Assembly (NCBI GenBank): GCA_019236695.1
Contig: JAFAIN010000121.1
Span: 1-38,873 of the forward strand
Length of the DNA stretch: 38,873 nucleotides
Source of the DNA: Acidobacteriota bacterium
GTDB taxonomy: Bacteria > Acidobacteriota > Terriglobia > Terriglobales > Acidobacteriaceae
Reading direction: 5' to 3'
Part shown: positions 1 through 38,873 of the stretch, in pieces
Layout of the letters: each line of letters begins with the position of its first letter
Position numbering within the stretch: position 1 is the stretch's first letter
Notes under the pieces: generated by a model
What the model was told of the DNA's origin: nothing
Database searches by the model: none
Seen by the model: only the letters and a program-made list of their open reading frames with translations
Made by a program: the position numbers and the translations under genes

Positions 1-32
1 GTAGTACTATCATCACAAGGCGCGAGTACGCT

Positions 33-647
33 ATGGCCGAACCGCAGACCTCTCGAAGCGTCGAACTCTCCAGCCAGGAGCGGCTGCTGGCCGCTGCCAA
101 ACGGCTGTTCTCCGGCCGGGGATACGAAAATACCTCGACCGCGATGATCGCGCGCGAGGCGCTGACCAGCGAGTCGCAACTCGTAAAGCATTTCGGGGGC
201 AAGGAAGGGCTGCTGGAAGCGATTTTCGATGATGGCTGGGACCGCTTGTCGGCGCAGTTTCCCGCCATCGACGCCATTCCGAATAATCGGCAGAAGCTGG
301 GAATGATTCTCGAGCTTTTCCTGCGCGCCTTCGAGCAGGATCCGTTGCTGAAGGAACTCATGCTGCTGGAGAGCCGGAGAATGCGCAAGGCCAGCCCTGA
401 CGTCATGCTGACGCGCGGATATCAAGGCTTCCTGGCGCGCATTGATGCCATCCTGCAGGATATGTCAAAGCAGGGGGAGTTGAAGCCAGGGCTGACGCCA
501 GTGGCCGTGCGATCGGCCGTAATCGGCATGATGGAAGGCATGCTCCGCGAGCAGCTTCTCTTTCAGCGCCACCAGGGCTCTGAACCGCTCGACCGCGAAA
601 TGATTCGCAAAGTGTTCACTCTGATTTTCGGAGCTCTGCTCACGTAA
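33..647 (+). CDS. TetR/AcrR family transcriptional regulator
   Basis: 204-aa ORF; N-terminal HTH pattern 'RLLAAAKRLFSGRGYENTSTAMIAREALTSESQLVKHFGGKEGLLEAIF' typical of TetR. Confidence 0.92.
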   Translation: MAEPQTSRSVELSSQERLLAAAKRLFSGRGYENTSTAMIAREALTSESQLVKHFGGKEGLLEAIFDDGWDRLSAQFPAIDAIPNNRQKLGMILELFLRAFEQDPLLKELMLLESRRMRKASPDVMLTRGYQGFLARIDAILQDMSKQGELKPGLTPVAVRSAVIGMMEGMLREQLLFQRHQGSEPLDREMIRKVFTLIFGALLT

Positions 648-651
648 CCTG

Positions 652-699
652 CAATTCCGCAATTCGGCAATTCCGCAGTTCGGCAATTCGGCAATTCTT
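652..699. repeat. 8-bp-period tandem repeat (units CAATTCCG/CAATTCGG/CAGTTCGG) filling the gap between two convergent genes
   Basis: Read directly: caattccg|caattcgg|caattccg|cagttcgg|caattcgg|caattctt. Confidence 0.9.
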
Positions 700-2652
<1,953 letters not shown>

Positions 2653-2760
2653 CAATCCGTCCCTCCGTGTCTCCGCTGTGAAGTTGCCGCATGGAGTGGA
2701 AAGGCAGTCTATCGCAACTATTTGCATCGCGAAAGCGGCGCCGGAATCTACACTGGTTAA

Positions 2761-4650
2761 ATGCCCAAGACCCCCGAGAAGGCAAAGCGCAGCGGCGGCG
2801 AGAAGCTGAAGAGCGCCTGGCCGCTCATTCGCGAGCTCGTCCTGCCGCGGCGCGCGCTGCTGGCCGGCGGCTTCCTGCTCATGGCCATAAATCGCGTGGC
2901 CGGGCTGGTGCTTCCCTACTCCACCCGCTTTCTCGTTGATAACGTCATCACGCGCCACCAGCGGCAGTTGCTCGTTCCTATCATCGCCGCGGTGGTCACC
3001 GCGACGGTTGTGCAGGGCATTACGTCCTACGCGCTGACCCAGTCGCTGTCGAAAGCCGCACAGCGGCTCATTGCCGAGCTGCGCCGCAAGGTGCAGGCGC
3101 ACGTGGGCCGTTTGCCGGTCGGCTTCTACGACGCCAATAAGAGCGGCAACCTGGTCTCGCGCATCATGCAGGACGTGGAAGGCGTAAGAAACCTTATCGG
3201 CACCGGGCTGGTTGAGTTTCTCGGCGGGGTCATGACCGCGGTGATCGCGGTCATCGTCCTGCTGCGCATCAGCGCGGGCATGACGCTGATTGCTATCGCC
3301 GCATTGCTGGTGTTCTCGCTCTTTCTCAAAAGAGCATTCAAGACCATCCGGCCCATTTTTCGCGAGCGCGCCAGGATCAATGCCGAAGTGAGCGGGCGGT
3401 TGACCGAATCGCTGGGCGGCGTGCGGGTCGTAAAGGGCTACCACGCCGAAACGCGCGAGCAGGCGGTGTTCTCCGGCGGCGTGGAGCGGCTGCTGCAGAA
3501 CGTTCTGCGGACCCTCACGGCTACTTCGCTCATGTCGCTCTCGTCCAGCGTGCTGATGGGTGCAGTGGGGGCCACCGTGATGTTTCTGGGCGCGCGCCAG
3601 ATCCTCGCCGGCCATCTCACCATCGGCCAGTTCTTTCAGTACACCATGTTCCTCGGCTTCCTTGTTCTGCCCGTAGTGCAGGTGGTTGCCATCGGGACGC
3701 AGATTACCGACGCCATCGCCGGCCTGGAGCGCACTCGCGAGTTGCTGCAGGAGAAGCCCGAGGACACCGATCCGCGCCGCACTGTCATGCTGCCCGATGT
3801 GGCGGGCGAAGTGCGTTTTGAGGACGTGCGGTTCGCCTATGACGGCGGCGCCGAGGTCCTGCACGGCATTTCTTTCGGCGCGCAACCCGGCGCCATCACC
3901 GCTTTGGTGGGCTCATCCGGTTCAGGGAAGAGCACCATCATCGGCCTGGTCGCCGCTTTTCATAATCCCCAGAGCGGCGCAGTGTACGTGGATGGCGTTG
4001 ATCTGGCAACGGTTCGGCTCGAGAGCTATCGCACCCGGCTGGGTGTGGTACTGCAGGATTCGTTTTTGTTCGACGGCACGATTCTTGAAAATGTGGTGTT
4101 TTCGCGCCCCGACGCAACCCGGGAGCAGATCATGGAGGCCTGCCGAATCGCCCGGGTGGATGAGTTCGCTGAGAAGTTCGAGAACAGGTACGACACTGTG
4201 GTGGGCGAGCGCGGCGTGAAACTCTCCGGCGGGCAGCGCCAGCGCATCTCGATTGCCCGCGCCATCCTGGCCGATCCCCGCATCCTCATCCTCGATGAAG
4301 CCACGTCGAGTCTTGACTCCGAATCCGAGCAGATGATTCAGCAGGGACTCTCATACCTGATGCGCGGGCGGACCACCTTCGTCATTGCCCATCGCCTCTC
4401 GACGATTCGCCGTGCCGACCAGATTCTGGTGGTCGAGGCGGGCGCCATCGTCGAGCGCGGAACGCACGACGAGTTGCTGGCTGCCTCGGGCCGTTATCGC
4501 GAGCTGTATAGCCGCCAGCATGATGTGGAGAGCAACATGTTCCTGGCGCCCGGCGAGGGCGACTCGATTCCCGAGTCCGAACCCGCCCGCGCCGGCCGCG
4601 CCGCCGCCCTCAACGCCGCCAGCGTGCTTACGGGGCGCGTGCCCTCATAA
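2761..4650 (+). CDS. ABC transporter, fused permease/ATP-binding protein (MsbA-like exporter)
   Basis: N-terminal TM domain; Walker A 'GSSGSGKST', signature '[14 protein letters not shown]', Walker B '[12 protein letters not shown]', H-loop 'IAHRLST'. Confidence 0.96.
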
Positions 4651-4655
4651 CTTCC

Positions 4656-5852
4656 ATGAGCAACGCCTCCGCTGCAGCCAAATCTCTTCTCAGCCACCGC
4701 GTGGCGCATTTTACCGAATCCGTAATCCGCGAGATGACGCGCCAGGCGATGCAATTCGGCGCGGTGAATCTCGCTCAGGGATTTCCCGATTTTCCGGCGC
4801 CCGACTCCATCAAGCAGGCCGCCGCTGCCGCCATTGCGGCCGATATCAACCAGTACGCCATTACCTGGGGAGCGCGCGGGCTGCGCCATGCCATTGCCGC
4901 CAAAGCCCGCGAGTGGCATGGCCTCAATATCGATGGCGAAACCGAGATCACGGTCTGCTGCGGATCCACAGAAGCCATGATCTCGGCCCTGATGGCGGTT
5001 ACGAACCCCGGCGATGAAATCGTTCTATTTGAACCGTTTTATGAGAACTATGGCCCTGATGCCATCCTGTGCGGCGCCATTCCCCGTTTCGTGAAGCTGC
5101 ATGCCCCGGCCAATCCCGATGGCGATTGGGCGCTCGATCCCGGCGAACTCCGCGCAGCGTTCAACTCGAAGACGAAAGCCATCATCGTCAACACGCCGAA
5201 CAATCCCACCGGCAAAGTCTTTAATCGCGGTGAACTGGAGCTGATTCGCGAGCTGTGCCTTGAGTTTGGCGCGCTGGCCATTACGGATGAGATTTACGAG
5301 CACATCCTTTATGACGGTGCGGCGCATATTCCGCTCGCCACGCTGCCGGATATGAGCGAGCGCACGATTACGATCAGCGGAATGTCGAAAACCTACAGCG
5401 TAACCGGGTGGCGCGTAGGATGGGCAATTGCGCCGCCTGCCGTAACCGGCGGAATCCGCAAGGTGCACGATTTTTTGACCGTGGGGGCCGCCGCGCCCTT
5501 GCAGGAGGCCGGCGCTCTTGCTCTCCAGTTGCCGCGCGGATATTACGAGGAGCTGGCTGCGGGCTATCTGCATCGGCGCGACCGCCTGCTTCAGGGATTG
5601 CGCAAGGCCGGGTTTACGGCCTTCCGCCCGCGCGGCGCGTACTACATTATGGCCGGATTTTCCGCCTTGTCAGCCGCTGACGATGTCAGCTTCGCCGCAA
5701 CCCTGGTCCGCGAAATCGGAGTGGCCACTGTGCCCGGATCAAGCTTCTTCAGCAATCCAAAAGAGGGTGCGGCCCTGGTGCGCTTCGCATTCTGCAAGCG
5801 TGATGCCACCCTCGATGCCGCCCTGGCGCGGCTGAGGAAGCTGAATGGCTGA
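4656..5852 (+). CDS. Class I/II PLP-dependent aminotransferase
   Basis: 398 aa; 'NTPNNPTGKVF', 'ITDEIYEHILYDG', PLP Lys context 'SGMSKTYSVTGWRVGW'. Confidence 0.95.
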   Translation: MSNASAAAKSLLSHRVAHFTESVIREMTRQAMQFGAVNLAQGFPDFPAPDSIKQAAAAAIAADINQYAITWGARGLRHAIAAKAREWHGLNIDGETEITVCCGSTEAMISALMAVTNPGDEIVLFEPFYENYGPDAILCGAIPRFVKLHAPANPDGDWALDPGELRAAFNSKTKAIIVNTPNNPTGKVFNRGELELIRELCLEFGALAITDEIYEHILYDGAAHIPLATLPDMSERTITISGMSKTYSVTGWRVGWAIAPPAVTGGIRKVHDFLTVGAAAPLQEAGALALQLPRGYYEELAAGYLHRRDRLLQGLRKAGFTAFRPRGAYYIMAGFSALSAADDVSFAATLVREIGVATVPGSSFFSNPKEGAALVRFAFCKRDATLDAALARLRKLNG

Positions 5853-5929
5853 ATAGCTAAATGGCTACATGGCTGAATTGACGGCTGATCATCCGCAAAA
5901 TCAGCGGTTAGCTATTCAGCCATGTAGCC
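5840..5929. repeat. 8-bp-period repeat (GCTGAATG/GCTGAATA/GCTAAATG/GCTACATG/GCTGAATT) plus inverted copy; potential 16-bp stem between convergent genes
   Basis: Units at 5840-5879; 5863-5878 (ggctacatggctgaat) is the exact reverse complement of 5914-5929. Confidence 0.85.
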
Positions 5930-6862
5930 CTATGCCGCCTTGCGCTCGCCTTCGTCTTTCGCCTCCGGGTGGCCGCGCTCGGCGGCGGCGTGCTCAATTT
6001 CCGAGTTGATTTCGCCGCCTACCAGGAATGCCAGGCCGGTGAGATACAGCCAAAGCAGCAGCAGGATCAGCGCTCCGAGCGATCCGTACATCCGGTTATA
6101 GCTGTTGAAGAAGTGCAGATACCCGCGCAGAATAAAGGAAATTGCAAGCCACAGCAGCACACCAATGAACGAGCCGGGCGTAACCCAGTACCAGTGCTGC
6201 TCCACATCGGGTCCGAAGTAATACACCAGGGCAAACGAGAGGCTCACGAAGAACAGTGCGGCCGGCCACTGCACCACTCGCCAGACCACATTCGCCACCG
6301 GACCGATGGTGCCGGCATTCGCCAGATGGTTGGCGAGGTCGCCGCCAAACAGCACGATTGCGAGCGCGACGATGCTTAAGATCGCCATCGCGATGGTCAG
6401 CACAAGCGCGAGCAGGCGAACTCGGAGCCACGAGCGGCGGTCGCGTATGTCGTAGACCATGTTCAACCCCGTCATCATCTCCGCCGTGCCGCTCGAGGCC
6501 GAATACAGCCCCAGGATGATGCCCACCGTCATCTTTCCGCCGCCGGCGCCCTGCACCACGGCGTTCATGGTTTTTGAAATCAGGTCGCCTGCGCCGGGCG
6601 GCAGTACCCGGCCCATGCTGGAATAAAGCAGTGTAGTGAGCTGGCTGCCCTGGTTGGCTACAAACCCCAGCAGGGCGACGAGAAAAAGCAAAAGCGGAAA
6701 CAGTGAGAACAGGAAGTTGTAAGCCAGCGCCGAAGCGATATCGACTACGTAATCATGCTGCACTTCATTCCAAACGCGCCTTCCAAGTTCCCGAATCGAT
6801 AGCCCGCCCAGGCTCCAAAGCGATTCCACCTTCTGCTCGGCCGTCAATCGCGATTCCGCCAT
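5930..6862 (-). CDS. YihY/virulence factor BrkB family membrane protein
   Basis: 310 aa, multiple TM; 'ASALAYNFLFSLFPLLLFLVALLGF', 'GSLGALILLLLWLYLTGLAFLVGGEINSE'. Confidence 0.93.
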   Translation of the reverse strand: MAESRLTAEQKVESLWSLGGLSIRELGRRVWNEVQHDYVVDIASALAYNFLFSLFPLLLFLVALLGFVANQGSQLTTLLYSSMGRVLPPGAGDLISKTMNAVVQGAGGGKMTVGIILGLYSASSGTAEMMTGLNMVYDIRDRRSWLRVRLLALVLTIAMAILSIVALAIVLFGGDLANHLANAGTIGPVANVVWRVVQWPAALFFVSLSFALVYYFGPDVEQHWYWVTPGSFIGVLLWLAISFILRGYLHFFNSYNRMYGSLGALILLLLWLYLTGLAFLVGGEINSEIEHAAAERGHPEAKDEGERKAA

Positions 6863-6978
6863 ATCCCCGTTTAGATGGAGACATGCGCGCCGCCGTTTTC
6901 CTTACGGGTCTGATTTCGGGGTTCTCCGCCTCTCAGAGACTTCGCTGTGAATTGATTGCCTGCACTCAGGTTTCGCAC

Positions 6979-9045
6979 TTAAGGCAATGGTTCCCATGCC
7001 GGGCCCTGCTCCGAAACCGTAATCTTCTGTTCCCGGTCGAGGAACTTCCGGGTTGTGCCGCCGACCGTGATGCTGCCTCCGGCCGGAGTAGATACGCCTT
7101 TGCGGAACGTCAGCGTAACCTTGCCCTTTTCGGGGTGCAACAACGTGAGCACGTACTCATCCGCGGTTTCGGCCAGGGTAGCCTGCAGATCGGCGGCTGA
7201 GCGATCGCGGGCCTGCAGCACATTGAGGAAGTAGGTGTTTGCGCTGCCGCTGCCGTCCACTTCCAGGCGGTATTGGCCGAATTTTCCGCCCTCGGGCACC
7301 ACGCGATACGAGTGCTGCGCCGGAAGCAGCGTGCTCAGCCGCAGGGCCTGGTTCCCGTCCATTGCCAGCACGTGGCTCTCATCGCTCACCTGCGGCGATT
7401 CCTCAAAATGGGCGACAAAAGTCTTTGTTACCTGGGCGGCGGTCTTGCCTGCGAACGCGGCCGATTGCACACGATCAAAGATCACCAGGGTTTCGAGCGG
7501 GCGCACGAACACGAATTCGCGTTCCACATGCGCCGCCGCGGGATTGTCGCGCTCGGCTACATGGCTGTCGCGCCTCGCATAGCGGTACTGCCCGCTGAGG
7601 TCCACATCCACGTAGGAGTATTCGGGCCGGGTTTCGAGCCGGCGCACATTCGAGGGGGCTACCGGCCATCCCAGCGCCATGCCGGTTCCGTTCACCAGCA
7701 GGGTGTTGTGCGGCAGCGTTCCGCTCGATTCCACCTTGCCCTCGCCTGCATAGCCGGCGAGTTGGTCGCCATAGCCAACAGTTTCACGCGAGAGCCACCG
7801 CCCGCCGCGCCAGATCTGCCAGTTGCCTGCGTCCATGTGCGCATGGCCTACGATGGCGGAATTCGGCCGGCTGAGCTGCAGGTTGAACGCGGTGGCGCGG
7901 CCGGTCCAGTCAGACCGGCCATAGAAGTACTCCACTCCCGGCGAGTAGTAGTCGAGAGGCAGCGATGAAAGATCGCCCGCCGCCCCGCCGCCGTCGGCGG
8001 CGGCAATGAAGTTGCTGACCTGGGGATGCACGAGCTTGAGCCATGCCCGCGCGTGCGAGCCCAGCGGCGTGCCTGCCCATTCGTTGGCGACTTCGGTCAT
8101 GAAATCGCCGTAGTAATTTGCCTCGGCGGCCGCGCCATTGAACCACATTTCGTCATCATCAAACGGAAAAACATCGTAGCCGGTTTTCGCGTCCTGGCGG
8201 ATGTGCGTAGTCGGCGCCGGGGTCGTAGTGTAGATGACGTAGTAAGCCGAGCCCGGAAAATAGTTCGATTCGCGATATACGTCCCTCCCCAGCAACGCGG
8301 CGCTGGCAAAGCCCACGATTGGGTAGGTGATCTGGTATCGGCCATATTGCGCGCCTTCCTGCGGCACGCCGCCCAGCCCCTGCTCCCGCGCGTGCGCCAC
8401 GAACGCTTTATGCCAGCGGACTTCCAGCGCATCGTGCAGGAACCGGGAAGCCTGGGGATTTTCATGGTACGTAGCGATTCCCCATTCCAGTTCGTTGCGC
8501 AGGTAGCCCCAGAAATAATTGTTCTGCGGCATCTCGGGGCCGCCCCACTCCTTACGCATCAAAGTGGTGAGTGCGTCATTCCAGCGTTGGATCAGGATTT
8601 GGCGCTGTTCGTCGCTGAACGAATCGTGGCACCAATCGAAAATCAGAATGAAGCTTTCGCCAAAGTAGCGAGCCTGGTCGGAAGCCACGGATTCGGTGTT
8701 CACCTGCAGGCCCATGGCCCACTGCACGGCCGCGTCGCACGCCTGGCGATCGTGCTTGATCATGCAGCGCGCAGCCATGCTGATCTTGTCGTCATCGCGC
8801 GCCTTGAACGGCGCGGATTCAGCGCGGGCCAGCCGCTCGGGAGTCCACCACAGGCGGGGGTGCGTGCGCGGAATGTTCAGGCCGTAAGTGGCGTCTTCGG
8901 GAACCGCCTGTTCCTCCGCCGCTTCCGCAACCGGCTCGCTTTCGCGCTCAACCACATGCGCCAGCACTCGCGAGAACCGATGCACGGCCGACCACCCGGC
9001 CACCGCGAGCAAGGCGAAAAACAAAATGAAAAACAAACGACGCAA
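6979..9045 (-). CDS. Heparinase II/III-like (polysaccharide lyase-type) protein with N-terminal signal/anchor
   Basis: 688 aa; 'HPRLWWTPERLARAE', toroid-like N half, 'IVGHAHMDAGNWQIWRGGRWLSRETVGYG' and 'HNTLLVNGTG' motifs of heparinase II/III C-terminal domain. Confidence 0.75.
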   Translation of the reverse strand: MRRLFFILFFALLAVAGWSAVHRFSRVLAHVVERESEPVAEAAEEQAVPEDATYGLNIPRTHPRLWWTPERLARAESAPFKARDDDKISMAARCMIKHDRQACDAAVQWAMGLQVNTESVASDQARYFGESFILIFDWCHDSFSDEQRQILIQRWNDALTTLMRKEWGGPEMPQNNYFWGYLRNELEWGIATYHENPQASRFLHDALEVRWHKAFVAHAREQGLGGVPQEGAQYGRYQITYPIVGFASAALLGRDVYRESNYFPGSAYYVIYTTTPAPTTHIRQDAKTGYDVFPFDDDEMWFNGAAAEANYYGDFMTEVANEWAGTPLGSHARAWLKLVHPQVSNFIAAADGGGAAGDLSSLPLDYYSPGVEYFYGRSDWTGRATAFNLQLSRPNSAIVGHAHMDAGNWQIWRGGRWLSRETVGYGDQLAGYAGEGKVESSGTLPHNTLLVNGTGMALGWPVAPSNVRRLETRPEYSYVDVDLSGQYRYARRDSHVAERDNPAAAHVEREFVFVRPLETLVIFDRVQSAAFAGKTAAQVTKTFVAHFEESPQVSDESHVLAMDGNQALRLSTLLPAQHSYRVVPEGGKFGQYRLEVDGSGSANTYFLNVLQARDRSAADLQATLAETADEYVLTLLHPEKGKVTLTFRKGVSTPAGGSITVGGTTRKFLDREQKITVSEQGPAWEPLP

Positions 9046-9102
9046 AATGAAAACTCCTGATGATTCCAGCTTGGGTTAAAGTCGCGCGCCGGCGCGCTTC
9101 TT

Positions 9103-9196
9103 CAATTCGGCAACTTCAAATTCGGCAGTTCGGCAATGCTTCCGGTTGAGAACTGAAACTCGAAGGGTGAGAGCTAGATTCGGCAATTTCAGAGTC
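9103..9196. repeat. Degenerate copy of the CAATTCGG/CAGTTCGG repeat family, overlapping the 3' end of the next CDS
   Basis: caattcgg at 9103, aattcgg|cagttcgg|caatgctt at 9119-9141, further 'attcggcaatttcagagtcggcaa' at 9178. Confidence 0.65.
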
Positions 9197-11260
9197 GGCA
9201 ACCCGGGAATTCCAATGGGCGGCCATCGCCAGTGCCTGCCGTGCGCCCACGCGCGGCGTCCATTGCAGTTGATTGCGAGCCGCAGTGACGTCGAATGGAG
9301 AAAGCGGCCGGATGGAGCGAATGCGATAGCGCGAGAGCGGCAGCGGGCGCTTCAGTGCCCGCTCGGCGGCCTCGCACACCAGCGCAAGTGCGCCCAGCAC
9401 CAGGGGAGAGACGTAATGGACCTTGACTTTGCCCTGCAGGTAAGGCTGCAGAGCGGCAATATACTCGCGCTGCGTCACCGTTTCGCTATCCACGATGTTG
9501 AAGATGTGCCCCACGCAATCCGGTGACACCGCGGCTCGCTGCAGCGCATCCACAACGTCATCCACATAAACCAGGGGCAGCAGGCGATCGCCATTGCCCA
9601 CTACGTTCCACCGGCCGGCCAGCCCGATTACCCCCGAGGGTGTCACGAGCTCCGCACCTGGGCCGAAGATCTGCCCGGGCCGCAAAATCACTGCCGGCAG
9701 GCCGCGCTCTTCCATCGCCGAAATCACCATGGCTTCGGCCTGCAGCTTGGTTTGCGTGTACAGGCCGCGCCTGGCGGGGAACGGCTCGTAAGCGGAATTC
9801 TCGACCACCGCGACCCGCGGATCGCGCCCTGCATGGTCGAGCACGCTCAAGGAGCTGACATAGACCATGCGCTTGACGCCGGCGGCCAGGCAGGCTTCGA
9901 TGACATTCCGGGTGCCGCGGACAGTGCCGCGCTCGAAATCAGCGGCGGCGCCCTTCATCGCCGCTCCCACGTGGTACACGGTACTTACGCCTTCTACCGC
10001 GCGGTTGACGATTTCGGGGTCGCCAAGGTCGCCGCAAACCGCCTGTATTCGGGGATTCGTTTTCCACTCCGCCGGAATGCGGCGTACCAGGACCCGCACC
10101 GTGCCCGGCTGCTGCAGCAGACGGCTGACCAGCCGGCGCCCCAGAAATCCGGCTGCGCCCGTAACCAGCACAGGAGCAGGCGCAGGCGGCCTTAATTGCT
10201 GGCGGCGGTGCTCGTTTTTCAACTGGTCGGCACACGCGCAATCGCGCTCCATCGCGGCTATCACGCGGCGCCCTTCCTCGCCCGGAGTTTCCACCGGGGT
10301 GCCTTTCAGCAGCGCGTCATAGAAGCGATGAATGCAAACATGGATTCCGGGAGCTCCTTGCAGGCGCCCGGTCAAAAAGCGCAGCACGTTTACCGGAACC
10401 TGCACCAGGTCGGCGCCGGCTTTCTTCAGCGCGCCGAACACGTTGGTGAGGAATTTCGGCCCGGGCAGCGTACGAACCACGCGGCACGTCTGCAGGAAGC
10501 AATCCACATGGATTACGCCACGCGTGCCCGTTACGGTGATCTCGCTGCGGATGGGGCGCGCATTCCACGAGATGTACATCTGGCCCACGCCGCGGTCGCA
10601 ATCAACCGTGGCGCGCCACTCGTCGAACAGCAGGTTGGCGTCGAGCCCGGTGGAGCGGAAATCAAGCGAAGCGCCGCGCACCTTGCCCAGAAATGATTCG
10701 CAGATGGCGAGCCCGTGCACGCCCAGGTCCTGGAATGGATAGCTGCCCTTGCGGTACGGCGACGGCATAGGACCGCCCATGTATGGGGGATAGTCCGAGC
10801 TGCGCACAAACTGCACTGAGAGAATCTGGCCGCAGGCGCCGCTCGCGGCGATCTCCGCTGCCTGCAGCACCACCGGGTCCATGCGCGCCGAATGGTTCAC
10901 CGCAAGCACGCGCCCCGCGCGTTCCGCGGCCGCAATCATGCGTTCGCAATCGGCTTCCGACTCCGCCATGGGCTTTTCCACAAAAACATGGCAGCCCGCA
11001 TGCAATGCTTCCAGAGTTACGGCGCAATGCCACTCCGGAGGCGTCAGCACATGCACCACGTCCGGGCGTGTGGCCGCGGCCATTTCGGCAAAGCTGGCGA
11101 ACGCGGCGGGAATTCCGAAAGTCCCTGCCACGGACTCCGCGCGCGCGCGATCGAGATCGGCGATGCCGACGACCTCCGCCGAGGCAACAGACTTGAGCGC
11201 GCGCAGATGATGAGCGCTCACATAACCTGCGCCGATGATGGCAACTCTTAGCTTCTGCAT
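9116..11260 (-). CDS. Fusion: Gfo/Idh/MocA oxidoreductase (N) + NAD-dependent epimerase/dehydratase (C)
   Basis: N-term 'RVAIIGAGYVSAHHLRAL...HVFVEKPMAESEADCERMI' (GxGxxx and EKP motif); from about 10185 down a second Rossmann fold 'VLVTGAAGFLGRRLVSRLL' with 'YTQTKLQAEAMV' (YxxxK). Confidence 0.92.
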   Translation of the reverse strand: MQKLRVAIIGAGYVSAHHLRALKSVASAEVVGIADLDRARAESVAGTFGIPAAFASFAEMAAATRPDVVHVLTPPEWHCAVTLEALHAGCHVFVEKPMAESEADCERMIAAAERAGRVLAVNHSARMDPVVLQAAEIAASGACGQILSVQFVRSSDYPPYMGGPMPSPYRKGSYPFQDLGVHGLAICESFLGKVRGASLDFRSTGLDANLLFDEWRATVDCDRGVGQMYISWNARPIRSEITVTGTRGVIHVDCFLQTCRVVRTLPGPKFLTNVFGALKKAGADLVQVPVNVLRFLTGRLQGAPGIHVCIHRFYDALLKGTPVETPGEEGRRVIAAMERDCACADQLKNEHRRQQLRPPAPAPVLVTGAAGFLGRRLVSRLLQQPGTVRVLVRRIPAEWKTNPRIQAVCGDLGDPEIVNRAVEGVSTVYHVGAAMKGAAADFERGTVRGTRNVIEACLAAGVKRMVYVSSLSVLDHAGRDPRVAVVENSAYEPFPARRGLYTQTKLQAEAMVISAMEERGLPAVILRPGQIFGPGAELVTPSGVIGLAGRWNVVGNGDRLLPLVYVDDVVDALQRAAVSPDCVGHIFNIVDSETVTQREYIAALQPYLQGKVKVHYVSPLVLGALALVCEAAERALKRPLPLSRYRIRSIRPLSPFDVTAARNQLQWTPRVGARQALAMAAHWNSRVADSEIAESSSHPSSFSSQPEALPNCRI

Positions 11261-12685
11261 TTATCTCCCATTGTTTCCCTGTGCCAGCAGGGCCGGCTCT
11301 GCGGTTTCCTGCATGGGGTGCTCGCCGCAGGAGCGCTCCTCTGCGGTTCGAATGTTCTCAGCCAGGCAGCGGACAATCTGCGGCCATGAATACCTGCGTA
11401 CCGCGCCCGGCTCGGGGCTCACCAGGGCTTCGCCTGCCTGCAGGCGGTTATGGCACATGTGGAGCAGGTCACGAATGGCGGTGACGTTGAACGGATCCAC
11501 GCACCAGCCCGCGCGCGTCTCCCGCAGCACCTGGTCAATAGCGCCGCCCGGGGGTGAGAGCGCAATGATGGGCTTGCCGCTGGCCAGATAGTCGAACAGC
11601 TTGCCCGCGTGTGATTTCGCATTGGTTGCAATGAGCAGCAGCAGGTTAGCTTCCTTCAGCAGGTCGAGCCCGCGCTGCTTCGTCAAGAACCCGTACTCGC
11701 GAACGCCGGCGCGGCCGGAGAGCAGCGGCCTGCAATCAGGAGTCACCCTGCCGATAAAGCGCGTCTCGAACCCGCTGCGCACAGGCTCGGGAAGGGAATC
11801 CAGCGCCGCCAGGTAAGCCGCGGGCGAATACACAGGCGAGGCATTCAGCGTTCCGAAATACGTCACGATTGTGAGCCGCTTGCCGTGTACTGTTCCTGAG
11901 CCTGCGGCCGGGGTTGCGCCTGCCTGTTCCAGTTGCTCCGCCTGCGGTTCGTACCCGTTCGTAGTGCAAACGAATTTCGCGGGCGGCAAATCAGGGTAGC
12001 GCTGCCGAAGCTCCTGCACCCAGGGCGGTGTTGCAATGGAAACAATGCTGGAAAGCTCGAATGCGCTTCGCTCGATTTCTCGTGCCTTCGCCCATTCGCT
12101 TTCGCTCCAGCCCAGCGAGTAGTCGCTGGGACCGTCGGACTGTGAAACGTAGTAGCCCAGCCAGTCGTCGCGAAGATCGGTGACCAGCGTCAAATGCGGG
12201 AACTTGCGCTTCAGGGCGCTGCCGATGCGCAGCAGCGAATACGGTGGGGCAATCACGATCACGGTATCGATTGCATGCCGGCGAACAATGCGGCTTGCCT
12301 TGCGCAACGCGAATGGGTACCACAGCGACTGCACATCAGGGAACAGCCCTCTTACGGCTGCCCGCTTCAGGGCCCGTGTAAGGGCGGCGACTGCTCCTGC
12401 CGGGCTCGCTCCGGCGCCATCGCGCTTCCTTCCGGCCAGGCGGCGCCAAAGCAGGTCCTTCAGCCGGTATGGCGGCTCGGGGTTCCATGCCCGGTACACC
12501 TTGACCTCCGGCGGCACGAGTTTCTGCAGTTCCGGGTCGTGATAAGCGGTCGAAGGTTTGCGCACCGTGAGCACGAACGTGCGGCAGCCTTCCCGCGGGA
12601 AATAGCGTGAGTAGGCGATTGCTCTCGGCACACCAACGCCGCCGCTTGGCGGAAACAGGTAAGAGATGACTAGAACGTTTCGCAT
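11261..12685 (-). CDS. Glycosyltransferase (GT4-like)
   Basis: 474 aa; N-term 'NVLVISYLFPPSGGVGVPRAIAYSRYFPREG', C-term 'NAKSHAGKLFDYLASGKPIIALSPPGGAIDQVL'. Confidence 0.85.
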   Translation of the reverse strand: MRNVLVISYLFPPSGGVGVPRAIAYSRYFPREGCRTFVLTVRKPSTAYHDPELQKLVPPEVKVYRAWNPEPPYRLKDLLWRRLAGRKRDGAGASPAGAVAALTRALKRAAVRGLFPDVQSLWYPFALRKASRIVRRHAIDTVIVIAPPYSLLRIGSALKRKFPHLTLVTDLRDDWLGYYVSQSDGPSDYSLGWSESEWAKAREIERSAFELSSIVSIATPPWVQELRQRYPDLPPAKFVCTTNGYEPQAEQLEQAGATPAAGSGTVHGKRLTIVTYFGTLNASPVYSPAAYLAALDSLPEPVRSGFETRFIGRVTPDCRPLLSGRAGVREYGFLTKQRGLDLLKEANLLLLIATNAKSHAGKLFDYLASGKPIIALSPPGGAIDQVLRETRAGWCVDPFNVTAIRDLLHMCHNRLQAGEALVSPEPGAVRRYSWPQIVRCLAENIRTAEERSCGEHPMQETAEPALLAQGNNGR

Positions 12686-12696
12686 CGCCTCGCGCG

Positions 12697-15057
12697 CTAC
12701 ATCCGCATTTCCGAAATCGTCACGCCCTTGCGCCCGCCCTCGCGCGCCGCCTCAATTAACCGTGGAAGCGCCTGCAGCGCGGCTTCATTCGTCCCGTGAT
12801 AGAGGATGATGTCACCGTTCACGATCGGCTTGGCCTCCAGCCGGCTGGTGATCTCCTCAGGAGTGGCTGCCTTGAAATCTTTGGGATCGACGCTCCACAT
12901 CACGAAACGCTCCCCCTCTCGAACGCTGGCGTAAAGCGAGCGTAGCGCCAGCCTGCCGAACGGAGGGCGGAACAGAGTGCATGGCCGGCCCTGAACCTGC
13001 TCGATCAGCCGCGCTGTCATGGCCACTTCGCGCATTGCTACCCGCCACGGCATCGTGCTCAACCGCGGGTGCGAGTAGGAATGATTTCCCAGTTCGTGCC
13101 CCTCGCTGAGAATGTAACGGGTCAGTTCCGGCTCTTCCTCAATGCGATTTCCGATCAGAAAGAAAGTGGCTTTCAGCGAATGCTCTCTCAGGATTTCGAG
13201 AATTCGCGGAGTGAACACCGCGTCGGGCCCGTCATCGAAGGTCAGCGCGAATTGCGGCACATCCCGGCGGCCGTTCCACACCAGTGCCCGCCTGGGGTAC
13301 ACCGCTTCAAACAGCCGCTTCAGCAGACGCCGCGCCCCAGAAGCCGGGAACTCTGCGCGATAGCCGTAGCTGGCGCGCCCGGCGAACAGGCTGCCACCGT
13401 ACTGGTCCTGGGCGAACTGCTGCGCCGCCGCTCCGAGTGCGCCGCGCAATTCCGCGTCATCCAGAACCGATTCCAGGGCCGCCACCAGGGCGTCCGTATC
13501 CGCCCCGGCCGCCACCAGCCCGCACCGGCCCTGCACCAGCACTTCGGCAACCAGCCCGGAATTCATCGCCACCACGGTTACGCCTGCCGCCATTGCTTCC
13601 AGCATGGCCACCGGAACGGCGGAACTGCCCGCCGCCTGCACGTATGCGTCAAAGGCCGGCAGCCATGGTGTGTAGTCGGGCTGCTCGCCGGCAAAAAACG
13701 CATCGTCGATGAACCCGGCGCGCTCGGCGAATCGTCGCGCGTCATCCACCGCCGGGCCGGCGCCGATGACCACGAGGCGAAGCCGGTTCCGCGAGCGCCA
13801 TAGGCGCTGAAATGCTGTCATTACTTCCTGCAATGTTTCCGTGTTCCGGTTCGCGCAGCACCCAATGATCAGGCTGCCCGGATACAGCTTGCGAAACTCC
13901 GATCCCACGGTTGGCGTGTCATGTTGTGGGGGTGCGGAGACAGAACGCCCGTCTGTGTTTCTCGGGGAACCGCCGGAGCCGGCCGCAAGGTGATCCGGAT
14001 TCTCCAGGTCAACGCCGCTGGAACTATGGTCGGTTACCGCATGCTGAGCGGTTGCGAGTTCCGCCCGGAAGGCCGCAAAAGTCCGGCGGATGCCTTCTTC
14101 CGTCGAGATCGGTTGCTGCCACCCGGCATTCTTCAGCTTTGAGTTGTCGAACCCGTTCCCGGCCCACATGCTGCGGACCTTGTAAGGAGTGAATACCGCA
14201 GGCAACTGGCCCCTGGAATAGCGGTGGTACTTCTCCATGCCGAATGCCAGGCCGAGGAAGAGAGGATATGGCACGTGCCAGGCACGCAGCGGGCGAACCT
14301 CGCGGCAATACTGACGGAAGTACTGGCGGCAGGTCGGAATATCGTCGTCCACCACGTTGAACACCTGTCCGGCGCTTTCGGGCGCGAGGCCGGCCGTCAC
14401 GATGGCCTCGGCGCAATTCGGAGCGTAGCTGAGCGGCAGGCGGTTGCGCCCGCCGAGGTATACAAAACGTTCTCCCAGCGGCAGTCCTACGCGTGTTGAA
14501 AAGTGCCCGCCGCCTGGGCCGTAGATCACCCCGGGCCGGAACACCACCAGCTCGAATCCGTTTTTTTGCTGGTATTCCCAGAAGAGCTCTTCCTGCCGCA
14601 GCTTCGTATAGGCGTATGGGTCGCGCCGTACCGGCTCGGTTTCGAGCGGCGTATTCTCGTCGATCTTTGCACCGCGCCCCAGTCGGGCCACTCCGTAGAC
14701 GGCAAATGAGCCGATCAGCACAACCCGCATCCGCCGTCGCCCCACCGCCTCCAGCAGGTTCCGCGAACCGACCACCGAATCCAGGAACAGGTCGGCAATC
14801 GCGCCCCGCATTCCCGAGGCCAGGTGAATCACCGCATCCGCGCCGTTTACCGCCGCGCCAATGTCGTCGGGCGACTTCAGATTCCCGGCTGTGTATTCAA
14901 TGTGCGCATGGCGATATCGTGCGGCCACGGTTTCAATGCGGCCTCGCTTGTTGCGGTCGCGCAGCATGCATCGCAGGTCCGTGTGGCCGTTCGCCAGCAG
15001 GCGGTCGATCACGTACGTGCCCAGAAAGCCCCCCGCCCCGGTGACCAGAATCTTCAT
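12697..15057 (-). CDS. Triple fusion: NAD-dependent epimerase/dehydratase + GT4-type glycosyltransferase C-terminal half + CE4 polysaccharide deacetylase
   Basis: Start taken at 15057 (MKILVTGAGGFLGTYVIDRLL). Epimerase with 'YAYTKLRQEELFW'; central 'AYVQAAGSSAVPVAMLEAMAAGVTVVAMNSGLVAEVL' (GT-B C-terminal domain); C-term 'FALTFDDGPDAVFTPRILEIL' + 'HELGNHSYSHPRL' (NodB homology). One uninterrupted frame. Confidence 0.88.
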   Translation of the reverse strand: MKILVTGAGGFLGTYVIDRLLANGHTDLRCMLRDRNKRGRIETVAARYRHAHIEYTAGNLKSPDDIGAAVNGADAVIHLASGMRGAIADLFLDSVVGSRNLLEAVGRRRMRVVLIGSFAVYGVARLGRGAKIDENTPLETEPVRRDPYAYTKLRQEELFWEYQQKNGFELVVFRPGVIYGPGGGHFSTRVGLPLGERFVYLGGRNRLPLSYAPNCAEAIVTAGLAPESAGQVFNVVDDDIPTCRQYFRQYCREVRPLRAWHVPYPLFLGLAFGMEKYHRYSRGQLPAVFTPYKVRSMWAGNGFDNSKLKNAGWQQPISTEEGIRRTFAAFRAELATAQHAVTDHSSSGVDLENPDHLAAGSGGSPRNTDGRSVSAPPQHDTPTVGSEFRKLYPGSLIIGCCANRNTETLQEVMTAFQRLWRSRNRLRLVVIGAGPAVDDARRFAERAGFIDDAFFAGEQPDYTPWLPAFDAYVQAAGSSAVPVAMLEAMAAGVTVVAMNSGLVAEVLVQGRCGLVAAGADTDALVAALESVLDDAELRGALGAAAQQFAQDQYGGSLFAGRASYGYRAEFPASGARRLLKRLFEAVYPRRALVWNGRRDVPQFALTFDDGPDAVFTPRILEILREHSLKATFFLIGNRIEEEPELTRYILSEGHELGNHSYSHPRLSTMPWRVAMREVAMTARLIEQVQGRPCTLFRPPFGRLALRSLYASVREGERFVMWSVDPKDFKAATPEEITSRLEAKPIVNGDIILYHGTNEAALQALPRLIEAAREGGRKGVTISEMRM

Positions 15058-16157
15058 CGGTTGCCTCCCACCGTCAGCTTTTTCGGGTACACCTGGGCAA
15101 ACACTTCGTCCATCAGCGCGGCCACGCGCAGCATTTCGGAATAAGGAATCGGCAACGGAGCCTCTTGCAGAATGCTTTGGTAAAACATGGAAAAGAGCAG
15201 GCGCATGCCCGCAAAGAACTGGAACCGCGAGCCGGCAAAATCCCTGCAATTACGCAAGCCCTCGCGGAAGTAGTCCCAGCCGTACTGCAGGGGAGGGAAC
15301 AGGCGTCCCAGCGCGCTGGGAAACTTCTGGGCCCGGTCGAGCACTACGGTTCGCAGCGCATAGTCAACCCGCGCCGTAGCCTTGGTTCCATATACTCGAG
15401 CAAAATGCCCTAACGGCATGGCATTTGAGCAGAAAGTGGCATAGGCAGAGACTCCGCCGGCCTGCATCATCACCCGCAATTCGTCCAGCGGCGCCGTGGG
15501 GTGGTTGAACCGCCGGAACGCGGAGGCGTGCACCGCGGTTGGCCCTTCGGGAAGCAGGGGGACAATCTTGTTGAGCGCGTGATCAATAATGTTGTGAAAG
15601 AGCTGGCCGGGCAGCCGGTGGACCCAGTGATTGGAATCGGCCAGCAGCGCTTGTCCGAATGCGCTGCCCAGGTTGTAGCCGTAGTAGCTCTCGATGTGCA
15701 CAACCTCGCCCAGCAGGCCTTCCTTTATCATCTGGCGGAAGCGCACTGCTTGCGAATCGAAGTTGGGCCAGTAATTGATCGTCATCTTGCGCCCGGCAGC
15801 CTGCACCGCCGCCACGATCTGCCGCGATTCCGCGGCATCCATGGCCAGCGGCTTTTCTACGACTACGTGCGCCCCGGCAGCGACCGCTTTTCTTGTAAGC
15901 TGCAGGTGTGATTGTGGCGGGGTCGTAATGTGCACTACATCGAGCTGCTCGGCGGCGAGCATGCGGTCAAAATCGCTGTAGGCGTTCGGAATCCCATGGC
16001 GCTCGGCAAACTGCCCCGCCATCAGCGGCTCGATATCACAGGCGGCGGCCAGCCGCGCGCCCGGAATCGTTCCGATCTCCTCCGCGTGGCCGTCGGCAAT
16101 CTTGCCGCAACCTACAATGCCGGCTCGCAACGTGCGAATTGGTTCCTTACTCGACAT
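15054..16157 (-). CDS. Gfo/Idh/MocA family oxidoreductase
   Basis: 367 aa; 'RAGIVGCGKIADGHAEEI', 'HVVVEKPLAMDAAESRQI'; overlaps downstream gene start by 4 nt (ATGA). Confidence 0.93.
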   Translation of the reverse strand: MSSKEPIRTLRAGIVGCGKIADGHAEEIGTIPGARLAAACDIEPLMAGQFAERHGIPNAYSDFDRMLAAEQLDVVHITTPPQSHLQLTRKAVAAGAHVVVEKPLAMDAAESRQIVAAVQAAGRKMTINYWPNFDSQAVRFRQMIKEGLLGEVVHIESYYGYNLGSAFGQALLADSNHWVHRLPGQLFHNIIDHALNKIVPLLPEGPTAVHASAFRRFNHPTAPLDELRVMMQAGGVSAYATFCSNAMPLGHFARVYGTKATARVDYALRTVVLDRAQKFPSALGRLFPPLQYGWDYFREGLRNCRDFAGSRFQFFAGMRLLFSMFYQSILQEAPLPIPYSEMLRVAALMDEVFAQVYPKKLTVGGNR

Positions 16158-16201
16158 TTATCAGAGCCCGATCGTGCCTGGCTTCCTCATTTCTCCGCAT
16201 A

Positions 16202-17275
16202 TCATGCCGGCGCGAGCTCGGGTGCGGCCTGCGCGGCAGCCACAACGGCTCGCGGATTTTGCCGCAACCGCAGCGCTTCCACCGCCAGAAACATCTGCCA
16301 TGCGGTTACGAAATAAATTTCTGCATTTTGCCGGCGCGCCTCTTCGGCCACCCAATGAAAAAGATTTCTCAGCCCGCCCTGTGCCAGCAGCACTTCAGCG
16401 TTCTTCTCCTGGCAGCCGTGCGTGTGCAGCTTCAGGAACAGGTCACCGCCGATTCTGGGCCCAAGCTCGAACCATCGCCGCGCGCGATATTCCGTCGGCG
16501 GATCGGAATGCGAGAGGTCGCCGAATTCAATGCGGGGCAACAGGCGTTCGGCCCAGCGCAGGCCGAATGGTCCGGGAATCATCAAAAGGTCGCCTTCCAC
16601 CCCGCCGCCCGGCGCCACATCCGGCCCTCCATCGTAGGACTTGGGGGCGTCCGGATCGTCGGTTGCCCAGTAAATGCTGTTTACTTTGCGTGCTTGTGTG
16701 GGCGCGGCGCCGGAAGGCATGGTGAAATCGGCGTAGCAACCGAGCTCGCGCAGAATCGTGATCTCGTCATTCAATCCGCAGCGCCGGCCATCCGGTCGCG
16801 AATTGTCCAGCGCCCAGTTGCCATGAATGAAGCCGAAGGCCAGGCGGCCATCACGCTTGCGCAGCATTCCATATTCCTGGTGCAGGGTGCGGCAGAATCC
16901 CGTGATCCGGTCGATGAAGTCGCGCCTGCCCTCGCCGTCATGGTGCAGGTGAATTTCCACATCCGCGATGCCTGCCCGCGCCATGCTCGCAAGTGGCTTG
17001 AGGAACTCGTGCCGGTACTCTTCCTCGGGAAAGAAAAACGTGTATTGCGGAGGCTGGCCGGCCGAATCGCGCTCGCATTCCGCGATCTGCGGCCATTCCG
17101 CCGCCCATTGCGCCACGCGCCGGTTGGCTGTCGCTGAATCCGGCTTGCGCCACAACGGCTCGAAGTGGTCAGCCACAGCCAGCCACACCCGCTTCACCGG
17201 CCCGGCCATGCAGCGCCGCATCCGGTCGGCAAAATAGCCGGGACCCCAGATCTGGGCGTAGCGGGGCAGCCTCAT
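16202..17275 (-). CDS. Polysaccharide deacetylase-like (beta/alpha barrel) protein of uncertain family
   Basis: Start taken at 17275 (MRLPRYAQIWGPGYF). Conserved-looking His/Asp motifs 'VADHFEP', 'VEIHLHHDGEG', 'FGFIHGNWALDNS', 'LKLHTHGC'. ATGA overlap with the upstream GT gene. Confidence 0.6.
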   Translation of the reverse strand: MRLPRYAQIWGPGYFADRMRRCMAGPVKRVWLAVADHFEPLWRKPDSATANRRVAQWAAEWPQIAECERDSAGQPPQYTFFFPEEEYRHEFLKPLASMARAGIADVEIHLHHDGEGRRDFIDRITGFCRTLHQEYGMLRKRDGRLAFGFIHGNWALDNSRPDGRRCGLNDEITILRELGCYADFTMPSGAAPTQARKVNSIYWATDDPDAPKSYDGGPDVAPGGGVEGDLLMIPGPFGLRWAERLLPRIEFGDLSHSDPPTEYRARRWFELGPRIGGDLFLKLHTHGCQEKNAEVLLAQGGLRNLFHWVAEEARRQNAEIYFVTAWQMFLAVEALRLRQNPRAVVAAAQAAPELAPA

Positions 17276-18528
17276 GCGTGCGCTCCCGCCAGCACCGGTT
17301 CCGGCGCCGCCTGCCATTTTGGCAGCGGCCGTTTCAACGCCGTTTCGCAAACCTCCAGGACTTCCCGCGCCATCGTCTCGAAGTCCCTGCGGAACTGCCG
17401 CGCCAGCAATTGTTCATCCCACCGGCGGTCGAGCGCCTGCCGCAGCGCCGCGGCCAGCGCCGCCACATCGCGCGCCGCAACCATGTAGCCGCAGCTCTCG
17501 TTCATAACCTCCGGAATGCCGCCCACGTTGGTGGCCACCACCGGCCGGCCGCAGCACAAGGCTTCGAGAATCGCGTTCGGGCAGCCTTCGTCGTAGCTCG
17601 GAAGCGAGAACACGTCGCAGGCTGCCAGCCACTGCGCAATGCTCGCCGGCTCCAGGCGGCCGATGATCTCGATTTGTTCGCCTCCCGGCTGCGCAACCAT
17701 GCGGCGGAGCACTCCTTCATCGGGCCCGTTCCCCGCAAAGATCAGCTTGATGTTCCGGTCGGACTTTGCCAACTCGCGCGCTGCCTGCGCCAGCTCCCGT
17801 ACGCCTTTCTTGATGTCGAAGCGGCCTACATAAAGAATCAAGTGTGCGCTGGGGTTAATCCCCAGTTCGCGGCGCGCCTCGGTACGGCTGCGCACCGTAA
17901 AAATTGCCGCGTCGCACCCGTTGTGGATGGCCCGCGTGCGCCCTGCATCTGCGCCCAGCCCAATGGCATGCTGGCGCAGCGATTCGCTCTTCGTGATTAC
18001 GTAATCCGCGTTGCGCACCGTCCAGCCGCTCAAGTAGCGGCTGATTGCATCGGGAATATTGTGGAGGTCGCTGCCGATGGAGCCCACCACCGCGGGGACC
18101 CGCAGCCGGCGGGCCAGCGTGACCGCCGCGAATCCTACCGGATAAATCCAGTAGTTCAAGATGACGTCGGGCTGCAGAGCTCGTACCAGCGGCTCTGCGT
18201 AGTTCGCGCAGGTCAGGCCGTTGAATGCCCGTGTAATCACCGGGAAAGCCGGATACTCAAGGTAGTATGCCTGCACCCCTCCCGGGGAGAAGTCCGGGTC
18301 GGGAGAACGGTGCCACTTCGGCTGCATCCAGCGCGGATACCGCGAGAATGGGCAAACCACCTGCACGTCAACCATTCGGTTCAGCGCCCGCAGCATCTCG
18401 AGGTTTGATTTGCCGCGGTACGGTTGGGCGGGCGTGGGAAAGCTGTGCGTTACCACCACGATGCGGCCAACGCCCTTGATGCGGGGCATTACGGGCAAGC
18501 CGCTCGGCAAATTGTTCTTGACCCGCAT
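17272..18528 (-). CDS. Glycosyltransferase family 4
   Basis: 'LILYVGRFDIKKGVRELAQAA', 'LPSYDEGCPNAILEALCCGRPVVATNVGGIPEV'; start ambiguous (18576, 18528 or 18489). Confidence 0.93.
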   Translation of the reverse strand: MRVKNNLPSGLPVMPRIKGVGRIVVVTHSFPTPAQPYRGKSNLEMLRALNRMVDVQVVCPFSRYPRWMQPKWHRSPDPDFSPGGVQAYYLEYPAFPVITRAFNGLTCANYAEPLVRALQPDVILNYWIYPVGFAAVTLARRLRVPAVVGSIGSDLHNIPDAISRYLSGWTVRNADYVITKSESLRQHAIGLGADAGRTRAIHNGCDAAIFTVRSRTEARRELGINPSAHLILYVGRFDIKKGVRELAQAARELAKSDRNIKLIFAGNGPDEGVLRRMVAQPGGEQIEIIGRLEPASIAQWLAACDVFSLPSYDEGCPNAILEALCCGRPVVATNVGGIPEVMNESCGYMVAARDVAALAAALRQALDRRWDEQLLARQFRRDFETMAREVLEVCETALKRPLPKWQAAPEPVLAGAHA

Positions 18529-18599
18529 CGCATTCGCCTGATGGTCGCGCGTGCAGCCCGTGGCCTGCACGAACACACTTCCGGGGAGTTCAGCGCGCC

Positions 18600-18790
18600 A
18601 ATCTACAACCTACGCGAAAGGTTACTTTCCTGAAAGGTTACTTAGGTTTGCGGCGAAATGAGCAAAACCATTGCGAAAGTAACTTTGGTAACTGGACCAC
18701 GCGCCGCGGCAGGCATCCAGCTAGTTAGCCGGCCGGCCATCGGTCTTCCTTTTTGCCGTTGTCTCGACGTAACTTTGGTTTACGCCGCTT
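18600..18790. promoter_or_regulatory. Candidate regulatory region between divergent polysaccharide operons, with repeated GAAAGGTTACTT / GTAACTTTGGT motifs
   Basis: gaaaggttactt at 18616-18627 and 18632-18643; gtaactttggt at 18679-18689 and 18769-18779; near-palindrome aaagtaacttt at 18676-18686. Confidence 0.45.
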
Positions 18791-18851
18791 CTTGTCGCCC
18801 CGGGGAAACCGCATCCTTTACCTGCTATTCTCGCCGCAGGATTATTTTCTC

Positions 18852-20423
18852 TTGAGCGCTGCAGCCACGAGTGAGAGTCCGGCCAGCCGGTCCAAAGTCG
18901 CCCAGAATTTTGCCTGGACGGCTCTGGAAATGATCCTGCTCACGCTGGGTACCCTGGCGGTCGGCATTGCCGTGGCGCGAACCATCGGGCCGCGGCGCCT
19001 TGCCTATTTCAACTATGTTTACTGGCTTACCACTGCGGGCAGCCTGCTGGGTTGCATGGGTATCCCGGGTACTACGTTCAAATATATGGGCGAGTTGTTG
19101 GGCAGCGGCGAGAACGGCGCCGCCAGGGCAGTGTACCGGCATACCTTGCGCCTGCAGGCCATGATCGCAATCGTAATCGCCTCGTGTGGCCTGGTGGCGG
19201 TGCTGCTGTGGGGCGACCCGCAGTATCGCCTCGTTTCTCTGCTCATGGTGGTCAGCGTGGTTCCGCAGATGCTGGGCTTTATCCCCTCGCAGGCCAACCG
19301 CGCCGCCGAGGATTTTCGCGCCAATACGCTTGCCTCGCTCGGCGCCGAATTCCTCAACATGGCCGGAATTGTAGCCAGCCTGCTTCTGCACTGGAACCTG
19401 GTGGGCATAGCCGCCACCATCCTGCTCTGCCGCACTGGCGAGTTCATCGGCAAAGCGGCTGCCGTGAGCCGCAGGCAAAAAGGCTTTCCCAACATTCCGT
19501 TGCCGGAGCACCTGCGGCGGCGCATGTGGAACTTTACCGGCCTGGGTACCGGCCTGCTGCTGCTGCAGGTCATCGTGTGGGACCGCTCCGACATCATCTT
19601 TCTCAAATGGCTGGCGACAGACATTCGCCAGGTGGCCTTCTTCTCAATTTCCTTCACCCTCGCGGACCGGCTGCTTCAGATTCCGCAGGCCTTCGGCAGC
19701 GCGGTGGGCGCTACTCAAATGGCCGAGTATGGCCGCGACCGCCAGAAGTTGTTTCGCATTACCGGCGTGGCCGGCATTTACGTACTTATGGCGGCTATGC
19801 CCATGCTGGTCGGGGCGGCGTGCCTGAGCGCCCCATTGGTCAGCACGATCTACGGCAGCCAGTATCTCCCCGCTATCTCGGTTTTTACGCTGGTCGCGAT
19901 CCTCGCCATTCCGAAAGCGGTGCTGGCGCCCGCGCAGAGCCTTCTGTACTCCACAGAGGAACTCGGATTTCTGCTGAAGTGGGGCTGCCTGTCGGGTGTC
20001 GTCAACATCGCGCTCGATGTGCTGCTCATCCCGCACATGGGCGCTCGCGGCGCGGCGCTGGGCAATGGCCTGGCACAGGCGGTGGCGGCAGTCGGCATAT
20101 GGTCGCGTGCCTTCTGGCGTCATCCCGTCAGGATTGACGTTAAGGCGGCGCTGAAAGTGCTTGCCGCCACGCTGTTGATGGTGGCGGTCGTGGTTCCCAT
20201 TGCCCGCAGCGGCTGGCCCGGTCCCCTGAAGCTGGTCCTGGGAATTGCGGCAGGCGCGGTTGTCTACCTCTCCGCCATTCGCATTCAGCGCGTCTTCTCG
20301 CGCGAAGACCGCCAGCGCCTGGTTTACGTGACCATGAAAATCCCGAAGTTCGTCGGCAGGACCGCCATCCTGCTGGTCAACTTCATTGCACCCGTCCCAA
20401 GCACGGTGGAAGCGAGCTCCTGA
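18852..20423 (+). CDS. Polysaccharide flippase / oligosaccharide transporter (Wzx/MATE-like)
   Basis: 12+ TM-like protein; 'VAQNFAWTALEMILLTLGTLAVGIAVARTIGPRRLAYFNYVYWL', 'IPHMGARGAALGNGLAQAV'. Start probably TTG 18852; ORF open from 18753. Confidence 0.87.
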   Translation: MSAAATSESPASRSKVAQNFAWTALEMILLTLGTLAVGIAVARTIGPRRLAYFNYVYWLTTAGSLLGCMGIPGTTFKYMGELLGSGENGAARAVYRHTLRLQAMIAIVIASCGLVAVLLWGDPQYRLVSLLMVVSVVPQMLGFIPSQANRAAEDFRANTLASLGAEFLNMAGIVASLLLHWNLVGIAATILLCRTGEFIGKAAAVSRRQKGFPNIPLPEHLRRRMWNFTGLGTGLLLLQVIVWDRSDIIFLKWLATDIRQVAFFSISFTLADRLLQIPQAFGSAVGATQMAEYGRDRQKLFRITGVAGIYVLMAAMPMLVGAACLSAPLVSTIYGSQYLPAISVFTLVAILAIPKAVLAPAQSLLYSTEELGFLLKWGCLSGVVNIALDVLLIPHMGARGAALGNGLAQAVAAVGIWSRAFWRHPVRIDVKAALKVLAATLLMVAVVVPIARSGWPGPLKLVLGIAAGAVVYLSAIRIQRVFSREDRQRLVYVTMKIPKFVGRTAILLVNFIAPVPSTVEASS

Positions 20424-22031
20424 ATGGCATTCTTTCTCACTCTGCTCTACGTCGCGCTGAATTTCTTCCGCCCGGAAGAATTGCTCCCTGACGTTGTTCA
20501 GTATCACCCCATGCTGGTTCTGGGCGTTCTGTGCCTGCTGGTGAGCGTTCCCACGCTGCTGGCTTCTGACACCGCGAAGAAGTCGCCGCAAGGCATCCTG
20601 ATGCTGGTGTTTCTGGCCGTGGTTGCGCTTTCCGAAATATTCAGCGGATGGTGGGGCGGCCTCAACGAGGTGTACACCCACGTTGCGCCCAGCGTGATCT
20701 GCGTGTTCCTGATTCTGGCCAATGTGGATACCTTGTTCCGCATCCGCGCCACCATGATCACTCTTCTGGTGTGCTCCGCCGTGCTGGTCGGGCAGGGAAT
20801 CGCCGGCTACTACACCGGCTACGGTTGCGACAGCGTCACCCGCTGGGCTGAGGACCCTGACAACGCACATTGCAAGTACGCGATGCAGCAGTACTCCTTC
20901 ACCACCGACGAGTCCGGAGAGCACCGGGGAGGGTTCATCTGGCGAATCCGAAGCGTGGGCGTGCTGGAAGATCCCAATGATTTTGCCCAGTTCATGCTCG
21001 TTCTCCTGCCTCTGGTGTGGATTGCCTACCGTAAACGTCACGCTTTCCGCAACCTGTTCGTGGTTTTCATCCCCACCGCGTACTTCCTGTACGGCATGTA
21101 CCTCACGCGATCGCGCGGAGGCCTCATCGGGCTTGGCTTCCTGCTGTTGTTTGCCTTCCGCAAGCGCCTGAACACGGTGAACGCCACGCTGCTCTCTGCC
21201 TTCGCCGTCATCGGGCTCGTTGCCCTCAATTTTGCAGGTGGCCGCTCCATGTCCGCGGCTGCCGGCGCCGACCGTGTCGCCGCCTGGCGCGATGCTTTCA
21301 TGACTTTCCGCAGCCATCCCATCCTGGGTGTGGGCTTCAACCGCTACAACGAGTACGCGCCGCTCACCGCGCACAACTCCTTCCTGCTGTGTGCGGCTGA
21401 ACTGGGCCTGGCCGGCCTGCTGGTGTGGATTGCGTTGTGGTATGTGTCGCTGGCCGACGTGAACCGGTTCCTGAAGTGGGCGCCATCCATCGCCACCTCG
21501 GCGCGCAAAAAACTCGCCTCGCCCGCCTACGCCTCTCCGTTTCTAACGCGGCAACCGGCCATGGCCCTGGCCGGAGGCGGCATCGCTACGGATGACGAAC
21601 TCGATGCCCCTGATCGCTTTCCCGGGGAGCGTATGGAACACGATGAAATTGCCGCCGCCACCGAAGATTGGAACGATGACGGCAGCGTCCACAGCCCAAA
21701 CCAGGGCCAAACCGATCGCGAAGGCACTATTGACGGCAACAGCGAAGCTGCGGCCGTTTCAGAGCAGCAGTCCGGCATTATCGCCACCTGCCAGCGCTAC
21801 GCCGGCGCGCTCCAGATGTCGCTGATCGCATTCCTGGTTACCGGCTGGTTCCTGTCGCGCACCTACGTCGTGCTTCTGTACATCCTGCTTGCGCTTGTTG
21901 TGGTGGTCGGCGCGCTCGCCGACCGCGAATCGGGCGGCCACTTGCCGGAACGCAAGCCGTGGGCCCGCAATGTGGTGCTGACCACGATAGCTACTCTCGT
22001 CGTTATTTGGGTCTGGCTGAAAATGTTCTGA
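20424..22031 (+). CDS. O-antigen ligase/polymerase (WaaL/Wzy-like) family membrane protein
   Basis: Multiple TM; 'NDFAQFMLVLLPLVW', 'YLTRSRGGLIGLGFLLLFAF', 'FMTFRSHPILGVGFNRYNEYAPLTAHNSFLLCAAELGLAGLLVWIAL'. Confidence 0.9.
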   Translation: MAFFLTLLYVALNFFRPEELLPDVVQYHPMLVLGVLCLLVSVPTLLASDTAKKSPQGILMLVFLAVVALSEIFSGWWGGLNEVYTHVAPSVICVFLILANVDTLFRIRATMITLLVCSAVLVGQGIAGYYTGYGCDSVTRWAEDPDNAHCKYAMQQYSFTTDESGEHRGGFIWRIRSVGVLEDPNDFAQFMLVLLPLVWIAYRKRHAFRNLFVVFIPTAYFLYGMYLTRSRGGLIGLGFLLLFAFRKRLNTVNATLLSAFAVIGLVALNFAGGRSMSAAAGADRVAAWRDAFMTFRSHPILGVGFNRYNEYAPLTAHNSFLLCAAELGLAGLLVWIALWYVSLADVNRFLKWAPSIATSARKKLASPAYASPFLTRQPAMALAGGGIATDDELDAPDRFPGERMEHDEIAAATEDWNDDGSVHSPNQGQTDREGTIDGNSEAAAVSEQQSGIIATCQRYAGALQMSLIAFLVTGWFLSRTYVVLLYILLALVVVVGALADRESGGHLPERKPWARNVVLTTIATLVVIWVWLKMF

Positions 22032-22050
22032 GCCCGGGGCCTGCGGTTCT

Positions 22051-23145
22051 ATGAAGATTGCGCACGTCATATATACGATGGAACGCGGAGGAGCCGAGCG
22101 CCTGGTCGCTCTGATGTGCCGCATGCAGCGCGAGCGGGGCGATGCCCCCGCCATTCATTGCCTGCATGCTGTGGGCGCCTTCGGCGAAGAACTGGCGGCC
22201 GAGGGTTTTCCCGTCGTTTTGCATGGGCCTGCCGGGCTGCCGCATTACTTCATCAGCCTCTACCGCGAGTTTCGCCGTTACCGGCCTGACGTGGTGCACT
22301 GCCACAATGCCACCCCGACCATTGCCGGCGCTCCGGCTGCGCGGATTGCTGGCGTGCCCTGCGTTGTGGCCACTCGCCACCAGTTGGTTGCGCCGCCCCA
22401 TAACTGGCGCCGGGAGCTTAAGTTCGCCCTCGCTTCTCGCTTCTGCCATTGGAATGTGGCCGTCTGTGAAGCGACGCGCCGCAACCTGCTCAACAGCGGG
22501 CTCGCTCCCGAGCGTTCAACCGTCACGATTTACAACGGCGCAGAAGGTCCGCGCCGCCTGGAAGAACAGCGCGCGGGAAGTTATTCCGCTGCGGGCGGGT
22601 TCACCTTCGTTCATGTGGGCAGGCTCGTGCCTGAAAAAGATCAGCGAACCCTGCTGAAAGCTTTTGCCATGGCGCAGAAAATTCGCCCTGAGCTGCGGTT
22701 GCAGATTGTCGGCGGAGGTGTGCTGCAGCAGGAGCTGCTCTCATTGGCCCGCGAGTTGGGACTCAATGGCAATTTTGAGTTCTGCGGCGAGCAGCGAGAT
22801 GTCGCCCCCTTTCTGCTGAATGCCGATGCCTTTGTCATGTCATCCGTATCCGAGGGCCTGCCGGTTTCCCTCATCGAGGCCATGTCGGCCGGGCTGCCTT
22901 TGATCGTGACCGATGCGGGCGGCATGGGCGAAGTAGTGAAGCTGGCGCGTGCCGGCATCATCGTCCCTCCCGGATCCCAGGAGGCTCTGGCCGCCGCCAT
23001 GGTTGAAGCCGCAGCCAACCCGCGGAAAACCGAGCAACTGGCCGCTTCGTCGCGCGCTGCTTATCTCGCCTACTTCCGGCCTGAAGCCATGCTCGACGGG
23101 TACAACCGGCTTTATGCGTCTGCCTTGCGGGAGGCCCACGCTTGA
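22051..23145 (+). CDS. Glycosyltransferase family 4
   Basis: 'YTMERGGAERLVALMCR', 'FVHVGRLVPEKDQRTLLKAF', 'VMSSVSEGLPVSLIEAMSAGLPLIVTDAGGMGEVV'. Confidence 0.95.
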   Translation: MKIAHVIYTMERGGAERLVALMCRMQRERGDAPAIHCLHAVGAFGEELAAEGFPVVLHGPAGLPHYFISLYREFRRYRPDVVHCHNATPTIAGAPAARIAGVPCVVATRHQLVAPPHNWRRELKFALASRFCHWNVAVCEATRRNLLNSGLAPERSTVTIYNGAEGPRRLEEQRAGSYSAAGGFTFVHVGRLVPEKDQRTLLKAFAMAQKIRPELRLQIVGGGVLQQELLSLARELGLNGNFEFCGEQRDVAPFLLNADAFVMSSVSEGLPVSLIEAMSAGLPLIVTDAGGMGEVVKLARAGIIVPPGSQEALAAAMVEAAANPRKTEQLAASSRAAYLAYFRPEAMLDGYNRLYASALREAHA

Positions 23146-24383
23146 TTGCCGCCCCTGAGCTGCTGGAGCCTCAAGCCCAGCCGGCCGAAATTACCTGCAC
23201 CATCGTTCGCGATGAAGCCGGGCTGGATACGGTCGCCGCGGAATGGGGCGATCTGCTCCGCCGTGCCGCAGCCGCCCGCCCACAGGTGTATCACACGCCC
23301 GCATTTCTGCGTTACGTGTTGCGCAACCGCCCCGAAGCCCAGCCCTACGTGGTGTTGATGTGGCACGGGGGCGAGTTGCTGGGCCTGGCGCCGTTCCTGT
23401 TCGAGGCTACGCGGTTTCGCGTGCGCTTCAGCGTGCGCACTCTGGCCCGCCCCAGCGGCCGCAGGCTCCGCATGGTGGCTGCCGGCCCCTTATTCGCGCC
23501 CGGCGCGCCCGCCGGGCAAATGGCGGCGATCCTGCTCCAACTGCTCTTCCGGCAGCAAACGGATTTCGATTTTGCCTACCTGGAATGGCTTTTCCTCGAC
23601 GATCCGCTGCTGTTTGAGCTCGAGCAGAACAACCGTATCAACCTGTTCGTGCCCCCCGCTCAGCGCCAGCTCTGCCGCCAGGTTATCCTCGAGGGCGATT
23701 ACGAGCAGTACACCGCCAGGTGGCCGAAGAAGATTCGCCAGAACTATCGCCGCCATCGCAAGAAGCTGGAGGAGCACTGCGAAGGCGATGTCCAGATCCG
23801 TACTTATACTTCACCTGCGGATCTGGTGGAGTTCGCGGAGCATCTCGACACCATCTTCAATCGCACATGGCAGGCCCACACCTACGGCCGGCGCAAGCGC
23901 AATACGCAGGGAGAAATCGATTCCCTCGCCGCCATCGCCGAGCAGGGCTGGCTGCGCTCTTATGTGCTCATGTGTAAAGGTGCGCCAGTAGCCTTTCAGC
24001 ACGGCTTCGAGTTCATGGGAGTCTACCAGGGAGAAGAAACCGGCTACGATCGCGATTGGGCGCGCTTCGGCGCCGGCTCGGTGCTGCTCGATTCCGTCGT
24101 AAGAGATCTGTTCAGCACGGGGCGCGTTCACGTGCTCGATTGGGGATTTGGCGACAGCGAGTACAAGCGCGAGTTCGGCAATGCTGAGCGCCCCGCCTGC
24201 CAGGCTTACTTCGCCCTCAACCCCAAGTGGAAGTCCATTCTCAGAGGCCAGGCCGCCGCTGATCGGGTTTACCGGTTCGGCCACAGGATCGTTTCGAAGG
24301 CCGGCATCGCCAAGGCTATCCGCGCCCGGCTCAAGAACAAGAAAGCAGTGCCTGCAACTCAGCCCGCCGCCAACGGAGAGTAA
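23142..24383 (+). CDS. FemAB/GNAT-like N-acyltransferase (Acetyltransf_6 / BioF2-like)
   Basis: 'YHTPAFLRYVLRNRPEAQPYVVLMWHGGELLGLAPF', 'WPKKIRQNYRRHRKKLEE', 'QGEETGYDRDWARFGAGSVLLDSVVRDLFSTGRVHVLDWGFGDSEYKREFG'; TTG start overlapping upstream stop by 4 nt. Confidence 0.85.
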   Translation: MIAAPELLEPQAQPAEITCTIVRDEAGLDTVAAEWGDLLRRAAAARPQVYHTPAFLRYVLRNRPEAQPYVVLMWHGGELLGLAPFLFEATRFRVRFSVRTLARPSGRRLRMVAAGPLFAPGAPAGQMAAILLQLLFRQQTDFDFAYLEWLFLDDPLLFELEQNNRINLFVPPAQRQLCRQVILEGDYEQYTARWPKKIRQNYRRHRKKLEEHCEGDVQIRTYTSPADLVEFAEHLDTIFNRTWQAHTYGRRKRNTQGEIDSLAAIAEQGWLRSYVLMCKGAPVAFQHGFEFMGVYQGEETGYDRDWARFGAGSVLLDSVVRDLFSTGRVHVLDWGFGDSEYKREFGNAERPACQAYFALNPKWKSILRGQAAADRVYRFGHRIVSKAGIAKAIRARLKNKKAVPATQPAANGE

Positions 24384-24453
24384 AAGCCACAGTCAACGGG
24401 CTCGCGGGCGGTTTCCACCGGGTGAATCCCCACGCCTATGGGATACTGGCGCC

Positions 24454-24960
24454 GTGGGCGTCATCTTTCTCTCCGGTCCCGTGGGAGCGGGCAAGACGGC
24501 CGTAGCCCAGGCCCTGCTGCCGCTGCTTTCCGGCCCTGTTTCCTGCATCGAGGGCGATACATTCTGGACATTCATCAGGGATGGAGGAGGCCGCCGGCTG
24601 CAGGAGAACTTTCCGGTGCTGGTACGGTCGATGACTGCGGCGGCAGTCCCGTTCGCGCGCTCGGGCTTTCAAGTCATCATCGATTTTTCAGTGCCGCCCG
24701 CGTACCTTCCCACCGCCCGCAAGATCCTGAAGGAGGTGCCGCTCGATTTTGTCCTGTTGCGGCCGAGCCTTGAGGTTTGTGTGCAGCGAGCCGCTTCGCG
24801 TGCCCAGGGCGCCATCACTGATTACGCGATGTTGAAGGATTTTTACGCCCGCTTTGAAGAAGGCAGTATCCAATCGCTGTGCGATGACCACGCCGCCCCG
24901 GCCCTACTTGCCCGGCAGATTGCCGATGGCCTGGCTCAGGGGCGGTTCCGCGTTCCCTGA
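24454..24960 (+). CDS. Small P-loop kinase / AAA-type ATPase of unknown substrate
   Basis: GTG start; Walker A 'GPVGAGKTAVAQAL'; 168 aa with CPT/zeta-like small-kinase layout; the longer ORF from 24148 overlaps the preceding gene. Confidence 0.65.
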   Translation: MGVIFLSGPVGAGKTAVAQALLPLLSGPVSCIEGDTFWTFIRDGGGRRLQENFPVLVRSMTAAAVPFARSGFQVIIDFSVPPAYLPTARKILKEVPLDFVLLRPSLEVCVQRAASRAQGAITDYAMLKDFYARFEEGSIQSLCDDHAAPALLARQIADGLAQGRFRVP

Positions 24961-24973
24961 GCGTTGTGGCCCT

Positions 24974-26752
24974 TCATCGCGCTGCGCTGTTCCGCCACCG
25001 CGCCAATGCCTCGACGCGTTTGCGGATATGGCTCGCAGCCTCGCGGAAGTGCTCGAGTGATTCGCCGAACGGGTCGCGAATTTCCATCACCGGGCGCTCG
25101 CCGAACAGGCCGAGGAAGGTGGTCTTGTTCAGCGCCTCGGGGAAGTGGCTCCACAGAAAACGGTAGTTGCCGGTGTCCATCACAATGATCAGGTCATTGC
25201 GGTCTAGCATTTCCCGGGTAACGCGCTGTGACCGGTGCCGCGAAAGGTCAACCCCGCATTCCGCGGCCACGGCCAGCATCTCGGGCACACTGCCGCGGCC
25301 TTCCACCCGGTAGCCGCCGGCCGAATCCATACGGCATTCCGGCATCAGTCCGCGCGCCAGCTCCGCGGCCAGCGGGCTGCGGCAAATGTTTCCCCAACAC
25401 ACGAACAGCACGGTTTGCGCTTCGCGGCAGCGCGAGAGCACGCGTGGGTGGTGCACCAGGCGAACATAGGGGCCGCGCAGCGGCAGCCCCAGCCGGATCC
25501 AGGCTTTGCGCGCCATCCGGTCAATCTGGCGCAGAAATCCGGCGCCTCGCCCCAGCCACTCCGCCAGGATCCGCCACAGCACGCGGACGGTCACGCGAAG
25601 ATCACGCCATGAGAAATGATCCCAGCTTTCGCGTCCCCACAAGGGACGCGCCAGTTCGGCCACCGAGCGCAGACGCGGCCGCGTGAGCAGCAGCGGATCG
25701 TCGTGGTAGGCCTTCAGGTTTGCCACCTGCCACTTGACGTCGCGCTCCAGGTTGCGGGTGAAGTGCCCGGCGCGGTATGCCGGTTGCGGAGGCAGCGGCT
25801 GCCCGGTTGCCAGCATCAGCAGCCCGGCGGGGAAATCCACTCCGGCGTCAATGGCCAGCGCCAGCGAACCCCAGAACCGCGGATTGATCTCGACCAGATA
25901 CGCTGCGCCGCTCTCCGTGACCTTGAACTCCACCATCGCAACGCCGTGCCAGCGCAGGCGCCCGAGCAGCCGGCGCGACATATCGAGCAGGTCTTGCGGC
26001 AGCGGGATCGATTTTCGATAGCTGCTGCCGCCGCCGGTCAGCGGATACTCGTGCACGCGCTCATGGGCAAACGCCCAGCGCAATTGGCCGTGCTCCAGCA
26101 GGCATTCGATACCCACCCCGCGGCCGGCAACATACTCCTGCTGCTGAAAATCCAGTTCCGGCTTGGCCTCGAGCGCGGCCGCCCACTGCTCGGCGTTGCG
26201 CGCGATGACAACGCGATGCTCCAGCGTGTGCTCTCCCTGCAGCGTTTTCGAGTGCACCGGCTTCAGGACCACGGGGAACTCCGCGGGCGGGCGGGCGCCC
26301 ATGCGCACCACTACGCTGGCCGGGGTGGGAATCGAAAGCTCGCGCGCCGCCTGCCAGGTCGCCTCTTTGCTCAGAGCCGTTCTCAGGCCCTCGCGGGGGG
26401 CCAGCATGGCCCGCTCGCGCAACTCGGCCGGAGCGTCCGGACCGGCAAAGCACAGCAGAGAAACTTCCGTCGCCGGTATGATCAGGTCATAATCGCGCCA
26501 GCCGATTTGATCGAGCCAGGGTAGAAGGGCCGAGCCTCCGGGCTGGATCAGCTTGCGATGCGCGTAGCGCGAGACAAATGCCAGGGAGCCGGAGTTTGCG
26601 GAAGCTGCATCGACCCGCGCCCCAAACCGGCCCAGGCTCTGTACGCACTCCACGCCGGCGGCGCAGTCCGAGTCCAGCACCAGCACTCGAGCCTGCTTTC
26701 GTGCGGATGGTTCAGACACAACCACCTCGGGCTCTGTCACGGCTGGTGACAA
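24974..26752 (-). CDS. Fusion: ATP-grasp ligase-like domain (N) + low-molecular-weight protein tyrosine phosphatase (C)
   Basis: N half 'FPVVLKPVHSKTLQGEHT...VAMVEFKVTESGAAYLVEINPRFWGSLALAIDAGVDFP' (ATP-grasp); C half 'VLFVCWGNICRSPLAAELARGLM' (CX5R) with C-term 'VMEIRDPFG' (DP motif). Confidence 0.9.
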   Translation of the reverse strand: MSPAVTEPEVVVSEPSARKQARVLVLDSDCAAGVECVQSLGRFGARVDAASANSGSLAFVSRYAHRKLIQPGGSALLPWLDQIGWRDYDLIIPATEVSLLCFAGPDAPAELRERAMLAPREGLRTALSKEATWQAARELSIPTPASVVVRMGARPPAEFPVVLKPVHSKTLQGEHTLEHRVVIARNAEQWAAALEAKPELDFQQQEYVAGRGVGIECLLEHGQLRWAFAHERVHEYPLTGGGSSYRKSIPLPQDLLDMSRRLLGRLRWHGVAMVEFKVTESGAAYLVEINPRFWGSLALAIDAGVDFPAGLLMLATGQPLPPQPAYRAGHFTRNLERDVKWQVANLKAYHDDPLLLTRPRLRSVAELARPLWGRESWDHFSWRDLRVTVRVLWRILAEWLGRGAGFLRQIDRMARKAWIRLGLPLRGPYVRLVHHPRVLSRCREAQTVLFVCWGNICRSPLAAELARGLMPECRMDSAGGYRVEGRGSVPEMLAVAAECGVDLSRHRSQRVTREMLDRNDLIIVMDTGNYRFLWSHFPEALNKTTFLGLFGERPVMEIRDPFGESLEHFREAASHIRKRVEALARWRNSAAR

Positions 26753-26779
26753 AAGTGCTCTCTCCCCTGCGAAAGAAAA

Positions 26780-27802
26780 ATGTTACAGTCGATTCTAATG
26801 TCGAAGCGAGAGTTGCTGGTACGGCTTTCCGCCCTCTCCGGCGTTACTTACGTGCTGGAGAAGTTGGGCCGGCCGTCGGTTCTTGTCCTGACTCATCATC
26901 GCATCGGGGACGCATCCGGCGAGCCATTCGACCGCGCCGTTTTTTCCGCCTCCGCGGAAGAATTCGAAGCGCAGCTGAAGTATGTGAAGCGCCATTTCAA
27001 GGTACTGGCGCTGGAAGAATTGGAAGAAATTCTCGATAGCCCCGCAACCCTCCGCCATCCCGCAGCGCTGATTACCTTCGATGATGGATACATCGATAAC
27101 TACACCACTGCGTTTCCCATCCTGCGTTCGCTGGGCGTTCCCGCCACATTTTTCCTAGTAACCACCTATGTCGGCAGTTCCACCGTGCCGTGGTGGGACG
27201 AAGTGGCATACAGCATCCGCCATAGCAGCAAACCAAAATTGCGGCTGCGCTATCCGGCTGAATACTCGGCCAGCCTGAACGGCAACCGCGAAGCCGTGAT
27301 CCATGCCGTGCTGCGGCATTACAAATTGCCCGGCAATCAGGACCAGAACCGGTTCCTGCAGGAACTCGAAGAAGCAACCGGCGTCAACCGCCCCGCGGCC
27401 GTTCCCCAGCGCTTCCTCTCATGGGATGAGGCACGCGAGATGCGGGCTCATGGCATGAGCATCGGCTCACATACGTATACGCACCCGCTTCTGGCGCAAC
27501 TCCCTGCAGAAAAACAACTCTTTGAGCTTGAGGCTTCCCGGCGTGAGACCGAAGCCAGGCTCGGCGCCGCGGTTACCGCGCTGGCATATCCCGTCGGCAA
27601 GCCCACCGCCTTTACCGCCCAGACCGAGGAATGCGCGCGCCAGGCTGGCTATCGCAGTGCCTTTGCTTTTGATGGCGGCGTCGTAAACCCCGAACGCTTC
27701 GAGCGAATGCGCCTGCCCCGCTTTGCCCCATCCGCAATTGCAGGCCAATGCCGCTTCGAATTGGCCACGGCCGCAGCCCTGCGAAAACAGTTGTTCGGAT
27801 AG
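26780..27802 (+). CDS. Polysaccharide deacetylase family protein (CE4)
   Basis: 'ALITFDDGYIDNYTTAFPILRSLGVPATFFLVTTYVG', 'GMSIGSHTYTHPLLAQLP'; start may be 26798. Confidence 0.93.
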   Translation: MLQSILMSKRELLVRLSALSGVTYVLEKLGRPSVLVLTHHRIGDASGEPFDRAVFSASAEEFEAQLKYVKRHFKVLALEELEEILDSPATLRHPAALITFDDGYIDNYTTAFPILRSLGVPATFFLVTTYVGSSTVPWWDEVAYSIRHSSKPKLRLRYPAEYSASLNGNREAVIHAVLRHYKLPGNQDQNRFLQELEEATGVNRPAAVPQRFLSWDEAREMRAHGMSIGSHTYTHPLLAQLPAEKQLFELEASRRETEARLGAAVTALAYPVGKPTAFTAQTEECARQAGYRSAFAFDGGVVNPERFERMRLPRFAPSAIAGQCRFELATAAALRKQLFG

Positions 27803-27834
27803 TAAGCCAACGAGCTTTAAGACAGTCTTCAGAA

Positions 27835-27866
27835 GCTAGCCAGCCAGCTAGTCAGCCTTATAGCAT
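27835..27866. repeat. Short GCTAGCCA/GCCAGCTA/GTCAGCCT 8-bp-period repeat between convergent genes
   Basis: gctagcca|gccagcta|gtcagcct|tatagcat; similar 'cccagccagccagtcagccc' near 29103-29122. Confidence 0.5.
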
Positions 27867-27934
27867 CAGAACTGAGCAGGCACTTAGCTTCGGGCCCTTG
27901 CCTGTACGTTATGAGCTTAGAGCTTAAGGCTGGT

Positions 27935-28996
27935 TTACGCCGCCAGGGCCGCCGTCATAAACTCTGCCACAAACCTCATAAGATCGCGCGCCACCGCCTC
28001 CGCGTCGTGACGGGCCACGGAGCCCGGACTCAGGTATTCGCCCTGAACAATGTGAATCCCGCCCCGGGCATGGCGCTTCATATCGTTGCTTACCGGTTCC
28101 GCTTCTTGCTGTGCATAGCGTTGCAGCAGTGCAGCCGGAAAAGGCGAGCAGTTGACCAGAGCGGCATCGAAGATCGCGCAGCCGGCGTGGTCCTCCAGCG
28201 CCTGCAGGTGATCGCTGGCCGTCATTCCCAGTGTTTCATTCGCCTGCGTCATCAGGTTGCAGATGAAGACTTTTCGAGCCGGAGAGCTGGCCAGCGCCGC
28301 GGCGATTCCCGGCACCAGCAGGTTGGGCGCGAGGCTGGTGAACAGCGACCCCGGCCCAATCGTGATCATGTCCGCTTCCGCAATGGCGGCCAGTGTTTCC
28401 GGCACCGCCGGCGTATCGCGCGGCAAAAGGAACACGCGCCGGATGCCGCCACGTCCGCGCGTAATGGCCGATTCGCCCACCACAAAAGTGCCGTCGTGCA
28501 GCTCCGCTCCAAGCTGGGCCGGCACCGCTGAAGCCGGAAGGATCCGTCCCCGGGTCCCCAGCAGTTCGGAAGAGAGCCGAACCGCCTCCACAAAATCTTC
28601 GGTCAACGCCGCCAGCACGGTGAGGAACAGGTTCCCAAAGCTGTGCCCCTCCAGCCCCGCGCCCTGCGTGAAGCGGTACTGGAACATGCGCGAGAGCAGC
28701 GCCTCATCTTCCGCCAGTGCCACCAGGCAGTTGCGAATGTCGCCGGGAGCAACTCCGTGGAAATCGCCGCGCAGCCGGCCGCTCGATCCGCCATCGTCCG
28801 TCACCGCTACCACTGCCGTGAGCTGCTCAATCTTCCCGCTCAGGTGAGCCTTCAGCCCGCGCAACAGGTTTGAAAGCCCCGTCCCCCCGCCAAAGCACAC
28901 CACCCGCAGCCCGCGCCCAGTTCTTGATCCGGAACCGGCGCAACTTGCCAATTCGGTAGTCCGGCAGTTTGGCAATGTATGAGGAGGCAATGACAT
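27935..28996 (-). CDS. yvcK: YvcK/CofD-like protein (gluconeogenesis factor family; UDP-GlcNAc-binding YvcK-like)
   Basis: 'RVVCFGGGTGLSNLLRGLK', 'AVVAVTDDGGSSGRLRGDFHGVAPGDIRNCLVALA', 'ITIGPGSLFTSLAPNLLVPGIAAAL'; start uncertain. Confidence 0.92.
   Translation of the reverse strand: MSLPPHTLPNCRTTELASCAGSGSRTGRGLRVVCFGGGTGLSNLLRGLKAHLSGKIEQLTAVVAVTDDGGSSGRLRGDFHGVAPGDIRNCLVALAEDEALLSRMFQYRFTQGAGLEGHSFGNLFLTVLAALTEDFVEAVRLSSELLGTRGRILPASAVPAQLGAELHDGTFVVGESAITRGRGGIRRVFLLPRDTPAVPETLAAIAEADMITIGPGSLFTSLAPNLLVPGIAAALASSPARKVFICNLMTQANETLGMTASDHLQALEDHAGCAIFDAALVNCSPFPAALLQRYAQQEAEPVSNDMKRHARGGIHIVQGEYLSPGSVARHDAEAVARDLMRFVAEFMTAALAA
28949..28980. repeat. Copy of the 8-bp-period CAATTCGG repeat family at the 5' end of the YvcK ORF
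   Basis: caattcgg|tagtccgg|cagtttgg|caatgtat. Confidence 0.6.
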
Positions 28997-29010
28997 TGGA
29001 GCCCGGTATC

Positions 29011-29033
29011 TGGCCCGCTGTCCCAGCGGGCCA
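29011..29033. other. Perfect 9-bp inverted repeat, hairpin-capable
   Basis: tggcccgct gtccc agcgggcca; lies just upstream of YvcK on the minus strand. Confidence 0.6.
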
Positions 29034-29195
29034 ACACCAGGTTAGAAGCTGCAGGCCAGAGCAGCGGTTGGCCTCCTTGCAGTTTCTGGCTTCCTAAGGA
29101 CACCCAGCCAGCCAGTCAGCCCAGAGAAAAAATGCCGAACCGCCGAACACCGGGGAAAGCCGGTAGTCCGACAATTCGGCAGCAGGTCAATCCTC

Positions 29196-29726
29196 CTACG
29201 CCGCGGGCCGCAGCACATTGCGCTCTTCGCTGGTGCGCTCGGCCATCGCGGTTCTTCCGCCGGCTCCGGCTGCTCCACCCATCATGGCAAAGATCCAGCC
29301 CAGCAGCAGCGACACAAACCCGCCCCAGCCAATATTTGCTGTATCGGTCCAGGCGCGAGCCGGATTCGCCGCCGGTGCTCCCTGGCCTCCGCTCAACACG
29401 GCTCCCGCCAGCGAAACCAGCATAATGAAGCCTGTTATTGCCACCCCAAACGTCGCCAGCCCATGAATGGCGCCGCCAGGTCGCCGGTCGCTGTTCGAGA
29501 GCCGGCCTGCAATGTGTCCGCCTGCGTAGCAGGCAACCGAAGTCAAAACCACGCTCCAGAGGCTCAGGCCCACCACATTAGTGGTCCCCGCGCTGGCAAA
29601 TACCGCCAGGCCAAGCGAGCCAAATACCGCCCAGATGGCGTAGATACAGAAAACACCAGCCCAAACCGCGCTCCAGTTCATGCGTTGCGTGGAGGGCATG
29701 GCAGTGACACCAAGTCCTATCGCCAT
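29196..29726 (-). CDS. Hypothetical small integral membrane protein
   Basis: 176 aa; about 4 TM segments ('WSAVWAGVFCIYAIWAVFGSLGLAVF', 'GGFVSLLLGWIFAMMGGAAGAG'). Confidence 0.7.
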   Translation of the reverse strand: MAIGLGVTAMPSTQRMNWSAVWAGVFCIYAIWAVFGSLGLAVFASAGTTNVVGLSLWSVVLTSVACYAGGHIAGRLSNSDRRPGGAIHGLATFGVAITGFIMLVSLAGAVLSGGQGAPAANPARAWTDTANIGWGGFVSLLLGWIFAMMGGAAGAGGRTAMAERTSEERNVLRPAA

Positions 29727-29836
29727 AAATTCCCCCTTTCGATAAAATTGCCTCTACTCATAACGATGTGCGGCAGCCCACGGCCGATGCCTGCACCAGA
29801 ACTGGTGCAGGAAAAATTTCGTTTCGCGTTCGGCTG

Positions 29837-29876
29837 CAATTCGGCAATTCCGCAGTTCGGCAATTCGGCAATCCAA
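29837..29876. repeat. 8-bp-period repeat, 36 nt identical to the copy at 660-695
   Basis: caattcgg|caattccg|cagttcgg|caattcgg|caat at 29837-29872 matches 660-695 exactly. Confidence 0.9.
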
Positions 29877-29923
29877 GCTACAATCCCACTACAGCCGCAA
29901 CATTCCATCCATTCGGAGCGATT

Positions 29924-30568
29924 TTGCGAACCTCTCTGCTCATCCTGCTCGCCTGCACTGCCCATTCATGCGCGCAATCGCGCCAAGCATTACCCGGATC
30001 GGTGGTCCAGCCCGGCCCGCCGGGAGCGCCGAGCAAGGCACTGCCTCCCGCTACCCGCGCCAGCGAAGCGCCCGTCGACGCTGCCGATATCGAATTCATG
30101 CAAGGCATGATCATGCACCACCAGCAGGCGGTTGAAATGTCAGGCCTGATTTCAGACCGCACTCGCAACAAGGCCATGCTCGATCTCGGCCGGCGCATCA
30201 ACCTTTCGCAGAGCGATGAAATCCGGTTCATGCACAACTGGCTGGCGGCTCGCGGCGAGCCTGCGGCCATGCCCAAGCCCATGCCGATGCATGCCCACGG
30301 CGAAGATGATTCCATGCCGCTCATGCCCGGCATGCTTACGCGGGCGCAGATGGATGAGCTGCGAAAGGCCGGCGGCGCCCAGTTTGACCGGCTGTTCCTC
30401 TCCGGCATGATCCAGCATCATCGCGGCGCGCTCGCCATGGTCAAACAACTGTTTGACTCCGGCGGCTCGGGCCAGGACCCGGAGCTATTCGACTTCGCCA
30501 CTGATGTGGACAACACCCAGCGCGCCGAAATCAACCTGATGGAGAAAATGCTGAAGGACTACCGCTGA
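29924..30568 (+). CDS. DUF305 family protein, probably secreted/lipoprotein
   Basis: 'DIEFMQGMIMHHQQAVEMSGLI', 'FDRLFLSGMIQHHRGALAMVKQLF' His/Met motifs; TTG start with signal 'LRTSLLILLACTAHSCAQ'. Confidence 0.87.
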   Translation: MRTSLLILLACTAHSCAQSRQALPGSVVQPGPPGAPSKALPPATRASEAPVDAADIEFMQGMIMHHQQAVEMSGLISDRTRNKAMLDLGRRINLSQSDEIRFMHNWLAARGEPAAMPKPMPMHAHGEDDSMPLMPGMLTRAQMDELRKAGGAQFDRLFLSGMIQHHRGALAMVKQLFDSGGSGQDPELFDFATDVDNTQRAEINLMEKMLKDYR

Positions 30569-30580
30569 AGGAGAAGAATA

Positions 30581-32461
30581 ATGATCCGCATTCCCATGTC
30601 CCGCTCACTCCCGGCCGCTGCCCTGGCATGTGCGCTTCTGAGTCTTTTTCCCAGCCGCGCCCATGCTCAATCCGGCCCCGCTCCCGCCCCTGCCGTGGAA
30701 AACGGTTCCGATGCGGCTGACCCTCGCTTTGCGCTCAAGCCCGGGTTCTGGGACGCCGGTGAAATCAGCATGGGCCTCGAGCACATCGCGTTTGTGAAGA
30801 AGCCCCCTGCGTTCCAGGCGCCGCCTCCCAAGCCCGACGCCAAACCCATGGAGCGCATCATGTCGCAGCTCGGCTATTCCAACTCCGATATGGCCTTCCA
30901 GGGCAACCATCTCTTTCAGGGCAATTTCTATGGCCTGAATTTTTATGACATTTCCGATCCGGCAAAGATTGCGCTCGTCACCTCGGTGGTATGCCCGGGC
31001 GGCCAGGGCGATGTTTCGGTTTACCGCCATCTGCTGTTCATGTCCGTCGAGATGCCCAATGGGCGGCTCGACTGCGGAACCCAGGGATTTCCGCCCGCGC
31101 CGCCGCCCGAGCCAGGCCACGAGCGCGAGCGCCGCCTCCCCGCCGCCAGCCCTGAGCGTTTCCGCGGCGTGCGTATCTTCGATATCAGCGATATTTCGAG
31201 CCCCCGCCAGGTAGCGGCGGTTCAGACCTGCCGTGGCTCCCATACCCACACCCTGGTAGTGGACCCGAAGGACCAGGACAACGTTTACATTTATGTCTCC
31301 GGCACGTCATTTGTCCGGCAGTCTGCGGAACTTGAGGGATGCTCGGGCGAAAAGCCTGATAAGGATCCCAACACGGCGCTGTTTCGTATTGATGTCATCC
31401 GGGTGCCGCTGGCGAACCCGCAAACGGCAAAAATCGTTTCCCACCCGCGCGTTTTTATGGATGCGCGCAGCGGCGTCATCAACAGCCTCAGCAACGGCGG
31501 CAGCCATGATAAGGATGAGGAGAAGCCGGCCGACAGCGACCAATGCCACGACATTACCGTGTACTCGGCTCTCGGCTTGGCGGCCGGCGCCTGCTCCGGC
31601 AACGGCCTTTTGCTCGATATCAGCGACCCCGTGAACCCCGTGCGCCTCGATGCCGTCAACGACCGTAATTACAGTTACTGGCATTCGGCTACGTTCTCCA
31701 ACGACGGCGGCAAAGTCCTGTTTACCGACGAATGGGGCGGCGGCCTGCAGCCGCGCTGCCGGCCGCAGGATCCGAAGCAATGGGGTGCCGATGCCATCTT
31801 CTATATCCGCGACCGCAAGCTCCAGTTCGCTGGCTACTACAAAATGCCCGCGGCACAGGGTGACACCGAGAACTGCGTCGCCCATAACGGTTCCCTCATC
31901 CCAGTCCCCGGCCGCGATATCGAAGTGCAGGCCTGGTACCAGGGCGGCATCTCCGTGGTCGATTTTACGGACGCTGCCCACCCGCAGGAGATTGCCTACT
32001 TTGACCGCGGCCCGCTCGATGCCAAAAACCTCATCCTGGGCGGCGACTGGTCAGCCTACTGGTACAACGGCTACATCTATGGCTCCGAAATCGCGCGCGG
32101 CATTGACGTTTTCAAGCTGCTGCCCTCGCGCCTTCTCACTGCCAATGAAATTGCCGCGGCCAACCAGGTTCGGTTTAACGAGCTCAACGTGCAGAATCAG
32201 CCGCGCATCACCTGGCCCAAAAACCTGGTGGTTGCCCGCGCCTACCTCGACCAGCTTGCCCGCGGTCAATCCATCCCGCAGAAGCAGTGGCAGGACGCGC
32301 GCAAGCAGATTGATCGCACGGAGAAATCGCGAATGAACACCCGGCAACTGGCGAAGCTTCAAGCAACCGCAGCCAGCCTGGAGCGCGCCAGCCCCAAAGA
32401 CCCGGGTGACGCGAGGCGCGTCGCCGCCCTGGTCGAAATCCTCAGGCACCCGGAGTCTTAG
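30581..32461 (+). CDS. LVIVD-repeat (beta-propeller-like) secreted protein
   Basis: Signal peptide; repeated 'GLNFYDISDPAKIALV', 'VRIFDISDISSPRQVAAV', 'GISVVDFTDAAHPQEIAYFD'. Confidence 0.8.
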   Translation: MIRIPMSRSLPAAALACALLSLFPSRAHAQSGPAPAPAVENGSDAADPRFALKPGFWDAGEISMGLEHIAFVKKPPAFQAPPPKPDAKPMERIMSQLGYSNSDMAFQGNHLFQGNFYGLNFYDISDPAKIALVTSVVCPGGQGDVSVYRHLLFMSVEMPNGRLDCGTQGFPPAPPPEPGHERERRLPAASPERFRGVRIFDISDISSPRQVAAVQTCRGSHTHTLVVDPKDQDNVYIYVSGTSFVRQSAELEGCSGEKPDKDPNTALFRIDVIRVPLANPQTAKIVSHPRVFMDARSGVINSLSNGGSHDKDEEKPADSDQCHDITVYSALGLAAGACSGNGLLLDISDPVNPVRLDAVNDRNYSYWHSATFSNDGGKVLFTDEWGGGLQPRCRPQDPKQWGADAIFYIRDRKLQFAGYYKMPAAQGDTENCVAHNGSLIPVPGRDIEVQAWYQGGISVVDFTDAAHPQEIAYFDRGPLDAKNLILGGDWSAYWYNGYIYGSEIARGIDVFKLLPSRLLTANEIAAANQVRFNELNVQNQPRITWPKNLVVARAYLDQLARGQSIPQKQWQDARKQIDRTEKSRMNTRQLAKLQATAASLERASPKDPGDARRVAALVEILRHPES

Positions 32462-32579
32462 CGATTTCAGCTCCAGCCGTAGGCGCGGGGCCAAACTGGG
32501 TTTGTTGATTCCCGCCCATGCGGGAAATCTGCAGTTGTGGAGCGGGGCTACAGCGGAGCGGCGTTTCAAGCTGAAATCG
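32462..32579. terminator. Structured convergent intergenic region (nested inverted repeats), possible bidirectional terminator
   Basis: cgatttcagct (32462-32472) pairs with agctgaaatcg (32569-32579); inner hairpin ttcccgc-ccat-gcgggaa (32509-32526). Confidence 0.45.
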
Positions 32580-32940
32580 GAGGACTGTTTCGTTCGAGCT
32601 CTTCCTTCAACACCAGCGCATTGTTGCGCTCGGTGTTTTTCGAAGCGAACAGCAGCGTAATGCGCCTGCGCTTGCGGAGTAGTCCGTGAGCCTGGGCGAG
32701 GCTGGATACCGCCTGCGGCGCAGCCAGCTCAGCCAGGTACTTCCGTCGAAATGCCTGCCACTCGGCGGGACGGGCATGGAACCATTTCCGCAGCTCGTTC
32801 GAGGGAGCTGCATCGCGCAACCAGAGGTCAATTTTGGCTGCCTCTTTGGTCAGCCCGCGAGGCCACAAACGGTCAACCAGAATGCGAATGCCGTCGCGTG
32901 GCGATGGTTCGTCGTAAGCGCGCTTCAATGAGATGGACAT
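32566..32940 (-). CDS. DUF488 family protein
   Basis: 'RAYDEPSPRDGIRILVDRLWPRGLTKEAAKIDLWLRDAAPSNELRKWF' is characteristic. Confidence 0.93.
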   Translation of the reverse strand: MSISLKRAYDEPSPRDGIRILVDRLWPRGLTKEAAKIDLWLRDAAPSNELRKWFHARPAEWQAFRRKYLAELAAPQAVSSLAQAHGLLRKRRRITLLFASKNTERNNALVLKEELERNSPPISA

Positions 32941-32958
32941 GAAGTGTTATTCCGCCAT

Positions 32959-34371
32959 TCAGCCTTGTACGGCCGCAACAATGGCGGCGGCGAGTTGTTC
33001 ATCCTGTTCCGAAAAGACAGTGCGCAGGTCGAGAATGACCCTGCCGTCTTCGACGCGGGCGATTACGCGAAACTCGGAGCGGCGCAGGCGCGAGGCCAGT
33101 TCGTCTGCGCTCAAGCCGGCCGCGGAACAGGCGAGCGCAAAACTCGGCACGGTGGCCTGCGGCGCGGCCCCGCCGCCGATGATCGCCTCCACAGCGATCA
33201 CTTCGATTTGCGCGCGCGAACCTTTTCCGCCCTGCACGCTCCGTGCAATGGCCAGCGCGCGCTCGCGAAGTTCGGCCGCCGGCGCCAGCATCATTCGCAA
33301 CGCGGGTATGGCGGCATAGTCTTTGCGAACATACGCCATCAAGGTGGCTTCCAGAGCGGCGCAGGTGAGCTTGTCCACGCGCAGGGCGCGGAACAGCGGG
33401 TTCCGGCGTATCGCAGCCACCAGCTCCGGCCGCCCGGTGATGAGCCCCGCCTGTGGGCCGCCCAGCAGCTTGTCGCCGCTATACGTCACAATGTCGGCGC
33501 CGGCCCCGAGTGAATCCGCCACCCCAGGTTCGCCCTGAAGCTTCAACTGCCGCAGATCGAACAGCGCGCCGCTGCCCAGATCCTCCATAACCGGCAGGCT
33601 GAGTCTGTGCCCCAGTTCAACCAGCTCGCGCAGCGAAGGCTGCGACGTGAACCCGACCATCTGGAAGTTCGACCGGTGCACCCGCAGCAGCAGGCGCGTG
33701 CGCTGGTTCACCGCGCGCTCATAGTCCTCAATGCGTGTGCGGTTCGTCGCTCCTACCTCGCGCAGCGCCGCCCCCGACTTGGCCATCACTTCCGGGATCC
33801 GGAACGACTCGCCGATCTCGACCAGCTCGCCGCGCGATACGATGACCTCGCCTCCTTCGGCGAGCGAGTTCAGCGCGAGCAGTACCGCGGCAGCGTTGTT
33901 GTTCACCACGATGGTGGACGAATCGCGGTCGCTGAAGATCCTGTGAAAGAGCTTCTGCAGGTGCGAATCCCGGCGGCCGCGCTCGCCCGCCGAAATTTCA
34001 AATTCCAGGTTGGAATACCGGGTTGCCGTTCCGGCGATATGCTCGACCGCCGCCGGTGTCAAAGGCGCGCGCCCCAGGTTGGTATGCAGAATGACCCCCG
34101 TGGCATTGATCACAGAACAAAGCGAATACTGCAGGCTCCGGTCCACCTCGGCTGCAATCGCGCCGCCGGCCGAGGCGAGAACAACTTCGAGTCCCCGGGC
34201 ATCCAGCCGGCCTTCCTGCACATCTTTTCGCAGCCTGGCCAGTACCACTCGCGCAGCGACCGTCACCGCCTCGTGCCCCTCTCGCCTGGTGAGCTCAAGC
34301 GCCTCCGGCGAGCGCAAAAGCTCGTCCACCGAGGGTAGATTGCGAAGCAGGGCGGGACTTGTGGAGTTCAT
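32959..34371 (-). CDS. selA: L-seryl-tRNA(Sec) selenium transferase
   Basis: 'LLRNLPSVDELLRS', 'VINATGVILHTNLGRAPL', 'EVGATNRTRIEDYE', PLP Lys context 'TYSGDKLLGGPQAGLI'. Confidence 0.93.
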   Translation of the reverse strand: MNSTSPALLRNLPSVDELLRSPEALELTRREGHEAVTVAARVVLARLRKDVQEGRLDARGLEVVLASAGGAIAAEVDRSLQYSLCSVINATGVILHTNLGRAPLTPAAVEHIAGTATRYSNLEFEISAGERGRRDSHLQKLFHRIFSDRDSSTIVVNNNAAAVLLALNSLAEGGEVIVSRGELVEIGESFRIPEVMAKSGAALREVGATNRTRIEDYERAVNQRTRLLLRVHRSNFQMVGFTSQPSLRELVELGHRLSLPVMEDLGSGALFDLRQLKLQGEPGVADSLGAGADIVTYSGDKLLGGPQAGLITGRPELVAAIRRNPLFRALRVDKLTCAALEATLMAYVRKDYAAIPALRMMLAPAAELRERALAIARSVQGGKGSRAQIEVIAVEAIIGGGAAPQATVPSFALACSAAGLSADELASRLRRSEFRVIARVEDGRVILDLRTVFSEQDEQLAAAIVAAVQG

Positions 34372-34393
34372 GAATGAGTCATTGTAGAACCAG

Positions 34394-34435
34394 GGGAATT
34401 TGCGAAACTGCGAAACTGCGGAAGCGGGGAATTTG
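34394..34435. repeat. Reverse-oriented copy of the 8-bp-period repeat family between divergent genes
   Basis: aggggaatttgcgaaactgcgaaactgcggaagcggggaattt; reverse complement gives cgcagttt|cgcagttt|cgcaaatt. Confidence 0.6.
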
Positions 34436-34551
34436 TTCGAAATAGCCTCCGGCCGCCTGTCCGGCCGGCGGCGGTCCTTCGACCTCGCTCAGGGCAGGCC
34501 GGCCCACTTCGTTTTTGATAATCCCCCCATTCGCTATAGAATCTCGGCCGC

Positions 34552-37017
34552 ATGCACAAAGCACTGGTGGCTGTTTTGACCACGTATGCCCTCTTCGCAT
34601 CGGCGCAACTGAGAAAGCAGGCCGAAGCCGCTCATCCACAAACCGGCGGCACCGTCACCGTCTCCGGGCTTCGCCGGCCCGTTACAGTCATTCGCGATCA
34701 TTGGGGCGTGGCGCATATATACGCCGAAAACCAGCATGACCTGTTCTTTGCGCAGGGTTACGTCGCCGCTCAGGATCGGCTGTTTCAAATGGAGTTGTGG
34801 AAGCGTGTGGGCCAGGGCCGGCTGGCGGAGATACTTGGGTCCTCGTTTCTCGAGCGCGATGTTGCCGCAAGGTTGTTGCGTTACCGCGGCGATCTCCAGG
34901 GCGAATATCTGGCCTATGGAGCGGACACACGCGACATCCTGGCTGCATTCACCTCCGGCATCAACGCCTACATTCAGGAACGCCGGAATTCTTCCGAGGG
35001 CCTCCCGCTCGAATTCCAGCTCGCCGGCTTCGATCCCGAACTCTGGAATCCGGAAGATTGTCTGATGCGCATGGCCGGATATCCCATGACAGGCAATGCC
35101 TTGTCCGAGCTTTATCACGCCCAGTTGGTATCGTCGCTGGGGGTGGAACGCGCCGGCAGGCTGCTTGACCTCCCGCCCGGCGTCAAGCTCGATCCCGTGT
35201 CAGGAGCCGACTACAGTGACATCGGCCGTGACGTCCTGAGGAATTTTGTGGGCAGCGATACGCGAATCGAATTCCCCGGGCAAACGCCGGCAGTTTCAAC
35301 TTCCACGCCCGCTTCCCCTGGCCTGCAGGATGCCGGGGACGACTGGCTCTCCGCTTCCAATAACTGGACCGTTTCGGGCCGGCTCACCGCATCCGGAAAG
35401 CCCATCCTGGCGAACGATCCCCATCGCACAATTGCCGTGCCTTCGCTACGCTACATGATTCATCTGGTTGCGCCGCCGGAAAACGGAAGCCGCGGCTGGG
35501 ACGTAATCGGCGCCGGTGAACCGGGGCTGCCCGGCGTTGCCGTCGGCCATAACCAGGACATCGCCTGGGGCTTTACCATCTTCCCGGAAGATCAGCAGGA
35601 CCTCTACCTCGAGCAGATGAACCCCGAGCATCCGGATGAATACCAAACCGAATCGGGCTGGAAACGGGTTCAGGCCGTGGCCGAAACTTTTCAGGTAAAA
35701 AATCAGCCGCCAGTACAGCGGGAGCTGAAATTCACGCGCCATGGCCCTATCGTGTGGGCCGATGGTCATCGTGCCCTGGCCCTCCGCTGGACGGGAGCGG
35801 AGCCGGGCACGGCAGGCTATCTGGGATCGCTCGCCGTGGATCGCGCGCACAACTGGCAGGAATTTGAAGCCGCAATGGAAAAATGGAGGCTCCCGGCCGA
35901 GAACATCGTTTACGCCGATCGCGCCGGCAATATCGGCGAGCACTCGGCGGGCCTGGCCCCGATTCGTAAGAACTGGACCGGCCTCCTGCCGGTGGATGGC
36001 GCGAGCGGGAAATACGAATGGGCAGGGTTCGTTCCACTCGGCGAGTTGCCGCACTGGCACAACCCCGCCCAGGGATTCGTGGCAACAGCCAACAACAATG
36101 TGACCCCGCCCGGCTATCCCTACAAAATCGGCTTTGAATGGGGTGCTCCCTACCGTGTGGATCGCATCCGCCAGTTACTCAGCCCGAACTCTGCCGGAGG
36201 GGCAAAGCCGGAAAAGCTTACCGTTAAGGATATGGAGCGCATCCAGACCGACACAACCTCGCTTGCGGCGAAACAACTGATCGAGATTCTGCGCAATGTT
36301 TCGGCACACGAGCCATCGCAAACGCCGCTGGCGGCCGTGCTGCTGAATTGGGATGGCAATCTCACGCGCGGTTCCGCTGCCGCGGTTCTTTACGAATACT
36401 GGGTGAATAGCATGCGTCGCGCTCTGGCGCCGCTGCTCTTAGGCGGGGCCAGCCCGCAGCAATCGAGTGAGAACGCTCGCCTGATCTCGCTGGTTGAGCC
36501 GCGCCTCCCGCTTCCCGTTCTGATTGCGAATCTCCGCGAGCCGCAGTCTGATGTTTTTGGCAAGGATGCCGTGGCGAAGCGCAACGAGTTGGTGCTGGCT
36601 GCGCTTGCCTCTGCGGAAATCAGCCTGAAGCAGCGCCAGGGAGACGATCCTCAGGGTTGGGCCTGGGGGAAGCTGCATACCATCCACTTCCGCCATTCCC
36701 TGGATTCCGTGACTGCTGACGCTGCTCAACGGTTCGATATCGGGCCTTTTCCCCGTCCCGGAGACGGCACAACCGTAAACGCTACGGGAGGATTTCCCGG
36801 CCAGACCGCGGGAGCCAGCTATCGCGAGATCTTCGATCTTGCCGATTGGGACAAGGCTGTGGCGGTCAACACTCCGGGCCAAAGCGGTGATCCGGCCAGC
36901 CCGCATTACCGCGATCTGGAGCCCTTGTGGGATCAGGGGCAGTATTTCCCGCTCAGCTACTCGCGCCAGGCTGTGGAGAGGAACGCCGGCGAGAAGCTGG
37001 TTCTGAAGCCTCGTTGA
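34552..37017 (+). CDS. Penicillin acylase family protein (Ntn hydrolase)
   Basis: 821 aa; 'VIRDHWGVAHIYAENQHDLFFAQGYVAAQDRLFQME', autoprocessing-site context 'SASNNWTVSGRLTASGKPILANDPH', 'VATANNNVTPPGYPY'. Confidence 0.94.
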   Translation: MHKALVAVLTTYALFASAQLRKQAEAAHPQTGGTVTVSGLRRPVTVIRDHWGVAHIYAENQHDLFFAQGYVAAQDRLFQMELWKRVGQGRLAEILGSSFLERDVAARLLRYRGDLQGEYLAYGADTRDILAAFTSGINAYIQERRNSSEGLPLEFQLAGFDPELWNPEDCLMRMAGYPMTGNALSELYHAQLVSSLGVERAGRLLDLPPGVKLDPVSGADYSDIGRDVLRNFVGSDTRIEFPGQTPAVSTSTPASPGLQDAGDDWLSASNNWTVSGRLTASGKPILANDPHRTIAVPSLRYMIHLVAPPENGSRGWDVIGAGEPGLPGVAVGHNQDIAWGFTIFPEDQQDLYLEQMNPEHPDEYQTESGWKRVQAVAETFQVKNQPPVQRELKFTRHGPIVWADGHRALALRWTGAEPGTAGYLGSLAVDRAHNWQEFEAAMEKWRLPAENIVYADRAGNIGEHSAGLAPIRKNWTGLLPVDGASGKYEWAGFVPLGELPHWHNPAQGFVATANNNVTPPGYPYKIGFEWGAPYRVDRIRQLLSPNSAGGAKPEKLTVKDMERIQTDTTSLAAKQLIEILRNVSAHEPSQTPLAAVLLNWDGNLTRGSAAAVLYEYWVNSMRRALAPLLLGGASPQQSSENARLISLVEPRLPLPVLIANLREPQSDVFGKDAVAKRNELVLAALASAEISLKQRQGDDPQGWAWGKLHTIHFRHSLDSVTADAAQRFDIGPFPRPGDGTTVNATGGFPGQTAGASYREIFDLADWDKAVAVNTPGQSGDPASPHYRDLEPLWDQGQYFPLSYSRQAVERNAGEKLVLKPR

Positions 37018-37025
37018 GTAGGTCT

Positions 37026-37070
37026 GGCCAATGACGCCTGGCACCCGGCGCCCGCCCTCATTGGCCGGTT
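37026..37070 (+). terminator. Candidate terminator hairpin after the penicillin acylase gene
   Basis: ggccaatga (37026-37034) pairs with tcattggcc (37058-37066), followed by ggtttt. Confidence 0.45.
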
Positions 37071-37987
37071 TTCGCTCTTCTACCGCCGACAACGCTTTTC
37101 AACTTCTCCACGTTGCGCGCGTCGTCACCCGGTTCATCGATGGGGGTTTCGGCAATGAAGGCAGCAGATGCGGTGTGGCGGTCATTGAGCAGGCGGCGGA
37201 AAGGCTTCAGGCCAATCGTTCCACGCCCGATGTGCTGGTGGCGATCAAGCCGGGAACCGCGGCCGGCCTTGGCATCATTGCAGTGCCATACCCGCACTGT
37301 GGTGAATCCTATGCTCGCTTGAATCTGCTTCATCGTCTCTTCGTAACCCGAGGCCGAAACGATGTCATACCCTGCAACGTGGACGTGGCAGGTATCGAGG
37401 CAGGCGGCTACCGGCAATATCGGTTTCAGCAGGGCAATCAGCTCTGCCACCTGCTCGAAGGAACCGCCAAGGGAAAATTCGTGCCCGGCCGTGTTCTCGA
37501 TCAGCAGCGTCAGGCCGCCGCTCGCCAAATCGAGGCCTTCGACGGCGCGGGCTATCCCGATGCCGGCCCGCTTAAGGCCTTGCGTTCGCGTCATTCCGCG
37601 AAACGACCCGGGATGCAGCACCAGATAATCGGCGCAGAGCCGCAGCCCGCGCTCCATTTCTCCTCGCAGAGCCCGAATTGCCATGCTGTAGAAGCCCTCA
37701 TTCACCGCGGCGATGTTGATGAGGTAGTTGGCATGTATCACAAGCGGCCGCAGATCATATTTCTCCCGCAGCCGGCTCATGGTTTCGCACTGGCGGGGCG
37801 CGAGCTCGTAAGCTTTCCACTGTCGGGGGCTCGAAGAGAACACCTGAAACGTGTTGCAGCCCAGGCGATATGCGCGCTCGGCCGCAAGTTCAACGCCGCC
37901 CGCCGTGGAGGTGTGGATGCCGATTCGCCGCCGCGTGCGCCACGGCGGTTCTTTGGGGGCGGGCTGCAGCAGGATGTCGCGGAGCAT
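37058..37987 (-). CDS. nfo: Deoxyribonuclease IV (AP endonuclease family 2)
   Basis: 'IGIHTSTAGGVELAAERAYRLGCNTFQVFSSSPRQW', 'LVIHANYLINIA', 'LLIENTAGHEFSLGGSFEQVAEL', 'ACLDTCHVHVAGYD', 'HQHIGRGTIG'. Confidence 0.95.
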   Translation of the reverse strand: MLRDILLQPAPKEPPWRTRRRIGIHTSTAGGVELAAERAYRLGCNTFQVFSSSPRQWKAYELAPRQCETMSRLREKYDLRPLVIHANYLINIAAVNEGFYSMAIRALRGEMERGLRLCADYLVLHPGSFRGMTRTQGLKRAGIGIARAVEGLDLASGGLTLLIENTAGHEFSLGGSFEQVAELIALLKPILPVAACLDTCHVHVAGYDIVSASGYEETMKQIQASIGFTTVRVWHCNDAKAGRGSRLDRHQHIGRGTIGLKPFRRLLNDRHTASAAFIAETPIDEPGDDARNVEKLKSVVGGRRAKTGQ

Positions 37988-38076
37988 GTGAAATCCGGAG
38001 ATATGAAATGTGGAAAGACGGCAGGGCAGATCGGAAGTTTGCAGATTTTACATTTCCAGATTCAATATCTCCGGGT

Positions 38077-38873
38077 TCACAGTTTCTTAACTCGCTGGAC
38101 GTCCCTGACCCCGCGGATGCGGCGCAGCCCGGAAATCACGCGCTCCATGTGCTTCAGATCTTCAATGTCCAGCACCACGTCAATCGTCGCCTGGCTGTTG
38201 GCGGTCCGGGCTTCAATGTTGCGAATGTTGGTATTGTCGTCGCTGATGATGGCCGTAATCTGCTTCAGCATTCCCCGCCGGTCATCGCAGAACACCGTCA
38301 GCTTCACGGGATAACCGCGGGCCGCATCCCGCCCCCACTCGACCGCGATTTTCCGTTCGGCCTCGTACATGAGGTTGACTACGTTCGGGCAGGATCGGGA
38401 ATGGACGGCCACGCCTTTGCCGCGCGTAACGTAGCCCACAATCTCTTCCCCGCGAATTGGATTGCAGCAACGGGCGCGATACACCATGAGGTCCCCGTAT
38501 CCCTTGACCTTGATGGCGCCGTCGCCTCCCGACCCAAAAACCCGGCGCATGACGCTGGAAATTGCGCCTTCGTCCCCTGCTTCCGTCGCGGGCTGGGTCT
38601 GTTCGGTGGTCTCGGGGGCGAGCTTGCCCAGCACCTGGCGCGCCGAATACTTGCCGTATCCCAGGCCCGCGAACAGGTCATCCATGCGGCCAAACCCGTA
38701 ATCCGAGGCCACGCGCTGGAATGCGGAGTCATCGATGTTTTTCAGGGAAACGCGGTAGCGCCGCGCTTCCTTTTCAATCAGCTTGCGCCCAATCTCGATG
38801 GCGCGCTCGCGCTCATGCACGTTCAGCCAGTGCTTGATCTTCTGCCGGGCGCGGGAGGAGCGTACAAATCCAA
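38077..38873 (-). CDS. RelA/SpoT-family (p)ppGpp synthetase/hydrolase, C-terminal part (runs off the window edge)
   Basis: Frame stays open to the window edge upstream of Met 38820, reading 'GFVRSSRARQKIKHWLNVHERERAIEIG'; 'RCCNPIRGEEIVGYVTRGKGVAVHSRSCPNV' and ACT-like C-terminus. Confidence 0.93.
   Translation of the reverse strand, partial: GFVRSSRARQKIKHWLNVHERERAIEIGRKLIEKEARRYRVSLKNIDDSAFQRVASDYGFGRMDDLFAGLGYGKYSARQVLGKLAPETTEQTQPATEAGDEGAISSVMRRVFGSGGDGAIKVKGYGDLMVYRARCCNPIRGEEIVGYVTRGKGVAVHSRSCPNVVNLMYEAERKIAVEWGRDAARGYPVKLTVFCDDRRGMLKQITAIISDDNTNIRNIEARTANSQATIDVVLDIEDLKHMERVISGLRRIRGVRDVQRVKKL

Follow-up and report, generated by a model that had tools for sequence, protein, structure and literature searches.

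Fusions of a glycosyltransferase with a CE4 deacetylase are already known from MatB of Streptomyces, which combines both parts in one chain in connection with a surface polysaccharide (PMC5972031), and CE4 enzymes encoded in polysaccharide loci are known as well, for example the holdfast deacetylase HfsH of Caulobacterales, which belongs to a polysaccharide synthesis locus and carries the five CE4 motifs (PMC8449245). Among the GT4 glycosyltransferases, BshA (PDB 5d00, 3mbo) is an active two-domain enzyme with the EX7E motif and the donor-site Lys, and a modelling study of GumH, another GT4 enzyme, assigned the first Glu of EX7E to the vicinity of the anomeric carbon and the second one to the ribose (PMC13104830). 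A literature search revealed no report of a fusion of epimerase, pseudo-GT4 and CE4. Here we describe a protein from an Acidobacteriota genome in which an epimerase, half of a GT4 and a CE4 deacetylase are joined; the window is the whole stretch of 38,873 nucleotides that was analysed. As a distantly related second genome has the same arrangement, the fusion is a genuine, though rare, innovation of gene clusters for surface polysaccharides.

Domain Structure of the Fusion Protein

The fusion gene is located on the minus strand and forms an uninterrupted frame of 786 amino acids, starting with an ATG at 15057 and ending with a stop codon at 12697-12699. The protein consists, in this order, of an SDR epimerase, a linker, the C-terminal half of a GT4 and a CE4/NodB deacetylase:

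12697-15057, minus strand: whole gene, 786 amino acids, SDR, linker, half GT4 and CE4 (open frame, Pfam, second genome with the same order)
14044-15057, minus strand: extended SDR epimerase/dehydratase domain, residues 1-338 (Pfam, motifs, fold match)
13906-14043, minus strand: Ser/Gly/Pro-rich linker, residues 339-384 (predicted disordered)
13336-13905, minus strand: C-terminal (donor-side) GT4 half without acceptor domain, residues 385-574 (Pfam, fold match, motif comparison)
12700-13335, minus strand: CE4/NodB polysaccharide deacetylase domain, residues 575-786 (Pfam, motifs, fold match)

Pfam assigned Epimerase to residues 3-235 (8e-29), Glycos_transf_1 to 408-547 (3e-21) and Polysacc_deac_1 to 600-709 (1e-30), and no match to the N-terminal GT4 family was found in the 786 residues. 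In the SDR, GT and CE4 parts the GC content by codon position looks like that of coding sequence; in the linker this signal is weaker. Hydropathy analysis revealed no membrane segment. The triple fusion that an earlier note had read from the DNA alone is therefore borne out by the open frame, the Pfam domains and the second genome; the linker reads in this frame exactly as it had been quoted there, where the strand was left unstated, and the GT-B half without an acceptor domain is reflected in a Pfam match to the C-terminal family only.

The SDR part contains the motif GAGGFLG (residues 7-13) and YxxxK in the form of YAYTK (148-152, with Y148 and K152). Its fold matches UDP-galactose 4-epimerase, other UDP-sugar epimerases and RmlB-type dehydratases with Z scores of about 29, but also cinnamoyl-CoA reductases, so that the fold does not single out one reaction; among the NCBIfam models listed, none reaches its cut-off for this part. 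In the CE4 part all five sequence motifs are present (TFDDG 606-610, HSYSH 659-663, RPPFG 697-701, DPKDF 724-728 and YHG 753-755), including the metal triad D-H-H, RPPxG and the motif-5 His, with DPKDF showing a Phe at the position where most compared CE4s have Trp. Its fold corresponds to the peptidoglycan GlcNAc deacetylase Bc1960 (Z 27.4) and to other deacetylases (Z 27). Judged by motifs and fold, the protein seems to combine two intact-looking sugar-modifying enzymes, SDR and CE4, in one chain.

Gene Cluster and Second Genome

The start codon of the fusion gene overlaps the stop codon of the upstream Gfo/Idh/MocA gene and only about a dozen bases separate its own stop from the next gene, which indicates a tight operon. 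The following features surround the fusion gene, where G589 is the second genome described below:

15054-16157, minus strand: Gfo/Idh/MocA oxidoreductase, constant neighbour of the epimerase (Pfam; stop overlaps the fusion ATG; the pair recurs at nine further loci)
16202-17350, minus strand: conserved cluster gene without Pfam or NCBIfam match (59% identical to G589, 44% to a CP070706.1 cluster gene)
17272-18576, minus strand: full-length GT4 glycosyltransferase, TuaC-like, same cluster (Pfam, NCBIfam, G589 comparison)
11261-12685, minus strand: GT4-like protein, next gene downstream (weak, sub-threshold Pfam matches only)
9116-11260, minus strand: two-domain fusion of MocA and SDR epimerase, 714 amino acids (Pfam; paralogy)
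18753-20423, plus strand: polysaccharide flippase, Polysacc_synt_3/MurJ-like (Pfam; 49% to the G589 cluster gene)
20424-23145, plus strand: Wzy-like polymerase (20424-22031) and full GT4 (22051-23145) (sequence comparison)

With its flippase, Wzy-like polymerase and GT4s, this is by predicted gene content an exopolysaccharide cluster of Acidobacteriota. The 382-residue product of 16202-17350 is rich in conserved His, Asp and Glu (HLHHDGEG, HTHG). The protein encoded at 9116-11260 has paralogs in the separately encoded MocA (26%) and in the SDR of the triple fusion (32%), and its two-domain architecture also occurs in another genome (G051, locus L035, 6399-8552, 717 amino acids). A second, stand-alone polysaccharide deacetylase gene is found on the same contig (26780-27802, plus strand).

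Genome G589 (JABCYZ010000027.1, Acidobacteria bacterium Inc-BW-C-12-O_MAG13, contig of 91.7 kb) belongs to another family of the same class and encodes a 751-amino-acid protein with the same three-domain order, so that the search for further genomes with this order, proposed in the earlier note, yielded one case. Both fusion proteins are 45% identical overall and share the succession of SDR, linker, half GT and CE4 as well as the same cluster and neighbours, but the G589 protein has a shorter linker and a more degenerate GT half. The clusters are syntenic, with identities of 57% for MocA, 49% for the flippase, 48% and 52% for the GT4s and 59% for the unannotated gene.

The Glycosyltransferase Half

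The two-domain layout of a GT-B enzyme is absent from the window protein, as only the C-terminal family is recognised and residues 339-384 are a predicted disordered linker. To compare the motifs, we used 11 GT4s, the GT4-CE4 protein of genome G387 (CP070706.1) and both fusions, and the solved BshA was aligned as well. EX7E appears as S479...E487 in the window protein and as D...R in G589, whereas E...E is kept in all 11 compared GT4s and in G387 (12/12). The donor-site Lys is replaced by E407 in the window protein and by G in G589, whereas it is kept in every compared GT4 or G387 row covering that position. As the acceptor domain is absent, EX7E is broken and the Lys is lost, sugar transfer by the GT half alone is very unlikely, which supports the view of the earlier note that this part may act as something other than a transferase. 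Its proposal of a donor-binding module is not supported: neither fusion retains the Lys or the first Glu, and one of them has lost the second Glu as well. Donor binding is doubtful, and weak nucleotide binding is possible in the window protein since the ribose-side Glu (E487) is kept.

The fold of a donor-side GT domain is nevertheless predicted, with the C-terminal domain of BshA as match (Z 24.4, rmsd 1.9, 173 residues). In the model of residues 341-786 the GT half and CE4 mostly reach pLDDT values of 85-98, whereas the linker is disordered, with values below 40 over most of its length, and a second low-confidence stretch lies between GT half and CE4. Due to a shallow alignment, confidence in the full-length model is low for the GT part and for some stretches of CE4, and structural conclusions on both parts were taken from the 341-786 model. 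Between the two fusions, the identity amounts to 56% for the SDR, 49% for CE4 and 21% for the GT half, which by this measure is the fastest-evolving part of the fusion.

Distribution and Origin of the Fusion

The fusion is rare and stand-alone epimerase orthologs are the rule. In the family of the window genome, 25 of the 26 genomes with matches carry a stand-alone epimerase (300 genomes searched), and the same is true for 11 of 12 in the family of G589 and for 9/9 and 6/6 in two further families, which adds up to 2 fused genes versus 51 genomes with a stand-alone epimerase across the four families searched. These two are the only fused genes known, and both originate from MAGs. A search with the GT4-CE4 protein in 399 genomes of the class gave, among the matches listed, one clear match spanning both domains beside the window, that of G589. 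Using the whole protein as query against genome contigs, no relatives were found, whereas an alignment of the CE4 C-terminus recovered JABCYZ010000027.1 and CP070706.1. According to the earlier note, a consistent split of the orthologs into separate genes would speak against the fusion; such a split is indeed mostly observed (51 versus 2), but the fusion recurs in G589. Wherever neighbours were inspected, the stand-alone epimerase adjoins a MocA gene, and in one genome (G1003) a full GT4 directly follows the epimerase.

A relative of the C-terminal part is encoded by G387 (Acidobacteriota bin529, locus L097, ORF 9830-11965), where a GT4 with both domains is fused to CE4. As in the window protein, its C-terminal GT domain precedes a CE4 of the same type (46% identical), and the gene lies in a polysaccharide cluster, which also holds a member of the unannotated 382-residue gene family (44% identical to that of the window); unlike the window protein, that of G387 possesses the N-terminal GT4 domain and an intact EX7E but no epimerase. 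The CE4 tree places G387 together with the two fused CE4s in one clade (support 100/99), within which the fused ones are sisters (95/82). The window protein is thus part of this CE4 clade, but it lacks the full GT4 of the G387 type. The tree suggests that the CE4 of the fusion most likely came from a GT4-CE4 protein of this type, whose N-terminal domain was lost. For the GT half we infer the same source; since the GT-half tree does not fix the placement of the window and G589 halves, this descent is deduced from the CE4 tree together with the common domain order.

The epimerases of the two fusions are not sisters (AU p 0.00048). That of G589 is sister to the stand-alone epimerase of genome G538, and that of the window groups, with moderate support, with unfused proteins from its own family. 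The history would therefore fit a single old fusion that was lost several times, fusion on more than one occasion or horizontal transfer of the tail. We also asked whether the unfused G538 epimerase retains a trace of the linker, but the similarity of the tail is not significant (p 0.18 for protein, 0.08 for DNA), and no frameshifted remnant of the GT N-terminal half was seen when the other frames of the linker were read by eye.

Proposed Function

We assume that the protein is probably a soluble cytosolic bifunctional enzyme, whose SDR and CE4 parts are joined by a pseudo-GT spacer or dock descended from a GT4-CE4 protein. The N-terminal SDR and the co-encoded MocA dehydrogenase would alter a nucleotide sugar, and the C-terminal CE4 would act as an N-deacetylase on a sugar intermediate that is either cytoplasmic or lipid-linked. 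The middle part would be what is left of the C-terminal half of a GT4 whose fusion to CE4 dates back to an ancestor similar to CP070706.1, for which the CE4 part is supported by its tree and the GT part is deduced; the GT N-terminal domain would have been lost and the remainder joined in frame to the upstream epimerase. Lost motifs, divergence and model together suggest that the half-GT has no sugar transfer left and survives as a folded, fast-evolving pseudo-GT spacer or docking domain.

Alternatively, the half-GT might be a neutral relic of a passive deletion between neighbouring genes, a decaying middle without a role between the SDR and CE4 parts that matter. This would be in line with the low identity of the GT half compared to its flanks, with the different ways in which the two proteins lost their motifs and with the rarity of the fusion. 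On the other hand, the half-GT was kept in frame across a divergence that left the SDR at 56% identity, Pfam still recognises it in G589, and in the window protein it folds confidently in the model, and we regard a mere relic as unlikely. A docking function could also go further, as the pseudo-GT might dock on, activate or complete a partner GT4 of the cluster, e.g., the GT4-like neighbour encoded at 11261-12685, and bring sugar synthesis, transfer and deacetylation into one assembly around an inactive half-enzyme, but this seems a rather improbable extension. It is more improbable still that, in line with the earlier note, the half-GT binds a nucleotide sugar and thereby holds the donor or channels it between SDR and CE4: its nature as donor-side domain, the retained E487 and the likeness to the UDP-binding domain of BshA would allow it, whereas both fusions lack the first Glu and the Lys, the second Glu is an Arg in G589 and the linker is predicted to be disordered. 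The channelled pathway suggested in that note is likewise not supported. Finally, an assembly or binning artefact, a worry of the earlier note that is understandable for a fragmented MAG (363 contigs, 87.8% complete), can hardly be assumed since two independent assemblies carry the same order, the G589 contig from another family agreeing in architecture, open frame and neighbouring genes.

Comparison with Known Systems

With the pseudo-GT spacer or dock as the preferred reading, the fusion appears to record how a bifunctional glycosyltransferase-deacetylase was stripped of one half of its transferase and attached to an epimerase, with the order kept in two families. It is a clean test case for the question whether a degenerate GT-B half plays a structural part in the making of polysaccharides. 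It also draws attention to a polysaccharide cluster of Acidobacteriota that has been little described and that includes a conserved gene lacking Pfam and NCBIfam matches. In comparison to BshA, whose C-terminal domain shares its fold with the half-GT (Z about 24), the window protein has only one of the two domains of the active enzyme. HfsH is likewise a CE4 enzyme, but has neither the SDR nor the GT part of the fusion. MatB also differs in its construction, as it contains a GT2 instead of a GT4, with the full GT domain inside, a membrane helix and CE4 outside, and has no epimerase, whereas the window protein joins CE4 to an epimerase and half of a GT4.

Follow-up and report, generated by a model that had tools for sequence, protein, structure and literature searches.

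Wzb-type low-molecular-weight protein tyrosine phosphatases (LMW-PTPs) belong to the standard machinery of capsule and exopolysaccharide (EPS) control, and to our knowledge the signal that tells them when to act is largely open. The class is recognised by a CxGNxCRS P-loop, containing the nucleophilic Cys and the Arg, and by a DP motif in the D-loop (PMC7948962), while the presence of Thr or Ile at one P-loop position decides between phosphoarginine (pArg) and phosphotyrosine (pTyr) in YwlE/PtpB (PMC8001253). How such phosphatases drive EPS output is shown by VpsU/VpsO (PMC7485978). In the DNA studied here an LMW-PTP is instead found joined to an ATP-grasp domain. Both domains are well known singly. 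No paper describing the fusion architecture, or ATP-grasp proteins in exosortase loci, was found in the CC-licensed literature, which omits most subscription journals.

The fusion is encoded on the minus strand of the window, by which we mean the whole analysed stretch of 38,873 nucleotides, and can be divided as follows:
24974..26752, (-) strand: ATP-grasp/LMW-PTP fusion protein, 592 aa; single open frame, two Pfam domains above cut-off, 13 full-length homologues in the family
25790..26690, (-) strand: ATP-grasp domain with N-terminal pre-ATP-grasp part, residues ~21-320 (ATPgrasp_Ter, PF15632, at 205-319, 43.6 bits, cut-off 29.1; AlphaFold2 model with Foldseek matches to 3vot/PurK; K164, E288 and N290 invariant)
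25415..25735, (-) strand: helical, cationic inter-domain segment of low confidence, residues ~340-446 (pLDDT ~50-80; charge count; no stretch of transmembrane strength)
25001..25411, (-) strand: LMW-PTP domain, residues 448-583 (LMWPc, PF01451, 83.8 bits, cut-off 23.2; Wzb/YwlE in the PDB; catalytic residues invariant), with P-loop CWGNICRS at 452-459 and D-loop DPF at 560-562

The start codon is TTG, with a AGGGGAGAG-like Shine-Dalgarno motif read in the sequence ~8 bases 5' of it. Searching the PDB with phmmer matched residues 446-585 to the LMW-PTPs YwlE (E 2.4e-17) and Wzb (E 2.6e-16), and residues 165-312 to the ATP-grasp protein 2pn1. The AlphaFold2 model, built on an alignment of 13 homologues, has a mean pLDDT of 84 and shows a complete ATP-grasp fold in its N-terminal part; Foldseek gave the L-amino-acid ligase 3vot as the top match (E 1.3e-14), and PurK was also matched by the N-terminal part. 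In combination, the single frame, the two Pfam domains, the PDB matches and the model bear out the proposal of an earlier note on this DNA that an ATP-grasp domain and an LMW-PTP reside in one protein, and the motifs quoted there (VVLKPVHSK..., EINPRFWGS, CWGNICRSP and a late DP) are all exact. A chimeric assembly or chance frame is ruled out by the 13 full-length homologues together with copies on Vibrio plasmids.

Inspection of both active sites, as the earlier note had proposed, showed all catalytic residues to be present and invariant across the 13 aligned fusions, i.e. K164, E275, E288, N290 and R292 in the ATP-grasp half and C452, G454, N455, R458, S459, D560 and P561 in the PTP half. 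From knowledge of the ATP-grasp family we take K164 to be the ATP-binding Lys and the Glu/Asn residues to be Mg-binding. The PTP half carries both LMW-PTP motifs, as C452 W G N I C R458 S and D560-P561, albeit with a DPF D-loop that has no Tyr after DP; most relatives have DPY, and the aromatic ring is kept. The P-loop and the short W-loop are those of a protein phosphatase of the Wzb type, with Ile at the pTyr/pArg switch rather than the Thr of YwlE/PtpB (CTGNTCRS). An arginine phosphatase, suggested by YwlE as the best PDB match, is consequently disfavoured. In one subset of fusions, referred to as group B, the P-loop is without its second Cys and reads CxGN[IM]MRS, or CHGNIIRS in one case; most members of the group have Met in its place, so the usual redox control would be lost there.

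The model is poorly ordered at residues 1-17 and in much of ~340-440, and displays no ordered interface between the two active sites. Residues 379-445 hold 15 K/R against 4 D/E. A membrane anchor in the linker is ruled out; as judged from its sequence, the protein is probably cytosolic and soluble, no part of it being as hydrophobic as the membrane controls.

The earlier note had also called for a search for the two-domain architecture, and this revealed that it recurs within the family, fused or as neighbouring genes, and in fused form on plasmids of Vibrio alfacsensis. Full-length fusions were found in 13 of the 398 other family genomes (399 with the window's own), at 46-48% identity to the window protein in five, 36% in one and ~30-33% in seven. 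One further copy (L138, genome G616) is broken by a stop and a frame change, and the deacetylase still adjoins it. An even sample of the phylum yielded no further full fusion, but several of its genomes have ATP-grasp and PTP genes close together. In V. alfacsensis, a member of another phylum, plasmids encode fusions of 592-596 aa with both Pfam domains above cut-off (WP_322805275.1/WP_128813648.1); the domain order is identical to that of the window protein at ~26% identity, and public records label them only 'ATP-grasp domain-containing protein'.

Among the family genomes, 22 of 25 unfused PTP matches lay ≤6 kb from an ATP-grasp gene, an association that is indicative and carries no formal test because the search considered no more than three candidates in each genome and the count was made by hand. 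These neighbouring PTPs, at mostly 205-283 aa, exceed the usual length and have an N-terminal extension resembling the inter-domain segment of group B. In the PTP tree the fused and neighbouring-gene PTPs mostly cluster (support 83), the same clade includes PTPs encoded by genes of their own, and the group B fusions are nested among unfused PTPs in a starred clade. The fused proteins occupy two distinct positions in the ATP-grasp tree, and a single origin of the fusion, judged by one ATP-grasp clade, was rejected (constraint to one clade, p-AU 2.7e-59). The trees would therefore fit either fusion on more than one occasion or an ancient fusion followed by several fissions, the ATP-grasp tree leaving the direction undecided. 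As the neighbouring PTP is mostly upstream or on the other strand, repeated fusion is favoured.

The fusion gene is flanked by genes of polysaccharide assembly:
18753..20423, (+) strand: polysaccharide flippase, Wzx type (PF13440, 26.9 bits)
20424..22031, (+) strand: Wzy/O-antigen ligase-like polymerase (PF04932, 49.9 bits)
22051..23145, (+) strand: GT4 glycosyltransferase, TIGR03088-like (XrtA/PEP-CTERM type), below cut-off (192 bits, cut-off 409)
23142..24383, (+) strand: FemAB-like GNAT (Acetyltransf_6, PF13480, 85.8 bits)
24384..24960, (+) strand: P-loop kinase-like protein (AAA_33/CPT; PF13671, 33.1 bits), convergent, start uncertain
26780..27802, (+) strand: NodB-type polysaccharide deacetylase, divergent, 27 bp between starts (PF01522, 86.7 bits; synteny)

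The 3' ends of the AAA_33/CPT and fusion genes are 14 bp apart. Elsewhere in the window, one 850-aa frame at 12697-15249 (-) holds NAD-epimerase, GT4 and polysaccharide deacetylase domains in series, and a 714-aa fusion at 9116-11260 (-) joins a GFO/IDH/MocA oxidoreductase to an NAD-epimerase. A NodB-type deacetylase adjoins the fusion in all eight group A loci (the window, G406, G524, G551, G486, G587, G613 and the broken G616), and overlaps the fusion start in several. In four genomes of one related genus the fusion is directly followed by an XrtA-associated-type ATPase and then a tyrosine autokinase; this kinase, two genes downstream of the fusion, scores 114.7-123.6 bits across the four, each time above the TIGR01007 cut-off, and an XrtA-type deacetylase above its own cut-off is also nearby. 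The V. alfacsensis fusion likewise sits in an annotated plasmid XrtA/PEP-CTERM EPS locus containing an annotated XrtA-associated tyrosine autokinase. The group B loci contain PAPS synthase, sulfotransferases, flippase, phosphopantetheinyl transferase (PPTase), a single-module NRPS, FemAB-like GNAT and deacetylase, and no BY-kinase was found within the ~9 kb fetched around loci of this sulfotransferase/NRPS type. A cluster at L177:1888-17930, conserved also at L155, L156, L159, L165, L166, L176, L178, L180 and L181, comprises PAPS synthase, sulfotransferases, flippase, PPTase, NRPS (C-A-T-TE), FemAB-like GNAT, deacetylase, ATP-grasp and LMW-PTP genes, and its product looks like an undescribed, sulfated and possibly aminoacylated one.

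The statement of the earlier note that no Wzc-like kinase is visible stands for the window, but not for the genome, where the suggested check identified three BY-kinases (G000, L187-L189; contigs C121, C305 and C337), all above the TIGR01007 cut-off. Two of the three have C-terminal tyrosine clusters, and contig C305 also encodes an exosortase, an XrtA-type ATPase and a sugar transferase. With these kinases in the genome and one near the fusion in the related genus, the puzzle of the absent kinase dissolves. A scan of the genome contigs gave LMW-PTP matches only; no LMW-PTP besides the fused domain turned up in this genome, which is 88% complete, or in the relatives G551 and G613. It is not the only tyrosine phosphatase, a possibility ruled out by a CpsB/CapC-type PHP phosphatase above cut-off (175.9 bits; L204, G000 C30:8624-9334), and the fused PTP consequently need not serve all BY-kinases.

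A polysaccharide role of the fusion is strongly supported by the locus context. For its mechanism we favour, with a probability of about 0.5, a tethered pair of enzymes: a carboxylate-amine ligase, with a deacetylated amino sugar as the unit it decorates, and a Wzb-type phosphatase resetting a BY-kinase. The protein would then be a soluble, cytosolic two-enzyme component of a Wzx/Wzy-type EPS pathway. Its ATP-grasp half would convert a carboxylate to an acyl phosphate and join this to an amine, most likely that of an amino sugar exposed by the action of the adjacent NodB-type deacetylase, and the repeat unit would thereby be decorated. The LMW-PTP half would dephosphorylate the BY-kinase/copolymerase at its C-terminal tyrosine tail, permitting polymerisation and export, and the tether would place the phosphatase with the decorating enzymes and link repeat-unit modification to the kinase cycle. 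We infer the amide product, the kinase as PTP target and the coupling of ligase to phosphatase: the ligase reaction is suggested by the fold, the residues and the deacetylase partner, and the phosphatase target by the P-loop type with Ile at the switch, the kinases of the genomes and the VpsU/VpsO precedent. Counted against this reading are the ~9 kb around sulfotransferase/NRPS-type loci in which no BY-kinase was found, the location of the kinases of the window's genome, all on contigs other than the window's, the CpsB/CapC-type phosphatase as another candidate for acting on those kinases, and the DPF form of the D-loop. The recurrence of the fusion hints that surface-polysaccharide decoration and export are controlled together. 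A checkpoint, in which occupancy of the ATP-grasp site by substrate or ADP would control the PTP and the BY-kinase would be reset, with export, only if the polysaccharide is correctly aminoacylated, is quite improbable.

The best-surviving alternative gives the PTP a metabolic role, the removal of phosphate from a small intermediate (a lipid phosphate, sugar phosphate or phospho-amino acid) that the ATP-grasp half produces or consumes; the fusion would then be a two-step enzyme with no signalling link. The persistence of the ATP-grasp association in loci without a BY-kinase nearby, the Met found in place of the second P-loop Cys in most group B fusions and the separate CpsB-type phosphatase of the genome are all consistent with such a function. 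It is nevertheless rather unlikely, considering that the PTP has a P-loop and a short W-loop of the Wzb type, that the best PDB matches are protein phosphatases, that ATP-grasp homologues are widespread without a PTP and that the active sites share no ordered interface in the model.

Alternatively, a BY-kinase could phosphorylate the ATP-grasp half itself, or the neighbouring deacetylase or glycosyltransferases, on tyrosine, the fused PTP reversing this in cis. The covalent tether, the repeated proximity of the PTP to ATP-grasp and deacetylase genes and the BY-kinases of the genome are compatible with this arrangement, yet it would be superfluous wherever the PTP is a separate gene, and we regard it as unlikely. 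A neutral merger of often-adjacent EPS genes through stop loss, devoid of functional coupling, would explain the interleaving of fused and split forms on the trees; retention of both active sites in separate lineages and in another phylum, and a neighbour order mostly unfit for read-through, make it very unlikely. The earlier note had offered two mechanisms, of which a phosphatase gaining a new tether or regulatory input is the better fit. A phosphate-dependent ligation or editing enzyme is not supported, given that ATP-grasp homologues without any PTP are common, that separate genes also encode same-clade PTPs and that the model is poorly ordered between the domains, although editing may still hold.

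On the preferred reading of a ligase tethered to a Wzb-type phosphatase, the recurrent covalent link to a probable sugar-unit-modifying enzyme suggests one input to such phosphatases and offers a testable case. The otherwise unassigned ATP-grasp family of EPS loci also gains a firm set of partners in the deacetylase, the PTP and the FemAB-like GNAT.

Compared with XrtA/PEP-CTERM EPS loci, the window is alike in its TIGR03088-like GT4, FemAB-like GNAT, Wzy and deacetylase genes, and unlike in that its matches are below the family cut-offs and that the exosortase is on contig C305, not C27; in V. alfacsensis and the related genus the fusion lies within or next to loci of this kind, together with an autokinase, ATPase or deacetylase. 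With the ATP-grasp carboxylate-amine ligases (PF15632 ATPgrasp_Ter; PRK12767-like; BL00235, 3vot) the fusion has in common the fold, K164 and E288/N290/R292 (EINPRFWGS). It differs from the ATP-grasp ligases of known substrate, with 12-19% identity over the fold, by the added PTP domain and the deacetylase neighbour. With Wzb and VpsU it shares the CxGNxCRS P-loop, the DP motif, the Ile at the switch, the EPS locus and the presence of BY-kinases in the genome. However, Wzb and VpsU are stand-alone proteins of ~150-166 aa encoded beside their own kinase, whereas the fused PTP, which has no adjacent kinase gene in the window, is C-terminal to an ATP-grasp domain and carries a DPF D-loop.
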